Shown: positions 1 to 64,000 of the stretch, one piece after another
Layout of the letters: each line of letters opens with the position of its first letter
Position numbering within the stretch: the first letter of the stretch is position 1
Assembly (NCBI RefSeq): GCF_001418575.1
Contig: NZ_LIQR01000114.1
Coordinates: forward strand, 1 to 64,000
Origin: Peterkaempfera griseoplana
GTDB lineage: Bacteria > Actinomycetota > Actinomycetes > Streptomycetales > Streptomycetaceae
Direction: 5' to 3'
Length of the DNA stretch: 64,000 nucleotides
The notes under the pieces: model-generated
What the model saw: the letters and a program-made list of their open reading frames with translations, nothing else
Database searches by the model: none
Told to the model about the DNA's origin: nothing
Translations under genes and position numbers: made by a program

Positions 1-171
1 TCTGCTGACCGCGGTGGTGCCGGGAGCCAAGGGCGTCGCGAAGGGCGTAGAGATCGCCGATGGTGGCCTCCTCGGCGAAGCGGGCCAGGAGCCGGCGAAC
101 GGTGCGGTCGTCACCGCCCCGGACAGCCTCGGCGATGGCTTCGACCAGGGCCGACTGCCCACTCGGCGTCA
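1..171 (-). CDS. hypothetical protein, N-terminal part (cut by window edge)
   Basis: This reading frame runs off the left edge, so only the first 57 codons are seen. It starts at a GTG preceded by a good ribosome-binding site (GGGAGGT, 6 bases upstream). The visible protein is a short amphipathic helical segment (VEAIAEAVRGGDDRTVRRLLARFAEEATIGDLYALRDAL). No family is recognised. Codon use with GC-rich third positions and the strong ribosome-binding site support it as real. It could be a short helical protein or the N-terminus of something larger. Confidence 0.5.
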
Positions 172-1022
172 CGGACGCACCTCCCAGCTCTTCCCCAGCA
201 GCCTCCTGCGCGGTGCCCCACGCCTTCCGCTGGGCGCGGCGACGGCCGGGGGCGCCGCCACGGCACCAGGAAGATTACCTGCTGGCCCGACACGCCAAAA
301 TCTATACCCGCCGAAGTAGACATAGCTTCCGTGCGGGGTTAGTGTTTCTCTCGTAGACAGCAGTCGGCGAGACCGGCCAGACACGAACTGGCCGGGTAGT
401 TGGACAGAAGTTCGCAGTACGGTCCGGCAGTGGAGCACCGAAGCCAGGAGTTACAGGTCGGCGACGGGGCTGACTGCCGGACCAGGCGGCCCGCAGGTAT
501 CAGGGGCCGCCGATCAGCAACACCCTCGGCAGTGCACCGTTCCGTGGTGCACTGCCGGCAGCCGCAGAAGAGGCAGGATCTCGGCAAAGGCGTCCAGGCT
601 GCGGCGCGCGTGCCGAGAACTCGTGGCAGTGCGGTTCCGAGCCAGTGAAAGCCCACAGGCGACGGGGTCGGCTGCCGGACCGGTGAACCCTCACGGACAC
701 CGGGCAAAGGATGCGGTTCAGCAAGCGCCGCACCTGCAGTACCCGTTGAAAGATCAGTCCAGAGGATGAATGGAGGGCGGAAACGCCATCAGGATCGCCC
801 GGCCCGTGAAGTCCTGCCCGGGCGGACACCGCAGACCCCAACGCAAGGACGGTGGTTTCCGGTCACGCATACGCGATCCCCGCACGCCCCCTCGCCTGGG
901 GCGGTGCGACAGTAGAGGACCGGCTCAGACCGGTGGATGGTGTAATTCCCCTTCGGGGCCCCGGAGCCGACCAGGCACCGGGGCCCCTCGACGCGTTCTC
1001 CACGAGAACCCAGAGAGGTGCA
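172..1022. other. gene-poor stretch
   Basis: About 850 bases lie between the edge gene and the MerR regulator. Several overlapping frames are open here because of the high GC content, but none combines a ribosome-binding site, consistent codon bias and a recognisable protein. I see no gene in it. Confidence 0.4.
948..958 (+). promoter_or_regulatory. small UUCG-type hairpin upstream of the MerR gene
   Basis: CCCCTTCGGGG can form a tight tetraloop hairpin and is followed by a GGGGCCCC palindrome. It lies about 65 bases before the MerR start, probably in its 5' leader. A regulatory role is inference only. Confidence 0.25.
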
Positions 1023-1370
1023 GTGACCAGTCCGACCAGCCCCCGCACACCCGACAAACTCGACGACGACGACTACCCCGCCTACACCATGGGCCGCGCC
1101 GCCGAGATGACCGGCACCACCCCCGCCTTCCTACGAGCCCTGGGCGAACACCGCCTCATCACCCCGCTGCGCTCCGAAGGCGGCCACCGCCGCTACTCCC
1201 GCTACCAACTGCGCCTCGCCCAGCGCGCCCGGGACCTCGTCGGCCAAGGCACCCCCATCGAGGCCGCCTGCCGCATCATCATCCTCGAGGACCAACTCGA
1301 AGAAGCACTGCGCATCAACACAGAACTGCGCCGGCACGCCGGGGAGCCGAAGCCGGAAGCGGACACCTGA
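1023..1370 (+). CDS. MerR-family transcriptional regulator
   Basis: A 115-residue protein with an N-terminal MerR-type winged helix-turn-helix (YTMGRAAEMTGTTPAFLRAL, then the wing LRSEGGHRRYSRYQL) at about residues 20-85, followed by a short helix (ACRIIILEDQLEEALRINTEL) that should form the dimerisation coiled coil. No C-terminal ligand-binding domain is present, as in small HspR-like MerR proteins of actinomycetes. The GTG start is preceded by GAGAGG, and the protein aligns with MerR proteins only from this point, so the longer upstream frame is not used. The target is unknown; it could act on its own promoter, where a small hairpin is seen. Confidence 0.85.
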   Translation: MTSPTSPRTPDKLDDDDYPAYTMGRAAEMTGTTPAFLRALGEHRLITPLRSEGGHRRYSRYQLRLAQRARDLVGQGTPIEAACRIIILEDQLEEALRINTELRRHAGEPKPEADT

Positions 1371-1611
1371 CCTCTGCCCCGCCCCCGAGACCGGGCCTCC
1401 ACCCGACGGGCCACTCCCGGACCGCAAAGAGCGAACGCATCAGCGGAAACACCGGGCCGCCCTTCACCGCGCACATCCCACGACAGCCCCACCAGACAGG
1501 TCGTCTCGTCGAGGCCGCCAGCGGTGCAACCAGTGGATCAACGGCGGCGCCATCAACTCGTGATGCCTACGGTTGAGACAGGAGGGGGTGCCCGGTCCGA
1601 GGGAGACCGCC

Positions 1612-2913
1612 ATGGAGCATGATCGGCTCGACATGGGTGAAACCCTCGCCGCAGCCGAGGACGCGGCGCCCGTGGAGTCCATCGATGTGGTCGCCCGCAA
1701 TCTGCGGGAGCGGTTCGCTGCCAGGGAGGTGTCGTTCCTGTTCCTCGACGTCACGGGCCAGCAGGTGGTGCGGTTCGTCGGGGAAGCCACACCGTCCAGG
1801 GACCGCGCCCAGCAGATTCCTCTGGCCGACAGCCTTTACGAGCAGGTACTACGCACGCAGCAGCTGACACGGGCACCCGCCAGCGGACAGAGAGAGCGGG
1901 TGATCGCCCCGGTCACGAACCGGGGCGACACCGTCGGCGTGCTGGAGCTGACGCTGCCCGAGGCCACCGACGAGGTACTGGAGCAGGTCGGCGAGGCCGC
2001 CCACGCGCTGGCGTACATCATCGTCACCGACCGCCGGTTCACCGACCTCTACCACTGGGGGCGGCGCACCACGCCGATGAGTCTGGCCGCCGAGATCCAG
2101 CACCAGCTCCTGCCGTCGGCCAGTTGCTGCGAAGCCGCCCAGTTCACCGTCGCCGCAGGCCTGGTGTCGTCCGACAGCATCGGCGGCGATACCTACGACT
2201 ACTCTCTCGATCGCGACACGCTCCACCTGTCCATCACCGACGCCATGGGCCACGACCTCGACTCCGCCCTGCTGGCGACCCTCCTGGTCAGCGCCTCCCG
2301 CAGCGCCCGCCGGGCCGGGTGCGACCTGGCCGAACAGGCACGGAAGACCAACAAGGCCATCCTGGACCACGCCAGCGAAGCCCTGGCCACCGGCCAGATG
2401 CTGCGCATTCGCCTGGACGGCACCCGCACCGAGCTCGTCAACGCGGGCCATCCTTGGCCTCTACGCCTGCGCGACGGCCAGGTGAAGGAAGAGTCCATGA
2501 ACATCGACTTGGCCTTCGGAGTCTCCTCGGCCACCACCTACCGCGTGCAGCACCTCGACCTGCGCCCCGGTGATCGCATCGTGTTCTACACCGACGGCAT
2601 GAGGGAACGGCAAGCCGAGACCCTCGACCTGCCCGCCCTCATTCGCAATACCGCGTCCGACCATCCCCGCGACGTCGTGCGGGCACTGTCCGGCGCAGTT
2701 ATCGACGCATGCGGCGGCCACCTGAGGATGACGCCACCGTCCTGTGCCTGGACTGGCACGGAGCGAATTTGGGTGGCCGCCACCCACGCGCAGGAGCTGA
2801 CACGTCCCCGCTCTTCGGCATCTCCAAGTCCGCTGCCGACCGAATCGTTGACCACACCGGCATGTTGCTCGCCCTCAGGCAGCGGTAGCGGTGCCACAAG
2901 AGCACCATCCTGA
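1612..2913 (+). CDS. GAF-domain PP2C (SpoIIE/RsbU-type) protein phosphatase, C-terminus frameshifted
   Basis: Residues about 20-140 form a GAF-like sensor and about 165-370 a SpoIIE/RsbU phosphatase domain. The metal-binding motifs GGDTYDY and DAMGHD are intact. Such phosphatases dephosphorylate anti-anti-sigma proteins in partner-switching stress pathways. The ATG at 1612 has GAGGGAG upstream; a TTG at 1573 would only add unrelated residues. Near 2722-2730 the expected ending DDATVLCLDWHG appears in another frame, so one base seems lost just before the final metal-binding Asp pair. The annotated tail (after about residue 375) is therefore out-of-frame sequence reading over an IS remnant. The protein may be inactive or reduced. 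Confidence 0.8.
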   Translation: MEHDRLDMGETLAAAEDAAPVESIDVVARNLRERFAAREVSFLFLDVTGQQVVRFVGEATPSRDRAQQIPLADSLYEQVLRTQQLTRAPASGQRERVIAPVTNRGDTVGVLELTLPEATDEVLEQVGEAAHALAYIIVTDRRFTDLYHWGRRTTPMSLAAEIQHQLLPSASCCEAAQFTVAAGLVSSDSIGGDTYDYSLDRDTLHLSITDAMGHDLDSALLATLLVSASRSARRAGCDLAEQARKTNKAILDHASEALATGQMLRIRLDGTRTELVNAGHPWPLRLRDGQVKEESMNIDLAFGVSSATTYRVQHLDLRPGDRIVFYTDGMRERQAETLDLPALIRNTASDHPRDVVRALSGAVIDACGGHLRMTPPSCAWTGTERIWVAATHAQELTRPRSSASPSPLPTESLTTPACCSPSGSGSGATRAPS

Positions 2914-2973
2914 TTGTGGAGCAGCACCCTGGTGCCCACACACAACCACAGCATCGCCGAGCAGGTGTACGCA
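2809..2973 (+). pseudogene. IS5-family transposase remnant
   Basis: In one frame the DNA reads FGISKSAADRIVDHTGMLLAL. Then, after a stop and a one-base shift, it reads TLVPTHNHSIAEQ. Both are typical consecutive pieces of Streptomyces IS5-type DDE transposases (a helix before the catalytic core, then the DGTLVPT strand). The fragment has a stop codon and a frameshift and lacks both ends. It directly follows, and overlaps in another frame, the damaged end of the SpoIIE phosphatase gene, so insertion and later decay may have damaged that gene. Confidence 0.7.
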
Positions 2974-3085
2974 GTTCCACCTGACCCCGGGGGCTTGCTC
3001 CCGGTGACGGTCGTGGCGCCCGAATGTGAGACGGCCGTCGACTGATCCTTCGGATTGTCGAGATCACGAAGGGGAGATCAGCACA

Positions 3086-3268
3086 ATGACCCCACCCGAC
3101 AGTCTGCCGTTCGCCGTCCGCCCTGGAGCGCGGAGCACTTCGGGAGTACCGGTCGTCGTGGAGATCGGGGCAGGTACCCGGGGCGAGCGACCACTTGGCG
3201 ATGGCGAGTCTCGGCCGGTCGTTGAGTTTTGCCGCTTCCTGGGCTTGTCCCCGTACCTACCGCCATAA
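3086..3268 (+). CDS. small hypothetical protein
   Basis: A 60-residue frame starting at an ATG preceded by GGGGAG. It sits just upstream of the kinase gene. No family, signal peptide or membrane segment is recognised. The ribosome-binding site is the only support, so it could be spurious. Confidence 0.3.
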   Translation: MTPPDSLPFAVRPGARSTSGVPVVVEIGAGTRGERPLGDGESRPVVEFCRFLGLSPYLPP

Positions 3269-3318
3269 TCGCGTGAGGCCGACTGCGCGGAGGCTCGGCT
3301 CTTCGGGGAGGTCCGCTG

Positions 3319-6300
3319 GTGAAGGCTTTGGAGCCGGATGATCCGGTGAACGTGGGGCCATACCGGATCACGGCGCGGCTTGGTGTTGGAGGGATGGGGC
3401 GTGTCTACCTCGGCGAGTCAAGGGCTGGGCGGGCGGTCGCCGTCAAGGTGGTGCGGTCCGAGTTAGCGGCGGATCAGGAGTTCCGTCGCCGGTTCGCCCG
3501 CGAGGTTGCCGCAGCCCGGCGTGTCAGCGGGGCCTTCACCGCCCCTGTGCTCGCGGCCGACCCGGACGGTGAGCCGCCGTGGCTGGCTACCCAGTACATA
3601 CCCGGCCCGTGCCTGGCCGATGTGGTCAGCACACACGGTCCTCTGCCCGAGAGCGCGGTCCGGGCACTCGGGGCTGGCCTCCTGGAGGCCGTCGATGCGA
3701 TCCACTCCGCCGGTGTCGTGCACCGCGACCTGAAGCCGTCGAACGTTCTGATCGCGGAGGACGGGCCGCGGGTCATCGACTTCGGCATATCGTCGGCCGC
3801 CGAGTTGAGCGCGATCACCCGCGCTGGATCCGTCGTCGGTACGCCCGGGTTCATGTCACCCGAGCAGTTGCTCGGTGAGTCGATCGGTACGGCGAGCGAT
3901 GTCTTCTCTCTGGGCGCCTTGCTGGTGTACGCGGCCACCGGTGAGGGCGCGTTCGGGCAAGGACCTGCCCATGCGCTGATGTACCGCATCGTCCACGAGG
4001 AGCCGGATCTTCACGCCGTACCCGAGCTCTTGAGGGCACCACTGGCCGGCTGCCTGGCCAAGGACCCGAGCGCGCGGCCCGACGTATCGTCTCTGCTCGC
4101 CCTCCTGGCACCGTCCGAGCCCCTGGGTCCGCACAACCCGTCCTGGCCGCCACCGACCGTCGTCGCGACTCTGTCTACCCATGCTGCTCCCACCATGACC
4201 GCCCCCGGCAAGAACAGTGCAGAGCGAGGTGCGAGGGCTCTGTTCGCCGGCCGTATCCGCCTCGGCCGGATCCTGGGCTTCGGGCGCCATCCCTCGGCTC
4301 CAGTCGGCCCCGCGGAGATGGCGGGGCAGCCAGCGGTTCGGCAGTCGGCGCAGGCTGCAGCGTCCCGCTCGGCGCGGCCCGCGCCGACGCCCACCCGGCC
4401 GGCCTCCGCGCCGCGTGCTCCAGTACCCGAGGCGTTCACGCTCGAGGCCTCCGCCTCGCTCCTCGACTGCATCGTGCATGGCGACCGCACCCTGGCCGTG
4501 ACCGTCGCAAACGAGGCGACCGACCCAATCGTCTGGGACCTTGCGGAACGCAAGTTGCTCAGAGTGCTGAAGGGCAATCAAGGCCCCGTTCGAGGGTTGT
4601 CCTGCGCACGTGTGGACGGCAGGAGCGTCGCCGTCACGGCCAGCATGGACAACACCATTCGCGTATGGGACCTGCAGTCCGGGGCCGTGCTGCGCACCAT
4701 CGAGCATCCCTCGCATCCGATCTTCGCCGACGAGGTGCGCTGCGGCGAACTCGACGGACGGCCCGTGGTGCTCGCCGTGTTCCGCGGCGACGGCGCGGTG
4801 CACACCTTCGAGCTTGAGAGCGGCACCGAGATCGAATCACTGGGGCATCGCATCGATGCGAACCGAGTGGATTCCCTGCGGTGCATCACGATGGCGGACG
4901 GCCGCTCCGTGGTGCTGACGTTCGGGTCCGGAAAACACGTGGGCGTCTGGGATCTCCGCACGAGGGAGCGCATCGCCGACCTGGATGCGCCGCTGCAAGA
5001 GGCGTGGGCCGCAGTATTCGCCGAGGTCCACGGGCGTCCGGTAGTCCTGGCCGGTGGACGAGGCCCAGGTCGGGAAGTACTGCACGTCTGGGACTTGGCC
5101 GCGTCTGGTGGTCCGACGCTCTGCTCCCTGCAGACTGGTGGCGACATCTGGGATGCCGCCACGGCGTCGGTGGATGGGCGGCCCGTCGCCGTCACGGTCG
5201 GTCATGCAGGGGTGCAGGTATGGGACCTGGACACTCTCAGTCTGGTGGCAGATCTCACGCTTCCCGACAACGCCCAGTTCGTCGGGAAGCTCCTGTGCAC
5301 GCACCTGCACGGCCATCCGTGCGCCGTGCTGGCCACAGACGCGGGCACCCTGCGCGTCCTGCCGTTGGCAGGCGAACTCCGGGCGCCGAACTGGCCGGCG
5401 ACCACTCGAGCACCAGCCACCAGTGCGGGCGCGACCCCACAGCCGCTGCGCCCGGCCTTCGTGCAGTCATCGAGCGGCGGTGCGCGCGTATCCGCCCGCA
5501 TCACCGCACGGCACACGCTGACCGAGCCTGGCCCGCAGTTCTCGGCACTGACCTGCACGGTTGTGGGCGGCCGCCCCCTTGCTGTGATCGCGACCCGGGA
5601 GGGACTGCGGATCTGGGATGTGGCGACCGGCTCCCATCTCGGCCTGTTGATCGAGGGCTACCGGTTTCAGACGGTGGCACTGGCCTGCGGAACCCTGCGG
5701 GGCCGTCCGATCGCTGTAGCCGGCGACGACGACGGAATGGTGCGCGTCTGGGACCTCGAACGCCACCAGGAGCGGATGGCCCTGCAGTGCCAGAAACGCG
5801 GTGTCCTCTCCATCGCCTGCACCACCCTTGAAGGCCGGACACTGGCCGTCGTCGGCGGCAGGGACGACGTGGTTCGAGTCTGGGATCTGGCCGTACAGAA
5901 GCAAATCGCCTCCTTCGGCGTCCGGGACGTGGTGTCGCTCGAGGTCGCCCACATCGACGGTCAGTCCGTCGTCCTGGCCGGTGACGAAGACGGCCGACTG
6001 AGCCTGTGGGACCTGGCATCCGCAAGCCCTCGCATGGCCACGCTGCGCAGCGCGAGCGGGCCAGTCGAGTCGATCGCCTGGGCCGACACCCCCCAGGGCC
6101 CCGTAGCCGTGCTGGGCGGTCCCCTGACCCATCTGTGGGACCTGACCACCCTGCAGCGCATCGGCTCCCTCGGCGACGGCCGGGACTACCCCCACGCCGC
6201 CTGCTGCACGTTGGTCGAGGACTGGTCGCTCACGATGGTGGCGACCCGTCAAGGGCAACTGAAAATCTGGGACCTAGCGTCCCGGCACCTGATCGGGCAG

Positions 6301-6447
6301 GAATCCTTCCTCGTCGAGGAGGCGGCCTCCAACCAGGACCTGCGTGCGGTGGCAGCAATTCCCCGGCGGCTCGGCGCGATCCTGGTCGCTGCCCGGGCCG
6401 ACGGAATCGTCGGCACCTTTGACCTCACCCTGGAACCCAACCACTAG
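3319..6447 (+). CDS. Ser/Thr protein kinase with C-terminal WD40 propeller (copy 1)
   Basis: A 1042-residue Hanks-type kinase. The kinase domain covers about residues 12-268: glycine loop LGVGGMGRVY (21-30), catalytic Lys43 in AVKVV, HRDLKPSN at 135-142, DFG at 154-156, and GTPGFMSPEQ. An Ala/Pro-rich linker (about 270-370) has no evident membrane helix, so the protein should be cytosolic. Residues 375-1040 hold many WD-type blades ending in VWDL or IWDL, probably more than one propeller. The GTG start has GGGGAGG 7 bases upstream. A convergent paralogue lies at 8037-11267. The stop codon TAG lies exactly at the left end of the inserted IS and is preserved. The substrate is unknown; the propeller probably selects partners. 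Confidence 0.95.
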   Translation: MKALEPDDPVNVGPYRITARLGVGGMGRVYLGESRAGRAVAVKVVRSELAADQEFRRRFAREVAAARRVSGAFTAPVLAADPDGEPPWLATQYIPGPCLADVVSTHGPLPESAVRALGAGLLEAVDAIHSAGVVHRDLKPSNVLIAEDGPRVIDFGISSAAELSAITRAGSVVGTPGFMSPEQLLGESIGTASDVFSLGALLVYAATGEGAFGQGPAHALMYRIVHEEPDLHAVPELLRAPLAGCLAKDPSARPDVSSLLALLAPSEPLGPHNPSWPPPTVVATLSTHAAPTMTAPGKNSAERGARALFAGRIRLGRILGFGRHPSAPVGPAEMAGQPAVRQSAQAAASRSARPAPTPTRPASAPRAPVPEAFTLEASASLLDCIVHGDRTLAVTVANEATDPIVWDLAERKLLRVLKGNQGPVRGLSCARVDGRSVAVTASMDNTIRVWDLQSGAVLRTIEHPSHPIFADEVRCGELDGRPVVLAVFRGDGAVHTFELESGTEIESLGHRIDANRVDSLRCITMADGRSVVLTFGSGKHVGVWDLRTRERIADLDAPLQEAWAAVFAEVHGRPVVLAGGRGPGREVLHVWDLAASGGPTLCSLQTGGDIWDAATASVDGRPVAVTVGHAGVQVWDLDTLSLVADLTLPDNAQFVGKLLCTHLHGHPCAVLATDAGTLRVLPLAGELRAPNWPATTRAPATSAGATPQPLRPAFVQSSSGGARVSARITARHTLTEPGPQFSALTCTVVGGRPLAVIATREGLRIWDVATGSHLGLLIEGYRFQTVALACGTLRGRPIAVAGDDDGMVRVWDLERHQERMALQCQKRGVLSIACTTLEGRTLAVVGGRDDVVRVWDLAVQKQIASFGVRDVVSLEVAHIDGQSVVLAGDEDGRLSLWDLASASPRMATLRSASGPVESIAWADTPQGPVAVLGGPLTHLWDLTTLQRIGSLGDGRDYPHAACCTLVEDWSLTMVATRQGQLKIWDLASRHLIGQESFLVEEAASNQDLRAVAAIPRRLGAILVAARADGIVGTFDLTLEPNH

Positions 6448-6461
6448 GGCCTGTTTCAAAA
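6444..6461 (+). repeat. left terminal inverted repeat of the IS
   Basis: CTAGGGCCTGTTTCAAAA. It includes the TAG stop codon of the upstream kinase and is the exact reverse complement of 7895-7912. Confidence 0.85.
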
Positions 6462-6480
6462 GCTTGCTTCGAGTGAGCGG

Positions 6481-6918
6481 TCAGTCGGCGGTGAGGATGT
6501 CGGAAAGGCTCACGGCGGGGCGCCCAAGCATTGCTGTCAGCACGCGCTGCTGGCGCTCGGTCAAAGAGGCAACGAAGATCACTGCGTCAGCATTGGCCTG
6601 GTCACAGGCCTGGGCCACCTCGCGGACCTTTCCGTAGCTCAGCAAAGTCCGCGACGAGTAGGGCAGACCCATCTTCTGGACCCCGCCGTCCGAGACGCCT
6701 CGTCGCTGCACAATCTGCACGACGACCCGAGCGCCCCGCGCTGTCAGTTCTACGGCTGCCGACGCCATGAGCGTTTCGAAGTCCTTCTGCTTTGCCGAGA
6801 AGTAGCCGACCAGGACCACATCAGCCCCCGCAGCCGTGAGCTGCGAGGACTGGCGCCGGGCCCGCTCCGGCGGCACGCGGCGAGCAATGCGGCGGTCGCG
6901 CCTTCTGGGCTGATGCAT
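6481..6918 (-). CDS. HflX N-terminal-like domain protein, IS passenger
   Basis: A 145-residue protein. After a basic N-terminus (MHQPRRRDRRIARR) it resembles the N-terminal domain of the ribosome-associated GTPase HflX: ADVVLVGYFSAKQ, GVSDGGVQKMGLPYSSRTLLSYGKV, and FVASLTERQQRVLTAMLGRP. The G domain (Walker A and later motifs) is absent, and the protein stops at the equivalent of the domain boundary, so it is a stand-alone domain and not a GTPase. It lies wholly inside the inverted repeats of the IS, downstream of the transposase and on the same strand. It may be a passenger influencing translation or frameshifting, but that is speculation. It could also be a captured gene fragment. Confidence 0.65.
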   Translation of the reverse strand: MHQPRRRDRRIARRVPPERARRQSSQLTAAGADVVLVGYFSAKQKDFETLMASAAVELTARGARVVVQIVQRRGVSDGGVQKMGLPYSSRTLLSYGKVREVAQACDQANADAVIFVASLTERQQRVLTAMLGRPAVSLSDILTAD

Positions 6919-6991
6919 GGACCACAGGCTAGAAGCCTGGCCACCTGCAGCGATACCACGTTTCTCGTGGGCCGAGGGTCGGCCAGGAAGA

Positions 6992-7866
6992 TCAGAGCCA
7001 CTCGTTGATGACGGCGATCGTGACGGTGGCCTCGTAGCGGACGGCCAGCTTGTCGTACCTGGTGGCCACCGCTCGATGGCGCTTGAGGCGGTTGATCCCA
7101 CACTCGACCGCGTGGCGCTCGCGGTAGTCGGCCTTGTCGAACTTTGGCGGGCGGCCGCCGCGAGCGCCCAGCTTCTTGCGGTTGCGGATCTGGTCGGACT
7201 TCTCCGGGATCGTGCAGCGGATCCCACGTCTGCGCAGGTAGTCGCGGTTGGCTCGCGACCCGTAAGCCTTGTCTGCCCGCACCCGACCCGGTCGCCGGCG
7301 CGGCCTGCCAACGCCGGCCCGAGGCACCCGGATGCGCTCCAGGACGGGCTGGAACTGGGGACTGTCGTGCCGCTGACCGGCGGTGACCAGGAAGGAAAGT
7401 GGTTTTTGGCCGTGCTCGACCGCCAGGTGCACCTTCGTCGTCAGTCCACCGCGTGAGCGTCCGAGCCCGTGGTCGGCGGGCTCGACTGCGACTCCGCCTG
7501 GTTTGTCCTGCTGCAGGTCCCCCTTTTACGAGCGCCCGCCGCATGCTGATGCGCCCGCGCGACCGTGGAGTCCACGCTCACGTCCCAGATGATCAGGCCC
7601 TTCGCGTCAGCCTCGGCCTGCAACTGGGAGAGGATCCGACTCCAGGTGCCGTCGCGCTGCCAGCGCCGGAAGAGCCCGTAAACGGTCTCCCACTCACCGT
7701 AGCGGGCGGGAACGTCTCGCCAGGGCGCACCGGTCCGCGTCCGCCAGCGTATGCCGTTGATCAGCTGCCGCTTCGACCAGACCGGAGGCCGCCCCGGCTT
7801 CTTGCCTACCGGCAACAGCGGCTCCAGCCTGGCCCATTGCTCGCTCGTCAGATCCCCACGTCCCAC
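6992..7866 (-). CDS. IS5-family transposase made by programmed frameshift
   Basis: Two overlapping frames encode one DDE transposase. The first (7866-7441) starts [19 protein letters not shown] and contains WRYG-type helices and the first catalytic Asp in DVSVDST. The second (ending at 6992) contains [17 protein letters not shown], the second Asp in RADKAYGS, and the catalytic Glu in [16 protein letters not shown]. They join in phase if the ribosome slips by -1 at the A4G5 run at 7519-7527 (AAAAGGGGG on the coding strand), a usual feature of this IS group. The ATG lies about 30 bases inside the right inverted repeat. All catalytic residues seem intact, so the element may be active. Confidence 0.88.
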
Positions 7867-7894
7867 GAGTGGATCATGACAGACCTTGATCCAC

Positions 7895-7912
7895 TTTTGA
7901 AACAGGCCCTAG
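7895..7912 (-). repeat. right terminal inverted repeat of the IS
   Basis: TTTTGAAACAGGCCCTAG is the exact reverse complement of 6444-6461. It marks the outer end on the transposase-start side. Confidence 0.85.
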
Positions 7913-8036
7913 TACTCCAGTGGCGGTTCTCCAGCAGCAGCGACTCCAGTTCCGCCGCCCACCAGACGGCCTCGACATCTGACTTCACAACCGACCAACA
8001 CCGCATGGGCCGGGAACGCCCGTGCCGTGGGCGAGC

Positions 8037-11000
8037 CTACTCGTGTCGGACGAGGGTGAGATCGTAGGTGGCGGCTGCACCGTCCCCTCGGACGGCCACC
8101 AGGATCGTGCCGCGCAGTCCGGGCACCGTGGTCAATGCGCACAGGCCCTCTCCCATGTGGTCCGCCTCAACGGACTCCAGCAGGGCGGCTTCGCCGATCG
8201 GTTTCCGAGCGGCCAGGTTCCACACTTGCAGGACCCCCTTGCCGGGGGTGGCCAGCACCAGCGGCACATCCTCGACCCGTGTACCGTGGACGGTGCGGTA
8301 TTCGGCGCGGGACAGGTCGCCGACAGAAGCTCTCCGCCGCAGGTCCGTCAGGTCCCACAGATGCAGGCGAGTACCGCCAAGGACCGCTATGTGGTGCCGA
8401 CCGGCAGTGCTGTGGGCCAGAGAGCCAACGGGCCAGTCTTCGGAGCGCAGGGTGGCTGTGCGTGAGCCGTCCCGCAGGTCCCACAGGGTCAGTCTGCCTT
8501 CCTCGTCGCAGGCAAGGACCGTGGGATGACCGCCGATTTCGGCAATTGCAAGGGAGACCACGTCGCGGGCGCCGAACGCCATCGTCTGCTGCTGCGTCGC
8601 GAGGTCCCAGACGCGCACCTCGTCGTCCCGGCCACCCACGATGGCCAGGGGCCGGTCCGCGAGGTTTGTGCAGATCAGAGAGAGCACCTCGTGCCGTTGA
8701 CTCTGCAGGGACAGGTGTTCCTGTCGCTCGGCCAAGTCCCACACCCGCATCAGGCCGCTGGCGTCACCCGCCGCGACGACCGGCCGCCCACTCAGGGTGG
8801 CGCACGACAGCGCGTGAGCCTGGAAGAGGCTCCCTGACGTGCTCAGGGAACCCAGGCGGGCCCCTGCTGCAACGTCCCACAGTCCCATGCCACCGGGCCC
8901 GCCGAGCACCGCCACGGCACGCCCGTTCACCAGCGACCAGTCCATGCACGTGATCCGGGGGCCGCGCCCAGTGAGAATGTGGCGCTGAGCGACCTCAACG
9001 GCGAGCCCCTTGGTGGCAGGCACCTGGGCCACCTGTACTCCGCGGCTTTGCCTCCCTTTCTGAATCGCGGGAGAGGCGATGGCGGGCCAGTCGAGTGTGC
9101 TCAGGGCTGCGGTCAGACTGAGCACGTGCACGCGATGTATCCACGGCTCGCCCGGTCCTGTGGGCACCGTTCCCACCGCGGCGACCACACAGGAGTGACC
9201 GCCGATCTTGATACAGGCGAGGTCGCGGACGGAGGCGGCACGTCCGGGAAGGGACAGGGTTGCCACCTCGCTGAAGGTTTCCGCATCCCAGACCCGGACA
9301 TGATCATCGCCTGTGACAGCAACAGGGCGGCCGTCGACCCATGCGGGCCGTACTGCACCCGTGGCGCGGTAATTGCCATCTTGCAGGAGGATCTGCGGCC
9401 GCTTTCCCGCAGTCAATGCCCATACCGGCAGTTGGCCGCCCTCGCCACGCCCGCCGCAGATCACGAGCGTGCGGTCGCCGACCTCGATGCAGCATGCATC
9501 CCACGTATCTTCCAGCGGAGAGATCAACCTGTGCACCGGAGCGTGGGTGGTCAGGTCCCATACCCGAACCATGCGATCCGCCGCAATGGTGAGCACGACC
9601 GGCCGGCCATCGATCCGTGTGCAGCCGATGAGGTCGGCACGAGAGCCGTTGAGCATCGGGCCAGCAATGGGGATCTCGCTGAACGTCCGCAGATCATAGA
9701 CGCGCATGAGGCGAGAGCCCCCCGTTCCCGCAACAACCGCAGGAATGCCGTCCAGTTCGGTGCAGAAGACTTTTTGGACTGGGAAAGAGTCACGCGGATA
9801 CAGGATCGTGTTCAGCAGAGTATGGTCGGCCAGACTCCAGACGCGGATCGTCCCGTCGTCTCCTGCCGTGACAGCGGCACTCCGGCCCTCGAGAGTCACG
9901 CAGCAGACGTCTCTCACCGCATCGGTATGCCCGGCGAGTACGCCGGTTTGCGCCTGCGCGTTGAGGTCCCAGACGGTGGGCGTGGCGCTGTCCGGTGACA
10001 CCACCACGGCTAGGGTCCGCTCACCGTCGACAAGGCAGTCGAGGGAGACAGCGTCGGTGTCGAGGACGAAGCCTTCGAACGAGGCAGCCGCTGGCTTGAC
10101 CCGGGTCGCGACTGGGCCGGGGGGTGTCTGCGTCAATACGGGCGGCACAATGATGTTCTGGCGGGGATCGGGAGCGGCGCCTGGGGCGCCTGCCGGTGGC
10201 GCAGGCGGGGCCGCGACGTCCTCAGGAGCTTCCATAGCGCCGGCGGGAGACTCTGCAGGTGGCACGGGCAGCGACGGGACTGTGGGAAGGCGTCGACGAA
10301 TGCCCAGGACCCGGCCCAGCCACGTGCCCTGCTTCTCCTCACCACGCTCCGGCGCGCCGCCTTCGATACTGATGACCGTAGCGGCATCGGGCCGCGACAA
10401 CGTCGCAGCAATCGCCGACGGCAGCCACCGCCGCTCACCAAGGCCACCGAGTTCGCTCTGCGACACCCCGTGCGGCAGCAACTCTGCCAATAGCTGAGCC
10501 ACGCCTGGACGGTCATCAGGGTCCTTGGCCAAGGCGCGGCCCAGCGGAGTGCGCAAGGCCTCGGGCACCGCATCGAGACGAGCCTGGTCATGAACGATTC
10601 GGTACATCAACGCTGGCGCCGCGGCTTGACCGAACGCTGATGCACCAGTCGCTGCGAAGACCAGCAAAGCACCCAGAGAAAAGATGTCGCTCGCCGGCCC
10701 CACCGGCTTGCCTACCAACTGCTCCGGCGACATGAACCCTGGAGTTCCCACAATCGAGCCCGTCCGGGTGAGCGCACTGAATTCGGGCGCAACCGAGATC
10801 CCGAAGTCGATGACCCGCGGCCCGTCCGCCGCCAGCAGCACGTTGGACGGCTTCAGATCGCGGTGCACCAGCCCAGAAGAGTGGATCGACTCCAAAGCCT
10901 CCAAAAGGCCGGCACCAAGCAGCCGCACGGAACCTTCCGGCAGGGCACCATGCGCGCTCAGCACATCGGACAGACAGGGCCCTGGGACGTAGAGCGTGGC

Positions 11001-11267
11001 AAGCCACGGCGGATCGCTGTCCGGGTCCGCACCCAACACCGGAGCAGTGAACGCCCCGCTCACCCTCTGCGCGGCGGCGACCTCACGTGCGAACCGGCGG
11101 CGGAACTCCGCGTCTTCGGCCAATTCCGAGTGGACCACTTTGACCGCGGCCCTCCGACCAGCTCTCGAATGACCGACGTAGACACGTCCCATGCCTCCAG
11201 CGCCCAGACGTGCAGTGATCCGATACGGTCCCACCTGCTCGGGATCTCCCGGCTCCAGTGCCTGCAT
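8037..11267 (-). CDS. Ser/Thr protein kinase with C-terminal WD40 propeller (copy 2)
   Basis: A 1076-residue paralogue of the kinase at 3319-6447, in the opposite direction. Kinase domain about residues 12-268: LGAGGMGRVY, Lys43 in AVKVV, HRDLKPSN, DFG, GTPGFMSPEQ. A Pro/Ala-rich linker follows to about residue 395, then WD-type blades (VWDL, LWDL) to the end. I chose the ATG at 11267 (MQALEPGDPEQVGPYR) because it aligns with the start of the paralogue and has GGTGA upstream; a GTG at 11282 would add five residues. The two kinases share blade order and many identical stretches, so they probably arose by an inverted local duplication before the IS inserted between them. Confidence 0.93.
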   Translation of the reverse strand: MQALEPGDPEQVGPYRITARLGAGGMGRVYVGHSRAGRRAAVKVVHSELAEDAEFRRRFAREVAAAQRVSGAFTAPVLGADPDSDPPWLATLYVPGPCLSDVLSAHGALPEGSVRLLGAGLLEALESIHSSGLVHRDLKPSNVLLAADGPRVIDFGISVAPEFSALTRTGSIVGTPGFMSPEQLVGKPVGPASDIFSLGALLVFAATGASAFGQAAAPALMYRIVHDQARLDAVPEALRTPLGRALAKDPDDRPGVAQLLAELLPHGVSQSELGGLGERRWLPSAIAATLSRPDAATVISIEGGAPERGEEKQGTWLGRVLGIRRRLPTVPSLPVPPAESPAGAMEAPEDVAAPPAPPAGAPGAAPDPRQNIIVPPVLTQTPPGPVATRVKPAAASFEGFVLDTDAVSLDCLVDGERTLAVVVSPDSATPTVWDLNAQAQTGVLAGHTDAVRDVCCVTLEGRSAAVTAGDDGTIRVWSLADHTLLNTILYPRDSFPVQKVFCTELDGIPAVVAGTGGSRLMRVYDLRTFSEIPIAGPMLNGSRADLIGCTRIDGRPVVLTIAADRMVRVWDLTTHAPVHRLISPLEDTWDACCIEVGDRTLVICGGRGEGGQLPVWALTAGKRPQILLQDGNYRATGAVRPAWVDGRPVAVTGDDHVRVWDAETFSEVATLSLPGRAASVRDLACIKIGGHSCVVAAVGTVPTGPGEPWIHRVHVLSLTAALSTLDWPAIASPAIQKGRQSRGVQVAQVPATKGLAVEVAQRHILTGRGPRITCMDWSLVNGRAVAVLGGPGGMGLWDVAAGARLGSLSTSGSLFQAHALSCATLSGRPVVAAGDASGLMRVWDLAERQEHLSLQSQRHEVLSLICTNLADRPLAIVGGRDDEVRVWDLATQQQTMAFGARDVVSLAIAEIGGHPTVLACDEEGRLTLWDLRDGSRTATLRSEDWPVGSLAHSTAGRHHIAVLGGTRLHLWDLTDLRRRASVGDLSRAEYRTVHGTRVEDVPLVLATPGKGVLQVWNLAARKPIGEAALLESVEADHMGEGLCALTTVPGLRGTILVAVRGDGAAATYDLTLVRHE

Positions 11268-11488
11268 CCCACTCACCCCCACGTCTGGACGTCGTACGCG
11301 CCAGCATCCATTGTCTTGAGACGCGCAAGATCGTGGCGACAGTTGCAGGCAGAGGCCCGCACCCGCGTTGGCGGCAAGAGCAGTCGGCGACGGCGGGATG
11401 GGCGCAATGCAGCAGCTATGCGGACTGATCGCGGGTCACACCCGCTGGAGTGCTGTGTGAGTCGGCCACTCGGTGATCCGTGTTGGGG

Positions 11489-12013
11489 TTATGCGGTCAG
11501 TTCAACGGGTGCCGCACTGTCGTCGTCGGTTCCGTCGATCGGGTGCAGGCGGGCTTTGGCGAGGAGGTCGAGGCCCATATAGCGGCCGCCCTCGGTCCCC
11601 TCGTCGTTCTGCTCGGCCAGCACCGCCCCGACCAGGCGAATGGTCGCAGAGCGATCAGGGAAGATCCCGACGACGTCCGTGCGGCGCCTGATTTCCTTGC
11701 CAGCCGCTCCTGCGGATTGTTCGACCAGATCGACTTCCAGACGGTGCGCGGGAGCGCGGTGAAGGCCAGGAGGTCTTCTCGGGCGCCCTCCAGGTGCCCG
11801 GCCAGCGCCGGGAACTTCTCGTCCAGGGCGGCCGCTCACGGTGGCCATCTGTGCGCGGACAGCGGCGGCGTCCGATTGCTCGAAGATCGTCTCAGCAGTA
11901 TGGCCACTCAGGGCTGTGCGGACTCCGGCGCCTGGTTGATCAAGTTCCGGGCGCAGTGGGTGTGACAGCGCCGGGATCAGGGCGGTGGCCTGGGCCGCCG
12001 CAGCGGTGAGCAT
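11489..12013 (-). pseudogene. IS256-family transposase remnant
   Basis: The C-terminal part reads KEIRRRTDVVGIFPDRSATIRLVGAVLAEQNDE, then RRYMGLDLLAKARLHPI and PVELTA, which is the conserved end of Streptomyces IS256-family (mutator) transposases. Upstream, TIFEQSDAAAVRAQM is also recognisable but lies next to garbled segments, and the catalytic Asp region is missing, so the gene is truncated and frameshifted. The sequence after the stop (to about 11434) resembles the end of such an IS (GGATCACCGAGTGG), but no matching second end is seen. Confidence 0.8.
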
Positions 12014-12343
12014 GGCGGTGCCCCCAGGAAGCTGCAGACGGCGTTCCAGGCCAGGGGACGGCCACCGTCGTCCTCCGGCTTCGGCCTGGAGGCAGGCGTG
12101 GAGCGGCAGTTGGAGGACTCCGGGGACACCCGCACCCGACTCACCTGGGGCCCTTTGCCCGGGTCTACAAGGAGAACGACACCTCGGCGTTCAAACGGTG
12201 GCGACCTTGAGCCGGCGGATCTCGGACCGTCCGTGCCCGGTGCCGCGCGTGCGGCCCTGGGGTGGGATGCCTTGCATCAAAGGCGGGGCCAGGTCGGATC
12301 CGTCATGACCATGGTGCGGGCACTGGGCGGTTGATCCGTCTCG
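12014..12343. other. gene-poor stretch with a short coding remnant
   Basis: Between the IS256 remnant and the hairpin after the M1 peptidase no complete gene is supported. It contains a coding-like fragment (FGLEAGVERQLEDSGDTRTRLTWGP, then, after a shift, ARVYKENDTSAFKRW) whose first part is repeated near 18.7 kb. The family is not recognised. Confidence 0.4.
12078..12121 (+). repeat. 44-base repeat, copy 1
   Basis: This 44-base segment matches the reverse complement of 18651-18694 at 41 of 44 positions by my count. Both copies encode FGLEA(G/C)VERQLEDS, preceded by similar serine-containing residues, so they look like remnants of two copies of one gene. Confidence 0.6.
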
Positions 12344-12417
12344 CGGCGCCCACTGAGGGTGGGCCCGACCGGGGTGGCGGTGCGTGTCCCGGTCGGGTCC
12401 TCCCTCAGTGGGCGCCG
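12344..12417 (-). terminator. long hairpin terminator of the M1 peptidase gene
   Basis: Left arm 12344-12373 and right arm 12388-12417 can pair over 30 bases with two mismatches, leaving a 14-base loop. The right arm includes the last codons and stop of the M1 peptidase gene, so the hairpin begins inside the gene. There is no clear U-run, as is usual for Streptomyces terminators. Confidence 0.75.
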
Positions 12418-13841
12418 GGCCTGAGCTTGGCCAGGCTGCCCGGGTACAGATACTTCTGGGGCGGAATGACCGTGCTGTGTGCCCAGGCGCGGAAGAAGCC
12501 GTTGAGGTCCTTGCCCGAGACCTGCGCCGCCAGCTTCTCGAAGGCCGGCCAGGACGCGTTGCCGTAGGCGTGATCGGCGGTCCACCGCTTGAGGGTGGCG
12601 AAGAAGGTGTCGTCACCCACGTACCGGCGCAGCGCGTGCATCATCAGGGAGCCCTTGTCGTACAGGGCGGGGTCGAGTTCCGTGCCGGGGCCCGCGTCGT
12701 AGAGGGGGACGTCCCAGAAGGTCGGGTTGTCCCGGTTCCCTTCGAGTACCCACTGGTAGAAGCCGGTGTCCAGATCAGCGCCCAGGTGCTCGTCCCAGAG
12801 CTGGTTGGCGTACTGCGCGAAGCACTCGGCGATGCAGCCGTCCCGCCAGTCCGTGAAGGAGACGCTGTCCCCGAACCACTGGTGGGTGATCTCGTGGACC
12901 ATCGACACGTCGAAGAGGGCGCCGGAGTAGGTGGGACGGCCCTGGGTCTCCAGGGCGAGGGGCGTGCCCTCGTCGGTGATGCCGTTGATCGCGATGCCGC
13001 CCGCCGAGTCGAAGGGGTAGGGCCCGAACTTCGAGGAGAGGAAGGAGATGATCTCCGCCTGGAGCGCGGGGGTGGCCGGATCGGTGAGCGCGCCGGGGCT
13101 GTACGCGTCGATCACCGGCGTGCCGTCCGGCAGCGCGTACTTCTGCACGGTGAACCTGTCGATGGCGACGGTGGCCAGGTAGGTGGCCATCGGGCGGTCC
13201 TCGGACCAGCGGTACGTGGTGCGGCCGCCGCCGGAGGTGGTCCTGCCCGGGACGCCGTTGCCGATCGCGGTCCAGCCGTCCGGCACGGTCACGGTCAGGC
13301 CGAAGGTGGCCTTGTCGGACGGATGGTCGTTGGACGGGAACCAGGAGGTGGCCCCGTGGGGCTCGCCGATGGCGTCGGCGCCGCCGTCCTGGAGTGTGTG
13401 CCAGCCCTCGTGGTCGGGTGTGCCGGCGTAGGTGACGCGGACGGTGAACGGGCGACCGGCGGGCAGGCGCCCGGCGGGTGTGACGACCAGTTCATGGGCG
13501 CCGCTGCGGGTCACCTCACGGGCCGGCCGGCCGTTGACGGTGACCGTGCCGATCCGGAATCCCTTCAGGTCCAGGTCGAAGCGGTCCAGGTCCTCGGTGG
13601 CCCGTGCGGTGACCGTGGTGTCGCCGTCGAGGTGATCGGGGTGCGCGGGGTCGTAGCCCAGGTGCACGTCGTAGTGGGTGACGTCGTAGCCGGAGTTGCC
13701 GTCGTCGGGGAAGTAAGGGTCGCCGACGCCTGCTCCGCCGGTGATCGCCGCGGCCGGGAGCGCGGTCAGCAGCAGCGAGCCGGCGGCAGCCAGCGGGGCG
13801 ACCACCGTGAGGCGGCGGCGGAAGCGGCGGGCGTCAGGCAT
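12405..13841 (-). CDS. secreted M1-family zinc metallopeptidase
   Basis: A 478-residue aminopeptidase-like protein with a Sec signal peptide (RRRLTVVAPLAAAGSLLLTALPAAA, cleavage about residue 32). The N-terminal beta domain is followed by a thermolysin-like catalytic domain with HEITHQWFG at 316-324 (zinc His316 and His320, catalytic Glu317) and the third zinc ligand Glu in AECFAQ, where most relatives have NEGFA. It is shorter than full aminopeptidase N, lacking the C-terminal superhelical domain, like other actinomycete secreted M1 peptidases. The ATG has AAGGA upstream and overlaps the stop of an M28 peptidase fragment by 8 bases. A long hairpin follows. The role is probably extracellular peptide degradation. 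Confidence 0.95.
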   Translation of the reverse strand: MPDARRFRRRLTVVAPLAAAGSLLLTALPAAAITGGAGVGDPYFPDDGNSGYDVTHYDVHLGYDPAHPDHLDGDTTVTARATEDLDRFDLDLKGFRIGTVTVNGRPAREVTRSGAHELVVTPAGRLPAGRPFTVRVTYAGTPDHEGWHTLQDGGADAIGEPHGATSWFPSNDHPSDKATFGLTVTVPDGWTAIGNGVPGRTTSGGGRTTYRWSEDRPMATYLATVAIDRFTVQKYALPDGTPVIDAYSPGALTDPATPALQAEIISFLSSKFGPYPFDSAGGIAINGITDEGTPLALETQGRPTYSGALFDVSMVHEITHQWFGDSVSFTDWRDGCIAECFAQYANQLWDEHLGADLDTGFYQWVLEGNRDNPTFWDVPLYDAGPGTELDPALYDKGSLMMHALRRYVGDDTFFATLKRWTADHAYGNASWPAFEKLAAQVSGKDLNGFFRAWAHSTVIPPQKYLYPGSLAKLRPGAH

Positions 13842-14170
13842 GGTGGGCGTCCTTGCGGGGGTCGGTGGTGGCCAGTTGCCAGGTCACGCCGAGAACGGCG
13901 TTGGCGCTGGCGGTCTCGGTGGGCGGGTCGACGTTGGTGATGTCGTCGCAGGGCTCGTGGATGCAGTCGGAGATGCCGGTGCTGAACCCGCCCACGGGGA
14001 TGCCGGCGTCGTCGAAGGACTCGTGGTCCGAGCCCCCGGCCCCGACGTCGAAGGTGGGCAGGCCGTGCGCGGCGAAGTAGGCCTGGTAGGCGTCGTACGT
14101 CTCCGGGTCGCCCTTGGTGACCAGCCAGAACTGCACGTTCTTGGAGCCGGCCTGGTCGAAGTTGGAGTAC
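13834..14170 (-). pseudogene. M28-family aminopeptidase, C-terminal fragment
   Basis: The frame reads NFDQAGSKNVQFWLV, AYFAAHGLPTFDVGAGGSDHESFDDAGIPVGGFSTG and HEPCDDITNVD, matching the C-terminal half of secreted M28 (aminopeptidase Y-like) zinc peptidases, including the SDHESF zinc-ligand motif and the HxxCDxxxN motif. The signal peptide and first zinc ligands are missing. Upstream residues in the same open frame (to 14307) do not resemble the family. Its stop overlaps the M1 peptidase start, so the two peptidases were probably once co-transcribed and the first has been truncated. Confidence 0.75.
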
Positions 14171-14292
14171 ACGCAGGACCAGCAGGCGGCGGCGACGGCC
14201 CAAAACACCGCGCGGGCAGCGGGAGCGCCCACCTGCCTTCTCACGGCCGGGAGCTGGCGGGTCCGGTCGCCGGCGGATCCGCTGTGGGAGTG

Positions 14293-14330
14293 GTACGTGG
14301 GGCACACCGCCTGTCCTGGCGGTGTGCCCC
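14293..14330 (-). terminator. perfect 16-bp hairpin downstream of the propeller gene
   Basis: CGTGGGGCACACCGCC and its exact complement are separated by six bases (TGTCCT). It lies 100 bases after the stop of the PQQ-type propeller gene, which reads toward it. Confidence 0.8.
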
Positions 14331-14430
14331 ACGGTTCGCTTCACGTTCGAAGCGTTCGAGCCCCCTGGGCGCGCCCTGGCCCACGCCCCACCGCGTCACC
14401 GTCGTCCAGCGACGCGGTCACAGGGGTCAC

Positions 14431-16047
14431 TTACTTTCCGTCGAGCGAGAAGGCATAGAGCTTGTCGTTGTCGCCCTTGTAGCCGAGACCGAGCCCGGCG
14501 GTGCGGTAGCCGCTGCCCCAGTAGACGGTTCCGTTGACGACCGACGCGCCGGCCCACACGGAGCCCCCGCTGGGGAAGGCCCACTTGATCTGACCGGTGT
14601 CGGCGTCGAAGGCATACATGTTGTTGCCGGTGGGTGCGCTGGAGTCGGCGTACATCACACCGTTGGCAGCGGAGACGAACCCGTCGTCGATGTAGGAGCC
14701 CTGCGGGTCGGCGACCTGCCAGAGGATCTTACCGGTGGCCGCGTCGAGGGCCGCCCACAGGCCACCTGTCGTCGTCGTCTTCTTTCCGTCGTACGACGTC
14801 AGCGTGTAACTCCTGTGCGAGCCGTTCGCGATCGCGACGAAGATGTGCTTCCCGTCAGTGGCCGACCCCCACTCGATGCCGCCGAGCGCTCCGCCCGGTC
14901 CGGCCTGGCTCTTCCAGACCACCTTGCCGGTGGCCGGGTCGAGCGCCCAGTAGATGCCGCTCTTCTGGCCGATACCGAGCAGGTCGGTGCGCTTGCCGTT
15001 CACCGTGGTGGTGTACAGGTTGGGCGCGCTGCCGAAATCGTAGTCGGGTGCGTCGTTCGGGACGGGTACGGTCCAGGTGTCCGCGGTCAGCGTCGGGCGG
15101 GCCCAGTCGATCTTGCCGCTCTTGAGGTTGAGCGCCAGGATGCTGTCGATGTGGTCCTCGGCGACCGGCGGGGTGCAGTCAGCCTCTCCGGGGTCGGTGC
15201 AAACACCGGGCGGAGTGGTGTAGTTGTTGCCGGTGGCCACATAGAGTTCGCCGGTCTTGTGGTCGACGACCGCCTGGCTGCCCCACATGGCGCCGCCCGT
15301 GTAGCCCTTGGGAATGGTGTAGGTCTTCCACAGAATCCTGCCGGTGGTGGCGCTGGCCGCGATCACCGATCCGCGGAAGGTCTGCGGCCCGCTCAGGGTC
15401 TCGCCCTTCGAGGATGTGCCGAAGTAGACCACTCCGTTGTCCACGGTCGGCGAGCTGGTGACGATGGTGGCCGGGTCCTCGTCGACCTTGGTGCGCCACA
15501 GCATCTTGCCGGTGCGGGCGTTGATGCCCACGATGTAGGCGCTCTTCATCGCTGAGACGCCCTGCGCTCCGGTGCCGATCACGAGCTCGCCGTGCCAGTA
15601 CGCCGGGCTCGTGCGCGAGACGTCACCGGTGATGCCGTCGTAGGAGCTGATGTCGCGGGACCAGATGGCCTTGCCCGTAGTGGCGTTGATCGCCCAGAGC
15701 TTCCCGCCCCAGTCCGGTACGTAGACCACTCCCTTGACCACGGTCGCGGTGGCCGAGATGTCACCGGCGGTGGTGAAGGTCCACTTGGGCTTCAGCTTGC
15801 CCACGTTCGCCGAGTTGATGGTGTGTTCGGTCGCCGCATACCGGGTGTTGTGGTTGTTCTGCCCGGCGCTGGCCCAGTCCGGCTGCACGGAGACACTTGC
15901 CTTGGCCTGACCGCCCGGAGCCGTGCGGTCCCCGAGCACGGCCGCTCCCGCAGGCCAGCCGGCAAGGGCTCCCATTGCGAGCGCGCCCGTGGCCCCTATG
16001 GCCCACAGCTTTGAACGCCGGCTGCGTTGACTGGTTCTGGTCGACAT
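14431..16047 (-). CDS. secreted PQQ-binding-like beta-propeller protein (polyvinyl-alcohol dehydrogenase-like)
   Basis: A 538-residue protein with an N-terminal signal sequence (RRSKLWAIGATGALAMGALAGWPAGAA). The rest is built of PQQ-type blades recognisable by repeats such as LWAINATTGKAIWS, VVGINARTGKMLWRT, YWALDPATGKVVWKS and MYAFDADTGQIKWAF. It resembles the catalytic part of polyvinyl-alcohol dehydrogenases and related quinoproteins, but no CXXCH haem motif is present, so an electron-transfer domain is missing. Whether it binds PQQ is unknown. The ATG has AAGGAGC upstream, and a perfect hairpin follows the gene. It stands alone as a transcription unit. Confidence 0.85.
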   Translation of the reverse strand: MSTRTSQRSRRSKLWAIGATGALAMGALAGWPAGAAVLGDRTAPGGQAKASVSVQPDWASAGQNNHNTRYAATEHTINSANVGKLKPKWTFTTAGDISATATVVKGVVYVPDWGGKLWAINATTGKAIWSRDISSYDGITGDVSRTSPAYWHGELVIGTGAQGVSAMKSAYIVGINARTGKMLWRTKVDEDPATIVTSSPTVDNGVVYFGTSSKGETLSGPQTFRGSVIAASATTGRILWKTYTIPKGYTGGAMWGSQAVVDHKTGELYVATGNNYTTPPGVCTDPGEADCTPPVAEDHIDSILALNLKSGKIDWARPTLTADTWTVPVPNDAPDYDFGSAPNLYTTTVNGKRTDLLGIGQKSGIYWALDPATGKVVWKSQAGPGGALGGIEWGSATDGKHIFVAIANGSHRSYTLTSYDGKKTTTTGGLWAALDAATGKILWQVADPQGSYIDDGFVSAANGVMYADSSAPTGNNMYAFDADTGQIKWAFPSGGSVWAGASVVNGTVYWGSGYRTAGLGLGYKGDNDKLYAFSLDGK

Positions 16048-16591
16048 ACGGATCGCTCCTTCAACGGGCCCACTCCTGCTCCTGCGAGCACCGCTGTAAG
16101 CACTCGGGTGGGCAAGGCTCCGCAGCAGATGCGAATGTCTGCTGCTGTACTGACGGCGAGCCTAGGTTTTGCACAGCCGATGGAATGACTGCGAGTGCAC
16201 AGGGATTAGCCCAGGAGCGATGGCGTTTCGTCGTTCCGTGAACCTTGGCCACAGCGACGGCCAACACCGTTTGGACAATGTTGTTCGAGATCGCTCGGTT
16301 CGCGGCACGAGCTGGACGGTTGCTGGGCCTGCGTCGCGGACACCCCGGGTGGAGGGTGGCATTCGCGGTGGCTGCTGCGCTTGGTCCGCTCCGAATGGCC
16401 TGCAGGAAACCCGATGCAACCTGACGTATGCCCAAATCCTGTGGGGCGGTGCCGGGACGGCATGCGGAGGGCGCAGCTCTGAGGGCTGCCTGGTCTACCC
16501 GCACCCGGAGGACCCGAAATGACGCCACCCCCCTCGCCGGCACCGGATTGCTCCCTAGCCCCCGCAGCCGGGCCGGTTTGGGCGTCCGCCC
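16048..16591. other. intergenic region with decayed IS sequence
   Basis: This stretch holds the promoter region of the leftward propeller gene and, toward 16535-16591, frameshifted remains of the start of an IS5-type transposase. No complete gene is supported. Confidence 0.4.
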
Positions 16592-16880
16592 GTGCACGAC
16601 CTGCGCCGCCTCATGGACGCAGTTCTGTACGTCGACCGAGCGGGCATCCCCTGGCGTTACCTGCCGCACGACTTCGCGCCTTGGGAAACCGTCTACGGGT
16701 ACTTCGCCGCCTGGCGGAAGGACGGCGTGTTCGACCAGCCAAGCGGCCTGCTTCGCCGCCGGGTACGCGAAGCCGAAGGCCGCCGAGCCGAACCAAGCGC
16801 CTGCGTACTCGACTCCGAGAGCATCAAGACCTCCGCCAATGTGCACCGCACCGGCCAGGGCCTCGACGCGGGCGGTGTCG
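16592..16880 (+). pseudogene. truncated IS5-family transposase
   Basis: The frame reads HDLRRLMDAVLYVDRAGIPWRYLPHDF, PWETVYGYFAAWRKDGVFDQ and ACVLDSESIKTSANVHRTGQGLDAG, which is the N-terminal third of an IS112-like IS5-family transposase including the first catalytic Asp (VLDSESIKTS). Homology stops abruptly near 16880, where the leftward SnoaL-like gene ends. The second Asp, the Glu and both inverted repeats are absent. Confidence 0.8.
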
Positions 16881-17360
16881 TCAGGGCTGTGATGCATCCG
16901 CGATGGGAAGTCGGTCAGTTTCGCGGCCGAAGGGGAGGAAGACGGTGCGGCTGGCGAGCAACCAGACGCCGTCCACCCTGCGGAAGACATCCTCGTAGTG
17001 GCCGACGTTCACCGGGAGCCTGGGCTCGATCATCCCACCTGAGTAGCCGTCGATCCGGTATGTCGTCAGATACGAGACGGACCGCGCTGTCGCTTCGGAC
17101 TCCACCGTGACCAGGATGTTCGTCATCAGACGGCGCGAGAGCCTGTCCGCCGGGCGTGAGGCGAAGTAGGCGCGCAGGGCCTCGCGCCCCTCGATGCGCC
17201 GGTCCCCGAAAGGCCAGTGCCACACACCGTCGGGCGTGAACAGCTCGGCCACCGAACTCGGGTTGCCGAGGTCAAGGCGGTGGATGAAGTCCACGATGAT
17301 GCGCTCACAGGCGCGTTCGGCGAGCATCCGCGCGACCGGGGAAATGATTTCGTCGTCCAT
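16881..17360 (-). CDS. SnoaL-like (NTF2-fold) protein
   Basis: A 159-residue protein of the SnoaL/NTF2-like fold: RIIVDFIHRLDLGNPSSVAELFTPDGVWHW, FGDRRIEGREALRAYFASR, then beta strands ending SYLTTYRIDGYSGG and VGHYEDVFRRVDGVWLLASRTV. Such proteins are small cyclases, isomerases or ligand binders; the substrate cannot be told here. I chose the ATG at 17360 (MDDEIIS) because family similarity starts there; the frame stays open upstream but that part resembles a different family. The gene ends against a truncated transposase, so its original neighbours have been lost. Confidence 0.75.
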   Translation of the reverse strand: MDDEIISPVARMLAERACERIIVDFIHRLDLGNPSSVAELFTPDGVWHWPFGDRRIEGREALRAYFASRPADRLSRRLMTNILVTVESEATARSVSYLTTYRIDGYSGGMIEPRLPVNVGHYEDVFRRVDGVWLLASRTVFLPFGRETDRLPIADASQP

Positions 17361-17405
17361 GCCCCTGTCTATCAGCCCTAACAGGTGCCGGCGCAACGGC
17401 TTATC

Positions 17406-17465
17406 CACGGCCTTGTCGATACTGCTGTCCTCGCCCGTGATCACCGCGGTCTTCCCGGCCGGCCT
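17406..17465 (-). pseudogene. short-chain dehydrogenase N-terminal remnant
   Basis: In the same frame upstream of the SnoaL-like start, the DNA reads GRPAGKTAVITGEDSSIDKA, resembling the cofactor-binding N-terminus of SDR enzymes of the GxxTGGDSGIGRAV type, with key glycines changed. Only about 20 residues are recognisable. It suggests an SDR gene was deleted and its start left behind. Confidence 0.45.
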
Positions 17466-17758
17466 GCCCGACCCCCCATCCACAACACTGCGCTTCAGCC
17501 TCTGCCGGCTTCAGCAACCGACGGGACAGCCCCGTGGCACCTGCCCGACCCCCGCCCTGAAGGCTGTCGCCCCCGCAGAGCCGTCCCCGTCCGGCCTGAG
17601 GCCTTGCACCGCCTCGATGGGCTTGGAACGTGCGATACCCAGACTTTCATCATATTTTCCGATCATGTAAGCATGTCCCTCCGGGACGCCGTCGTTTCGC
17701 CGGTTAACGTGCCCGTCGACGATCAACACCAGCAGGACAATCACAGGAGAAGCACGTC

Positions 17759-18613
17759 ATGCGCCGCAGCCGGATACGGGCTTCCGCAGCCGCAGTAGTG
17801 GCCCTCACGTTCCTGTCCACCGCGTGCACCTCCTCCGGTGGCAGCAACACCGGCAGGTCCCCCTTCCCGGAGCCCAGCGGCACTGCCCAGGCCGTCGTCC
17901 GGCCCCCTGCCGGCACCAAGAGCGCCGCTGCCGTCTGGCGGGCCTGGGGCCTCAAACCTCTGCCGCATGCCCCGCAGCCGCCCGCCGGGCCCGTGGTGAG
18001 GCTCGCAGGCTCGGGCGCCGTACCCGTGATCAGCCGGGTCCCGACCAAGGACAAGGTCGTCTTCATCACCATCGACGACGGCGCCGAGAAGGACCCCAAG
18101 TTCGTCCGCATGATGCGAGAGCTCAAGGTGCCCTTCACCATGTTCCTGACCGACGCGGCCATCAAGGACGACTACAGCTACTTCAAGCCCCTCCAGCAGC
18201 TCGGCAACACCATCCAGAACCACACCCTCACCCACCCGAACATGCCGGCACTCGGCGTGGCCGCGCAGCGTGCGCAGGTGTGCGGCCAGCAGGGGAAGCT
18301 GACCAAGGAGTACGGCAAAGCCCCGGTGCTCTTCCGCCCGCCGTACGGCAACTACAACACGGCCACCCTGCAGGCGGTGAAGGGCTGCGGGCCCGGAGCA
18401 GTGGTGCTCTGGAAGGAGACCATGCAGATCCACCGCCTGCAGTACCAGTCAGCCGACCACCGCCTGCGCCCCGGCGACATCATCCTGGCCCACTTCCGCG
18501 GCCCCTCCGAGCTCAAAGGCGAAACCATGACCCGGATGTTCGCCACCCTGCTGCGTCTGATCGGTCAGCAGGGCTTCGCGGTCGCCCGGCTCGACGACTA
18601 CATCGCCCCCTGA
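17759..18613 (+). CDS. polysaccharide deacetylase (NodB domain) lipoprotein
   Basis: A 284-residue carbohydrate esterase 4-type protein. The N-terminus is a lipoprotein signal with lipobox LSTAC (Cys about residue 23). The NodB domain spans about 95-280: FITIDDG (metal Asp pair), NHTLTHPNM (metal-binding His), FRPPYGNYN and the C-terminal GDIILAHF motif. It probably removes acetyl groups from cell-wall or extracellular polysaccharide on the outer face of the membrane. The ATG is preceded by AGGAG. An SDR/SnoaL region lies upstream in the other direction. Confidence 0.93.
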   Translation: MRRSRIRASAAAVVALTFLSTACTSSGGSNTGRSPFPEPSGTAQAVVRPPAGTKSAAAVWRAWGLKPLPHAPQPPAGPVVRLAGSGAVPVISRVPTKDKVVFITIDDGAEKDPKFVRMMRELKVPFTMFLTDAAIKDDYSYFKPLQQLGNTIQNHTLTHPNMPALGVAAQRAQVCGQQGKLTKEYGKAPVLFRPPYGNYNTATLQAVKGCGPGAVVLWKETMQIHRLQYQSADHRLRPGDIILAHFRGPSELKGETMTRMFATLLRLIGQQGFAVARLDDYIAP

Positions 18614-18650
18614 CGGTCACTTCGGCTGAAGGCCGTCCCGCCCTGCTGCG

Positions 18651-18836
18651 GGAGTCCTCCAACTGCCGCTCCACGCATGCCTCCAGACCGAACCGGTCGG
18701 AGGAGTGTGCCCCGGGCCGCTGCGGCACGGACGCCGACAGCTGGTCGTCGATGTCCGAGAAGATCGCGGCGCATCCCGGGGTGGTACCCGATGGCAGGAG
18801 GGTCACCGGTTGATCCCTCGGGATGTCCGAGGGCAC
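18651..18836 (-). pseudogene. unrecognised gene remnant with 44-base repeat copy 2
   Basis: A short leftward frame reads PVTLLPSGTTPGCAAIFSDI, PGAHSSDRFGLEACVERQLEDS and then continues into unrelated sequence. The last part matches, at DNA level, the fragment at 12078-12121 in inverted orientation. The family is unknown. The lack of a full frame suggests a decayed gene. Confidence 0.4.
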
Positions 18837-18866
18837 GGAGCGGAGACCGGCACGGCTGTCGTCTGT

Positions 18867-19553
18867 TCAGTCCCCGGCTCGTACCAGCCCGCTCTCGTAG
18901 GCGAATATCACTGCGTGAACACGGTCGCGGAGGCCGAGTTTGGTCAGGATGCGGCCGAGGTGGGTTTTGACGGTCGTCTCGCCCACGAAGAGGCGCTCGG
19001 CGATCTCGCCGTTGGCCAGCCCCCGGGCGACCAGGGCGAGGACTTCCCGTTCCCGGTCGGTGAGCGCGGTCAGGAGCCTGCGCTGGGCGGGCTCGGACGC
19101 GGGGGCTTGCAGGACGAAGCGTTCGACCAGACGCCGGGTGAGTGAGGGTGCCACCATGACCTCTCCCCGCAGCACCGCCCGGACGGTGACCAGGATCTCC
19201 TCGGCGGGGGCGTCCTTGACGAGGAAGCCGTTCGCACCGGCGCGCAGGGCGGCGTAGGCGTACTCGTCCAGGTCGAAGGTGGTGACGACCAGGATCCGGG
19301 GTCCTTGCGGCTGCGCGCAGAGGTGTTCGGTCGCGGCGAGCCCGTCCAGGCCGGGCATGCGCACGTCCATCAGGACGAGGTCCGGCGCCAGGGCGGCCAC
19401 GCCCGCGATCGCGGCATCCCCGTCGGCGGCCTCGCCCACCACCGTGAGGTCGGGCTGGCTGTCGATGACCATGCGCAGTCCCATCCGGATCAGCTGCTGG
19501 TCGTCGCAGATCAGCACCCGCGCCGACGACGCGGTGGAGGTCGGGCCGGTCAC
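18867..19553 (-). CDS. NarL/LuxR-family response regulator
   Basis: A 228-residue regulator. Receiver domain about residues 10-125, with phospho-acceptor Asp in LVLMDVRMPGLDG, acidic DD near the start (ICDDQQ), Thr in VVTTFD and Lys in LVKDA. C-terminal LuxR helix-turn-helix about 160-225 (LTDREREVLALVARGLANGEIAERLFVGETTVKTHLGRIL). The start overlaps the stop of the sensor kinase gene (ATGA), so the two are translationally coupled and form a two-component system. The stimulus is not evident from neighbours. Confidence 0.95.
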   Translation of the reverse strand: MTGPTSTASSARVLICDDQQLIRMGLRMVIDSQPDLTVVGEAADGDAAIAGVAALAPDLVLMDVRMPGLDGLAATEHLCAQPQGPRILVVTTFDLDEYAYAALRAGANGFLVKDAPAEEILVTVRAVLRGEVMVAPSLTRRLVERFVLQAPASEPAQRRLLTALTDREREVLALVARGLANGEIAERLFVGETTVKTHLGRILTKLGLRDRVHAVIFAYESGLVRAGD

Positions 19554-20869
19554 GAGGCTCCCGTCGTGGAGTGGGGCGTCGAGGGCCGGGGCGTTGTGGA
19601 CTGGGACGTCGAGGGTTGGGGCTCCGTGGAGCGCAGCGTGGCGGTGACCCGGTAGCCGCCGTCGGGTGTGGGTCCGGCGTCGAAGCTCCCGCCGTACAGG
19701 GCGGTGCGTTCGCGCATGCCGGTGAGTCCGTGACCGGGGAGAAGCAGCGGGGTGGGGTGCTCCTGGGCCGCCCGCACTCCGGATCCGGACGAGTTCTCCA
19801 CCCGGACGCTGACCTCCCGCCCGGGTCCCTGGGTGCCGGTGTCGACCCGGACCCGGACCGCGGCGTCGGACGGCGCGTGTTTGACGACGTTGGTGAGCGC
19901 CTCCTGCACGATGCGGTACGTCTGCGCGGTGAGATCCGCCGGAAGGCCGCCTCCCTCGCCCCGTTGGTCCAGCCGGGCGCGCCTGCCGTTGGTGTTGAGG
20001 CGTCCGACCAGCCGCCGGAGATCGGTGGCGAGGCAGTCCCCGGCCCCGCCGTGGTCCGATGCGGGGCCGGGGCCGTGGGCCGGGGTGTCCGTCCCGGCGG
20101 TGCGCAGCACCCCCAGCAGCCGGCGCAGCTCGTCCAGGGCCTCACGGCCGGTCGCGCTGATCACACCGAGGGTGCGGTCGACGACCGTGGGGTCGGTGTG
20201 CCGCATCAGCCGGCCGCCCTCGGCGTTCAGCACCATCACGCTCACACTGTGCGCGAGGACGTCATGGATCTCGCGGGCGATGCGCGCCCGCTCCTCGGCG
20301 GCGGCGACCCGGGCCAGGGCGAGGCGCTCCGACTCGGCGAGCGCGGCCCTGCGTTCGAACTCGGCGATATAGGCGCGCCGGGCACGGATGTACTCGCCGA
20401 ACACCCAGGCCCCGGCCAGCAGAAGCCCCACGGCGAGCGCGGTGAGCCAGGCACCGCGGGCACCCGGATCTCCGTGGGTGCGCTGCACGCCGGGAATCCA
20501 CAGCAGTGCGCAGCCTGCAGCACCGAGAACCGTGGCCGCGGCGGCGCGGCGCAGGCCGCGTACCGTGAGGGTGGCGAGGATCGCGGCCAGGGCGGTGGCG
20601 CCGCGTCCTGGTTCCTGGCCCCATACCTGGCCGAGGTTCTGTGCCCAGAAGGCGGTGGTCACCAGCGCTGCGACGAGGACCGGCCGGTGGCGGCGCCACA
20701 GCAGGGGCAGTACCAAGGCCGCGTACACGACCACCTGTACCCGGACGGGCCGCCAGCCGGACTGGGGGCGGATCACCGGGGGCACGGCCACCAGAGCGAG
20801 GAGCAGGACGTCCGTGAGCCACGGATGTCCTTGCCGCAGGCGGGACAGGGTCTCGATCAGCCGTTGCAC
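19550..20869 (-). CDS. sensor histidine kinase (HisKA_3 type)
   Basis: A 439-residue membrane kinase. The N-terminal half has four to six hydrophobic segments (for example LLALVAVPPVI, VVVYAALVLPLLW, LVTTAFW, ATALAAILATLTV, AVGLLLAGAWVFG) without a large extracellular loop. The dimerisation/phosphorylation motif is REIHDVLAHSVSVMVL with the phospho-His; the ATPase domain follows (IVQEALTNVVKHA, GHGLTGMRER). The C-terminus ends in a Ser/Thr/Pro-rich low-complexity tail. It is the partner of the response regulator that overlaps its stop. It is divergent from the methyltransferase gene, so a promoter should lie in 20870-21001. Confidence 0.93.
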   Translation of the reverse strand: MQRLIETLSRLRQGHPWLTDVLLLALVAVPPVIRPQSGWRPVRVQVVVYAALVLPLLWRRHRPVLVAALVTTAFWAQNLGQVWGQEPGRGATALAAILATLTVRGLRRAAAATVLGAAGCALLWIPGVQRTHGDPGARGAWLTALAVGLLLAGAWVFGEYIRARRAYIAEFERRAALAESERLALARVAAAEERARIAREIHDVLAHSVSVMVLNAEGGRLMRHTDPTVVDRTLGVISATGREALDELRRLLGVLRTAGTDTPAHGPGPASDHGGAGDCLATDLRRLVGRLNTNGRRARLDQRGEGGGLPADLTAQTYRIVQEALTNVVKHAPSDAAVRVRVDTGTQGPGREVSVRVENSSGSGVRAAQEHPTPLLLPGHGLTGMRERTALYGGSFDAGPTPDGGYRVTATLRSTEPQPSTSQSTTPRPSTPHSTTGAS

Positions 20870-21001
20870 CGCCTCAGGCTATGGTCGGGGCCTGTTCCCC
20901 GGCATCGTCCTGGCGGTGGTCACGGGGTCCTCCCGGGGTCGTACGCACACCGGCCGGGGATACGACGTCCGGCCACCCGGGGCCCTTCCAGCATGGCCGC
21001 C

Positions 21002-21568
21002 ATGTCGATCACCACCGAGTTCCTCCGGCGGCCCCTCATGACCGGTGCCGTTGCCCCCAGTTCACGGCAACTTGCCCAGGCGATGACCGAGGGTGTCGGT
21101 CTGGAACGGGCCCGGCTCGTCGCCGAGCTCGGTCCGGGGACCGGGGTGTTCACCGACGCGATCCTCGCGCGGCTCGCCCCGGACGCGCGGCTCGTCGCCG
21201 TCGAGCTCAACCCAGTGCTCGCCGCCCGGCTGTCGGCCACCCGGCACGACAGCCGGCTGACGGTGGTCCAGGGCACGGCCGCCGGGCTGGCCGCCGCAGT
21301 GGGCGAACCGGTCGACGCGGTGATCTCCGGGCTGCCCTGGACGGTCATGCCGCAGGACCGGCGCGGGCGCATCCTGGACGCCGTGACCGAAGTCCTCGCA
21401 CCCGGCGGCCGGTTCGCCACCTTCGCCTATCTGCACGCGGCCTGGACCCCGCCCGCCCGCCACTTCACGGCCGAACTCGCCTGCCGTTTCGACCGGTTGG
21501 AGCGCTCGAGGGCGGTGTGGGCGAACCTCCCGCCCGCCTTCGTGCACCGGGCCACCCGGAGACGATGA
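21002..21568 (+). CDS. SAM-dependent methyltransferase (phospholipid N-methyltransferase-like)
   Basis: A 188-residue class I methyltransferase: FLRRPLMTGAVAPSSRQLA, SAM-binding motif I VAELGPGTGVFTDAI, acidic motif VAVELNP, and DAVISGLPWTVMP. The opening FxRxPLxTGAVxPSS segment is typical of the PmtA-like/rRNA-adenine-methylase-like group, which methylates phosphatidylethanolamine in some bacteria; the real substrate here is unknown. Two ATGs (20993 and 21002) are possible; neither has a strong ribosome-binding site, and I use the second because similarity starts there. It is divergent from the histidine kinase. Confidence 0.8.
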   Translation: MSITTEFLRRPLMTGAVAPSSRQLAQAMTEGVGLERARLVAELGPGTGVFTDAILARLAPDARLVAVELNPVLAARLSATRHDSRLTVVQGTAAGLAAAVGEPVDAVISGLPWTVMPQDRRGRILDAVTEVLAPGGRFATFAYLHAAWTPPARHFTAELACRFDRLERSRAVWANLPPAFVHRATRRR

Positions 21569-22308
21569 CCGCGAGCAGGCCCACGACGGCAGGGCCGGCC
21601 CGAGGGGGCGGAGGGGCGAGTTCGCGGGGCCGGCGCGGAGGCTGCCGTCTGCGGCGCGACGGCCGCTACCGCTCCCGGCGCGCTGCGTCCGGTCGCGGCG
21701 GTCGCTGATGCCGTCCTAGCCGTACGGCGGGCGCCATCCCGTCCCCCACCAGGGAAGGCGCCGGCCCAGCCGGCGAAGAGGTTCTGGCGCGGGCGGCGGA
21801 CTCCGCTCCGGGTGACCATCACCGGGTCCATCCACGCCGCCGTGCTCCTGATCCCGGAGTCTGCTTGGACGCGGCCGTGGAACCCGTCGGCGAGTTCTCG
21901 CGACGGGGCCTGGGGGGCCGAGCTGGCCGGTGACGTGCCGGGCGGCCGGTGGCTGATCGTCCCCGCCGAACACGACAGCCACCGTCCGCGCAGGCCGGCA
22001 GTCGAGGAAGGCACGGGCGGGTGCCGCCCGCAGACGACCTGGGGCTCCTCCTCCAGGCGGTGGCACAGAAGGGCATGTCCCCGACGAGTGGAAGTCAGGC
22101 GCGTGCACTTGGCCCGGGCCTCCCCCGCGCCCTCAGCGTCAGCCGGCCCGCGAGCGGACCGGACCCACTCCGGGCACACACTCCGGGCAGACACTCCGGC
22201 CACTGACAACGTCGGGTGCGGCCGGAGATCAGCGGTCAAGGGCGCCCGAGGTGTCGGCGCGGCGGGCTCACCGCACTTCTGCTGTCCGACGCCTTGACTC
22301 CACAACAG

Positions 22309-22322
22309 TGAGCGCTAACACT
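22309..22322. promoter_or_regulatory. LacI-type operator-like palindrome
   Basis: GTGAGCGCTAACAC contains the AGCGCT core and flanks typical of LacI/GalR-family operators that control sugar-degradation genes in actinomycetes. It lies about 500 bases before the GH3 gene. The regulator is not in the window, so the call rests on the pattern alone. Confidence 0.35.
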
Positions 22323-22485
22323 CTTTTATCGGATGAAGGCACTGCTTCGCCCCTCCTCGTGGCGGGGCGCTTCGTCATGCATTCTTCGGAGGTCGAGGGC
22401 CCACAAACCAATAGAACAGCACACGGATCCGGCGGTACACGCTCATGGGCCGACCCATGTCGGCCGGTGAGCGCCGGCCCCTGTC

Positions 22486-22500
22486 ATCAACGCTAACAAC
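22486..22500. promoter_or_regulatory. second operator-like half site
   Basis: ATCAACGCTAACAAC shares the CGCTAACA half with the upstream palindrome at 22309. Two related sites before a glycoside hydrolase gene suggest carbon-source control, but the symmetry is poorer here. Confidence 0.25.
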
Positions 22501-22827
22501 TGGCTGTTTCCTCCGAACAGGATGTTGCTCATGCGTGATATGCCGTCCGACGGTCAGGGCAGCGCAGGTGCCGCCGCCCCAGGCGTGTCAGGGACGCCGA
22601 GACGGCCCGACAGGCGGCCCCTCCCCCGCGCGACGTCCGCTTCGTGAGCAGCTCATCCCCTGACGGACGATCAGGTCCGATCGCAGGGCCGGCCGTGGCG
22701 AGCGGGCCGGCCCGCACCTCACCGCCTTCGCAGGGCGCCTGCCGCGCCCGGATCGTGCGGTGCCCGCGCGCCCGGACCCGCTCCCATCTTTCTCCGAGTC
22801 ACCATCCACCACGTGCAAGGAGAGGCA

Positions 22828-25800
22828 ATGCGCTGGAGTAACGCACCCGTGAGGTACGCGGTCATGGCGACCGTGTGCTCTCTCGGACTGGTCGGCACGA
22901 TCGCCGGGACCGCGCAGGCGAAACCGCCTGCCGCGACGCAGGCGTCCGTGCCGATCTACCTGGACACCTCCTACTCGTTCCAGGAACGGGCCGCGGATCT
23001 GGTCTCGCGGATGTCCCTCGACGAGAAGGCCCAGCAACTGCGCACCAACAGCGCACCGGCCATCCCCCGGCTGGGCGTGCAGCAGTACACGTACTGGAGC
23101 GAGGGGCAGCACGGCATCAACGCGCTGTTCGCCAACACCAACCCCGGCTCGGTGACCGGTGGTGTGCACGCCACCAGCTTCCCCACCAACTTCGCCGCGT
23201 CCATGTCCTGGGACAAGAACCTGATCTACCGGGAGACGACCGCGGTCTCCGACGAGGCCCGCGGCCTGCTGGACAAGTCGCTGTGGGGCACCGCGCAGAA
23301 CAACCTCGGCCCCTCGAAGGACGACTACGGCATGCTCACCTACTGGGCGCCGACGGTCAATCTCGACCGCGACCCGCGCTGGGGACGCACCGACGAGGCG
23401 TTCGGCGAGGACCCGTACTTCACCGGGCAGATGGCCGGGGCGTTCGTCAACGGCTACCAGGGGCAGACCCAGGACGGCAAGCCCATGGGCAAGTACCTCA
23501 AGGTCGCCTCGACCGCCAAGCACTACGCGCTCAACGACGTCGAGCAGAACCGCACCGGCATCAGCTCCGACGTCACCGACAACGACCTGTACGACTACTA
23601 CACCGCGCAGTTCAGGAGCCTGATAGAGAAGGCCCATGTCGCCGGCCTGATGACCTCGTACAACGCCATCAACGGCACGCCGTCGGTGGCCAACACGTAC
23701 ACCACCAACCAGATCGCTCAGCGCACCTACGGCTTCGCCGGCTACATCACCTCCGACTGCGGCGCGGTCGGCACCACGTACCAGAGCTTCCCCTCCGGCC
23801 ACGACTGGGCCCCGCCGGGCTGGACGACCGACCGCAAGGGCGGCAACGCGACCTGGACCAACGACGCCACCGGCGAGAAGGTCTCCGGCGCCGCCGGCGG
23901 CCAGGCCTACGCACTGCGGGCGGGCACCAACGTCAACTGCACCGGGACGGAGGCCACGACGCCCGATCTGGAGCAGGCGATCCGGGCCGGCATCCTCAGC
24001 GAGGGCGTCGTCGACAACGCGCTGGTGCACCTGTTCACGGTCCGGATGCAGACCGGTGAGTTCGACCCGGTGGACAAGCAGCCGTACACGCGGATCACCA
24101 AGGACGTCATCGAGTCCCCGGCCCACCAGGACCTCGCACGGACCGTCGCCGACAACTCGCTCGTCCTGCTGCAGAACGACAAGGTCGCCGCCACCGGCAA
24201 ACCCGTGCTGCCGGCCGACCCGGCGAAGCTGGGCAAGGTCGTCATCGTCGGCGACCAGGCGGGCAAGTTCACCCTCGGAGGCTACTCCGGCGACCCCACC
24301 AAGAAGGTGGACGCCGTCCAGGGCATCACCGCCCAGCTCAAGGCGGCCAACCCCGCCGCGCAGGTGGTGTACGACGCGGCGGGCACGTCCACCACCGCTA
24401 AGGGCGAGGCGACGCTCAGCGACCAGACCCAGGCCGACATCAAGGACGCCGACCTGGTGGTCGTCGCCGTCGGCACCGACGACGCCACCGCCGGCGAGGG
24501 CAAGGACCGCAGCGGGCTGGCGCTGCCCGGCAACTACGGCAGCCTCATCGACCAGGTCACCGCCCTGGGCAACCCCAGGACGGTGCTGGACATCCAGTCC
24601 GACGGGCCGGTCGCCATCGAGGCCTACCGCGCCAAGGTCGCCTCGATCGTCTTCGCCGGCTACAACGGGGAGAGTCAGGGCGACGCCCTCGCCGACGTGC
24701 TGTTCGGCAGGCAGAACCCCGGCGGGCACCTCAACTTCACCTGGTACAAGGACGACTCGCAGCTGCCGGACATCTCCGACTACGACCTGGCCCCCGGCGG
24801 GACGGGCGGCCTGGGCCGCACGTACCAGTACTTCACCGGCACCCCCACGTACCCCTTCGGCTACGGCCTGAGCTACAGCTCCTTCGCCTACTCCCACGTC
24901 CGGGCCGACCGCTCCTCGGTGGACGCCGACGGCACGGTGAAGGTCAGCTTCGACGTCACCAACACCGGTACCGTGCCCGGGACCACCGTCGCCCAGCTTT
25001 ACGCGGCCACCGACTTCTCCGTCGCCGGCCGGGAACTGCCGAAGAAGCGGCTGGCCGGCTTCCAGAAGACCAGGGTCCTCAGGCCGGGCGCCACCCAGCA
25101 CATCACCCTGCCGGTGCGCGTCCCCGACCTCGCCTTCCACGACGGCCAGAAGGCCAGGCAGGTCGTCTTCGACGGCAGGTACCGCTTCCAGGTCGGGCCG
25201 GACGCGGCCACCACCGCCGGATCCGCCTCGGTCACCGTCCACGGCGGCCTCACTCCGCACGTGCAGTACGTGACGGTGCAGCCCGAGTCCGTGGTCTACG
25301 ACGCCGGGGCCACCATCGACCTCACGGCCCGCAACCAGTGGATCAAGGATGACACCGACCCGGCCGCCCAGCCCGGCCGGAACCTGAGCGTCACCGCGGA
25401 CCACGTCGTCGAGGCGGTCAACGACGACGGCTCCTTCGTGGACCTGTCCAAGTCCAGGGTCCACTACTCCAGCAGCGACCCGTCGGTCGCCACCGTCAGT
25501 GCGAAGGGTGTCGTCACGACGGTGGGCAACGGTGCGGCCACCATCAGCGCGACCGTGAACGGCGTCACCGGCTCCGCGGTGATCCGCGTGCACCACACCT
25601 TGACGATCGCCTCGACGCCGATCGTCAAGCCGGGCTCCACCGTCACGGCGACCACCACGTACACCAACTCCGGTCCCACCGCCCTGCCGAACGCGTCGGT
25701 CAGCGTCGACGTGCCCGACGGGTGGACCGCGGTGGCGACCTCCCCGGCCACCTTCTCCAGCGTCCCGGCCGGCGCCTCGGTGAAGACCACCTGGACCATC

Positions 25801-26472
25801 ACACCCCCGGACGGCGTGGGGCCGGGCTCCTACGCCCTCGCCGCCTCCGCCACCTACCAGGGCGCCAAGGCCAGTGACGACGCGGCCGGGCAGTTGCTGG
25901 TCCCGTACTCCTCCCTCAGCGACATCATCACCAACATCGGCGTCAGCGACGACGCCAACCCCGGCGCCGGCAACCTCGACGGCGGGAACGCAAGCCTGTC
26001 CCAGCAGGCCCTCGCCGCCCAGGGGATCACCTCCGGCGGCACCGTCACCCACGACGGCCTGACCTTCACCTGGCCCACCACGGGCACCGGCAAGCCCGAC
26101 AACATCGTGGCCAGCGGCCAGACCGTCCCCTTCACCGGCAGCGGCACCAAACTCGGCTTCCTCGGCACCGCCGACTACGGCAACGCCTCCGGCACCGGGA
26201 TGATCACCTACACCGACGGAACCAGCCAGACCTTCAGCCTGTCCTTCTCCGACTGGTGGAACAACAGCGCCGCCGACGGGAGCGACATCCTGGCCACCAC
26301 CGACTACTTCAACAACGCGGGAGGCAAGTACCAGCAGAAGGTCAGCGTGTACGGCGCCACCGTCCCGCTCCAGGCAGGCAAGACCGTCGCCTACCTGACC
26401 CTGCCGAACATCGGCCCGAACGCGGCCACCAACCAGGTCGCCATGCACCTGTTCGCCCTGACCATCGGCTGA
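22828..26472 (+). CDS. secreted GH3 glycoside hydrolase with Ig-like and carbohydrate-associated C-terminal domains
   Basis: A 1214-residue enzyme with a Sec signal peptide (to about TAQA, residue 31). GH3 N-terminal barrel about residues 45-400, with the nucleophile Asp310 in GYITSDCGAVG; GH3 C-terminal domain about 435-660; fibronectin-like domain about 680-770 (VKVSFDVTNTGTVPGTTVAQLY). Then a Big_2-like Ig domain (YSSSDPSVATVSAKGVVTTV), a NEW3-type domain (VDVPDGWTAVATSP) and a terminal beta-rich domain typical of secreted streptomycete hydrolases. It is likely a beta-glucosidase or beta-xylosidase acting on plant polysaccharide fragments. The ATG at 22828 has AAGGAGAG upstream, better than the GTG at 22813. 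A hairpin terminator follows. Confidence 0.93.
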   Translation: MRWSNAPVRYAVMATVCSLGLVGTIAGTAQAKPPAATQASVPIYLDTSYSFQERAADLVSRMSLDEKAQQLRTNSAPAIPRLGVQQYTYWSEGQHGINALFANTNPGSVTGGVHATSFPTNFAASMSWDKNLIYRETTAVSDEARGLLDKSLWGTAQNNLGPSKDDYGMLTYWAPTVNLDRDPRWGRTDEAFGEDPYFTGQMAGAFVNGYQGQTQDGKPMGKYLKVASTAKHYALNDVEQNRTGISSDVTDNDLYDYYTAQFRSLIEKAHVAGLMTSYNAINGTPSVANTYTTNQIAQRTYGFAGYITSDCGAVGTTYQSFPSGHDWAPPGWTTDRKGGNATWTNDATGEKVSGAAGGQAYALRAGTNVNCTGTEATTPDLEQAIRAGILSEGVVDNALVHLFTVRMQTGEFDPVDKQPYTRITKDVIESPAHQDLARTVADNSLVLLQNDKVAATGKPVLPADPAKLGKVVIVGDQAGKFTLGGYSGDPTKKVDAVQGITAQLKAANPAAQVVYDAAGTSTTAKGEATLSDQTQADIKDADLVVVAVGTDDATAGEGKDRSGLALPGNYGSLIDQVTALGNPRTVLDIQSDGPVAIEAYRAKVASIVFAGYNGESQGDALADVLFGRQNPGGHLNFTWYKDDSQLPDISDYDLAPGGTGGLGRTYQYFTGTPTYPFGYGLSYSSFAYSHVRADRSSVDADGTVKVSFDVTNTGTVPGTTVAQLYAATDFSVAGRELPKKRLAGFQKTRVLRPGATQHITLPVRVPDLAFHDGQKARQVVFDGRYRFQVGPDAATTAGSASVTVHGGLTPHVQYVTVQPESVVYDAGATIDLTARNQWIKDDTDPAAQPGRNLSVTADHVVEAVNDDGSFVDLSKSRVHYSSSDPSVATVSAKGVVTTVGNGAATISATVNGVTGSAVIRVHHTLTIASTPIVKPGSTVTATTTYTNSGPTALPNASVSVDVPDGWTAVATSPATFSSVPAGASVKTTWTITPPDGVGPGSYALAASATYQGAKASDDAAGQLLVPYSSLSDIITNIGVSDDANPGAGNLDGGNASLSQQALAAQGITSGGTVTHDGLTFTWPTTGTGKPDNIVASGQTVPFTGSGTKLGFLGTADYGNASGTGMITYTDGTSQTFSLSFSDWWNNSAADGSDILATTDYFNNAGGKYQQKVSVYGATVPLQAGKTVAYLTLPNIGPNAATNQVAMHLFALTIG

Positions 26473-26494
26473 CCCCCGGCCAGCGCGACGCGGC

Positions 26495-26539
26495 GCGCCG
26501 CCATCGTCCGGCCGGCCACGGCCCGGACGGTGGCGGCGC
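26495..26539 (+). terminator. hairpin terminator after the GH3 gene
   Basis: Arms 26495-26511 and 26523-26539 pair over 17 bases with one wobble or mismatch, 22 bases after the GH3 stop; three T residues follow. Confidence 0.7.
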
Positions 26540-27000
26540 TTTGCCGCCATCGCTACGCAACTCAGCGCCCGCCGCCGGTGAGGTCACGGGCTGGTGCGGG
26601 TGAGGGAGGAGCTGCCCGCAGCCGTCGCGGCAGGACGGCTCGGCCACCGCAGCGGCCCCGACCACCCGTCACCTCCTGCGGCGGCCGAAAGGCACGGACG
26701 GATCCACCCCGTCCGCCGGCCGCAGGCTGACACTCCGGGCTCCGGTACATCGTCCGTCCTGATCAGGCGGCATGGTGGTGCCCATGGCGGTCCGCCGAGC
26801 CGGATCGGTGCGGGCGGTGCTCGTTGGAGAAGGTCTGGAGACACGGCCGTGCGACGGCTCGTCGCACGGTACGGGGATGGCGGTCACCGGGTCGTGACTC
26901 GCCAGGAGGAGACGGGCGACTGCTCGGCACCCGATGCTCCGGCCGGGACGTCAGGGCATGACCCGCACGCAGCGTGCGCCGCGCAGCCGACGGGGCCCGG
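26540..27000. other. gene-poor stretch
   Basis: Lies between the GH3 terminator and the end of the leftward DUF488 gene. One rightward frame is open across it but it overlaps the DUF488 gene and has no recognisable family or ribosome-binding site. I see no supported gene. Confidence 0.35.
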
Positions 27001-27570
27001 TCAGCGGTCGTAGACGAGCAGACCGTCCGCACGGACCCTGGCGCCCGAGGTCGGCCGATGTTCCGTCAGGTGACCGTCATGGCCGAGGTGCTGGACGCAG
27101 TCGTGCCGGACGAGGACCGCGAAGTCGGCGATGATCCGGCGGTGGCAGCGCCACCACAGCGTCTCGGCACACATCACGGCGGTCGGGGTGGTGGCGGCCT
27201 GGCGCAGCAGGTCGTCCATGGCCGCGAGGAACTCCGGACTGCGCGTGTGCCCGGCGTAGCCGCGGAAGGAGTCGTTCTCCCAGAACGTGTCGGGCGAGTC
27301 CGGAGCCGGCTTGCGGAAGCCGCCGAGCCGCACCTCCCACCGGTAGTCGATGCCCTGCTCGGGCATCCAGACGGACAGTGCCTGCCGGTTCGCGTCGGGG
27401 TTGCGCCTGCTGCCCGGAGCCGTTCTGACGTCCACGACGGCGCGTACGCCCGCCCCGTGCAGCAGCGCCGTCAGCTCGTCGCGGTCAGCCGTCCCATGGC
27501 CGAAGGCCAGCAGCCTCGGCGTGGAAACGGTGCTGGGCGGGTCCTCCGGCCCCGCCGGCGGCGCTGTCAC
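27001..27570 (-). CDS. DUF488-family protein
   Basis: A 189-residue protein of the DUF488 family: LLAFGHGTADRDELTALLHGAGVRAVVDVRTAPGSRRNP, then YRWEVRLGG, the YAGHTRSPEFLAAMDDLL helix and VMCAETLWWRCHRRIIADF with its conserved Cys. The biochemical role is unknown. The GTG start overlaps the stop of the upstream cupin gene (GTGA), so the two are co-translated. The C-terminal YDR ends normally. Confidence 0.88.
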   Translation of the reverse strand: MTAPPAGPEDPPSTVSTPRLLAFGHGTADRDELTALLHGAGVRAVVDVRTAPGSRRNPDANRQALSVWMPEQGIDYRWEVRLGGFRKPAPDSPDTFWENDSFRGYAGHTRSPEFLAAMDDLLRQAATTPTAVMCAETLWWRCHRRIIADFAVLVRHDCVQHLGHDGHLTEHRPTSGARVRADGLLVYDR

Positions 27571-27896
27571 GCCTTCCCGGCGCCGGTCAGGACGGCGGCG
27601 TCCCCGAGGGCCTGCAGGCTGCGCCGGGCGGGCGGAACGGCCCACAGGTCCCCGGCCGCGCCGTCCCAAGAGGTGCTTCCACCGTGCAGCCGGACCCGGC
27701 CGCCCGGCACCTGCACGGTCGCCTCACCCGGGTTCTCCTGCTCGGCTGACCCGGTGCCCGCCTTCGGCGCGACCGGGGTCCGGCGCAGACGATGCCCGTG
27801 ACCGCCGTGGGCCGACGCGGCGCTGCGCCCGGTCGGCGCGGTTCCGGCCCTTGCGCGGTGCTCGCGTGCGGATGCCTCCCGGGAGAACTTCTGCAT
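27567..27896 (-). CDS. small cupin-domain protein
   Basis: A 109-residue single-cupin protein (MQKFSREASAREHRARAG, SLAEHENPGEATV-like motif read here as GSAEQENPGEATVQVPGGRVRL, then GDLWAVPPARRSLQALGDAAVL). The usual histidine of the EHENPGEA motif is changed to Gln (EQENPGEA), as are some other conserved residues, so metal binding may be weakened. Its stop overlaps the start of the DUF488 gene. The ribosome-binding site is weak. Such proteins are often stress- or redox-related, but no function can be assigned. Confidence 0.65.
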   Translation of the reverse strand: MQKFSREASAREHRARAGTAPTGRSAASAHGGHGHRLRRTPVAPKAGTGSAEQENPGEATVQVPGGRVRLHGGSTSWDGAAGDLWAVPPARRSLQALGDAAVLTGAGKA

Positions 27897-28114
27897 GCGG
27901 CGAGTGTGGCAGCCGGCCGGACGTCGCCGCGGCATCCGTGGTGGCGCGTCGCCCGGCGGCCGACCGTGGGTCGCCGGGAGCAGGACTACGGGTGCCGACG
28001 AACCCTCCCGGCAGGTCGCGACCGTGACCGCCGATCTCCGGCTGTGCCCGGCGCCCGTCCCCCTGTCGGGTTCTGCGTATCGGCGCCGGCGCGGGCAAAC
28101 CGCCTGATCAGGCT

Positions 28115-28867
28115 CTATGGTGCGGTCGGCGAAGCCCGCAGGTCCCCTCTCACCTGTCCGTCGTGCAGGTTGAGAACCGTGTCGGCGAAGTCGACGACCC
28201 GCTTGTCGTGCGAGCTGAGCACGATCGAGGTGCCCTCGCTGTCCGCGATCTGACGCAGCAGGCCGAGGATGCGCAGGCCCTGCGCCGTGTCCAGGTGGCC
28301 GGTCGGCTCGTCGGCGATCAGGATCTGCGGGCTCTGCGCCAGGGCCCGGGCGATGGCGACCCGCTGCTGCTGGCCGCCGGACAGCTCGGCCGGCTGGTGC
28401 TCGGCGTGGTCGGTCAGTCCCACCAGGTCCAGTACCCGCATGACCCGCTCGTCGCGTGCCCTGGCCTCGGCCCGGGAGATGCGCAGCGGCACGCCGGCGT
28501 TCTCCGCTGCGGTCAGGAACGGGATCAGTCCGAAGGACTGGAACACGAAGCCGACCGTGGTGCGCCGCAGCAGTACCCGCTGTCGGTCGCTCATCGTCCC
28601 GAGGTCCTGGCCGTTGATCCGCACCGAGCCGCCGGTGGGCAGGTCCAGCCCGCCGAGGATGTTCAGCAGCGTGGTCTTGCCCGACCCGGACCGGCCGCGC
28701 ACCGCCAGCACCTGTCCGGGAGTCAGGTCCAGGCTGACCCCGCGCAGCGCCTGCACGGCTGTGCGTCCGCGCCCGAACTGCCGGGTGAGCTCGCGAGCCT
28801 GCAACAGCTGCGGTGCGGCCAGGTCCGCGCCGCCGGCGCGGACCGTCTCCGGAGAGGAGGCGGTCAT
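28115..28867 (-). CDS. MacB/LolD-type ABC transporter ATP-binding protein
   Basis: A 250-residue ATPase with Walker [11 protein letters not shown]-loop VFQSFGLIP, signature LSGGQQQR, Walker [10 protein letters not shown] and H-loop SSHD. The spacing and the ADEPTGHLD motif place it in the MacB/LolD/FtsE-like group, which works with FtsX-type permeases in export, lipoprotein release or antimicrobial-peptide resistance. It is the last gene of a four-gene leftward operon; its ATG overlaps the stop of the second ATPase gene by 4 bases (ATGA). Confidence 0.93.
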
Positions 28868-29979
28868 GATCGATCCCCCGATTCTGTGATGGGTCGCCCG
28901 CGGTCGCCGCCGGCCACGCGCTCGTCCGCGGCTTGGGCCGAACCCGCTGGGTCATCAGCACTCCGTGTCGCCGATCCGGCGGCACCACCGTCCGAGCCGC
29001 CGTCCGCGGTCGCCGCGCCGTCCGCGTTCTCCGGCCCGCCCGCGCCTTTGCCCGGCTCCGGCCACACCCCGACGTGTCCGGTCTCGTGGGTCAGCCGGAC
29101 CAGGTCCCGGATGCCCAGCGGCTCGGTGAACTCCGGCGGCAGCTGCAGCCGGCCGGAGCGGTCCACCACCGCGTACTCGAAGGCCTCGTGCTCGTCCGGG
29201 TCCTCGCCCGGGCCGGCCGGGCGTGCCCCGTTGGCCCCGGGGCGCAGCGTCTCGGTGGCGGTGCGCCCGTCCCGGATCGCGATGGTGCGCTGCACCTGGC
29301 CGGAGACGCCCTCGTCGTGCGTGACGATCAGGGTGGTGACCCCGTGCTCCGCGCCGGCCTCGCGCAGCGCGGCGAGGACCTGCGCGGCCGAGTCCGAGTC
29401 CAGTTCGCCGGTCGGCTCGTCGGCCAGCAGTACGGCCGGCTTGTTGGCCAGAGCGACCGCGATGGCCACCCGCTGCTGCTCGCCGCCGGACATCTGCCCC
29501 AGCACGCGGTCCCTGCAGTAGGCCACGCCCATCGTCTCCAGCAGGTCCAGCGCCCGGGTCCGGCGCGCCTTGCAGGAGACCCCGAGGTAGGTCTGCGGCA
29601 GCGCCACGTTCTCCAGCGAGGTCAGGTGCGGCAGCAGATTGCGCGGCGGGCTCTGCCAGATGAAGCCGACCGTCTCGCGCCGGTAGGCCAGCCGCTCGCG
29701 GCGGCTGAGCCCGGCCAGTTCCCGGCCGGCCACCTTCACCGAACCGGCCGTCGGCGAGTCCAGGCCGGACAGAATGCCCAGCAGGGTGGACTTGCCGCTG
29801 CCGGAGGCGCCGACCAGCGCGGTGAACTCGCCCTCGGCCACCCGCAGGTCCAGGCCCTGCAGTGCCTGTACCTCCAGCTTCGCGGTGCGGTAGATCCGTA
29901 CCAGCGACGCGCACTCGATCGCCGGCACCCCGGTGCCGCGCAACGTCGCAGTGTCCTCATCCGTTTCGGTGACGCTCAC
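28864..29979 (-). CDS. MacB/LolD-type ABC transporter ATP-binding protein with C-terminal extension
   Basis: A 371-residue ATPase: Walker [11 protein letters not shown]-loop [13 protein letters not shown], signature MSGGEQQR, Walker [13 protein letters not shown] and H-loop VTHDEG. After about residue 240 there is an extra domain: acidic linker, [38 protein letters not shown] (an AbrB- or regulatory-like beta segment) and an Ala/Gly/Asp-rich tail. The GTG at 29979 has AGGAG upstream and lies two bases after the stop of the preceding permease gene. Together with the other ATPase and two permeases it should form one or two heteromeric transporters. Confidence 0.92.
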
Positions 29980-29981
29980 CG

Positions 29982-32231
29982 TCAGGCTCCTTCCGTCGAG
30001 TCGCCGAGGCGCAGGGCGCGGGTGGTGCCGCGGCGCGCCGCTGCGGCGGCGGCGAGACCGGCGGCCAGGGCGAGCACGGTCATCGCGCCGAGGGGCAGAA
30101 CCAGGGTTTCGACCGTCACGTGCGCGCCGGCTCCGCCGAGGGCCTGGGCCAGGGCGGGGCGTACGGTCCACAGCAGCGGCGCGATCGCGGCGGTGCCGCC
30201 GACCGCGGCCAGCGCGATCGGGCCGAGCAGTTCCACGGCGGTGATGGCGCGAGCCTGCGCGGCGGTCAGTCCCATGGTGCCGAGCCGGGCGGTGGTGGAG
30301 CGCCGCTCGACCGCGTCCCCGGCCACGGCCAGCGCGACCACGAGGCAGCCTGCTGCGACGGCCAGCGCCGCGAGCACGGTCAGGTAGTCGGCGGTGGCGC
30401 CCTGCAACGGGTCCGGGCCTTGGAACGCCGGACTGTGGAAGGTGCTGCCGCCCGCGGCGGAGACGTTCGGCGCCGTGGTCGAGGCCGCGGCGGCGGCCTT
30501 CCACACCGGGGTGGTGTGCAGGGCGACCGCGATGTCCGCGGTGGCCAGCACCAGGGTCAGGATGACCACGGTCACCGTGGCCGAGGCGGGGGTACGCGCC
30601 GTGCGGGCCAGGCCGAGCAGCCCGATCACCCCGCGCCGCCCGGCGGTCAGCCTCACCAACTGCTGCAGTAGCGGCGGGCCGACGGCCAGCGTCACCAGCG
30701 CGGCGAGCACCGCAGCCAGCAGCGGCGCGCCGGCCGTCAGGAGGTTGATCCCGCCGGTGGGCGAGAAGCCCTGCGACCGGGCCTCGTTCAGGCCGAGCAG
30801 GCAGAGCACCACCAGCGCGATCTGCGCCGCGGTCCGCCGGGCCCGCTGCTGGGCGACGCTGCGCACCCGGCGGGCTGTGGGCGCTCCGGAGTGCCGGTAC
30901 CGCACCACGGTCAGCACGGCGGGGCCGAGCACCGCGGCGGCCGGGAGCACCAGTTCGTCGCGCCACAGCCCGGCCGGCGTGGCACCGGGCAGGCACGCGG
31001 CGATCAGCAGGCCCAGCGCGGTCAGCGGGATCACCGTCACCGGCGTCTCCGCCAGGGACGACCAGGCCAGCCGCCACAGCGGCGCGCCCCGGGCGCGCAG
31101 GAGCCTGAACTCACCGTCGCGCCGGTCCACCACGGACCGCGCCGCCAGCAGCAGCGCGAACAGGCCGATCGCCGCCAGGCTGACCGCCGGCATCGCGGTC
31201 TCCATCTGTCCGGCGCGCTGCTCGGCCAGGAACTGGGCCAGCGTGTCGTTCACTTCGGTCTGGAAGAACAGCGCCATCGGCGAGGCGCTGTCGTCCGGCA
31301 TGATGGCCAGCAGGGCATCGGACAGCTCGGTGTCGATCCTGTCCTCGTACCGCCGGGCGTTCGCCGAGGTCAGGCGGGACAGGTCGATCGGCACGTTCCA
31401 CTGCGCCACCATCCCCCTCCTGCCGAAGGCGGTCGTCGAGGCCAGCCGGGTCGCCTCGACGGCCGAGAGCAGACCGCCGACCAGGTAGAACGGTTTGACC
31501 TTCGATGCGTTGAGCTGCGGGGCGAAGCCGGCCGGCTCCTCCTGCCAGTACGGCGAACCCGGGTCGAGCGGGGTGAACGCCCCGGTGATCAGGATCGTGA
31601 CCGGTGGCGGCGGGAACTGGTCGAGGTCGGACACCGCCTGGTAGCTGTCGCCGACCGACAGTCCGAGCCGTTGCAGCGTCGCCGTGGACAGGGCCACTTC
31701 GACGGTGTAGAGGCTGGGCGTGGTGTCCGTCATGGTGATGTGCTGCGGCCAGCGCCCGGCGGTGAGCCTGGCGTGCTGCTGCTCGTTCTCCAGGTAGTAG
31801 AACTGCGTCTGCGCCGGGGCACCGCCGCGCGGCCGGGCGGTGGGCCCGGCGCCGTCCACCCGGTAGACCGGCGAGATCAGCTTGGACCGGGATCCGGCGG
31901 GCTCGAGGGGCAGGTGTGCCGTGGAACTGTCCAGCGCGTCGAGGACGTCCTGCTTCTCCGACTCCAGCGCGTCGTTCAGCTGCTGCGGCTTGGTGTTGTC
32001 GCCCTCCAGCTCGTTGACCGCCACGAAGTCGGCGTAGTTGGCGCTGGCAGTGATCATCCGCCCGTTCTGGTCCAGATTCCGGATCACCTTGGTCAGCGCG
32101 CGGTTGCGTCCGGCCAGGTCGGCCCGGGCGTCGGCGGCCGAGGCCAGTGCGAAGCAGCCCGCCAGTACGGCGAGCACCAGTGCGGCCGGGCGCCGCCAGG
32201 CGTTGCGCAGTCTGCGCATCAGAGTTCGCAT
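29982..32231 (-). CDS. FtsX/MacB-like ABC permease (749 aa)
   Basis: A large permease: one N-terminal membrane helix (ALVLAVLAGCFALASAADA), a long extracellular region (about residues 40-350), then a group of membrane helices (for example AAIGLFALLLAARSVV and VIPLTALGLLIAACLPG), an internal block of helices and a final FtsX-like set (ALAVAAGCLVVALAVAGDAV, LAAVGGTAAIAPLLW, LALAAGLAAAAAARR). This is the doubled FtsX/MacB_PCD layout common in actinomycetes. It lies 6 bases after the 1054-residue permease gene and 2 bases before the second ATPase gene, so it is one operon. The cargo is unknown. Confidence 0.88.
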   Translation of the reverse strand: MRTLMRRLRNAWRRPAALVLAVLAGCFALASAADARADLAGRNRALTKVIRNLDQNGRMITASANYADFVAVNELEGDNTKPQQLNDALESEKQDVLDALDSSTAHLPLEPAGSRSKLISPVYRVDGAGPTARPRGGAPAQTQFYYLENEQQHARLTAGRWPQHITMTDTTPSLYTVEVALSTATLQRLGLSVGDSYQAVSDLDQFPPPPVTILITGAFTPLDPGSPYWQEEPAGFAPQLNASKVKPFYLVGGLLSAVEATRLASTTAFGRRGMVAQWNVPIDLSRLTSANARRYEDRIDTELSDALLAIMPDDSASPMALFFQTEVNDTLAQFLAEQRAGQMETAMPAVSLAAIGLFALLLAARSVVDRRDGEFRLLRARGAPLWRLAWSSLAETPVTVIPLTALGLLIAACLPGATPAGLWRDELVLPAAAVLGPAVLTVVRYRHSGAPTARRVRSVAQQRARRTAAQIALVVLCLLGLNEARSQGFSPTGGINLLTAGAPLLAAVLAALVTLAVGPPLLQQLVRLTAGRRGVIGLLGLARTARTPASATVTVVILTLVLATADIAVALHTTPVWKAAAAASTTAPNVSAAGGSTFHSPAFQGPDPLQGATADYLTVLAALAVAAGCLVVALAVAGDAVERRSTTARLGTMGLTAAQARAITAVELLGPIALAAVGGTAAIAPLLWTVRPALAQALGGAGAHVTVETLVLPLGAMTVLALAAGLAAAAAARRGTTRALRLGDSTEGA

Positions 32232-32237
32232 GCTGAG

Positions 32238-35200
32238 TCAGCCTCCCAGGCGCGACGCGGCGGACGGGTCCCGGCGGCGGGCCGAGGCGGCGAAGGCCGC
32301 CAGGGCGGTCAGGCCGACCAGTGCGGCCGCCGCCGCGGCCGGCCAGCCGGCGGCGAACAGCACCGTGGCAGGCGGCTGAGGCGCGGCCGCCTGCGGGGAC
32401 AGGACGAACACCGGCACCAGGACCCGGGACAGCAGCAGGCCCAGACCCGCCCCGAGGACCACGGCCGGCAGTGCCACCGCGGTGTGCAGGATGCAGGCCA
32501 GCGCGGCCCGCTGCCCCCGGGTCATGCCCAGCGCGGACAGCACCGTGTCGCGCGCGCTCGCCTCCCGCGCCGTGGCCAGCAGCGAGACCAGCAGGCCGAG
32601 CAGGGCCAGCAGCACCAGCGCCGCGGGGCCGACCACCAGCACCCGCTGAGGGACCGCGGCCAGCGGGTCGGCCAGCAGCGCCGCCCCGGTCTGCCGGGCG
32701 GCGGCGGCCCGCGCGGCCACCGGCAGCGTCGGCGGCACCGCGCCGTTCGCGGTGTGCAGCCACCAGGTCAGCGGCGGCGTCAGCGGATCGTTGTGCAGTA
32801 TCGCCTGGTCCGACAGGGCGCCCAGGTCCACGATCAGCACCTGGCCGTTGGTGATGTCGCCGAGCGCCGGGAAGGCGGACACGACGCCGACGATGTGCAG
32901 TTGGAGCGTGGTCCGGTCGACCTTCGCCGAGACGGTCGAACCGATCTTCCTGTGGGCGGCAGCCAGATACTCCGAGGTGGCCACCGCGGGCAGGACCGCC
33001 TCGGTGCCCGAGCTCCGGGAGGTCGTGGTCTGCCCCGCATCCGTCCCGTAGGTGCCCGACTTCCACGACTGCATCGCGGCGCGGGCTCCGGGCACCGGGG
33101 TGAACGCGGCCGCGCCGGTCTGCTGCTCGGCCACCTGGCCGACGGTGAAGTCGGGGGCGCTGCGCACCCTCGAGGACATCGGGTAGTGCAGCTCCACGCC
33201 GACCAGCCGCAGCGGATAGGGGAGCCCGTCGGCGTCCGGGGCGAGCCGGGCGGTCAGGGCGTGCTGCGCCCCGTCCGCAGGCAGTGTCCCCAGGCCGACC
33301 GGGTAGAACAGGCCGGACGCGTCGGCCACCGTCACGGAGACCGTGGCGCCGGTCAGGTGGGGCGCGGTCAGCTTCGCGGCCAGCCGGATCCGCTCCGGTC
33401 GGCCCGGCAGCGCGATGCCGACCCGAGCCGACGGGGTGATCCTGGCCCACAGCGCGGCCGGCGAGCCGCCTACTTGGTCCGGGCGCAGCAGCGAGGTGCG
33501 CGCTGCGGTGGCCGCGTCGAGCCCGACCACGGCCGGGCCCGTCTCCGGCAGGGACCGGTACACCGGGGTCGCGTCGAGCACCCCGGCGGCCCGGGTCAGC
33601 CGGCCCGCCTCGTCCAGCGCCGCCGCCCGGCCCAGCTGCAGCGCGACGTCGGCGCCGACCTGGAATTCGGCCTGGTCCTGCGCGGAGCGCTGCCAACTGG
33701 CGTGCTGTGCCACGGCGTACCCGCATCCTGCGACGGCGGCCACCGACAGCAGGGCCGGGACCACGTGCCGCAGCGGGGTCCGGGCCAGTTCCCAGGCGGC
33801 CAGCCGGGCCGGCAGCGTACGGGCGCGCGCGCCGAACCGCTCGCTCAGCAGCGCCGCTCCGGTCACCAGCCGGCCGCACAGGGCCGCACCGGCCGCCACG
33901 GCCAGTGCCGGGGCGCAGGCCGTGATCAGCACCACGCTGGTGCCGCCGTCCGTGCCGTCGGTGGCGAGGCCGGTGTTCGCGGCCTGCCACAGGGCCACCG
34001 CGGCCAGGCCCAGCAGGGCCACGTCGGCCCCGGCCCGGACCATCCCGGTCACCGCCGCCTGCCGCCCGGCCGCGGCCGCCACCTGGGCCGGAAGCGCGGC
34101 GCGGACGGCGCGCAGCAGCACGATCGCGGCGGCGACGCCGGCCACCGCGGCGCCGGCGGTCCAGCCGGCCGTGGACTGGCCGAGGCCCGGTCCGGGGAGC
34201 CCGGCCGGCCCTCCGGCCGGCGCCGCCAGGCGCAGCACCGCGCGGCCCAGCAGTGGCCCCTGGGCGAGGATTCCCGCGGCCGCGGCAAGGAAGAGCACTG
34301 CGATGTCGGGCACGTAGACCGCGGCCAGCTTCCAGGTCGGCGCGCCCCGCGAGCGCATCAGCGCGGCCTGGGCCGCGCCGCGGCCGACCAGGTTGCCCGC
34401 CGCGGCGGCCACGGACAGTCCGGCCAGCAGGCCCAACAGCACTGCGGCGGCCAGCAGTTGCGCTTCGGCGGCCGTGGTGCGCCGACCCACGTCGGACAGC
34501 TCGTCGGCAAGCAGCGGGTTGCGTAGGTAGCCCTGGTCGGAGAGCCGCTTGTCCGCGGCGATCGCGGTGATCGCGGCGTGCAGCGTGCCGGTGGAAGGCG
34601 CACCGACCGGCACCAGAGTCCACTGGATCTTCCCGTACGGGAGCGCTCCCACGGCGAACGCGCCCGGAGCCACGGCCATCGGTCCGAAGGTGGTGACCAC
34701 CGACCCGTAGTGGATGCCGGCCGGCGTCTCGTTCCAGGCCAGCGCCGGCTGAGCGGCCGCGGAACTCAGCTGGTACTCGCCGACGATCGCGAAGGTGACC
34801 GGCGGATAGCCGGGCGAGGAGGAGACCGTCAGGTGATCTCCGACGTGCAGGTTCAGCCGGCTCGCGACGGCGGTCGGCAGCGCGGCCGGCACGACGGCGC
34901 ACGGCGGCGGCGCGGCACCGTCGATCGTGCTGCCAATGTCCATCACCTTGGTGCAGGCGGCCGGTGAGCCCGTCGGGGCGGCGCCCGGCCCCGCGACGGT
35001 CGCCGCCTCCGGCCAGACCCCGGCGGACAGGACCGAGTGGTCCCGGACGGCCGGCACGTCGACCGCGTAGATCTCGGTGATGTCGTCGTTGGTGCTGGTG
35101 GGCAGTTTGTACGCCTTGGAGCTCGCCACCTCGGCGATGGTGAACACGCCCGGCGCGTCAGTGCTGACGGCGTGCTCGAGGAAGGAGTTGAGCCGGGCTG

Positions 35201-35402
35201 GGTCGACGGTGTCCGACGCCGGTTTCGTGATGACGATCACATCCGCGGCGGAGCCTGCGACATCGGCCCGGGCCCCCATCGGCAGCGCGACCGCCCATGC
35301 GGTCGCCACCAGTGCGGCGAAGCCGGCGGCGACCCCGACCGTCGTGGCGACGGCGAGCAGCGCCCACAGCCGCGCACGAAGGCCCCGTATCCGAGATCTC
35401 AC
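32238..35402 (-). CDS. FtsX/MacB-like ABC permease (1054 aa)
   Basis: First gene of the transporter operon. Starting at the GTG at 35402 (VRSRIRGLRARLWALLAVATTVGVAAGFAALV) it has an N-terminal helix, a large extracellular domain, FtsX-like helices in the middle (LLAAAVLLGLLAGLSVAAAAGNLVGRG) and a final permease block (ALVLLALLGLLVSLLATA, AVVLGAGLGLLLSRVLVP). The frame stays open about 70 codons upstream, but those residues are not membrane-protein-like, so the GTG is preferred although its ribosome-binding site is weak. It probably pairs with the second permease. The operon is about 7.3 kb and has no regulator next to it. Confidence 0.85.
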   Translation of the reverse strand: MRSRIRGLRARLWALLAVATTVGVAAGFAALVATAWAVALPMGARADVAGSAADVIVITKPASDTVDPARLNSFLEHAVSTDAPGVFTIAEVASSKAYKLPTSTNDDITEIYAVDVPAVRDHSVLSAGVWPEAATVAGPGAAPTGSPAACTKVMDIGSTIDGAAPPPCAVVPAALPTAVASRLNLHVGDHLTVSSSPGYPPVTFAIVGEYQLSSAAAQPALAWNETPAGIHYGSVVTTFGPMAVAPGAFAVGALPYGKIQWTLVPVGAPSTGTLHAAITAIAADKRLSDQGYLRNPLLADELSDVGRRTTAAEAQLLAAAVLLGLLAGLSVAAAAGNLVGRGAAQAALMRSRGAPTWKLAAVYVPDIAVLFLAAAAGILAQGPLLGRAVLRLAAPAGGPAGLPGPGLGQSTAGWTAGAAVAGVAAAIVLLRAVRAALPAQVAAAAGRQAAVTGMVRAGADVALLGLAAVALWQAANTGLATDGTDGGTSVVLITACAPALAVAAGAALCGRLVTGAALLSERFGARARTLPARLAAWELARTPLRHVVPALLSVAAVAGCGYAVAQHASWQRSAQDQAEFQVGADVALQLGRAAALDEAGRLTRAAGVLDATPVYRSLPETGPAVVGLDAATAARTSLLRPDQVGGSPAALWARITPSARVGIALPGRPERIRLAAKLTAPHLTGATVSVTVADASGLFYPVGLGTLPADGAQHALTARLAPDADGLPYPLRLVGVELHYPMSSRVRSAPDFTVGQVAEQQTGAAAFTPVPGARAAMQSWKSGTYGTDAGQTTTSRSSGTEAVLPAVATSEYLAAAHRKIGSTVSAKVDRTTLQLHIVGVVSAFPALGDITNGQVLIVDLGALSDQAILHNDPLTPPLTWWLHTANGAVPPTLPVAARAAAARQTGAALLADPLAAVPQRVLVVGPAALVLLALLGLLVSLLATAREASARDTVLSALGMTRGQRAALACILHTAVALPAVVLGAGLGLLLSRVLVPVFVLSPQAAAPQPPATVLFAAGWPAAAAAALVGLTALAAFAASARRRDPSAASRLGG

Positions 35403-35550
35403 CAGTACCGCCGATCCATGGTGTGAGAAAGGAGCGAAGGGCAATGCGTGACCACAGGGGAGGACCGTAGCGTAAGCCAGGCCAAATCCGTGTGGCCGTT
35501 CGAGACTTGACCAACATGCGGTTCTCTGGGCGTTCCCGTCGTGGGGCGCC

Positions 35551-35737
35551 GTGGCGAAGCTGGTGAACGCGACCTTCGCCGCCCGTGACATCGCAGGGTG
35601 GGGGCGCCGCACCGCCTGCGCCTCGGACCCGAAGAAGTTCGGAGTCCTGGTCCAGCAACTTCATGACCGAGCACCACGCCCGCTACGGCGGCAACGGCGT
35701 GATGGTCCGCTGGCACGTCGAGCGCACCATGGCCACG
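35551..35737 (+). pseudogene. Tn3-family transposase remnant
   Basis: The DNA reads KLVNATFAARDIAGWGRRTACASDPKKFG and then, after a frameshift, SWSSNFMTEHHARYGGNGVMVRWHVER. These are conserved consecutive segments of the catalytic region of Tn3-family transposases (TACASDSKKFG, EHHARYGGxGVMIYWHVE). The segment is only about 60 residues and is joined abruptly to a different IS remnant at about 35737. Confidence 0.75.
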
Positions 35738-36058
35738 CCCTGGCGTCGGCAGCGGTCCAGGACTTCGCGCAGGTCCGGCGAGTACGTCGATGCCTTCGTG
35801 CAGGTGGCGGTAGCAGGTGGCCCTGGGAGACGTCGGCATCGCAGGCCAGGCGGTGCACACAACCGCGCTCACGGAACCAGCGCAGCACCAGCACCGCCTG
35901 GCGGAAAGGGCCGAGCGCCCGGCTGCCGCGCGCAGTGCCGACTCGCCGCCGGTGCACCGCCAGCAGACGGGACAGGACAGGTACTCCACGGCGTGGCGCG
36001 GAACGTCGAGCGAGGCAACACGGGTGACCGAAGTGAAGCCTCTGGCGGTTGCGGACAT
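35738..36058 (-). pseudogene. IS transposase (DDE_Tnp_4-like) N-terminal remnant
   Basis: Reading leftward from 36058 the three frames together give MSATARGFTSVTRVASLDVPRHAVEYLS, then LLAVHRRRVGTARGSRALGPFRQAVLVLRWFRERGCVHRLACDADVSQ, then YRHLHEGIDVLA and EVLDRCRRQGVAMV. This is the N-terminal half of a common Streptomyces IS5-type transposase, with at least three frameshifts. It stops where the Tn3 remnant begins, before the catalytic residues. Confidence 0.75.
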
Positions 36059-36168
36059 GATCTTGTGGAGAGACCTGTCCTACCAGGGGCTTCACACCTG
36101 ATCGCAACCGGACCCGCGCTGGCCGATCCACGGTGGGTCACTCGACGCCATTTCACGAGCACGTACCG

Positions 36169-36287
36169 TCAGCGCGCGCGAAGGCCGCAGGCTGCGAGGA
36201 CGAGGTGCAGCCGCTCCTCGGTGACCCCCACTTCGGGACGATGAGAGTTCCGACCCAGTCGAAGAGGACGGCTTTGAAGCAAGGCAT
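36169..36287 (-). pseudogene. HAD-type hydrolase N-terminal fragment
   Basis: A start with a good ribosome-binding site (GGGGGAG before the ATG at 36287) opens MPCFKAVLFDWVGTLIVPKWG, then a one-base shift leads to VTEERLHLVLAACGLRAR and a stop. FKAVLFDWVGTL is the nucleophile motif I of haloacid-dehalogenase hydrolases. Only about 38 residues remain; the rest has been replaced by IS debris. Confidence 0.65.
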
Positions 36288-36869
36288 GGACTCCCCCGTG
36301 ACCAGACCGTTTGTGATCGCCGGCAGGCTGCCACCCGCACCCCGACGAGTCAACGGCCGGCAGACGTGGTCTCCGTTGAGAGAACCTCACTCGTCGCCTT
36401 CACCGACGCGGTGCGGGCCGTGACGCTACTGACGGACCGGAGGCGTCCCAAGCGATCAACAGAGGTTGATTGCGACCCGGCCGAGGAGGCAGATACCGCC
36501 ACCGCACTGGCCACTGGCGAATACTCCAAAGACATGGACACCGACGATGAGGCCCAGAGGAACGAGAGCGGTTCACGCAGGCCCGCCAAATCCCGGAATG
36601 CCACCGGAACCACTGGCGCCCAAGTCACACGCAACGGCCAGGTCACAGCCAACTGCACCACGCTCTGGCCGTGGCGTCACCAGACCAGGCCCCGACGTGG
36701 TATCGCACTGGCGGGAGTAGTCTGGAAGGGATCCCGTGCGCGAGACCTGCTTGCGTAAGGCGGGTGTCGTGACTGTGCGGGTAATGCCACTGTCCGAGCC
36801 CGGCTGGCCGGTCCGACCGCTGTGATTCACCCGCGGAACCGCCTGCCGGAGGCATCACTGGGGTCCGCC
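36288..36869. other. gene-poor stretch
   Basis: No gene is supported between the HAD remnant and the amidase gene. Two frames on opposite strands are open over 36350-36760 with low similarity to anything recognised. Confidence 0.35.
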
Positions 36870-37454
36870 ATGTCTGTACTGTTCATGCCCGCTGCGGTGA
36901 AGGTCGACCTGGGAGATCACGCTCCCACCGACCAGGGCTTCCCGCCCAAGGCCATCGCCCACTTCACCGGAGATTTCGAGGCCAGCGCCGCGCATCCGCA
37001 CGACCTCAAGCCGTTCGGCGAGCTCAAGAGATACTTCTCAGAGGAAGCCAAGAGCATAGCGCCGCACATCCTCTGGGACCCGTTCGAGGGCACCTTCGCC
37101 CAGTTCTTTCCCGCTGACTCCCGCGCCAAGGCCCTCAAGGACTCCGCTGGTGGCACCCGGACCAACCGGGCGGGCAAGGTCGTGGTCCAGATCGAGGCAC
37201 TCTTCTTCCCCTTCTGCCGCTGGCACGGTCAGGTCTTCTCTCGACTCGTGGACACCCCGTGCAAGGGATGGCCGGAGTTGCATGCCTGGATCAGCTCGCT
37301 CGGTGTGCCCGACACCTTTCCCATGGGTGTGCCCAAGGACCTGACCTCGCACCGATCCGAGTCGGTCTGGGAAACCAGGGGAGGATGGTACGGGCACAGT
37401 CAGGTGCCCGAGAACGACCACGTCGACCCCGGCTCCTGGCCGGCCTTCCCCTGA
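36870..37454 (+). CDS. endolysin-like N-acetylmuramoyl-L-alanine amidase-like protein
   Basis: A 194-residue protein without a signal peptide. Near the C-terminus GGWYGHSQVPENDHVDPGSWPAF resembles the zinc-binding end of amidase_2/PGRP-type lysins found in actinophages and Streptomyces (GHxxVPxNxHxDPG). Earlier parts (HILWDPFEGTFAQFFPADSRAKAL, KVVVQIEALFFPFC) match the core strands of that fold; the first histidine of the zinc site is less clear. It could be a domesticated phage lysin or a cell-wall amidase released by lysis. No holin or other phage genes lie next to it. Confidence 0.6.
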   Translation: MSVLFMPAAVKVDLGDHAPTDQGFPPKAIAHFTGDFEASAAHPHDLKPFGELKRYFSEEAKSIAPHILWDPFEGTFAQFFPADSRAKALKDSAGGTRTNRAGKVVVQIEALFFPFCRWHGQVFSRLVDTPCKGWPELHAWISSLGVPDTFPMGVPKDLTSHRSESVWETRGGWYGHSQVPENDHVDPGSWPAFP

Positions 37455-37508
37455 CGAGGCGTTCGGCGGCGACGAGCGGCAGTACGTCAACTGTGCCGGG
37501 AACAGCCG

Positions 37509-38519
37509 TCAGAAGGCGATGGTCTGCCCTTCGCGGGCGGCTTGTCGTCCGGTGTATGCGACGCCGTGGACCTTCAGCCCTGCGGCGTCGAGAAGGGTGA
37601 TGGCACCTCCGTGGTTGCCGAGTTCGAACCCGTCGCTCACCGGGATGGTGACGGTGGCGCCGGCGTCCACCTGGCCGGCGGGAAGGGCGGTTCGGCGCTT
37701 GTGGCCGTCGGCCAGGCACCAGCCTGTCAGATCGACTGCGTCTGCAGACGCGTTGAGCAAGGTGATGGTTCCCGGCTTGGGAGCCGGGCCGACAGGATTG
37801 ACCCGAGCGGCCATGATTCGCATGGTGCCCTCGCCTTCGCCGGCGGTCGACGGCGCTACGGCGGCGAGAGCGTGGCCGGTGGTGTCGTCGGTGTGCCAGG
37901 CCTGCGACTGGAAGGCGAGGAAGATGGCGACCCACCGGGACTCGGAGGGCAGGTGGAACAGTAGCCCTCCGTCTTGCCACACGCCGTCGTCGCTGACGAA
38001 GCGCCCGCGGTTGCCCTGATTCATATGGACATCGTGGACGCCGTTCCCGGGAAGGAAGTGGAAGACCTTGTCCGGGATCCCCGGTTCCGGTCCGAAGCGC
38101 TGGCCGAAGATGTACACGGCGATGGTGGGGTCGGCGACGGCGCGCAGCACGTAGTGGTCCAGCAGATCAGCCAGGTCGTTGTCGAGCCCCGGCAGGTCAG
38201 GGGCAATGGGCCGCATGGCGGCGGGATCGAACAGGTTGCCGCGGATGAAGTCCATCGCCGCCCGGCCCGGTTCCGAAGACAACCCGGTCCAGCCGCTGCC
38301 CGCGGGAGGCAACTGCTGGGTCAAGGGGTGCCGGAAGTTGTCGTCCACGAGGTACAGCAGATCTGGGGGCGCCTGCTGCGACAGCACGTTGACCGCAGCC
38401 CGGAAGTCGGTGCCGCTGTGGTCACGCAGCTGGATCTGGTAGTGCGGGGTGTCGTGGGCTCCCTCGCGGCGGCGTGCAACGGCGCCGGCTGCCAGAACCC
38501 CGTAGTCCTTCAACGGCAT
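37509..38519 (-). CDS. YukJ-family protein (DUF2278) with C-terminal lamin-tail domain
   Basis: A 336-residue protein. Residues 1-220 match the YukJ/DUF2278 family (MPLKDYGVLAAGAVARRREG, HYQIQLRD, VYIFGQRF, GIHDVHMNQGN read here as GVHDVHMNQGN, then DGGLLFHLP and WVAIFLAFQSQAW). Residues about 230-335 form a lamin-tail-like beta sandwich (RVNPVGPAPKPGTITLLNASADAVDLTGWCLAD). The function is unknown; YukJ-type proteins are often found near secreted or protease genes. The ATG is preceded by GGAGG. It is followed downstream by a spacer and lies next to an emfourin/M4 pair on the same strand. Confidence 0.85.
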   Translation of the reverse strand: MPLKDYGVLAAGAVARRREGAHDTPHYQIQLRDHSGTDFRAAVNVLSQQAPPDLLYLVDDNFRHPLTQQLPPAGSGWTGLSSEPGRAAMDFIRGNLFDPAAMRPIAPDLPGLDNDLADLLDHYVLRAVADPTIAVYIFGQRFGPEPGIPDKVFHFLPGNGVHDVHMNQGNRGRFVSDDGVWQDGGLLFHLPSESRWVAIFLAFQSQAWHTDDTTGHALAAVAPSTAGEGEGTMRIMAARVNPVGPAPKPGTITLLNASADAVDLTGWCLADGHKRRTALPAGQVDAGATVTIPVSDGFELGNHGGAITLLDAAGLKVHGVAYTGRQAAREGQTIAF

Positions 38520-38668
38520 CGGTCATCCTCCAGAGATCACGGTTCGGTGCTCAGGCCGCGGGCCGCCCAGCATCAGTGAGTGCAGCTGGACGAGGAACAG
38601 TGAGGGATCACGGGCTGGCCCGCCCCGACGCGTCTGACTCGCCCGGGTCACGGACGTCGAGGTGGGCG

Positions 38669-38938
38669 TTACGCCCCCTCCCCCAGTACGCGCTCGACCA
38701 GCTCCCGCTGCGCATCGCTCAGTCCCGGGTCGGCAAACTGAACGCTGCGACGGTCGTCCACCGTCACGATGTACTGGTATCCGTCGGGCACGCCTGGAGC
38801 GGCCCCGGAGGGCGTTTCAGTGACGACTTCGAGTGCGAGGCGCTCCAGCTCGGCCGAGTCTGGTAGGCCGGACGTGTCCACCTCGGCCCGGCGCGGCATC
38901 CCGAGCAGCCCACCGCTTCTGATCACCCGAATGCGCAT
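38669..38938 (-). CDS. emfourin-like protease inhibitor
   Basis: An 89-residue protein of the protealysin-inhibitor (emfourin) family: MRIRVIRSGGLLGMPRRAEVDTSGLPDSAELERLAL, then DGYQYIVTVDDRRSVQFADPGLSDAQRELVERVL. It lies just downstream of the M4 metallopeptidase gene, the arrangement known for protealysin and emfourin. Its expected role is to block that protease inside the cell until export. The ATG at 38938 is preferred over an upstream one because the family starts with the MRIxVxRSGG strand. Confidence 0.85.
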   Translation of the reverse strand: MRIRVIRSGGLLGMPRRAEVDTSGLPDSAELERLALEVVTETPSGAAPGVPDGYQYIVTVDDRRSVQFADPGLSDAQRELVERVLGEGA

Positions 38939-38982
38939 GTCATCAGCATGGTGGACTGGCACAGCCGCGCGGGGAGACCAGA

Positions 38983-40074
38983 TCAGCCATTACCGTTGAC
39001 GCCCACCTGCGACCAGGCCTTGAGAACCGCCTCGTGCTCCGGTCCCTTCCCATAGCGGCTCTGTGCGGCGACGACCGTCGCCCGGGCGAAATCCTTGAAA
39101 TCGGCGTTCGGGGACAACCCACCGGAGGTGATCGTGTCGTACCAGATCTGACCAGCCCGCTCCCACGCAAATCCGCCGATGGCGCTCGCGACCAGGTAGA
39201 AGGCGTGGTTGGGGATACCGGAGTTGGTGTGAACGCCCCCGTGATCCAGAGGGTCGTCCACATAGCCGCCCATGTTGTCCGGCTGCGGGTCCTTGCCGCC
39301 CAACCGGGGATCGTTGAAGGCCGTGCCCGGAGCCTTCATGGAACGCAGAGCCTGGCCGTGCACCGCCGGGGTGAAGATACCGGCGCCGATGAGCCAGTCA
39401 GCCTCCTCGGCTGTCTGGCGACGTGCGTACTGCTTGACCAGGGAGCCGAAGACGTCAGAGATCGACTCGTTGAGGGCACCGGACTGGCCCTCGTAGACCA
39501 GGCCGACGGTGTACTGCGTGACACCGTGAGTGAGCTCATGGCCGACGATGTCATGGGAAATGGTGAAGTCGTTGAAGACCAGACCGTCGCCGTCACCAAA
39601 GACCATGCGTTCGCCGTCCCAGAACGCGTTGTTGAAACTTCGGCGGTAGTGGACGCTGGCATCCAGCGGGAGGTTGGCGTCGTCGATCGAGTGGCGGTTG
39701 TACGCCTCCTTGTAGAAGGCGAACGTGAGGCCGAGGCTGTCGTAGGCACGGTTCGCGGTCCCGTCCGTGACAGGGTCGGCGCCTTCGTTCCTGACGACGT
39801 CGCCGGGCAGCGCAAGGCCGTGATGGGCGTCGTAGACCGTTCGCTTGAGGATGAAGTCAACGGCTGGGGCGGGCGCCGCCAGACTGGGCACGGCCAGCCG
39901 GTTCTCCCGGAACTCGGTGTCGATTTCCAGGGTGCGCTGAGCGGCCTCACGTACCCGGGGGTCGTCCGCCTCTGCGAGTCTGTCGAGGATGTACGGCGGC
40001 AGGATGCCGCACAGGCATCGACCAGCCGCAGGCTCCGGGCGATTCCTGCCGCCCGCGATTTGGGTGGTGTACAT
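38983..40074 (-). CDS. M4-family metallopeptidase (protealysin-like)
   Basis: A 363-residue thermolysin-like protease. It has a short N-terminal precursor (about 45 residues with CGILPPYILDRLAE, as in protealysins) and no signal peptide. The catalytic domain has VGHELTHGVTQY (zinc His pair and Glu), the third zinc ligand in GALNESISDVFG and the catalytic His region HTNSGIPNHAFY. I chose the ATG at 40074 (MYTTQIAGG) because the precursor begins there. The absence of a signal suggests leakage, non-classical export or intracellular action, and the adjacent emfourin gene would protect the cell. Insecticidal or virulence-like roles have been described for relatives. Confidence 0.92.
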   Translation of the reverse strand: MYTTQIAGGRNRPEPAAGRCLCGILPPYILDRLAEADDPRVREAAQRTLEIDTEFRENRLAVPSLAAPAPAVDFILKRTVYDAHHGLALPGDVVRNEGADPVTDGTANRAYDSLGLTFAFYKEAYNRHSIDDANLPLDASVHYRRSFNNAFWDGERMVFGDGDGLVFNDFTISHDIVGHELTHGVTQYTVGLVYEGQSGALNESISDVFGSLVKQYARRQTAEEADWLIGAGIFTPAVHGQALRSMKAPGTAFNDPRLGGKDPQPDNMGGYVDDPLDHGGVHTNSGIPNHAFYLVASAIGGFAWERAGQIWYDTITSGGLSPNADFKDFARATVVAAQSRYGKGPEHEAVLKAWSQVGVNGNG

Positions 40075-40294
40075 ACTGAAGACGGTGGATGCGCCCGGCA
40101 ACAACGGCCATCCGGGAGCCGGGAGTCTCACCCAGGCGGCTGCCGCGCTGGGCCGGATGGCCGGACGCGGTGCTCGGCGATCCGTTCCTGCCCCGACATC
40201 GCGCGCCGCCGTGGAACGCGCCGAGGGCTCGGCAGACAACCCGGCGTAGGCAGAGCACATCAAGCGGTTCTGTACGGTATGTCAGCTCCTCGCG

Positions 40295-41200
40295 TCAGGA
40301 GCCTGGGGCCCGGGCACTTCCCTGGCCGTTACCGCGTGACCGGCGCCCGACCGGCGGCCCGGCCGCACTGCGCCGTCCTGACTCGATCTGCCCGGCGAAC
40401 GCCTGGAGCGCGGCGGAGCTGTTCGGCGGCAGGACTGCCATCAGCCCGAGCTCCTGCGCCTCAGCCAGTGTGTCCGCCGCCCGGCTGCTCTCAGGGGCGT
40501 GCACCAGGCGCACATGCCCGTCACCGGACCCCCGCCGGTCCACTGGGGTCACAGCTCCATGCGTTCCGTCGGGCAGGACCACCCACAGCTGGAAGTCGCC
40601 GTACCGGAAGAAGTCCGCACCCTTCACGGGCCAGGGGTAGTGGTGCTCACCGGGCACCTGCGGCAAGATCCCCTGGTGGTTTCCGTGGCTCATCGGCACG
40701 CACGCGTTGAACAGGGAGTCGGTCCACGCCTCCACGTCGTCGGCGTCCGTGATCGGCGTGCGCAGCAGCTGTTCGGCCTCCTCGTACCCAAGGTTCGCCA
40801 GGGCAGGCAGGGTCAGCGGGAAGGCCGCCACGAGTTCGGCCGCGTCCTGACGCAGCCGGTCGATCTTCGACGGCTCGGCGCAGAACTGCATGCTCCACTC
40901 GATGCCCACACGGGCCCGGTACATCCGCCAGCCACCCGCCGTCTTCACCCACAGGCTTCCACCGTGATGCATCTCCCAGTGGTCGGGTTCGACGGGCCTG
41001 GGCCCGTACGGCAGGTTCGCGTCGTTCGTCTCGTCGAGGATTTTGTGCGCCGCCTGCTTCGCGGCGCGGAAGAAGGGCGACTCGAAGCGCTCGGGATGCT
41101 CGACCAGACGTATCTTCCAGGGATGGTTCTCCGACTCGACGCCGCCCGGCTTGAGAGTGCCGGGAATCGAAGGCGTGACGACGGAATCGGTGCGGGCCAT
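40295..41200 (-). CDS. DUF6424-like hypothetical protein
   Basis: A 301-residue soluble protein. SENHPWKIRLVEHPERFESPFFRAAKQAAHKIL, then MHHGGSLWVKTAGGWRMYRARVGIEWSMQFCAEPSKIDRLRQDA resemble the actinobacterial DUF6424 family as I recall it. The last 40 residues are Arg/Gly-rich and low-complexity. The function is unknown. The ATG has AGAGGAGG upstream. It is divergent from the lasso-peptide precursor gene, and the shared 365-base gap should hold both promoters; an involvement in lasso regulation is only a guess. Confidence 0.7.
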   Translation of the reverse strand: MARTDSVVTPSIPGTLKPGGVESENHPWKIRLVEHPERFESPFFRAAKQAAHKILDETNDANLPYGPRPVEPDHWEMHHGGSLWVKTAGGWRMYRARVGIEWSMQFCAEPSKIDRLRQDAAELVAAFPLTLPALANLGYEEAEQLLRTPITDADDVEAWTDSLFNACVPMSHGNHQGILPQVPGEHHYPWPVKGADFFRYGDFQLWVVLPDGTHGAVTPVDRRGSGDGHVRLVHAPESSRAADTLAEAQELGLMAVLPPNSSAALQAFAGQIESGRRSAAGPPVGRRSRGNGQGSARAPGS

Positions 41201-41502
41201 GATCGACCTCCTCTGCCGCGGAGTTCTGCGCCGACAGTCCGCCGGGTGTGCACCGGGGCTGCACCGGGTCTGCTTCCACCCGCAGTGGGCCGTCAGGCCG
41301 GTGCTCCCCCACGGGAGTCCTGGTCCGTACCCCTCTCACGTTACGCTCCCTCACCTGCGGGACAAAAGGGTGGGACAGGTTGGTCATCCCCGCCTTCCCG
41401 CGCTCGGAAGGTTTCTCGGCGCGGCAAACAGGCCAGGCATTGGTAGCGCGACGACAGGCGCGGCCGCATCCTCCTCGCGCGCGCCGGGACGTGGCGTTCC
41501 AG

Positions 41503-41530
41503 TTGCGCGCCGGGCGTCGCGCGATAGCCT
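41503..41530 (+). promoter_or_regulatory. possible promoter of the lasso-peptide genes
   Basis: TTGCGC (41503) and TAGCCT (41525) are separated by 16 bases and lie 35 bases before the precursor start. This fits a vegetative-type promoter with a short 5' leader. No start-site data are available. Confidence 0.35.
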
Positions 41531-41564
41531 GAAATCGCACGCTGCCCGATCCGGGAGGTAAGCG

Positions 41565-41681
41565 ATGATTCTTCGCCTGATGCGGCGTCGCCGGCCGCGG
41601 CGGCTCGTCTGTCTCGGTGATGGTCGCCTGATCCGAGGGTTCTCCGGAGGCCATTACGACGGCCATGGGTACCAGTTCTGA
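41565..41681 (+). CDS. lasso-peptide precursor (38 aa)
   Basis: A short gene with a strong ribosome-binding site (GGGAGGT) just before the leader-peptidase and cyclase genes. The peptide begins MILRLMRRRRPRRLVCLGDG and continues RLIRG, then the predicted core GFSGGHYDGHGYQF. As in known lasso precursors the core begins with Gly and has Asp at position 8, so an eight-residue Gly1-Asp8 ring is expected with a GHGYQF tail. The leader has the usual P...L...LGD pattern, but the conserved Thr at -2 is Ile here, and it is unusually Arg-rich. The core is 14 residues, within the usual range. Fit to neighbours is the main support. Confidence 0.8.
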   Translation: MILRLMRRRRPRRLVCLGDGRLIRGFSGGHYDGHGYQF

Positions 41682-41702
41682 AAGAGGACGAGGAATTACT
41701 CT

Positions 41703-41735
41703 GTGAGCCCGTCGCCGGAACTGGTGGCGGGCCAC
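41703..41735 (+). terminator. hairpin between lasso precursor and B gene (possible attenuator)
   Basis: GTG-a-GCCCGTCGCC can pair with GGTGGCGGGCCAC (13 pairs, two wobbles, one bulged A, loop GGAACT). Such hairpins between precursor and enzyme genes usually let more precursor transcript than enzyme transcript be made. There is no U-run, so leaky termination or RNA stabilisation is equally possible. Confidence 0.45.
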
Positions 41736-41763
41736 AGTCCAGTCCACCTCCGGAGGATTCACG

Positions 41764-42387
41764 GTGGCAGAGAGAACTGATGCACTGACTGCGATTGCGG
41801 AGATCCTGTCACCGTACTGCCATATAGTTGAGGTGTCCGGTGGCGCGCTGATCGCCGACTGGAGCCGAACGCGTTTCCTCGGAGTGTCGACGGCAGACAT
41901 CCTGCGGTTCGCTGACGGGAAACCCGAAGACCGGGCAGAACTCCTCGACGAACTGGTCCGCGCCGGATGCGCCCGACCCAGGCGGAGAGAGTACTCGTAC
42001 CGTGAGGTCGGGGCCTGGCTGCGCGGAATCGACCTGCTGACCCGGACCATCGGGTTCGGGCGGACCCTTCGGGTCCTGTCACTGCTCGCACCGGACTACG
42101 CACGTGCGGACACCGCGTCCGCCCCATGCCTGGCCTCGCTGAAGCGAGCCGTGCAGTCCCACGGCAGGAGAAGCTGGCTGGTCGGCGACGACTGCAAAAC
42201 CCAGGCTCTTACGGCTTACATTCTGCTGCGGCGCCGTGGTTTGAGGGCCGCACTCCACGTCGGCATGCGGGAGCATCCGTTCGCGATGCACGCATGGACA
42301 TCCTGCGGCGGGGTGTGCATTCCTGACGCGGATCCGGGCGGTCATGCCTTTGCACGCGTGCTCTCGCTCAAGGGCGGAGGGCAGTGA
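41764..42387 (+). CDS. lasso-peptide B protein: fused leader-binding (RRE) and transglutaminase-like leader peptidase
   Basis: A 207-residue protein. Residues about 10-85 (YCHIVEVSGGALIADWSRTRFLGVSTADILRFADGK) look like a PqqD-type leader-recognition element; residues about 110-205 form the transglutaminase-like peptidase with Cys144 (GDDCKTQAL), His176 (AMHAWTS) and Asp188 (IPDADP). In many actinomycetes these are two genes (B1 and B2); here they are fused as in proteobacterial McjB. It should bind the leader and cut it before Gly1 of the core. The GTG has GGAGG upstream, and the stop lies one base before the cyclase ATG. Confidence 0.9.
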   Translation: MAERTDALTAIAEILSPYCHIVEVSGGALIADWSRTRFLGVSTADILRFADGKPEDRAELLDELVRAGCARPRRREYSYREVGAWLRGIDLLTRTIGFGRTLRVLSLLAPDYARADTASAPCLASLKRAVQSHGRRSWLVGDDCKTQALTAYILLRRRGLRAALHVGMREHPFAMHAWTSCGGVCIPDADPGGHAFARVLSLKGGGQ

Positions 42388-42388
42388 G

Positions 42389-44209
42389 ATGGAAGCCGTC
42401 CACCTGGAGCTGACCGACGGAGCGCCGTCGCTCTCGGTCAGCAGCTCGATGGTGCGGCGGGGACTGGTGACGACTGTGCACTCCCCGGTCGGCACCGCGG
42501 CGGTCGTCGGCTGGGTGGGCTCCGTATCCGGTCGGGAAGCAGGCGCACGCCGCCTCCTGGACGACTTCTCCCGACCTGGAGCCGACCGCTCTCCGCCGAC
42601 CGGTGACTATGCGGCTGTGCTGGTGTACGGCGACCGCGTTCAGCTCGTACGCGACGGGCAGGCCCGTATACCGCTGTTCCTCAGGGAGTCCGGAGGCCGC
42701 GTCACGGGCGTGAGCACATCCGCGCGCCGACTGGGCTGTGGCGCGCGACTCGAGCCGCGCTACATGTGCCGGTACCTGACCGGGAACATGGCACAGCTCC
42801 ACACACGGCTCACCCCCTTCGCCGGCGTGCAGCGAGTCCTGGGCGGGGAGGTGGTGGAACTCTCGGTCAACGGACGGATACGCAGCCAATCGCTGCGACG
42901 CCACGCCCTGGCCGGCGCCGTCTCCGCACCGGGCACGGAAACTCGACGCAGCGCCGCAGAGTGTCTCCGCGCGGCGCTGGAGCGGGCTGTCGACCGCCGG
43001 GTGGGTGGGATGACCGCATGCCATGTCTCGGGGGGTACCGACTCCACCAGCGTGGCTCTGCTCGTGGCGAGGAGACTGGCGGCCCGGCAGGATGAGCCTG
43101 GAAGTCTGGTCCTCGTCGCCGGGCGCTTCGGTGCAGGGGAGCTGTCCCAGGAGCAGCCCTATCTCGACGAAGCCGTGCTGGCGATCCGCTGTTATGCCCC
43201 CTCGGCCCGCTTGCTGATCATCGAGACCGGAGACATCGCCGACTTCGACGACTTCGAGCACCACGCAGGCGACCCGGACGAGCCTTACGCGCATGCTTTC
43301 CGTGCCCCCTTTTGGGCCAGGCTCCACACCGCGGCCGCAGAACTGGGCTGTGAGACTCTCCTGACCGGCTGCGGCGCCGATCCGATCGCGGACGCCAACC
43401 TGTTGCACCTGCACAGACTGGTGCGGCAGGGACAGTTGCGAAGCATGGTGGTACAGGCGCAAGCCTGGGCGGAGGCAAGCGAACGCACGCTACGGGAGAT
43501 CGTCCTGCGCTCCGTGGTGGAGCCGAGTCTTCCGCTGACCGTGGAGCGCGTCGGCAGGTTGCTCCGCGGCCGGGGAACCGTCCTTCGGGGCCTCGGGAAC
43601 TTCACCCGCCCGCGATGGCTGAGGTCCGACTTCGCCCGGGCGTACGGGTACCGGGGCGCAGGCAGGGCGGAAAGCCGTTTCATGTTCGGACGCAAGCCTG
43701 AGGAGTCCTGCTACGAAGCGGCCAACTACATTGCCGCTCCGGATCCCCTCTCCTGGTTTCGTGCCGAACGGGACGGATTCTTCCTCTCCCATCCTTTTCT
43801 GGACCCCGACGTCATCGGAACCATGTGCCGCCTGCCGCCCGAGGTGACCTTTCAGCCAGGCCGCCCCAAAGCTGTGCTGCGTGAGGCAATGGCAGATCTG
43901 CTCCCGTCACGGATCCGCGACCGGACCGTTAAAGTCCCCTTCGACGAGCTCCACACACGCGGCCTGCAGACCCACGGGGCCGAACTCATTGATCTGTGCC
44001 GGTCCGCCAGCCATCCTCTCGTTCCCGAGATTTTCGATGTCGAGACGCTGTGTCGAGCCCTGACAGAGGCCGTACTCGGCGTGGGGAACCCCTACGCCTG
44101 GGATCGCTTGAACGCCTCTCTCGCCCTTGTGGCCTGGCTGGAGCGCCTGGGCTGTTACTCGCGCAGCGTGCTGGCACCTCTTCCGGTTCCGGTGGTCACG
44201 CCTGCTTGA
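42389..44209 (+). CDS. lasso-peptide cyclase (asparagine-synthetase-like, C protein)
   Basis: A 606-residue macrolactam synthetase. The N-terminal half is a degenerate glutaminase-like fold (MEAVHLELTDGAPSLS..., TGDYAAVLVYGDRVQLVRDGQARIPLF) lacking the catalytic Cys, as in other lasso cyclases. The synthetase domain starts with the ATP pyrophosphatase loop SGGTDST at 214-220, followed by LTGCGADPIAD and HPFLDPDVIGTMCRLPPEVTFQPGRPKAVLREAM. It should adenylate Asp8 of the core and close the ring on Gly1. The ATG has GGAGGG upstream and follows the B gene directly. Its last 14 bases overlap the convergent membrane-protein gene. Confidence 0.92.
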   Translation: MEAVHLELTDGAPSLSVSSSMVRRGLVTTVHSPVGTAAVVGWVGSVSGREAGARRLLDDFSRPGADRSPPTGDYAAVLVYGDRVQLVRDGQARIPLFLRESGGRVTGVSTSARRLGCGARLEPRYMCRYLTGNMAQLHTRLTPFAGVQRVLGGEVVELSVNGRIRSQSLRRHALAGAVSAPGTETRRSAAECLRAALERAVDRRVGGMTACHVSGGTDSTSVALLVARRLAARQDEPGSLVLVAGRFGAGELSQEQPYLDEAVLAIRCYAPSARLLIIETGDIADFDDFEHHAGDPDEPYAHAFRAPFWARLHTAAAELGCETLLTGCGADPIADANLLHLHRLVRQGQLRSMVVQAQAWAEASERTLREIVLRSVVEPSLPLTVERVGRLLRGRGTVLRGLGNFTRPRWLRSDFARAYGYRGAGRAESRFMFGRKPEESCYEAANYIAAPDPLSWFRAERDGFFLSHPFLDPDVIGTMCRLPPEVTFQPGRPKAVLREAMADLLPSRIRDRTVKVPFDELHTRGLQTHGAELIDLCRSASHPLVPEIFDVETLCRALTEAVLGVGNPYAWDRLNASLALVAWLERLGCYSRSVLAPLPVPVVTPA

Positions 44210-45464
44210 TGTTCCAGAGCGTCTGATCGAGCCGGCCCGCGACGGCGTCGACGATGCCGTACCGGTTGTTCAGTTCGTACATCTCCGAAGCAGGAAGGAT
44301 GCGGTCCTCCTCCCCCAGGCGTTTGATACTGGCGTAGAGGTCGACGCTGTGGGGTGAGAAAACCCACCAGAGGGTGACGTAGCGCGGGTCTCTAGTGTGC
44401 TCGGCGATCGCATTGTTCTCGCGAATCCGGCCGTGGTAGATGACGTAGTCGCCCTTGCCCTGCTGCCACTTCGGTACATGGTATGTGCGATCCCAGGAGT
44501 ACCCGCTCCGAACTTCCTGCTCCAGACCCAGCCGGTCCTTGCGCGCCAAGTTCGCTGTCGCGTACAGCGACAACTGGTCGTAAGGGGTGCTGGCGGGCAG
44601 CTCCACAAGCTCCTGGGTGGCGAATGTGCCACCCGGCTCGATCCATTGGCCGGCGGACATCCACTCGCTCGCCTCGACCAGTTGGCCGGGCTCATGGATC
44701 TCCCTGCGAGAGAGCGGGTTGGAGGACCGCACGTCGCTGCGCCACTCAAGGGCAAGCCGGTCCGTGAGACTCAAAGGCACCCGGTATCCCATGACATGGA
44801 ACTGCGTGCCGAACACATAGAAGCCCACTTCGCTGTGGTTCTCAAGCGTGATGTCGACCGGCAGGGCGAACGCGGTACCGTCCGGCTTCTTCACGGGCTG
44901 TCCCACGGCCATCCGGATGACCGGACTGGCCTCCTGATGAGACGGCTGATAGAGCTCGGTGTAGCTGAAGTTGGCGAGGGCGATACCCGTGGAGATGATC
45001 ACTGCAGTCGCCACCCGCTTGGGAGCCGGGATCACGGCGGAACTCCGGTACACCATGACGGACGCCCAGACGGAGCCCGCCATGAGCAGACACCAGAGCG
45101 CCAGGTAGGGAATGGAGTCCCCGTCCGTGACCGTGGTGACCAACAGCAAGGCGTTGACCGACGCTGCTGTGACCGTACCGAAGAGCGCCACCATTCCGGA
45201 CGAGCCACATCTGCGCCGGAACCAGTGGTCCACCACCGCGACGGAGCCCAGCAGTATGACGGCCGAGGCAAGGAGAAGGAGCGCGCCCGAAATGCGACCC
45301 GCGTAGGTCAGCGCCCCGGTGAGGTCCTCGGTGCCGAACCGGGCGAGGAACACCGTCGTCACCAAGAGGACGAGCAGGATCGGCAGCACCGTCGCCAGTG
45401 AGCGGACACGTCGCGAGGCCCATGGCACCCGTGGGTGCCGGCGAGGCCTGTCAGGGGTCTCCAC
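44196..45464 (-). CDS. membrane protein of unknown function
   Basis: A 422-residue protein. The first 170 residues contain four to five membrane helices (LATVLPILLVLLVTTVFLA, ISGALLLLASAVILLGSVAV, MVALFGTVTAASVNALLLV, LALWCLLMAGSVWASVMVY, VATAVIISTGIALANF). The rest is a soluble, probably extracellular domain with immunoglobulin-like strands (FALPVDITLENHSEVGFYVFGTQFHVMGYRVPL, TPYDQLSLYATANLARKD). No family is recognised. Its end overlaps the lasso cyclase gene by 14 bases on the opposite strand, but convergent overlap does not by itself link the functions. It could be unrelated, or give immunity or export. Confidence 0.75.
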   Translation of the reverse strand: METPDRPRRHPRVPWASRRVRSLATVLPILLVLLVTTVFLARFGTEDLTGALTYAGRISGALLLLASAVILLGSVAVVDHWFRRRCGSSGMVALFGTVTAASVNALLLVTTVTDGDSIPYLALWCLLMAGSVWASVMVYRSSAVIPAPKRVATAVIISTGIALANFSYTELYQPSHQEASPVIRMAVGQPVKKPDGTAFALPVDITLENHSEVGFYVFGTQFHVMGYRVPLSLTDRLALEWRSDVRSSNPLSRREIHEPGQLVEASEWMSAGQWIEPGGTFATQELVELPASTPYDQLSLYATANLARKDRLGLEQEVRSGYSWDRTYHVPKWQQGKGDYVIYHGRIRENNAIAEHTRDPRYVTLWWVFSPHSVDLYASIKRLGEEDRILPASEMYELNNRYGIVDAVAGRLDQTLWNIKQA

Positions 45465-46493
45465 GCCATCACCTTCCGCTGGAGCTCAAATGCCGCAGAG
45501 GGTCCCGCCAGCACAGGCGATCAGGCTGTGGAGCGGCCAGCCACAGGGAGGATCCGCGGAGCCGGGACGGGCGTGGATGGGCAGGGCACACAGGCCATCT
45601 CCTTCAGGTACGTATGCGAACCGGTGGCAGGCACCATCTTCCGTTGGGGCCCGGAGGATCACCACCCAGAAGCCTCCGGAAGGCCGACCTCACGTCCGAC
45701 ACCGGCGGACCATTCCCGCCGACCAGAAAACGGATCTCTCAACTCCTCGTCGCGGCGGATGCGGAAGGCGTCGTTGGCGCGGCCGGCCTTGTGGGAGGAG
45801 GTGGCGAGGGCGGCGCGTCGACGGACACCCAGTGACGCGCCCCGGTTCTTCGCCCGGCACCACGGAGTACAGGGCGCGTGCATCGTCACGGGCCGCTGGG
45901 TGGGGGCCGGGCGCAGCGCAAAACAATGCGAAACCGGTGCGAGTAGCAAGCTGGGGAGAATCGCTGCACCTTGACCGCATGACGCTTCCCACAGTTTCGC
46001 AGCCCGTTGCGAGGTCCTCCGCTCGACAGATCGCGTCGGCCGACGAGTTGGCCGACCTGATGAGGTCGACGGCCCGCGGCGACCACGATCCCCTCCGATC
46101 CGCCGGGCCGGCCCCTGGGACGGGGCCGTCCAACCCGGCGCACATCCCTCATTCGGAGGATCAGCGGTTGCGGATTGCCCCGCGATCGTCGCGGTTGCAG
46201 GCAGCGGTGGGATCGGTGTCCGCCGTGGCCCGAGGCCATGGGAGTGGCGACCCAGGCCGCCCTTGCGGAGCAGGCGCCGGGCTTCAAGCTGGCCATCGCC
46301 TGCTCGCGGACCGCACGGAACCGCTTCCGCCCGGGAGGGGGGACCAGCCGGGCGCAGACACTCATGGCCCCTGGAGGCCCGGCCTGTGCGGTCGGCGCGA
46401 CACGCGAGCTGGGCACCCCTTCGGACTGCCGGCCCGGGAGACGATGCCCGGCGAGGACCCAGTGGCGCCCGGCTTCCCGAGGAAAGGCAAGCG
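45465..46493. other. long gene-poor region before the ClC gene
   Basis: About 1 kb in which many frames are open but none is convincing. Near 46030-46075 one frame reads SADELADLMRSTARGDHDPLRS, faintly like the N-terminus of an ECF sigma factor (ADLMRRTARGDHDAF), followed by unrelated sequence; this may be a decayed sigma-factor gene. Otherwise I see nothing. Confidence 0.35.
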
Positions 46494-47831
46494 ATGGATG
46501 GCGGACCAGGCAGTGACCGCGGGAGGGACGAGTCCGGCGACGCGGGAATGCTGGAGCAGCCGAACCTTGTCGCGCCGGCGGACGTCCCTGCGCTGTCCGC
46601 GCGGTTCTGGATGCTGGTCGCGGCCACAGGTGTGCTCGCGGGGTGTGCGGGTGCCGCCCTGATGGCGCTGCTGAACGTGGTCGCCCACGTGACGTACTCC
46701 TCCCGGTCCGGCAGCTTCCTGACCGCCGTCGAGCAGGCTGGTGCGTCACGCCGGGTGGCGGCCCTGGCCGCCGCGGGGGCGGTGGCCGGGATCGGCTGGT
46801 GGCTGCTGCGGTGGTGGACGGGGCCCGGAGGCTCGGAGGTGAGCACGGCACTGTGGCGGGACAAGGGGCATCTGCCCCTGCGGCGGAGTCTGAGCACCGC
46901 GATCCTGTCCGTCGTGATCGTCGGCATGGGGGCGTCACTGGGGCGCGAGGGGGCACCGCGGCAAGCCGGCGCGGCGCTGGCCTCCCGGCTGTCCGACTGG
47001 GCCCGTCTGGACACCGCGCACCGCCGGCTGCTCGCCGCCTGCGGTGCCGGTGCCGGCATGGCGTGCGTCTACAACGTCCCCCTGGGCGGGGCGCTGCTGA
47101 CGCTGGAGGTGATGCTCGGCGTCCTGTCGCTGCGGCTGGCCCTGCCGGCCCTGGCCGCCTCCTGTGTCGCCACCGCGGTCGCCTGGACGGTGTTGCCCAC
47201 CGGACCCACCTACCACCTGCCCGAAGTGGGACTGTCCACGTCCCTGACCGTGTTCGCCGTCCTGATCGGGCCTCTCGCCGGGCTGATCGCGGTCGGCTGG
47301 GTGCGGATGATCCGGATCGCCCACGAACACCGGCCCACCGGGCGGTGGCTGCCGGTCACACCGCTGCTGGTGTTCACCGCGGTCGGCGTGCTGGCCGTCC
47401 CCTACCCGCAGTTGCTCGGCAACGGCAAGGACATCGTCCAGCTCACCCTCACCTCGCACCTCGCCGCCCCTCTCCTGGTGGCGCTGCTCCTCCTCAAGCC
47501 GATCGCCACCGCCGGGAGCCTGGGCAGCGGGGCCAGCGGCGGACTGTTCACCCCCACCATCGCCACCGGTGCCCTGCTCGGCTCCCTCGCAGGGCAGGGC
47601 TGGGCACACGCCTGGCCCGCCCCGGCCGCCGGCTTCGCGGTCATCGGCGCCGCCGCGGTCCTCGCCGCCGCCATGCAGGCCCCCATCGCCGCCGTCGTCC
47701 TGATGCTGGAACTCACCCGCACCATCGACGCCCTGATGGTCCCCCTGCTCTTCGCAGTCACCGGCGCCATGCTCGTCTCCCGCAGGCTCGACACACCGTC
47801 CATCTACTCGGTGCGCCTCCCCGCCCAATGA
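46494..47831 (+). CDS. ClC-family chloride channel or transporter
   Basis: A 445-residue ClC protein with about ten hydrophobic helices. Selectivity-filter motifs are present: MGASLGREGAPRQAGA (the GxEGP-like GREGAP motif), NVPLGGALLTLEVML, and GSLGSGASGGLFTPTIATGALLG. The central filter motif is slightly changed (GREGAP in place of GKEGP). No cytoplasmic CBS domains follow, so it is a short ClC. The ATG at 46494 has AGGAAAGG upstream and is chosen because the similarity starts soon after. It would move chloride, perhaps coupled to protons. A hairpin follows the stop. Confidence 0.9.
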   Translation: MDGGPGSDRGRDESGDAGMLEQPNLVAPADVPALSARFWMLVAATGVLAGCAGAALMALLNVVAHVTYSSRSGSFLTAVEQAGASRRVAALAAAGAVAGIGWWLLRWWTGPGGSEVSTALWRDKGHLPLRRSLSTAILSVVIVGMGASLGREGAPRQAGAALASRLSDWARLDTAHRRLLAACGAGAGMACVYNVPLGGALLTLEVMLGVLSLRLALPALAASCVATAVAWTVLPTGPTYHLPEVGLSTSLTVFAVLIGPLAGLIAVGWVRMIRIAHEHRPTGRWLPVTPLLVFTAVGVLAVPYPQLLGNGKDIVQLTLTSHLAAPLLVALLLLKPIATAGSLGSGASGGLFTPTIATGALLGSLAGQGWAHAWPAPAAGFAVIGAAAVLAAAMQAPIAAVVLMLELTRTIDALMVPLLFAVTGAMLVSRRLDTPSIYSVRLPAQ

Positions 47832-47873
47832 CATCCCCGCACACGGCCACCCTCGCAGCAGTGTGCCGGGACG

Positions 47874-47907
47874 GCCGTCACCGCCGGAGGGCGGCGCGTG
47901 TGACGGC
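47874..47907 (+). terminator. hairpin after the ClC gene
   Basis: GCCGTCACCGCC can pair in two steps with GGCGG and GTGACGGC across a small internal loop, 43 bases after the stop of the ClC gene. No U-run follows. Confidence 0.45.
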
Positions 47908-48002
47908 GAGGCCGGGGGTGCCCGGGCGGGGGCCGGTTCGACGGTGGTCTGCCGAGCGTACGAACCCGCCCCGGCATCTGGGAATGGCTGCCGCGCCTGG
48001 CA

Positions 48003-48428
48003 GTGGTCGCGGCCTGCGTCACCGTGCTGGTGCCGGCGGGGCTACGGACCTCCGGGCGGGTCCGCGCGGGTGTGTACGCGGCAGCCGCCGGGCTGCTCTT
48101 CGCGCTGCTGGACGCGCTGACGAAGAGCGCGGCAGGTCTGTTCCGGGACCGGGGCCTGGCCGCGCTGGTGCACTGGGAGCCGTACGCGCTGCTGCTCGTC
48201 GGCGGAGCGGGGTTGCTGTTGGCACAGAGTTCGTTCCAGGCGGGATCCCTGGCGGTCAGCCTCCCCCTCATCGACACCCTTGAGCCGATCGGCGCCGTCC
48301 TGATCGGTGCCGCCGTCCTCCACGAACGCCTGGCCACGTCCCGATACCTGGCCGTCCAGATCCTCGGCGCGGCACTGGCCGTGACCGGCATCGTCATCCT
48401 CGACAGGTCACCGCTGGTGCGCACCTGA
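48003..48428 (+). CDS. DMT-family transporter, C-terminal half
   Basis: A 141-residue frame containing about four membrane helices (VRAGVYAAAAGLLFALLDALT, ALLLVGGAGLLLAQSSFQA, LAVSLPLIDTLEPIGAVLIGAAVLHERL, YLAVQILGAALAVTGIVIL). This is the second EamA repeat of drug/metabolite transporters; the first repeat (about 150 residues) is missing and upstream sequence in the same frame is not membrane-like. The gene is therefore probably truncated. The GTG at 48003 is only the best available start, without a good ribosome-binding site. Confidence 0.6.
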   Translation: MVAACVTVLVPAGLRTSGRVRAGVYAAAAGLLFALLDALTKSAAGLFRDRGLAALVHWEPYALLLVGGAGLLLAQSSFQAGSLAVSLPLIDTLEPIGAVLIGAAVLHERLATSRYLAVQILGAALAVTGIVILDRSPLVRT

Positions 48429-48744
48429 ACGGGACGCGTCGGCCGGTCACTCACCGCGCCGGCGCACGCGCTGGTCATCCTGGCCCGGTCCGGCAGCACG
48501 GCCGCGAACCCCGATGCGGCTGACGACCCCGCGCATGCCCGTCCACGGTGCCCGACGGCGCCCGGCCGGTCTTCTCCGGGCCGCCGAGGACATCGGCAGC
48601 GCGGCCGCCTCGCGCAGGCGCACCGGGCGCCGCCCGCTCGGCCGGAGAGCCCATGGCCGGATGCGCCGCGCGGCATGGTGGCAGAGGCTGGAGGAAGGCC
48701 GGAACCGGCAGACAGCAACGGCCCTTCGACAAGGAGGCGCGGCG
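48429..48744. other. gene-poor stretch before the universal stress gene
   Basis: Contains the leader of the universal stress protein gene. One frame stays open upstream of its ATG but carries no family similarity. No separate gene is seen. Confidence 0.35.
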
Positions 48745-49623
48745 ATGGCCGACCCGGTCGTTGTGGGAGTCGACGGCTCACCGGCCAGTCTCGAAGCGGT
48801 CCGGACGGCCGCACATGAGGCCGTACTGCGCGGGACCGCCCTGCGGCTGGTGCATGCCTTCGGGTGGCCCTCGCTCCGTCCATCGCCCGATGTGCCGCCC
48901 TGGAACCCTGCCGCGGCGGGGGTGCGCGAGCTCGTGGACGGCACACTGGCCGGCGCCGAACAGCGGGCCCGCCAGGTCGCGCCACACCTGGACATCACCC
49001 GCGAGGTCACCGTCGGCGAGCCGCTGACGGTGCTGGAGATCGAGTCGCGTACCGCCTCCCTCGTCGTGGTGGGCAGCCGCGGCCTGAGCGCGTTCGGCAG
49101 CCTGCTGCTCGGCTCCACCGCCGTGCATCTGGCCGCCCACGGCCGTTGCCCGGTGCTCGTGGTACGAGGCGGACCCAACCCGACCGGTCCTGTGCTGCTC
49201 GCGGTGGACGGCTCGCCGGCGGGCGCAGAAGCCGTCGCATTCGCCTTCGCCGAGGCGGCCGTGCGCGGTGCGGGCCTGCTCGCCCTGCACGTGTGGAACA
49301 CCTGGGGCAGACGGGCCTACGAAGGGCCCGGCGACCCGTTGACCATGCTGGTCGACATCGAGCGGCTGCGCACGGAGGAGCAGCAACTGCTGGACGACGC
49401 CCTGCCCCCGTGGCAGAGCCGCTATCCCCGTGTCACCGTGGAGCGGCGCCTGGTGCGCTCCCGGGTCCGCGTGGCCCTGATCGACGCAAGCCACGACGCG
49501 CAGCTGGTCGTGGTCGGCGCACGCGGACGCGGTGGCTTCACCGGCCTGCTGCTCGGCTCGGTCAGCCAGGCCCTGCTCCATCACGCGCACTGCTCCGTCG
49601 CCGTGGTTCGGGGCGAGGCGTAG
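48745..49623 (+). CDS. universal stress protein with two Usp domains
   Basis: A 292-residue tandem Usp protein. Domain 1, about residues 1-145, has VVVGVDGSPAS at the start and the ATP-binding loop VVGSRGLSAFGSLLLGSTAVHLA; domain 2, about 150-290, has LLAVDGSPAGAEA and VVGARGRGGFTGLLLGSVSQALL. Both match the GxxGx(9)G(S/T) pattern of ATP-binding Usp proteins. Such proteins are induced by hypoxia or starvation in actinomycetes. The ATG has AAGGAGG upstream. It seems to be transcribed alone. Confidence 0.94.
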   Translation: MADPVVVGVDGSPASLEAVRTAAHEAVLRGTALRLVHAFGWPSLRPSPDVPPWNPAAAGVRELVDGTLAGAEQRARQVAPHLDITREVTVGEPLTVLEIESRTASLVVVGSRGLSAFGSLLLGSTAVHLAAHGRCPVLVVRGGPNPTGPVLLAVDGSPAGAEAVAFAFAEAAVRGAGLLALHVWNTWGRRAYEGPGDPLTMLVDIERLRTEEQQLLDDALPPWQSRYPRVTVERRLVRSRVRVALIDASHDAQLVVVGARGRGGFTGLLLGSVSQALLHHAHCSVAVVRGEA

Positions 49624-49984
49624 CCAGGGCTTCCCGCGTCCGGCCACAGGGACGCAGCTGACCACAACGAACCCGATCCGGCCGGTGGTTGCCTACGGGA
49701 TGTTCCCCCGCGCCCCGGAAGCCATGGGTGAACGAGCGTGGCGCAGAGGCGGGCACGCACCTGCGGCCTCGGCGGCGGATCGGACCCCCAGCGCTGACAG
49801 CAGGTCGTTGGCGCGCTTCCGCGCTACTGCTGGGGGGTGAGGCCGGCGCCGCCCCCGTCACGCCCCGCTCCACTTGTCCCCCACCTCCGCCGCCCGGCTC
49901 CGGGCCGGACTGCCGCCGGGACCAATCGAGCGAGGTCCGGCGACGGCGCGCATCCCCGGCGCACCGACCGGGTACCCGGCGGCA
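49624..49984. other. gene-poor stretch before the molybdoenzyme gene
   Basis: No separate gene is supported. The upstream part of the molybdoenzyme reading frame (49874-49984, TTG start) may or may not be translated. Confidence 0.35.
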
Positions 49985-51073
49985 GTGGGACTGTGGGGAA
50001 AACGAGACGACATGCTGGTGCACGAAGACCAGCCCTTCAACGCCGAACCACCGCGACATGCGCTGGCAGACGCACTGCTCACGCCGTTGGACGCGTTCTA
50101 CGTCCGCAACCACGGGCCGGTCCCGGAGATCGACGCCGAGCAGTGGAGACTGACGGTCGACGGCCTGGTCGCGCGGCCACTGCAGCTGTCGATGGAGGAG
50201 CTGCAGGGACGCTTCCCCGTGTCCGACGTGACAGCAACCCTGGCGTGCGCAGGCAACCGGCGTGCCGCCCTCGCCGCGGTGCGGCCGCTCCCCGGGGAGC
50301 ACCTGTGGGGTCCGGGCGCGGTGTCCACAGCCCGCTGGACCGGTGTACGCCTCGCCGACATCCTCGCCGCCGCCGGTCCCCGGCCCGATGCCGCCCATGT
50401 CGCCTTCGGCGCTCCCGACCTCGCATCCGATGTCGACCCGCACCAGCCGTTCGGCGCCTCCGTACCCATGGGCAAGGCCCTCTCCCCGGAGGTGCTGCTG
50501 GCCTGGGCCATGAACGGACAGCCGCTGCCGACCGTGCACGGCGCCCCGCTGCGCGTGGTCGTCCCCGGCTGGATCGGCGCTCGGAGCGTCAAATGGCTCT
50601 GCCACATCACCGCGGCCCCCGAACCCTCCGACAACTACTTCCAGGCCGTCGCCTACCGCCTCCTTCCGCCGGACCCAGAGCCCTCCACGTCCCGCCCCGG
50701 TCTCGGAATCCCCCTCGGGCCCGCCCCGGTGACCTGCGACATCCTCTCCCCGGACGACGGCGCCCACGTCCCCGCCGGCCTCACACCGATCACCGGCTAC
50801 GCGTACGCCGGCGAGGACCGCACCATCGCCCGCGTCGATGTCTCCCTGGACCACGGCCGCACCTGGACCCAGGCGAACCTGGACCCTCCGGCCGGGCCCT
50901 GGGCATGGCAGCACTGGCACAGCCTCCTCCAGCTGCCCGCGGGCACCACCGAGGTCACCGCTCGGGCCTGGGACACCACCGGCACCACCCAACCCGAAAC
51001 CCCGCAGCAGCTGTGGAACCCCAAGGGCTACGCCAACAACTCCTGGGCACGGCTACGCGTCCACAGCACCTGA
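49985..51073 (+). CDS. sulfite-oxidase-like molybdopterin enzyme
   Basis: A 362-residue protein. The molybdopterin domain (about residues 10-240) shows LWGKRDDMLVHEDQPFNAEPP, LTPLDAFYVRNHGPVP, the molybdenum-ligand Cys region TATLACAGNRR, WTGVRLADIL, and the PGWIGARSVKWL motif. The C-terminal dimerisation domain (about 255-360) is immunoglobulin-like (ITGYAYAGEDRTIARVDVSLDHGRTW). It has no haem domain and no Tat signal, unlike periplasmic SorA-type enzymes, so it may be cytosolic. Start choice is uncertain: GTG 49985 keeps the conserved LWGKR segment, ATG 50012 would lose it and TTG 49874 would add 37 residues. The electron acceptor is unknown. Confidence 0.88.
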   Translation: MGLWGKRDDMLVHEDQPFNAEPPRHALADALLTPLDAFYVRNHGPVPEIDAEQWRLTVDGLVARPLQLSMEELQGRFPVSDVTATLACAGNRRAALAAVRPLPGEHLWGPGAVSTARWTGVRLADILAAAGPRPDAAHVAFGAPDLASDVDPHQPFGASVPMGKALSPEVLLAWAMNGQPLPTVHGAPLRVVVPGWIGARSVKWLCHITAAPEPSDNYFQAVAYRLLPPDPEPSTSRPGLGIPLGPAPVTCDILSPDDGAHVPAGLTPITGYAYAGEDRTIARVDVSLDHGRTWTQANLDPPAGPWAWQHWHSLLQLPAGTTEVTARAWDTTGTTQPETPQQLWNPKGYANNSWARLRVHST

Positions 51074-51145
51074 CCCGCGCACCGGCGCCGTCTCCGCGGG
51101 AGCCGTGCGCCGGCTTCGCCCGCCACACCGCGGGCGCCGGGATGC

Positions 51146-51180
51146 GGACGCCCCCACCGGGCGGGCCGGCGGGGGCGTCC
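51146..51180. terminator. bidirectional hairpin between convergent genes
   Basis: GGACGCCCCC and its perfect complement GGGGGCGTCC, with a further GC-rich inner stem, lie between the stops of the molybdoenzyme gene (rightward) and the PHP-domain gene (leftward). It probably ends both transcripts. Confidence 0.65.
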
Positions 51181-51188
51181 GGGACGGG

Positions 51189-53699
51189 TCAGGCGAGCCG
51201 GGCCCGGTAGACCTGCTGCGTGACGTCCCGCTGGAGGCGGGTGGCACCGCGGTCGGTGGTGAAAACGACCGTGCCGGCGTGCAGGGCCGGCCAGGTGTTG
51301 TTGCCGCGGGTGGTGACCTGCTCGGCGGCCGACCAGGAACCGCGGGAGAGGGTGGCGGTGAACACCTTCCAACGCCAGTCCGCGGACCGCGAGTCGTACC
51401 AGACCGCGCGCACCCGGCCGTCCGGGTCCTGGGCGAGCCGGGCACGCTGGCTCATGGCGTTCGGGTCGAGGGCGACCTGCTGGTACGGGCTCCACGTCGC
51501 GCCTCCGTCGGTGGAGGTGCTGGAGCGCAGCTGGAGGTTGGCGCCGGAGCTCTGGAGCGCGCCGGACTCCCAGCTCGCGACCAGGGTGCCGTCGGCGTCG
51601 GCCGCGACGCTCGGGTGCCGGTCGGCCCGGTCGGTGACCGCGCTGACCTTGACCGGGGCCTCCCAGCTGCGGCCGGGCGCCCTGCGGACCGCGGCGAGGA
51701 TCTGCCAGTTGTCGGGGTCGGTGCCGCCGCTCGCGGGCTGCCCGGCGGGCGGGGTGTGGCCGGTCCACAGCGGGTCCGGGTCGTAGCGGTCGTCCTGCCA
51801 CGTCACGACGGCGTGCCGCCCTCCGGTGACGGTGACCGCGGGGAAGAGCGAGGCGGGGAAGCGGGGCGAACGGGAGTCGTCCGGGGTGCCCGGGCTGGTG
51901 GTCTTCCCCGCCGCCGAGACGTTCACGGCCGCCTTGTCCACGCCGACGATCTGCGCGTACACGTCGAACGCGCCGCCGCTGTTGTCCGACCAGACGACGA
52001 GCGGGTGCCCGCCTTCCAGGACGGCCACCGCGGGGTTGATCGCCCGTCCGCGGCCCTTGCTGATCTTCTCCGGGGAGCCGAAGGAGGAGCCGCCGTTGCG
52101 GCTGCTCGCCATCAGGATTACGGGCTGGTGCGGCTGCTCCCTGCCCAGCTCGTCCTGCCACACCACCCACACGTCGTCACGGTCGGCCGCGATCCGCGGG
52201 AAGCGGGCGGTGGCGGACGTCCCGGACAGTACGCGTGCCTTGCCGGCGCGGCCCTTGCGGTCGATCTTGACGTGGACGATCCGGGTCGCCTGGTCCTCGT
52301 GGACCTCGGCCACCACGTGGGTCTCCCCGTCGACCACGGCCACGTCGGCGAAGCCGGCGAAGCCGCCCAGCTCGCCCACGGCCGGCTCCGCACGGTCGGC
52401 GGCGGTGTCGGCGGCGGGCAGCGGGATCTCGGGCTGCGGTTCGGCCGGGGCCCCGACGGACAGGAAGATCGGCGAGGTCGCCGCGCGCAGCTGGTCCGGC
52501 AGGTTCGGGTCGGCCTCGGAGCCCGAGGCGCTGCCCGGCGAGCGGACCTCGACCCGGTACCAGGTGTGGTCGGCGTGATCGAGCGTCAGCGGCAGCACGT
52601 AGGTCTCGGTCGCCTTGCGCGGGGTGAAGGTGGCGATCGGGCCGGCGCTTCGGCCGGGGGCGGCGTAGACGGAGACGGTGGTGCCGGCGCCGGAGGTGAC
52701 CTTCACGCGCAGGCTCGCCTTGCGGGGCAGCGTGCGGGCCGGGACGACCACCTCGTCGCCGCCGATCGCCTCGTAGACGCCGTCGCCGTCGGCGTCGGCC
52801 TCGATGGTGGCGAAGACCGCGCCGATGTTCTGGGAGACGCTGGTGCGGCCGGCGCGGAAGCCGTCGAGGATCGCGCGGACCGACCGCTCGGCGGCGAAGA
52901 CGCGGGTGGTGGGCTCGCCGGGGCTGTCGATGTCCCAGTACTCGCGGAAGTGGCAGTCGCTGGCGCCGGCCACACCGAAGCGGAAGCCGCGGTTCCAGCG
53001 GTTCTCCGCGTACTCCATCTCCACGTCGGGATCGCTGGCGACGTTCAGCACCTCGACGAGGTCGTGTCCCTGCACGCTGGCGTTGTCGTTGACGCCGCCG
53101 GCCCGGGTGTACTCGCCGTCGTCCGGGTGGGCCTGCGACCACACCGCGTTCTGGGCGTGCACATCCCACACCGACTGCTGGACGTGCCGGTAGGAGGCCG
53201 AGCCGGGCGGGTTGGCGCCGTCGACGAGGACGTCCACGTTGCCGAGCACGATGGCGTGCGGCGAGCCGTTGGCCTCCTCACCGGGCAGCAGGAGCAGCGC
53301 CGACGACTTCCACTGCGGGTCCCACACCTGGTCGTAGGTGCGGTGGTCGGTGAGCGGCATGAAGTCCAGGCCGACCTTCTCGCCCTGGCCGATCTGGTCG
53401 CCGACCGGCAGGTTGCCCGGCAGCGTCTGGTGCGAGACCTGGCGCGGCCCGCTGCCGTCGGACGAGTGGTCGTCGTGCACGTGGGTGTCGCCGGCCAGCC
53501 ACTGGCCCTTGGGCGCCTTCGCCTTGTTGGCCATCGCCGCCGGGGTCACCGACGTGGACTCCGCCGCGGACGCCAGGCCGGTCTGGGTGCCGACCGCCAC
53601 CGCGGCGACCGCCGCGCCGGTGGCGATGAGGAGGTTCCTGCGAGTGAGGGAGCCGGTCCCCTGCCGCGGCGAGGTGTCGGGGAGGGTCTGATCGTCCAT
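51189..53699 (-). CDS. Tat-exported CehA/McbA-type PHP-domain metallohydrolase
   Basis: An 836-residue secreted protein. The N-terminus carries a twin-arginine signal (SLTRRNLLIATGAAVAAVAVG). The PHP-type domain (about residues 55-330) has WLAGDTHVHDDHSSDG, DFMPLTDHR, a GVAGASDCHFREYW segment and AILDGFRAGRTSVS. A beta-rich region and a six-bladed sialidase-like or propeller-like part follow (repeats such as HPSVAADADGTLVASWE, ARLAQDPDGRVRAVWYDSRS). CehA/McbA enzymes hydrolyse carbamate or phosphoester bonds; the substrate here is unknown. The ATG at 53699 (MDDQTLPD) is chosen because the Tat signal follows; upstream residues are unlikely to be translated. Confidence 0.88.
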   Translation of the reverse strand: MDDQTLPDTSPRQGTGSLTRRNLLIATGAAVAAVAVGTQTGLASAAESTSVTPAAMANKAKAPKGQWLAGDTHVHDDHSSDGSGPRQVSHQTLPGNLPVGDQIGQGEKVGLDFMPLTDHRTYDQVWDPQWKSSALLLLPGEEANGSPHAIVLGNVDVLVDGANPPGSASYRHVQQSVWDVHAQNAVWSQAHPDDGEYTRAGGVNDNASVQGHDLVEVLNVASDPDVEMEYAENRWNRGFRFGVAGASDCHFREYWDIDSPGEPTTRVFAAERSVRAILDGFRAGRTSVSQNIGAVFATIEADADGDGVYEAIGGDEVVVPARTLPRKASLRVKVTSGAGTTVSVYAAPGRSAGPIATFTPRKATETYVLPLTLDHADHTWYRVEVRSPGSASGSEADPNLPDQLRAATSPIFLSVGAPAEPQPEIPLPAADTAADRAEPAVGELGGFAGFADVAVVDGETHVVAEVHEDQATRIVHVKIDRKGRAGKARVLSGTSATARFPRIAADRDDVWVVWQDELGREQPHQPVILMASSRNGGSSFGSPEKISKGRGRAINPAVAVLEGGHPLVVWSDNSGGAFDVYAQIVGVDKAAVNVSAAGKTTSPGTPDDSRSPRFPASLFPAVTVTGGRHAVVTWQDDRYDPDPLWTGHTPPAGQPASGGTDPDNWQILAAVRRAPGRSWEAPVKVSAVTDRADRHPSVAADADGTLVASWESGALQSSGANLQLRSSTSTDGGATWSPYQQVALDPNAMSQRARLAQDPDGRVRAVWYDSRSADWRWKVFTATLSRGSWSAAEQVTTRGNNTWPALHAGTVVFTTDRGATRLQRDVTQQVYRARLA

Positions 53700-54087
53700 C
53701 TGGCCATGTGCCTTTCGTTCGTCGGCCCGGGGGGGCCACGCGCCGACGCTAGGCAGGCCTTGGTGCGGGCGCATGAATTCGCGGCGAAGTTCTTCCCCCT
53801 CCGGGCGAAACAGCCCAGGTCAGACCGGCCGAGGACCACCAGCGGGACGGCGACCGGTCGCCGGCGCACCTCAGGCGCGGCACCCGCTCCGCACCGCCCG
53901 CCGAGCGGCGTCCGCAGTGAACTCCGGTACCGCGGGGCGTAGTTGCCGTCCCCCGTCGTGGGCGGACGACCGCGGGCAGGCCGATGGGCGCGCAGAAGAA
54001 GGCCCAGGCGAAGAAGACCACCCGCAAGCGCGGCGCGGGGTGAGGCGCAGCCCCACCCGCACTGCGAAGTGGGGTGTCCTCGGGCCA
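53700..54087. other. gene-poor stretch with a basic coding-like tail
   Basis: Holds the promoter region of the leftward PHP gene. Rightward, a short frame ends in GAQKKAQAKKTTRKRGAG, which looks like the Lys/Arg-rich tail of a lost protein, but no body of a gene is recognised. Confidence 0.35.
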
Positions 54088-54489
54088 TCACCATGTGCGC
54101 CACGTGTCCGTCAGCTGGTACCGCCCGAGACCGTGCCGGGCGGTGAGCGCCACGACATCGACGCCGTGCTCGGTGATGGCCTGGTCGATGTACTCACACA
54201 GTTCCTCACGCTCGTCGGTTTCGAAGGCACACCCACCATGGGTGGCGTTGACGGCGTTCAGGGCCAGGACGACGCGCTCGACCACGGCGAAGACCTGCGC
54301 GTCGTCGGCCTCGGCCAGCACGGGCAACTCGGCCTCGAAGGTGTCGAGGACCGCGTCGGTCGCCACCAACAGCTCTTCGGGAAACAAGCCGGCCATGCAG
54401 GCGCAGTCAGGATCCAAGGTTCCGGCGGCAAGCTCTTCGGCTTCCTCGGCTATGCCCCGTCGCCAACTCGTCGTCGGTCTCTCGGTCAT
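54088..54489 (-). CDS. hypothetical protein (133 aa, acidic)
   Basis: An acidic helical protein (TTSWRRGIAEEAEELAAGTLDPDCACMAGLFPEELL, ALNAVNATHGGCAFETDEREELCEYIDQAITEHGVDVVALTARHGLGRYQLTDTWRTW). Similar proteins occur in Streptomyces next to small cytosolic genes, but no function is known to me. I chose the ATG at 54489 since the frame upstream resembles shadow sequence. It lies in the same direction as the next hypothetical gene. Confidence 0.75.
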   Translation of the reverse strand: MTERPTTSWRRGIAEEAEELAAGTLDPDCACMAGLFPEELLVATDAVLDTFEAELPVLAEADDAQVFAVVERVVLALNAVNATHGGCAFETDEREELCEYIDQAITEHGVDVVALTARHGLGRYQLTDTWRTW

Positions 54490-54551
54490 GGAGCGGACCG
54501 TACAGCGCAGGTCTGACAGCGCGGAGGCTGCGGACTCCTGCCGATGCCGGC

Positions 54552-55058
54552 TCAGGCCGGAGGCCGCCACTCGCAATGATGCACGGGACGGTACACGCTG
54601 ACGACGTTGAGGTGCACGGTGCCGTCGTCCAGCACGTCGAAAACGAACCCGGTCGAGAACGGCCCGGCCAAGAGGGCGCGCTGACTGCCGAAGGTGAGCT
54701 GCGGGTGCGGCTCCCAGGCGCAGCCTTCTGTCACAAGGGCTGCGAGGACCGCCTCGTAGGTGAGACAGGAGCGGTGGGTCTCGATCGCGCCGGTGTCCGG
54801 TGCGGGGAGGTCGATGTGTTCCCTCCAGGTCTGGATGCAGATCATGTCGACGTGGCGGCAACGGCAGACGGAGACCTCGATGTCGCCGTACGTCAGCAGT
54901 TGCGGCCAGGCCCGGTTCCTGCGGACCGCCATGGCCCCGGTCGGCTGCCCCCACACTCGGGTGATCTGCTCCAGCGGCCGGTTCATCGTGAGCGGTCCCC
55001 AGTCGCCGGTGCAGGCGAACCGCGCCAACCGGTTGCCGAGGTCTGCCGGTGACGTCAT
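54552..55058 (-). CDS. hypothetical protein (168 aa, Cys/His containing)
   Basis: A soluble protein without recognised domains: QITRVWGQPTGAMAVRRNRAWPQLLTYGDIEVSVCRCRHVDMICIQTWREHIDLP, then LALLVTEGCAWEPHPQLTFGSQRALLAGPFSTGFVFDVLDDGTVHLNVVSVYRP. It has an alpha/beta look of SMI1-like or small immunity proteins, which would fit the neighbouring Imm21 gene, but similarity is not strong. Its ATG overlaps the stop of a possible 38-codon upstream gene. Confidence 0.75.
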   Translation of the reverse strand: MTSPADLGNRLARFACTGDWGPLTMNRPLEQITRVWGQPTGAMAVRRNRAWPQLLTYGDIEVSVCRCRHVDMICIQTWREHIDLPAPDTGAIETHRSCLTYEAVLAALVTEGCAWEPHPQLTFGSQRALLAGPFSTGFVFDVLDDGTVHLNVVSVYRPVHHCEWRPPA

Positions 55059-55171
55059 ACGGCCATCCTTCCAGCCGGTTCGGTGAAGTTGGCCAGCAAC
55101 TCCAACACCCGTGCGGCCCGCTTCCAGTCGTCCTCGTCATCGGCCGGCAGGGCCCAGGGTGCAGAGACCAC
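55055..55171 (-). CDS. possible small protein (38 aa)
   Basis: A short frame ending APWALPADDEDDWKRAARVLELLANFTEPAGRMAV; its stop overlaps the ATG of the next gene by 4 bases (ATGA). The helical, charged composition and coupling suggest a real gene, though the start could be a GTG further upstream. The function is unknown. Confidence 0.35.
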   Translation of the reverse strand: MVSAPWALPADDEDDWKRAARVLELLANFTEPAGRMAV

Positions 55172-55319
55172 AGAGGCAACTCCGGTGATCGCGATCGACG
55201 GCCCCAACCCCACCACAAGGGCTGCACAGTCGGTGCTTTGGGACGATGTACGGCGCACCGGTGCAGCTGCACAAAGCGGCGGGGAAACGGCTCGCTGCCG
55301 CGGGTGCGCGCCTGGCAGC

Positions 55320-56270
55320 ATGCACGACATGGGTGATCGGCGGGCGGCGGCCCGGGACAGTGTGCAGGGGCTGGCGCTGGGTGATGCGTTCGGGGAGCGG
55401 TGGTTTCCGCTGTTCCGAGCGCCCGAGGCCGCGTATGCGCAGATCAGGGCACGGCGCATGCCGTCGGAGACACCGTGGTGCTGGACCGACGACACCGCCA
55501 TGGCTCTGGGCGTGCTCCGGACGCTCCACGATCTGGGGGAGATCGAGCAGGACCACCTGTCCTGCGTGCTGGCCCAGACGTACCTCGCCGATCCGGCCCG
55601 GGGATACGGGGCGGGGATGCACGAGTTGCTGCCCCGGCTCGCCGAGGAACCGGCCGCGTGGCGGTCCGCGGCGCGGGGCCTGTTCGGCGGGCAGGGCAGC
55701 CTGGGCAACGGCGCGGCGATGCGTACGGCGCCTCTCGGGGCCTGGTTCCACGACGACCTCGACCGAGTGGTCGTCCAGGCGGTGCGTGCGGCCGAGGTGA
55801 CTCACCGGCACCCGGAGGGGGTCGCGGGCGCGGTGGCCGTCGCGGTCGCAGCGGCGGGCGCTGCTGCGACGAGCGACCGGGCGTGTCCGATCGGCTCCGA
55901 CTTCCTGCGCACGGTCGCCGAGTGCACGCCGCCCAGCCTGGTGCGCGACGGTCTTCAGCAGGCTGCCGACCTGCCCGGGGACGCCGCCGCGTGGAAAGCT
56001 GCCGACCTGCTCGGCAACGGTCAGCGGATCCGCGCCGACGACACCGTCCCCTTCGCCCTGTGGTCCGCCGCCCACCACCTGGACAGTCTCACCGACGCCC
56101 TGTGGACCACCGCCGAAGGCCTCGGCGACGTCGACACCACCTGCGCCATCACCGCGGGCGTCGTCGCTGCCCGCACCGGACTCCACCACATCCCTCACGA
56201 GTGGCTCGCCCGACGCGAACCACTCCCCCACTGGGTCGACACCCGGACCGAGCCGGGCTGCACGCCATGA
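55320..56270 (+). CDS. ADP-ribosylglycohydrolase-family protein
   Basis: A 316-residue protein of the DraG/ARH family: GLALGDAFGERWF, metal-binding CWTDDTAMALG, the HRHPEGVAGAVAVAVAAA helix and the C-terminal GDVDTTCAITAGVVAARTG metal-binding motif. Both dinuclear metal sites appear intact, so it should remove ADP-ribose from proteins, nucleic acids or small molecules, or, in crystallin-like members, act on other substrates. The ATG at 55320 (or 55329) lacks a strong ribosome-binding site. The gene overlaps the next by 4 bases. Confidence 0.93.
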   Translation: MHDMGDRRAAARDSVQGLALGDAFGERWFPLFRAPEAAYAQIRARRMPSETPWCWTDDTAMALGVLRTLHDLGEIEQDHLSCVLAQTYLADPARGYGAGMHELLPRLAEEPAAWRSAARGLFGGQGSLGNGAAMRTAPLGAWFHDDLDRVVVQAVRAAEVTHRHPEGVAGAVAVAVAAAGAAATSDRACPIGSDFLRTVAECTPPSLVRDGLQQAADLPGDAAAWKAADLLGNGQRIRADDTVPFALWSAAHHLDSLTDALWTTAEGLGDVDTTCAITAGVVAARTGLHHIPHEWLARREPLPHWVDTRTEPGCTP

Positions 56271-56884
56271 GCAGCTTCCACACCCTCCGCGCCCGGGTCC
56301 ACGACACATCCCTCCCGCCCCGTCGCCGCCTCTCCGCACTGCGCTCCTGCCTGCAGATGTTCGCCCCGTACGGCTTCCGGACCACCTACCACCACCTGGT
56401 CCACAGCGTCGGCATCCCCCGGCACCTCGACCGGGATCCCGACTCCCTGGTACGGGCCGTCGACGAACTCCACACGGCCCGGGAGCTGTGGCTGGCAGCG
56501 GAGCGCGAGTACGCCGAGCGCCGCCGACTCGAGAAACGGGCCGGCCAGCGCACACCCGCGCCCGCGGACGCCTGGCGGGTATGGACCCGGGGCTGGGGCA
56601 ACGTCTCCTACTACTGCCCCGATCCGCGCCGACACCCCGGCTGCCACCTGACGGACGCCGTGCGACGCGGCAACCACCGCGCAAACCCGGCATCCCGGGG
56701 CTCCTGCCCGTTGTGTCAGGGCGTCGCCACCGTGGCATGGGCCGACGGACACCGCACCTACCAGCTCTGCGCCCACTGCGGCATCGCCCTCAGCCGGCAG
56801 CAGGCAGTCCACGACAGCGACCAGGCCGCCCAGGCCGCTCGCCAGTGGAGGGCCACCTGGCAGCGCCGGGACACCTCGATGTAG
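56267..56884 (+). CDS. hypothetical zinc-ribbon protein
   Basis: A 205-residue basic protein. Near the C-terminus CPLCQGVATVAWADGHRTYQLCAHCG is a zinc ribbon (CxxC...CxxC); an earlier segment WGNVSYYCPDPRRHPGCHL could add a second site. The N-terminal part is helical (LPPRRRLSALRSCLQMFAPYGFRTTYHHLV). The ATG overlaps the stop of the ADP-ribosylglycohydrolase gene, so the pair is coupled. It may act with that enzyme or on nucleic acid, but this is inference. Confidence 0.75.
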   Translation: MSSFHTLRARVHDTSLPPRRRLSALRSCLQMFAPYGFRTTYHHLVHSVGIPRHLDRDPDSLVRAVDELHTARELWLAAEREYAERRRLEKRAGQRTPAPADAWRVWTRGWGNVSYYCPDPRRHPGCHLTDAVRRGNHRANPASRGSCPLCQGVATVAWADGHRTYQLCAHCGIALSRQQAVHDSDQAAQAARQWRATWQRRDTSM

Positions 56885-57151
56885 ACGACCAACGTGGCAC
56901 AGCCCAGTGACAGTCCTGGCCCGGCTGCACCTCCGCTGGACGACTGTCACCCCGTGGGGTGCGCCTCGAGGAACAGGACGGCAGCGGACAACAGCTCCGC
57001 CGCCCGCCCGGACGCCCGCCCGGACGCCCGCCGCTCCCGGCCGCGCCCACCGGAGATCGTTTCCCGCTCCCACATCAGCTCCCGATGTCAGAGCCGTCTG
57101 ACATGCTGCCGGGCGACGAATGACGGCAACGGACAGCAGGGGCTGAGCGCG

Positions 57152-57472
57152 ATGAGTTTCGAGGGCCAGGTCTGGCGTCTGGTACGCCAGGAAGAGCTGG
57201 TGGGCGAGATCCTGGTCGAGGAGGCCGACCAGCCGTGGCTTCGCGGACGCTTCGTGCCGAGTACAGCGTTCTTCGCAGTCGAGCCGCTCTTCACGCGGTC
57301 GCACGCGCTGTCCGAGGCCGAGGACTGGGAGGCCTTCGAGGAGGCTTACGACGAGATCACCAAGACCATGTCACTGGTCTCCCCCTCTGGCCCGGTCGCC
57401 GAGTTCCTCCTGCACATCCATGACGAGAAGGCCTGGTTCCGCTGGAGCGACGAGCAGTTCGACGACGAGTAG
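57152..57472 (+). CDS. small conserved hypothetical protein (106 aa)
   Basis: An acidic protein with an N-terminal beta-rich region (MSFEGQVWRLVRQEELVGEILVEEADQPWLRGRFVPS) followed by helices (SEAEDWEAFEEAYDEITKTMSLVSPSGPVAEFLLHIHDEKAWFRWSDEQFDDE). It resembles small immunity-like proteins of actinomycetes. The ribosome-binding site is AGGGG. It lies just before the DUF4240 gene. Confidence 0.75.
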   Translation: MSFEGQVWRLVRQEELVGEILVEEADQPWLRGRFVPSTAFFAVEPLFTRSHALSEAEDWEAFEEAYDEITKTMSLVSPSGPVAEFLLHIHDEKAWFRWSDEQFDDE

Positions 57473-57481
57473 GCCCATCAC

Positions 57482-58021
57482 GTGACGGGCGCTTCGAGTT
57501 CAGCTGCAAACAGTGAAGGCGACCCGGGACTGCCGGTGATGACCTGGGCACAGTTCTGGCACCTGATCGACGTGCTCGGCGGCGAGGCCGGCGTGGAGAC
57601 GTGCGAGCGCTTCGAAGAGGCCTGCGCCCGCCTTACCGACATCCTCGCGCACAAGTCAGCGGGCCAGATCATCGGCTTCGGTGAACGCCTCGCGGAGGCT
57701 CTCCACCGACTGGACCAGGAGGTCTTCGGCACCCTGCCCATCCTCGGGATGAAGCTGTCCGACGGCTCGCCGTTTCCGCAGTCGTACGACAGCTTTCTGT
57801 ACTCACGCGCTGCCGTGGTAGCCGCCGGCCGCCAGACCTACGAGAGCGTCTTCGGCCATCCGGAGTGCTTCGCACGGTTCACCGCGCGCCAGGGCGAGAC
57901 ATTGCTCTACGTCCACGAGGAGGCATTCGAGCGGGCAACCGGGACGAAGTGGGATCGTCTCACCCGCTACACCTACGAGTCCTGCTTGAACAAAGACGTC
58001 TGGGCTGATCTCCGCGACTGA
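57482..58021 (+). CDS. DUF4240-family protein
   Basis: A 179-residue protein: MTWAQFWHLIDVLGG, AARLTDILAHKSAGQIIGFGERLAEALHRLDQEVFG (here read with CARL), then DSFLYSRAAVVAAGRQTYESVFG and CLNKDVWADL. This matches the DUF4240 family, whose members sit near contact-dependent or polymorphic toxin systems and are suspected immunity proteins. The frame starts with GTG at 57482, though the ATG at 57539 is where similarity begins; the shorter form is possible. It is close behind the small gene at 57152 and may be co-transcribed. Confidence 0.8.
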   Translation: MTGASSSAANSEGDPGLPVMTWAQFWHLIDVLGGEAGVETCERFEEACARLTDILAHKSAGQIIGFGERLAEALHRLDQEVFGTLPILGMKLSDGSPFPQSYDSFLYSRAAVVAAGRQTYESVFGHPECFARFTARQGETLLYVHEEAFERATGTKWDRLTRYTYESCLNKDVWADLRD

Positions 58022-58194
58022 AAGCCTGACGTCGGGATATAACGCACTGCGACCAGACTTGCCGCTGTCCGAAGTCTCGCGTAGTAGACGAGAAGGCTCC
58101 TGGAACCATCGCGTCGGGGTCGTAGTCGATGCACACGGGGCAGTGCTCAGCCGGCTGGGCGAAAAAGCAGCCTGATCGCCTCGCTGAGGGCTCA

Positions 58195-58794
58195 TCACGC
58201 TTGACTCGGTGCCTGAAGCAGAAGTTGGACCATGCCCACGGAGGTGTCCTTGAATGGTGACACGTGGGCGGCGCGGACCAACCAGCTGCCGGACGGCAGC
58301 GCGACGGAGGCCTGCTCTGGCATGCCTTTGCCGTCCGGATACTCGACGCCGAGCTCGGCGCCGGCGATTACGGAGTCCATGAGCACTGCGGGGCCGTCCG
58401 TGTTCCATATGCCGCACTCGTCCCACTCGATGGTGGGGTCGGCAAGCACAGCCTGAGCCGCGGCGATCAGGTCTGCTTCGCTGTCGGCGCCCAGCCAGCG
58501 GACAAAGACCTGATGTTCCGCCAGATAGAAGCTGCTGGCTGGCTCATCCGCCAAGACAAGTCCCTGGGCGCCGGCCTCACCGACGGCGATCACACCAGCC
58601 AGACCCTCCACCTCGCAGGCGCGGTCGTAGTCGTCCAGCACCTCGCCACTGCCGACGACTATCCCCGTCCCAGTGCAACCGTGCCACTTGGCCAATGCGG
58701 AGACCGGCACCGCGATCAGCGGACCGCCCATCGACTGGACCCAGGTCCGGGAAGGCTCGGGCGAGTCGGCTGCGGCGCAGGGGAACGTCGTCAC
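58195..58794 (-). CDS. Imm21-family immunity protein
   Basis: A 199-residue protein of the immunity-protein-21 family: TWVQSMGGPLIAVPVSALAKWHGC, DDYDRACEVEGLAGVIAVGEAGAQGLVLADEPASSFYL, FVRWLGADSEADLIAAAQAVLADPTIEWDECGIWNTDGPAVLMDS, SGSWLVRAAHV. Members neutralise toxin domains of polymorphic toxins. No toxin, Rhs or other effector gene lies next to it in this window, so it may be an orphan or have moved. The GTG at 58794 is chosen because the family begins just after; upstream sequence is Arg/Pro-rich shadow. It is convergent with the DUF4240 gene. Confidence 0.85.
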   Translation of the reverse strand: MTTFPCAAADSPEPSRTWVQSMGGPLIAVPVSALAKWHGCTGTGIVVGSGEVLDDYDRACEVEGLAGVIAVGEAGAQGLVLADEPASSFYLAEHQVFVRWLGADSEADLIAAAQAVLADPTIEWDECGIWNTDGPAVLMDSVIAGAELGVEYPDGKGMPEQASVALPSGSWLVRAAHVSPFKDTSVGMVQLLLQAPSQA

Positions 58795-59231
58795 GACCGC
58801 CAGTATCCCCGGAGCTCCGGTCTTCGGTTCGAGCCCGGGGGTCACTCCCGGTGGACCGACAAGCTGCTCATTGCCGGAGCAAGTCACCCTCGGTGCCGTG
58901 CCTGCCGACCCCGGGCGTCCGCGGAGCCCGACAGGCCGATCAGCTCTCGAGCCCGAGCCCGGGGGCCGGACCCCGTCAGCCGGGCAGGAGGTTGTTCTCC
59001 GGGCCGGTGGCCTCCTCGACGGAGCGGCGGTGTACGGCATCTCGCCCATGGTGTCGATGAGCGCCGGGGCAGCCGCGCGCAGGGGTGCGATCGGCCGCGG
59101 TGGCCGCCCCTTCACTCCGCCCCGCTGCCCTCCGGCAATCCGGCAATCCGGCCGTCAGGCATGCCCGCGCCGAAGGTGCATGTCTCCCCGGGCGGGTACC
59201 TCCGCTGAGGCGACGCGCCGTGTGTCCCGTC
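58795..59231. other. gene-poor stretch
   Basis: Between the Imm21 start and the end of the SpoIIE/ATPase gene, both transcribed leftward. Frames are open but not recognisable. I see no gene in it. Confidence 0.35.
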
Positions 59232-60770
59232 CTATGTTTCGTGTTGCGGGGTGTGTTCGGCCCAGATGGTCTTGCCTCGGGGGTGGTGGCGAGTGCCCCA
59301 GCGGCAGGTGAGCTGCGCGACGATGAAGAGCCCGCGGCCGCCTTCGTCGAGGGTGCGGGCGCGGCGCAGGTGAGGAGTGGTGGTGCTGCCGTCGGTGACC
59401 TCGCAGGTGAGACGGGTGTCGCAGCGGATCAGGCGGAGATGCAGCGGTGGCTGGGCGTGGCGGATGGCGTTGGTGACCAGTTCGCTGACAATCAGGACGG
59501 TGGTGGGGGCGGCGTCGTCCAGGCCCCAGTCCGTCAGCTGGGCGGTGACATGTCTGCGCGCGGCGGAGACGGCCGCTGGATCGGCGGTGAGGTCCCACGT
59601 GGCCACGGTGGTGGTGTCGAGTGTGTGGGTTCGTGCGGCGAGCACACGCAGTTGACGGGGGCCACCCTCCGTCGCAAGGGCCTGCAGGGCGGTGTCGCAG
59701 GTGGCTGCGAGCGAGGACTGCGGTTCGATGTGTCGTTCGGCCACGGTGGACCCATCGGTCCTGGTCCCGGAAACGGTTGGCGTCCCGGAACCGGTTGGCG
59801 TCGCGGAGCCGGTTGGCGTCGCGGAGTGCGTGTGCAGCAGGAGCACGCTGCCTCTGCCGAGCCGGATCTCCGCGGTCGCGAGATGCGCTCGCGCGCGTCC
59901 GAGCGGTGTTCCAGAGGGAAGCTCGACGGCGCTGGGCACACCTTCGGGGCTGATGACGGTGGGGGCGGGATGGCCGGCGGAAGCAAGGGTGCAGTCTGCC
60001 GTGACGGGATCGTAGACGGCGTACAGGCAGCTTGCCGTGACGTCGTGGGTGGCCTCGTCCGGTTGGAGCCGGTGGAGGACGTCCTGGAGGTGGGTCAGCG
60101 TCTCGTCCGGTTGCATGTCGATGTCCGCCAGCGTCCTTACTGCGGCGCGGAGTTCGGGTACCAGGGCGGGGGACGGTTCCCCGTCCTCGGTCACGCTGCC
60201 GGCGACCAGTGCGACCCGGGCTCCGGACAGGGGGATGGCGTCCAGCCAGTGGGCCTGCGGACTTCCGTCATCGGCCCGGCCGTACGCGAGTTCCACTGCT
60301 GCCGGTTGCGGGAGGTGCCCGGTCGGGGGTCCCCCGGCAAGCGGGGACGCGCGCAGATCGCCGGTGTCCTGAGGTGGTGCAGGAGCGATGCGGCCCCTTT
60401 CCTCACCGTCCGGGGGAGAGACGGCGAAGTCGCACGCGTCCTTCCGGCGGATCCGGACTCGGCAGATGACCAGGCTCATGACCAGGGAGAGCAGGGCCAC
60501 GGTGACGACAACCGTCCGGCCGCCCTCCGACACACCCGGGATGGCGAAGCCGTAGATGGCCACGCTGGTCGCCAGCGTGCAGGCTCCGACGATCAGGGTG
60601 TCCCTCATGGGCAGCAGTGCCGCCGCTATCAGGGGTGCCAGGACCGAGTAGTCCGACCAGCGGACCATGCCCAGGGCGGAGGCGTTCAGTTGCAGTGCGC
60701 AGGCCGCAGCGAGATAGCCGGCGAGCAGTGTGTTCGGATGCCGGAGCAGGAGGAGTCCGGTCGTGGCCAT
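59232..60770 (-). CDS. membrane protein with degenerate SpoIIE-type phosphatase domain and HATPase domain
   Basis: A 512-residue protein. The N-terminus has four to five membrane helices (TLLAGYLAAACALQLNASA, LIAAALLPMRDTLIVGACTLATSVAIYGF, VVVTVALLSLVMSLVICRV). Residues about 180-360 are a SpoIIE-like fold, but the metal-binding motifs are lost: GGDxYD is AHWLDA and GDVxGHG is AGSVTEDG. Residues about 395-512 are an RsbW-like ATPase domain (VLIVSELVTNAIRHA, DEGGRGLFIVAQLTCRWG). It may bind anti-anti-sigma partners without dephosphorylating them, or act as a kinase. The ATG at 60770 is a choice; one at 60824 is possible. A partner phosphatase gene lies just upstream. Confidence 0.85.
   Translation of the reverse strand: MATTGLLLLRHPNTLLAGYLAAACALQLNASALGMVRWSDYSVLAPLIAAALLPMRDTLIVGACTLATSVAIYGFAIPGVSEGGRTVVVTVALLSLVMSLVICRVRIRRKDACDFAVSPPDGEERGRIAPAPPQDTGDLRASPLAGGPPTGHLPQPAAVELAYGRADDGSPQAHWLDAIPLSGARVALVAGSVTEDGEPSPALVPELRAAVRTLADIDMQPDETLTHLQDVLHRLQPDEATHDVTASCLYAVYDPVTADCTLASAGHPAPTVISPEGVPSAVELPSGTPLGRARAHLATAEIRLGRGSVLLLHTHSATPTGSATPTGSGTPTVSGTRTDGSTVAERHIEPQSSLAATCDTALQALATEGGPRQLRVLAARTHTLDTTTVATWDLTADPAAVSAARRHVTAQLTDWGLDDAAPTTVLIVSELVTNAIRHAQPPLHLRLIRCDTRLTCEVTDGSTTTPHLRRARTLDEGGRGLFIVAQLTCRWGTRHHPRGKTIWAEHTPQHET
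59774..59827. repeat. 18-base tandem repeat (three copies)
   Basis: Three near-identical copies of CGGTTGGCGTCGCGGAGC lie in frame and encode repeats of PTGSAT between the degenerate phosphatase and the ATPase domains. An upstream fourth copy is partial. The flexible linker length could vary by replication slippage. Confidence 0.75.
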
Positions 60771-60886
60771 CCTCGTCACCGTCCCTTGTGATGTCGTGCG
60801 CGGTCCCTGCGAGATGGTGCGCATGATGTGCGTTGCAGGGCTCGGGGTGGTCTTCGCGGGCGTGCGGGCCTTCGGACTGTGGACGT

Positions 60887-62152
60887 TCACGACGGAGCCT
60901 GTTCGGAGCGGACGGGGCGCCTGGGGTGATGGACGGCGACAAGGGCCAGGTCGTCCTGGAGGTTCTTGCCCGCATGCCGGTCCACATCGACGCTGATGTG
61001 CTGTACCAGGCGCCTGGGGCAACCCCAGGTCCACGTCTCGGCACGGTCGAGCACGGGGAAGAAGGTGCCTGCGGAATCGCGGGCCTCCGCCAGGCCGTCG
61101 GTGTAGAGGAGGAGGGTGTCTCCGGGACCGAAGGCGACGGTGTCGAGGGAGAAGGCGTTGGGAGTGTCCGCTGCGAGCCCCAGCGGCGGTGCGGGCCGTG
61201 TGACGGACAGCAGGGTGAGCCGGCTGCCCTGGCGCAGCAGAGGCGGCGGGTGCCCACAGCTGACCACTCTGGCGATTCCCTCGTCGTCGGGGAACTCGAT
61301 CAGCAGGGCGGTGATGAACCGCTCACTGCTGTCGGGGGCGATACGGGACAGCTCGCTCAGGTGCCTGCGAACGCTGCGTTCGAGGGAGGCCGCGAGTTCC
61401 GGGAGGGTGCGGTACTGCTGGGCCGACTCCCGGAAAGCGCCCAGGACCGCGGAGGCGTCGTCGATGGCCGGGAGGCCCTTGCCGCGGACGTCTCCGATGA
61501 GGATGCGTGTGGTGTGCCCGGTGCGGGCGGCTGCGTACAGATCGCCGCCCACCAGTGCGTGTGCCGCCGCTGCGCGATACATGGATGCGACGCGTAGGGG
61601 ACCCAGTTGCGCCGGGATCGGCCGGAGCAGCACGCGCTGGGCTGCTTCGGAGACGGCCCGTACCTGGGCCAGTTCACGCAGGTCGCGGTCGTGCACGGTC
61701 CGGGAGGCGATGACGAACGCGGAGACGATGAGGACCGATCCGATGTGGATGGGCAGCAGTGGCGAGTGGAGCAGGCCGTCGTGCCGGTCCACGAGGAGCA
61801 CTGCCGCGGCCGTCAGGAGCGCGACGACGCCGGTGAAGCGTGCTCGTGCGAACGTGCCCGTGCACGTGGGGGCTGCCACGAGCAGCGGGGACAGGTGAAC
61901 CGCGAGGGGCGCGAACGACGCACCGGAGGTGATGGCCGCGATCAGCAGGAGCGGAGGGACCGCGTGGCCGCGCAGGCCCAGGGGTCCGGTGCCGCGGCCA
62001 CGGGCCTTCAGCCGCTTGGGGACTCCGGCGCCCGGGAGTGAGCGGGCTCCCTCGTGGGTCGCGCACCAGGTGACGGGGGTGCGCGGGAAGAAACGCCTCA
62101 CCAGTCGGGGGTGCGACCGGGTTTTTCCGGTAGGGCTGCGTCGTATCAACAT
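60887..62152 (-). CDS. membrane SpoIIE-type protein phosphatase
   Basis: A 421-residue PP2C phosphatase. The first 150 residues contain about four membrane helices (AVPPLLLIAAITSGASFAPL, VVALLTAAAVLLVD, LLPIHIGSVLIVSAFVIA). The phosphatase domain has VGGDLYAAARTG (the second Asp of GGDxYD is Ala), LIGDVRGKGLPA, HPPPLLRQG and the C-terminal NLQDDLALVAV. Most metal-binding residues are present, so it may be active despite the Asp to Ala change. It lies 116 bases upstream of the degenerate phosphatase/ATPase gene on the same strand; the two may form one partner-switching module. The ATG at 62152 is the first in the family-like region. Confidence 0.87.
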   Translation of the reverse strand: MLIRRSPTGKTRSHPRLVRRFFPRTPVTWCATHEGARSLPGAGVPKRLKARGRGTGPLGLRGHAVPPLLLIAAITSGASFAPLAVHLSPLLVAAPTCTGTFARARFTGVVALLTAAAVLLVDRHDGLLHSPLLPIHIGSVLIVSAFVIASRTVHDRDLRELAQVRAVSEAAQRVLLRPIPAQLGPLRVASMYRAAAAHALVGGDLYAAARTGHTTRILIGDVRGKGLPAIDDASAVLGAFRESAQQYRTLPELAASLERSVRRHLSELSRIAPDSSERFITALLIEFPDDEGIARVVSCGHPPPLLRQGSRLTLLSVTRPAPPLGLAADTPNAFSLDTVAFGPGDTLLLYTDGLAEARDSAGTFFPVLDRAETWTWGCPRRLVQHISVDVDRHAGKNLQDDLALVAVHHPRRPVRSEQAPS

Positions 62153-62651
62153 GGCGGCTCTCGTGCCAGCACGGTGGCGAAGGGTGGGGTTGCGACCCGC
62201 CGGGCCGTCTCGGCAGTGCTGCCCGGACGGGAAAGGGAATCGGCGGCGGGCCGGCCGGACCGTCCCGCGGCCGCTCGGTGACAGTCGCCACTCGCCTCTG
62301 AGGCTCGGGGATCGGTGTCTGTCCGATGGCACTTTCGCGGGCCCACTGCCCGACCGCGCCGTCCAGGGTGCTACGGCGTCACGGGCGATGTGCCGAGGGG
62401 CCCCACGTCGGCTCGCGAGCAGATGGATGCCGACCTCGGTCGATCCGGGCGGCGGTATTAGATTCTGCCCGCCATCTTACACGCCCGGGGCGTCGTCCAT
62501 GGCCTCAGGGGCGTGGACGTTTTTGCGCGCATTCGCTGGTGCGACGGGTCGGCCGCGAGCGCCGGCCGGCAGGGGCTGCGGCAAGCCGTGGACAGCAGGC
62601 GCAATTCTTGGAAGGAGAGCGTCGATCGGCTGGTGGTGATGACGACTCGCG
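62153..62651. other. gene-poor stretch
   Basis: Holds the promoter region of the leftward phosphatase gene and, at the right, the damaged start of the TetR remnant. I see no supported gene. Confidence 0.35.
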
Positions 62652-63148
62652 ATGCGGCAGCGGCCGGCCGGCATTACGGAGGTGATCACATCGATCGGAC
62701 TCACTCAGGGCGGCTTCTCCAAGCAGTTCGCCACCCAAGCCGCTCTCGTCGACGAAGCGGCCGCCAAGGCCTTCTCCGACAACTTGTGGGACCTCGTGGC
62801 TCTGGTGGACCGTGACACCGGGGGCACCAGGCGGCGTGGCAGTCACTGTTCGAGTCCTGTGTCTCCGTCGAGCACCGCGACAACCCCGGCACCGGTTGTC
62901 CCGCCGCCGGTTTCGCGGGCGACGTGGCACGTGAGCCCGAGTACCGGGAGACATTCGCCAGGGGCGTCCAGGGGCGCGCGGGGTGGATCGCGCCTGGCAA
63001 GGTCGGCCTGGCGGCCTACGCCACCCTCGTCGGCGGCATCCTGCTGGCCCGTGCGACCGCGGGCGCACCCTTGTCCGAGCAGATCCTGCAGGCCGCGCAT
63101 GCGGCGGTGGCGAGGGCTGCCGAGAGCGGTCAGGCGGAGACCGGCTGA
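62652..63148 (+). pseudogene. TetR-family regulator, frameshifted
   Basis: One frame reads GITEVITSIGLTQGGFSKQFATQAALVDEAAAKAFSDNLWDLV, the helix-turn-helix of TetR repressors (GLTHGGFYKHFxSKEAL). After a shift near 62820 another frame continues HQAAWQSLFESCVSVEHRDNPGTGCPAAGFAGDVAREPEYRETFARGVQGR, AYATLVGGILLARATAGAPLSEQILQAA, the usual ligand-binding domain. The first helix is also missing or shifted. It is a decayed gene, convergent with the damaged SDR gene it probably once controlled. Confidence 0.8.
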
Positions 63149-63415
63149 GGCGTACACCTCAGCGTCGTGCCGCCCTGGGGCTACGCCATCGCCTTCCGGA
63201 GCTGACGGTCTTCGACCACGGGGCCCGGCGTCGTGGGGCACGGCGCCAGCCGGTGTGCCGACCACCGCGTCCCCACCGCGTGGAGAACGGAAGCAGAAGA
63301 AGCCCGTCGCCGAGGGGCTGCACGGCAGGCAGCCGGGCTGACGCGCCGGGCCCCCCTCACCGGCGCAGGGCACCGGAGCCGGGGGCGCGCGGCCCCCGGC
63401 TGCTCGGCCCCGGTC

Positions 63416-63940
63416 TCAGCAGCTGGCACAGCGTTCGGCGGAGTGTGCGAGGGACAGGCCCAGGATGAGTTCCTGGCGGGCGTTCTCGTACTCCTCCCAC
63501 TGGGCGCACTCCGGCAGCGAGGGAAGCGTGCCCAGCTCACCGGCGTCGAGACCGGCGAGCCCCGCCCGCGCGGCGTCGCGGGGTGTCATGACGACCTCAG
63601 GTTGAGGGTGATCAGCCACTCCAGCCGGTCCGGGTCCACCTCGGACAGGGGCCGAAAACGGCGCTGCCGGCGTTGTTCACCAGCATGTCGATCGAGGGGT
63701 CGGCCGCCAGACGTCCTCGACGCTCCGTACGCCCCACGGCGTGGCCAGGTCGGCGCTCAGCACCGAGACCTCGACGCCGCAACGCTCCGCGAGTTCGGCT
63801 GCGGCGGACGCCAGCCGCGCCTGGTCACGAGCCACGAGCAGCAGGCTGTGCCCCCGCGCCGCGAGTTCCTCGGCGTAGGCGGCGCCCAGACCCGCGGTCG
63901 CGCCGGTGACGAGCGCCGTCCCGGCCCTCTGTGTGGACAT
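63416..63940 (-). pseudogene. short-chain dehydrogenase/reductase with frameshifts and internal deletion
   Basis: Starting at an ATG with GAAGGCGG upstream, the frame reads STQRAGTALVTGATAGLGAAYAEELAARGHSLLLVARD and ADLATPWGVRSVEDV. After a shift, AADPSIDMLVNNAGSAVFGP follows, then, after another, LSEVDPDRLEWLITLNL. The active-site Ser/Tyr/Lys region is absent, and the sequence jumps to EVVMTPRDAARAGLAGLDAGELGTLPSLP, the C-terminal end of the same family. So two frameshifts and a deletion of about 110 residues are present. The NAD(P) glycine motif TGATAGLG remains. Confidence 0.85.
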
Positions 63941-64000
63941 GGCCGCCTTCGATCTGACAGTCACATGCCTCTGCTCCTGCGACCCCGGGCTGGGCCGGCG

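Follow-up and report, generated by a model that had tools for sequence, protein, structure and literature searches.

Insertion sequences (IS) are usually viewed as carrying a transposase and nothing else. Elements of the ISEcp1 type mobilize genes that lie adjacent to the IS; an IS that moves a downstream gene by means of a right end situated beyond that gene would work alike, ISEcp1 itself belonging to a different family from the IS5 element described here. Single IS whose inverted ends enclose a transposase and one passenger gene are an established concept, the transporter IS (tIS), and the accessible portions of the relevant reports describe tIS as isolated members of their groups, namely 3 of 21 further listed IS1202-group elements and a single member of the IS6 family (PMC9330008, PMC7986276, PMC10132070). 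The IS427 group, according to the available part of an account of Paracoccus elements, has two overlapping ORFs, a conserved frameshift motif, short inverted ends and a length of 832-865 bp, with a 2-bp duplication in most of the listed elements (PMC3281130).

Here we describe an element from Peterkaempfera griseoplana, located in a 64,000-nt stretch of DNA referred to below as the window, that shares the organization of a tIS: a single IS with inverted ends, a transposase and one passenger gene. Inverted repeats and transposase are both present, a gene unrelated to transposition resides inside the ends, and co-movement is indicated by comparison with other copies. By its two-ORF frameshift layout the element resembles the IS427 group, and a TA within its CTAG would be compatible with the 2-bp duplication given in the available account of that group; with its passenger it is considerably longer, at 1469 bp, than the IS427-group elements covered there. 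Our main reading, to which we assign a probability of roughly 0.87, is that the element represents an IS5-family transporter IS moving a gene for a stand-alone HflX ND1 domain, and that it belongs to a subgroup whose cargo is exchangeable and may be captured by way of a second right end. In the open-licence literature, we found no description of IS5-family elements with exchangeable cargo, nor of a mobile HflX domain.

Anatomy of the element and its passenger

The element is intact-looking and consists of perfect inverted ends, a two-frame DDE transposase and one passenger gene (Table 1). Its two 20-nt arms exhibit 100% complementarity, and the element proper extends from CTAGGGCCTGTTTCAAAAG to CTTTTGAAACAGGCCCTAG, with 19 nt per end. 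The 16-nt core of these ends occurs at two window sites only, which are the element ends (chance expectation 0.00), and a chance inverted repeat was rejected on these grounds.

Table 1. Features of the IS5-family element in the window
Feature	Position	Strand	Remarks
Whole transporter IS (IS5 family)	6444..7912	-	1469 bp, CTAG counted at both ends
Right inverted end, passenger-distal, with target CTAG	6443..6462	+	
Passenger gene, arginine-rich N-terminal extension and stand-alone HflX ND1 domain	6481..6918 (runs 6918-6481)	-	145 aa
TAGCCT, probable -10 box	6926..6931	-	7 nt before passenger ATG; putative leaderless start
Transposase ORF B	6992..7432	-	DDE_Tnp_1; ends at 6992
Transposase ORF A	7441..7866 (runs 7866-7441)	-	DUF4096 / NF033580; GTG start
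A4G5 run, probable -1 frameshift site	7519..7527	-	Predicted joint of ORF A and ORF B
Left inverted end, transposase side	7894..7913	-	

The products of ORF A and ORF B match DUF4096 (E 1e-28) and DDE_Tnp_1 (E 1.2e-14), respectively, and both score above the curated cut-off of 110 bits for NCBIfam NF033580 transpos_IS5_3 (125.2 and 113.4 bits). A D, an E and a Y-2-R-3-E-6-K signature can be read in ORF B. Judged from the sequence, a -1 shift at the A4G5 run would probably join ORF A to ORF B.

At its right end the element abuts a kinase-WD40 gene at precisely the stop codon, which is supplied by the TAG of the CTAG target. Two convergent, paralogous serine/threonine-kinase genes, named from their sequence, flank the IS at window positions 3319-6447 (+) and 8037-11282 (-); both have WD40-like C-terminal parts, with C-terminal DNA that is 65% identical, and the IS lies between them without disrupting either. 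The window copy is the single one in the draft genome of the host (802 contigs). No empty site is available for it, because neither of the two congeneric genomes has the kinase locus.

The passenger protein exceeds the cut-off for PF13167 GTP-bdg_N (31.1 bits; cut-off 25.4), and reaches only 28.3 bits against a cut-off of 216.75 for TIGR03156 GTP_HflX, as expected for something other than a full HflX. It is a relative of the HflX ND1 domain, not an HflX. The 8.24-Mb draft genome contains a separate full-length HflX gene, and these two are the sole genes of such type; their products are 29% identical over 91 residues and have QRR and GK stretches in common. An AlphaFold model built on an alignment of 20 homologues (pLDDT 74.6, pTM 0.67, with low values for the N-terminal extension and for residues 76-90) was subjected to structure comparison using VIA-align, in which residues 30-145 of the passenger fit the N-terminal domain of HflX. 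The best match is to residues 1-105 of Listeria HflXr (Z 15.7, 101 residues, rmsd 1.6), and rows 1-17 are all HflX/HflXr, mitochondrial GTPBP6 or a Sulfolobus GTP-binding protein. All seven Foldseek matches at E<=0.001 are to HflX or HflXr, and a passenger profile run against the PDB likewise found HflX (E 1.1e-4). The initial annotation of this DNA, made from the letters alone, had proposed an IS5-family element with perfect 18-base inverted ends, a frameshifted transposase and a stand-alone HflX N-terminal domain between those ends; these proposals are borne out by the complementary arms, the profile scores and the ND1 fold, 18 bases being about right for ends of 19 nt.

Whereas the fold and the QRR/GK motifs of the passenger are the same as in ND1 of HflX and HflXr, the helical domain, the GTPase and the C-terminal domain of HflX are all missing, and the passenger has two additions, an insert that precedes the GK motif and, at the N terminus, an extension of ~30 residues that is rich in arginine. 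Within this extension (window 6835-6918, minus strand), R6, R9, R10 and R14 are invariant across 20 homologues. The available part of a study of HflX reports that ND1 touches helix 69 of 23S rRNA and that mycobacterial HflX too has an N-terminal extension, which disorders rRNA helices (PMC12493154). Every HflX domain except ND1 is missing from the passenger, and it is therefore by analogy with ND1 that we infer binding to the large ribosomal subunit near helix 69. One might speculate that the passenger extension is a functional counterpart of the mycobacterial one. As cargo, the ND1 domain represents a natural single-domain probe of the ribosome-facing module of HflX in a form that has no GTPase.

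Relatives of the IS and their cargo

A search with the transposase portion of the element yielded matches in 142 of the 394 genomes searched from the host's family (E<=1e-100). Relatives were sampled among the matches listed, as the loci given by the search together with 80 further regions, leaving out short or contig-edge matches. Of the resulting 110 loci (L059-L168), 109 had a usable alignment, meaning a transposase region that extends from query position <=60 to >=850, and 102 were retained after duplicate removal. In 65 of these 102 relatives a right end (<=3/17 mismatches) is located 290-1983 bp past the transposase stop, with other genes between, a proportion that is not a population frequency because the sample is ordered by likeness to the window transposase. 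Another 22 are cargo-less elements of 0.945 kb, in which the right end occurs ~10 bp past the transposase stop and reads TGACCAGCACTTTCGCAACAGGCCCTAG or nearly so. The other 15 have no right end at <=3/17 mismatches, and 8 of the 102 have none at <=4. As controls, right-end matches at <=3/17 mismatches were sought in 97 regions and were found in 83 downstream regions, versus 1 upstream region and 1 reversed region.

The initial annotation had assumed that members of this IS group are normally about 0.85 kb and transposase-only, and had considered a passenger to be unusual among them. Cargo-less relatives do exist, at the slightly greater length given above, yet most of the sampled relatives carry other genes in the slot, and the supposed rarity of a passenger does not hold. 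In contrast to the isolated tIS of the accessible literature, the relatives sampled here commonly have cargo, which draws on some 40 ORF families and has been swapped between closely related transposases. Transporter IS as such are already known; what appears to be new, judging from the open-licence papers searched, is an IS5 subgroup with cargo exchange on such a scale, of which the window element is one member.

The cargo is diverse. The best insert ORFs could be sorted into 41 groups (the 40 or so families), 39 of which are found among the 65 cargo-bearing elements, and 45 of 68 best ORFs are oriented against the transposase, the other 23 running with it. For 28 of 40 cargo representatives there is a Pfam match at E<=0.01, some of them under the curated cut-off. 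The types represented are GNAT acetyltransferases, SnoaL-like proteins, NmrA-like and short-chain reductases, zinc alcohol dehydrogenase, alpha/beta hydrolase, glyoxalase, RidA, LanC-like, ankyrin and TPR proteins, MmyB/HTH and other regulators, nucleotidyltransferase and DUFs. Inserts without a convincing gene are L110, L157 and L165, whose ORF calls are doubtful, and L158, which has no ORF. The insert of L160 holds a secondary IS, an IS3-like transposase by its sequence, that interrupts cargo of the L128 type. The cargo at L117:3836-4288 contains the Pfam NTP_transf_2 nucleotidyltransferase domain and resembles an aminoglycoside nucleotidyltransferase, with a frame apparently broken before the C-terminal part. 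Upstream of the genes in L164 and L166, which belong to an unrelated cargo family (c00), there are a GGAA...TGTCGCT block and a box near the ATG resembling those that precede the HflX-ND1 gene, and these perhaps reflect a shared regulator or promoter type. Outside the host's family, cargo-type inserts at <=3 mismatches were present in 3 of 15 loci scanned (L176, L181 and L182).

By sequence comparison, cargo moves together with these elements. Four genomes each contain a pair of copies with 99.9-100% identity across 1392-1681 bp, a span that takes in the cargo; the flanks of the two copies are unrelated on both sides (45-53%). For L064, which belongs to one of these four pairs, two relatives possess an uninterrupted site that aligns gap-free over 301-302 nt across the junction. 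This empty site has a single 4-nt copy of the target, and the element ends lie in CTAG, a palindromic target that hides whether 2 or 4 bp were duplicated. The same empty-site search for the L065 element (G101), also from the four pairs, found no contiguous site.

Exchange of cargo is apparent from the transposase tree, in which 51 cargo-state changes are needed. The well-supported transposase clade that includes the window element comprises five elements with four cargo types, and several cargo families recur on distant branches. In L131, a fragment of one cargo is followed by a GNAT cargo, a mosaic whose sequence suggests serial replacement. Among nine cargo families with at least two members the median dN/dS ranges from 0.15 to 0.61, and the cargo is thus under purifying selection. 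Because dozens of different genes, each carried singly, occupy the corresponding slot among close relatives, the group has the appearance of a natural gene-shuttling platform. If a common actinomycete IS subgroup routinely swaps genes in this manner, many "hypothetical" accessory genes beside Streptomyces IS5 transposases would be mobile cargo, and IS annotation may end such elements too early.

Possible routes of cargo capture

In this actinomycete subgroup, the stretch from the stop codon of the transposase to the right end very often houses a single exchangeable gene. We propose that such a gene would be captured if transposition employed a further right end, one situated downstream of a neighboring gene. 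The distal right end would probably derive from a sister copy, in line with the better match of distal ends to the left end of their own element than to those of other elements (figures below), and the internal right end would then decay. Consistent with this scheme, an internal right-end vestige follows the transposase stop in 17 of 69 cargo elements at p<=0.05 (~3.5 expected) and in 9 of 69 at p<=0.01 (~0.7 expected), the clearest being those of L096, L107, L126, L134 and L142. The window element has no significant internal-end vestige (p 0.345), nor do 52 of the 69 cargo elements, so these remnants hint at, more than they establish, distal-end capture.

For the same reason there is room for a second route, in which cargo enters the slot by insertion or recombination, as an exchange between IS copies. 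We hold this to be the less probable of the two, but a serious contender. It is compatible with the close agreement between the two ends of individual elements, with 2.42 mismatches between own left and right ends against 3.95 for permuted ends (0/2000 permutations; five near-identical copies left out), and with the L131 mosaic, which looks like one cargo replaced by another. Against it stand the five clear examples of a decayed second right end straight after the transposase stop, which is what distal-end capture predicts. Both routes may operate. Since distal ends match the left end well, and any internal end that can be seen has decayed, the cargo seems to be a fixed part of the element, unlike that of ISEcp1-type systems. 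Relatives both with and without cargo are at hand, as are mosaics, an empty site and vestigial ends, and gene capture by these IS is therefore directly testable.

A bolder extension of distal-end capture, which we regard as doubtful, would have most elements of the IS5 subgroup disperse one promoter-bearing gene each, like a cassette in a fixed slot, with such genes swapped between lineages by end-switching and left behind in genomes as accessory genes that outlive the IS; the window cargo would be an autonomous, GTPase-less HflX ND1 with a basic extension that binds the ribosome at helix 69 and acts as a new type of mobile translation modulator.

Probable history and proposed role of the HflX-ND1 passenger

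Of the same 394 genomes, 22 contain a passenger homologue (E<=1e-10), one per genome, and 39 homologues, the window's included, were compared. Eleven distinct passenger loci stop at the same right inverted repeat, beyond which their flanks are unrelated: the right 200-bp flanks of these loci, compared as 55 pairs, have a mean identity of 50% and a maximum of 56%. In this count L032-L035 were not scored separately, as they represent the same insertion as L022. One of the loci, L014, is a second full-length element with both ends, is 90.3% identical to the window element over 1474 aligned columns, and has different flanks on both sides. Its transposase is broken, and the other IS-linked passenger loci retain just parts of the transposase. 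L022, L034 and L035 have both ends and the passenger, with most of the transposase gone, and L032 and L033 are assigned to this same shortened insertion by their shared flanks. The remaining passenger homologues among the 39 have no right end at <=4 mismatches. By this comparison of sequences, the passenger moves with the IS. The initial annotation had looked to copies at other sites for such movement, and they are found; it had also held that copies of the IS lacking the passenger would speak against it, and such copies do exist among relatives with other cargo or none, but they leave co-mobility intact.

The passenger gene tree places 25 copies, 17 with IS remnants and 8 lacking them, in a single clade that is nested among stand-alone passenger genes, with six state changes needed, a pattern that fits a single capture followed by loss of the IS. 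The TAGCCT box is kept 7 nt before the ATG in IS-linked and in most stand-alone homologues, and since the latter share it, the passenger seems to have been captured together with its promoter. The window's passenger was thus probably captured once, promoter included, and the transporter IS would move one host-type gene between its inverted ends, a stand-alone HflX ND1 with its own, probably leaderless, promoter.

Of the 39 homologues, 38 have a passenger ORF free of internal stops, and in the other one the stop occurs at the last aligned codon. This is suggestive of a passenger kept intact while the transposase decays, although retrieval by protein match favors intact ORFs. Median dN/dS is 0.26 in 14 IS-linked sequences (L046 included) and 0.35 in 20 stand-alone ones. 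We suggest that the passenger, with its presumed ribosome binding at helix 69, would be kept for the benefit of the host and not of the IS. The opposite view, that a ribosome-binding domain serves the IS by tuning the -1 frameshift of the transposase, draws on the coincidence of a frameshift-type transposase with a domain related to a 50S-binding protein. We consider it improbable, because frameshift-type transposases of the group occur with unrelated cargo or with none; moreover, some relatives have a single-frame transposase, and stand-alone passenger homologues persist as intact genes that have neither IS ends nor transposase. The passenger as a transposition-only factor was rejected on these three observations.

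The least probable explanation by a small further step, that of an ordinary IS beside an immobile native gene with a chance or solo right inverted repeat, accords with the stand-alone homologues that lack IS ends and with the want of a comparable empty site where the kinase locus is absent, but is contradicted by the 11 shared right ends with unrelated flanks, one of them in a second full-length element, by four other genomes in which two identical copies, cargo and all, occupy different sites, and by the empty site for L064.

The internally deleted element (L022, L034 and L035:3623-4475; also L032 and L033) resides on related Streptomyces plasmids or contigs, and short tandem CCTAG repeats lie directly outside its right end.

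Follow-up and report, generated by a model that had tools for sequence, protein, structure and literature searches.

A putative class II lasso peptide family of Streptomycetaceae and the membrane protein gene that accompanies it

Three adjacent genes of Peterkaempfera griseoplana raise two questions: do they encode a lasso peptide, and does the locus end with them? The window, that is, the whole analysed stretch of 64,000 nucleotides, carries on the plus strand the short gene A (41565–41681, 38 codons), gene B (41764–42387, GTG start) and gene C (42389–44209, ATG start), with a gap of 1 nt between the stop codon of B and the start codon of C. The preliminary description regarded positions 41565–44209 as a complete lasso peptide locus. 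The coordinates of A, B and C are exact, whereas the end point has to be moved, as the functional unit runs to 45464 with a fourth gene, M. Judged by sequence, A, B and C are an intact operon and a genuine lasso locus that represents a new family. We consider it probable that A-B-C specifies a class II lasso peptide, with M most likely protecting the producer or exporting the peptide.

The product of A (MILRLMRRRRPRRLVCLGDGRLIRGFSGGHYDGHGYQF) consists of the leader MILRLMRRRRPRRLVCLGDGRLIR followed by the core GFSGGHYDGHGYQF. The Arg-rich leader is encoded by 24 codons (41565–41636) and ends with LGDGRLIR, Ile and Arg occupying positions −2 and −1; the predicted cleavage at this point leaves the core, which together with the stop codon (41679–41681) covers positions 41637–41681. 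The start of A is firm, since the sequence GGGAGG (41553–41558, plus strand) lies six nt upstream of the ATG codon and an in-frame TAA directly precedes the gene. This ribosome-binding site had been called strong, and its GGAGG is indeed conserved in the alignment of the loci. A small frame between A and B (41703–41780) was also considered and dropped, given that the A–B gap is variable in length and poorly conserved among loci.

B codes for an undivided lasso B protein (NCBIfam NF033537, E 3e-18; Pfam PF13471, Transglut_core3, E 3e-20). Its score against the curated lasso B2 model NF033537 equals 66.4 bits, twice the cut-off of 33. The leader peptidase occupies the C-terminal part and contains Cys144, His176 and Asp188; in the alignment of orthologues the first two residues are invariant and Asp188 is nearly so. 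At the level of sequence this confirms B as a B2 transglutaminase-like leader peptidase with the Cys/His/Asp residues. B had been described as a fusion of a leader-binding domain with a peptidase. The peptidase part is thus confirmed, and an N-terminal RRE (PqqD-like leader-binding) domain is likely: the first ~80 residues are RRE-like in predicted secondary structure, the structural model (pLDDT 81) has three strands and two helices at residues 20–66 followed by the transglutaminase-like peptidase, and sequence profiles align this part with PqqD-like Streptomyces proteins with the hairpin in the expected register, at non-significant E-values of 0.03–0.17. No separate RRE gene is seen at the locus. 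Comparison of B with PDB by sequence gave no relatives, and the whole-chain fold search gave no confident match.

C is a predicted lasso macrolactam synthetase of the asparagine-synthetase type (PF00733, E 2e-21). The match to PF00733 exceeds the cut-off, the SGGTDS motif is intact and SGGxDS is conserved across the aligned orthologues, all of which points to an ATP-dependent macrolactam synthetase. The best curated match is the model for albusnodin/ikarugamycin macrolactam cyclases (NF033561, E 4e-46), though with 157.8 bits C stays under its cut-off of 300; it falls below the NF033535 cut-off as well. Among solved structures, beta-lactam synthetase (1jgt, E 5e-15) comes closest to C. The family differs from the albusnodin/ikarugamycin systems in that no acetyltransferase gene recurs beside C at the loci. 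The cyclase of Streptomyces sp. DHE7-1 (L011:6626-8400) is divided into two frames (residues 1–239 and 238–591), which may be a pseudogene or a sequencing error. That B or C serves some other precursor is disfavoured, as the assembly of the window contains only one lasso B gene.

A scan of a genome collection with one genome per species yielded 12 loci, all in Streptomyces, with B at 56–68% identity; in each of the 12, a gene of 38 codons that shares the start and core of A lies upstream. Apart from the window, 22 loci in all were found in Streptomycetaceae, and the precursor is present in every one of them. Counting those of the window, of a linear plasmid and of a stand-alone copy, the precursors number 24. 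The profile of A matches the real loci with E-values from 1e-17 to 1e-24 per genome. The same start, the length of 38–39 codons and the near-invariant core at every related locus examined put the small gene far beyond chance. C is carried by 13 of 395 Streptomycetaceae genomes; outside this family, 297 genomes sampled over the class gave weak partial matches only. In one genome (G536:C1) two identical copies of the cluster, near 105 kb and 10.04 Mb, lie in the apparent terminal inverted repeats of the linear chromosome, and a linear plasmid of 114 kb (NZ_CP106796.1) also carries the cluster; hence the cluster is probably mobile. The RefSeq annotation of the plasmid copy contains B and C and omits the precursor, which makes the family easy to overlook.

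All precursors compared fit the core consensus GFSG(G/A/S)xYDGHG(Y/H)(Q/H/L)x. Positions 1–4 and 7–11 are constant in all 24 precursors, whereas positions 6 (H, F, D, M, L or S) and 14 are variable and carry most of the change; the dN/dS ratio of the core is about 0.19, synonymous changes exceeding amino-acid ones. Since the core hardly varies in Streptomycetaceae, the peptide probably acts on a single conserved target or receptor. Every precursor was inspected for Gly, Cys, Ser or Ala at position 1 and for Asp or Glu at positions 7–9, and Gly1 and Asp8 are invariant throughout. The eight-residue Gly1–Asp8 ring proposed for this core is thereby upheld, and the core, as had been said, contains no Cys. 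The suggestion that its two histidines bind metal fares worse. His10 is invariant and His6 occurs in the window and in two other loci (L003 and L056), but 20 of 23 precursors have F, M, L, D or S in place of His6; a two-histidine site is therefore not a conserved function, and no metal transporter or metal regulator recurs at the loci. The claim is weak, and we consider a metal-binding lasso peptide of this kind very improbable.

Class II lasso peptides with Gly1 and Asp8 include chaxapeptin (GFGSKPLDSFGLNFF), sungsanpin, anantin (GFIGWGNDIFGHYSGDF), ulleungdin and achromosin (PMC12427821). They share with the window core the two ring residues, the lack of Cys and the length of 14–17 residues, with at most 5 of 14 positions identical. 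In comparison with the chaxapeptin/anantin group, the rest of the core is unrelated, and the family studied here has its own leader, an undivided B and M. Neither a reviewed list of about 70 lasso peptides nor the open papers searched contain the window core, which the preliminary description likewise did not recognise as a known lasso peptide; searches with core fragments returned nothing on lasso peptides.

Lasso leaders usually, though not universally, have a YxxPxL motif and Thr at position −2. Both are missing from the leader of A, and the window leader contains no Tyr at all. Position −2 is Ile in all precursors except one, which has Val. The first validated lasso precursor with a penultimate Ile is BsfA of Bradymonas sediminis (PMC10368454). 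BsfA and A both have Ile-Arg at the leader end before Gly1 and Ser at core position 3; the Bsf system differs in having YxxPxL, split B1 and B2, a kinase and an ABC transporter. In PMC10368454, every Ile/Val(−2) cluster encodes a kinase or phosphotransferase, whereas no kinase family is conserved in the flanks of our loci. Moreover, actinobacterial B genes are usually split (PMC10368454), while the B of the window is one gene.

Under the proposed mechanism, B would bind the Arg-rich leader and remove it by cutting after Ile-Arg, and C would activate Asp8 with ATP and link it to Gly1. The predicted product has a Gly1–Asp8 isopeptide bond closing an eight-residue ring, which we infer to form around the six-residue tail threaded through it; the untrimmed product would give an [M+H]+ ion of 1510.61. 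Points against this reading are the position of C below the nearest lasso cyclase cut-off, the leader without Thr(−2) and YxxPxL, the non-significant RRE profiles of B and the whole-chain fold search, which gave no good match. The first of these, together with the affinity of C to the albusnodin/ikarugamycin subfamily and a short Gly-rich tail with few bulky plugs (Tyr12; Phe14 in the window only), would also suit an unthreaded branched ring or another lactam. Such a product is quite unlikely, given that B is a member of the specific lasso B2 family, the Gly1/Asp8 spacing is the lasso norm, and lasso peptides of 13 and 14 residues are known (huascopeptin and achromosin, PMC12427821; canucin). 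The threaded lasso peptide remains our preferred reading of A-B-C.

The alignment of 23 loci contains a promoter-like block upstream of A. In the window it reads TTGCGC, 16 nt, TAGCCT(G) (41503–41531, plus strand), and in the orthologues, TTGCGG...GTAGCCTG; the pattern TTGCGG-N16-TAGCCT is located about 35 bases upstream of A. The exact pattern was found at the operon site in 10 of 12 lasso-positive genomes and in none of 6 lasso-free genomes, with two stray matches elsewhere. The block is conserved and nearly unique to the A-B-C operon. A promoter motif common to the operon and M was looked for and not found. The block, Ile(−2) and M were all absent from the preliminary description.

Two other genes are located near A in several genomes. 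In five loci (window, L010, L011, L012 and L057), a DUF6424 gene (40295–41200, minus strand in the window) is located upstream of A at an equivalent position and in the same orientation. A gene for an M4 (protealysin-like) metallopeptidase, at 38669–40263 on the minus strand in the window, lies within ~7 kb of the lasso genes on either side in 8 of 22 A-B-C loci and on the plasmid (window, L002, L003, L006, L047, L048, L055, L058 and plasmid locus L099), which looks more frequent than random. Beside the metallopeptidase gene, an emfourin inhibitor gene gave a match in three loci (window, L006 and L058), and one is annotated on the plasmid.

A comparison of all open frames of the 23 loci shows wide conservation of just one gene other than A, B and C, namely M (44196–45464, minus strand). 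It encodes a membrane protein of 422 aa, is convergent with C and overlaps its 3’-end by 14 nt. M stands beside C in 20 of the 23 A-B-C loci, the plasmid being counted. Among the 395 Streptomycetaceae genomes it is present, at 43% identity or above, in all 13 that have C and in none of the other 382, the next matches having 28–33% identity. The Fisher test for this co-occurrence gives p ~1e-24, a value that is not corrected for relatedness and overstates independence, as the loci are related by descent. M is an obligate and unreported partner of A-B-C in the sampled genomes. More distant relatives of M (26–33% identity) are found on Streptomyces chromosomes and linear plasmids (L072-L075, L083-L092, L129-L131); a close reading of four chromosomal loci (L072-L075) showed no B or C relatives nearby.

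In three genomes (G094, G110 and G114) M is present away from A-B-C. The unlinked M of G094 adjoins a stand-alone precursor, B and C being gone (L054), and an intact A-B-C without M is located on another contig of the same genome; this arrangement is a natural split of the lasso system. The stand-alone precursor (G094:C6:295000-313000) has the core GFSGASYDGHGYQS and directly faces M. The unlinked M of G110 adjoins a decayed fragment of C (L071), whereas next to that of G114 (L070) neither a B nor a C relative was detected. No orphan precursors were found beside the M copies in L070 and L071 or beside the distant M relatives. On the tree, the unlinked M copies group with branches other than those of their own A-B-C, which suggests that M acts in trans on the shared core. 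A second M copy in G147 comes from the L008/L052 branch; given this copy and the branch mismatch, M seems to be interchangeable among members of the family. Interchangeability would suit a protein dealing with the core common to the family.

The same evidence bears on whether M is instead a biosynthetic or folding helper, e.g. a scaffold that would hold B and C at the membrane, involved neither in self-protection nor in export. Strict co-occurrence with C and the convergent, overlapping position of the two genes would agree with that, but M is unlinked in some genomes and is kept where B and C are lost; further, the precursor with the B and C proteins is the generally required lasso set (PMC10368454). 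We find such a helper improbable.

In the structural model of M (mean pLDDT 71), residues 15–172 form five membrane helices, and a C-terminal Ig-like beta-sandwich of ~240 residues follows. The distribution of charges favours a topology with the N terminus inside and the Ig-like domain outside. The fold search returned only Ig-like sandwiches of the ApaG and TRAP types (best E 6e-5, target TM ~0.55), no Pfam or NCBIfam family gave a credible match, and no match was obtained in PDB by sequence.

ABC transporters of the McjD type serve both export and immunity in lasso clusters. No ABC transporter gene (gene D) recurs when frames are compared across the 23 loci. M may share with McjD-type proteins the role of keeping the peptide out of the producer, though it lacks an ATPase domain and matches no family, and its five helices are joined to an Ig-like domain that is ApaG-like in fold only. 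In place of an ABC transporter, M would shield the producer from its own peptide or move the peptide out. Co-occurrence alone cannot separate immunity, export and reception. Immunity or export nevertheless fits best, since M goes with every producer, persists where the biosynthesis genes have decayed, seems to act in trans and stands at loci with no recurrent ABC transporter; retention of M while the biosynthesis genes decayed is what one expects of immunity. Against this role are the lack of a known transport fold and the distant relatives of M in Streptomyces without the cluster.

Reception would mean that cells of the family use the peptide to signal to one another and that the outside domain of M binds the peptide and reports inward. 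An almost invariant core across species, the sizeable predicted outside domain, and the constant presence of M with the producer and its apparent function across branches are all compatible with a receptor. On the other hand, no output domain of a known type, such as a kinase or a regulator-binding domain, is present in M, and regulator genes do not recur next to it at the loci. Eavesdroppers, i.e. genomes with the receptor and no producer, would also be expected, whereas none of the 395 genomes has M without C. A signal receptor is therefore unlikely, and self-protection of the producer or export of its own peptide is the most likely role of M. Taken more broadly, it is about an even chance that M is a new non-ABC lasso partner whose outside Ig-like domain recognises the core for self-protection, export or perception and which is required whenever the peptide is made.

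With this family, the range of Ile/Val(−2) leaders comes to include actinobacteria, and the kinase associated with such leaders in PMC10368454 does not accompany them here. The role of lasso clusters that have no transporter is often unclear. Here a near-frozen peptide is tied to one undescribed membrane protein, which makes its target, immunity and function testable via deletion of a single gene.
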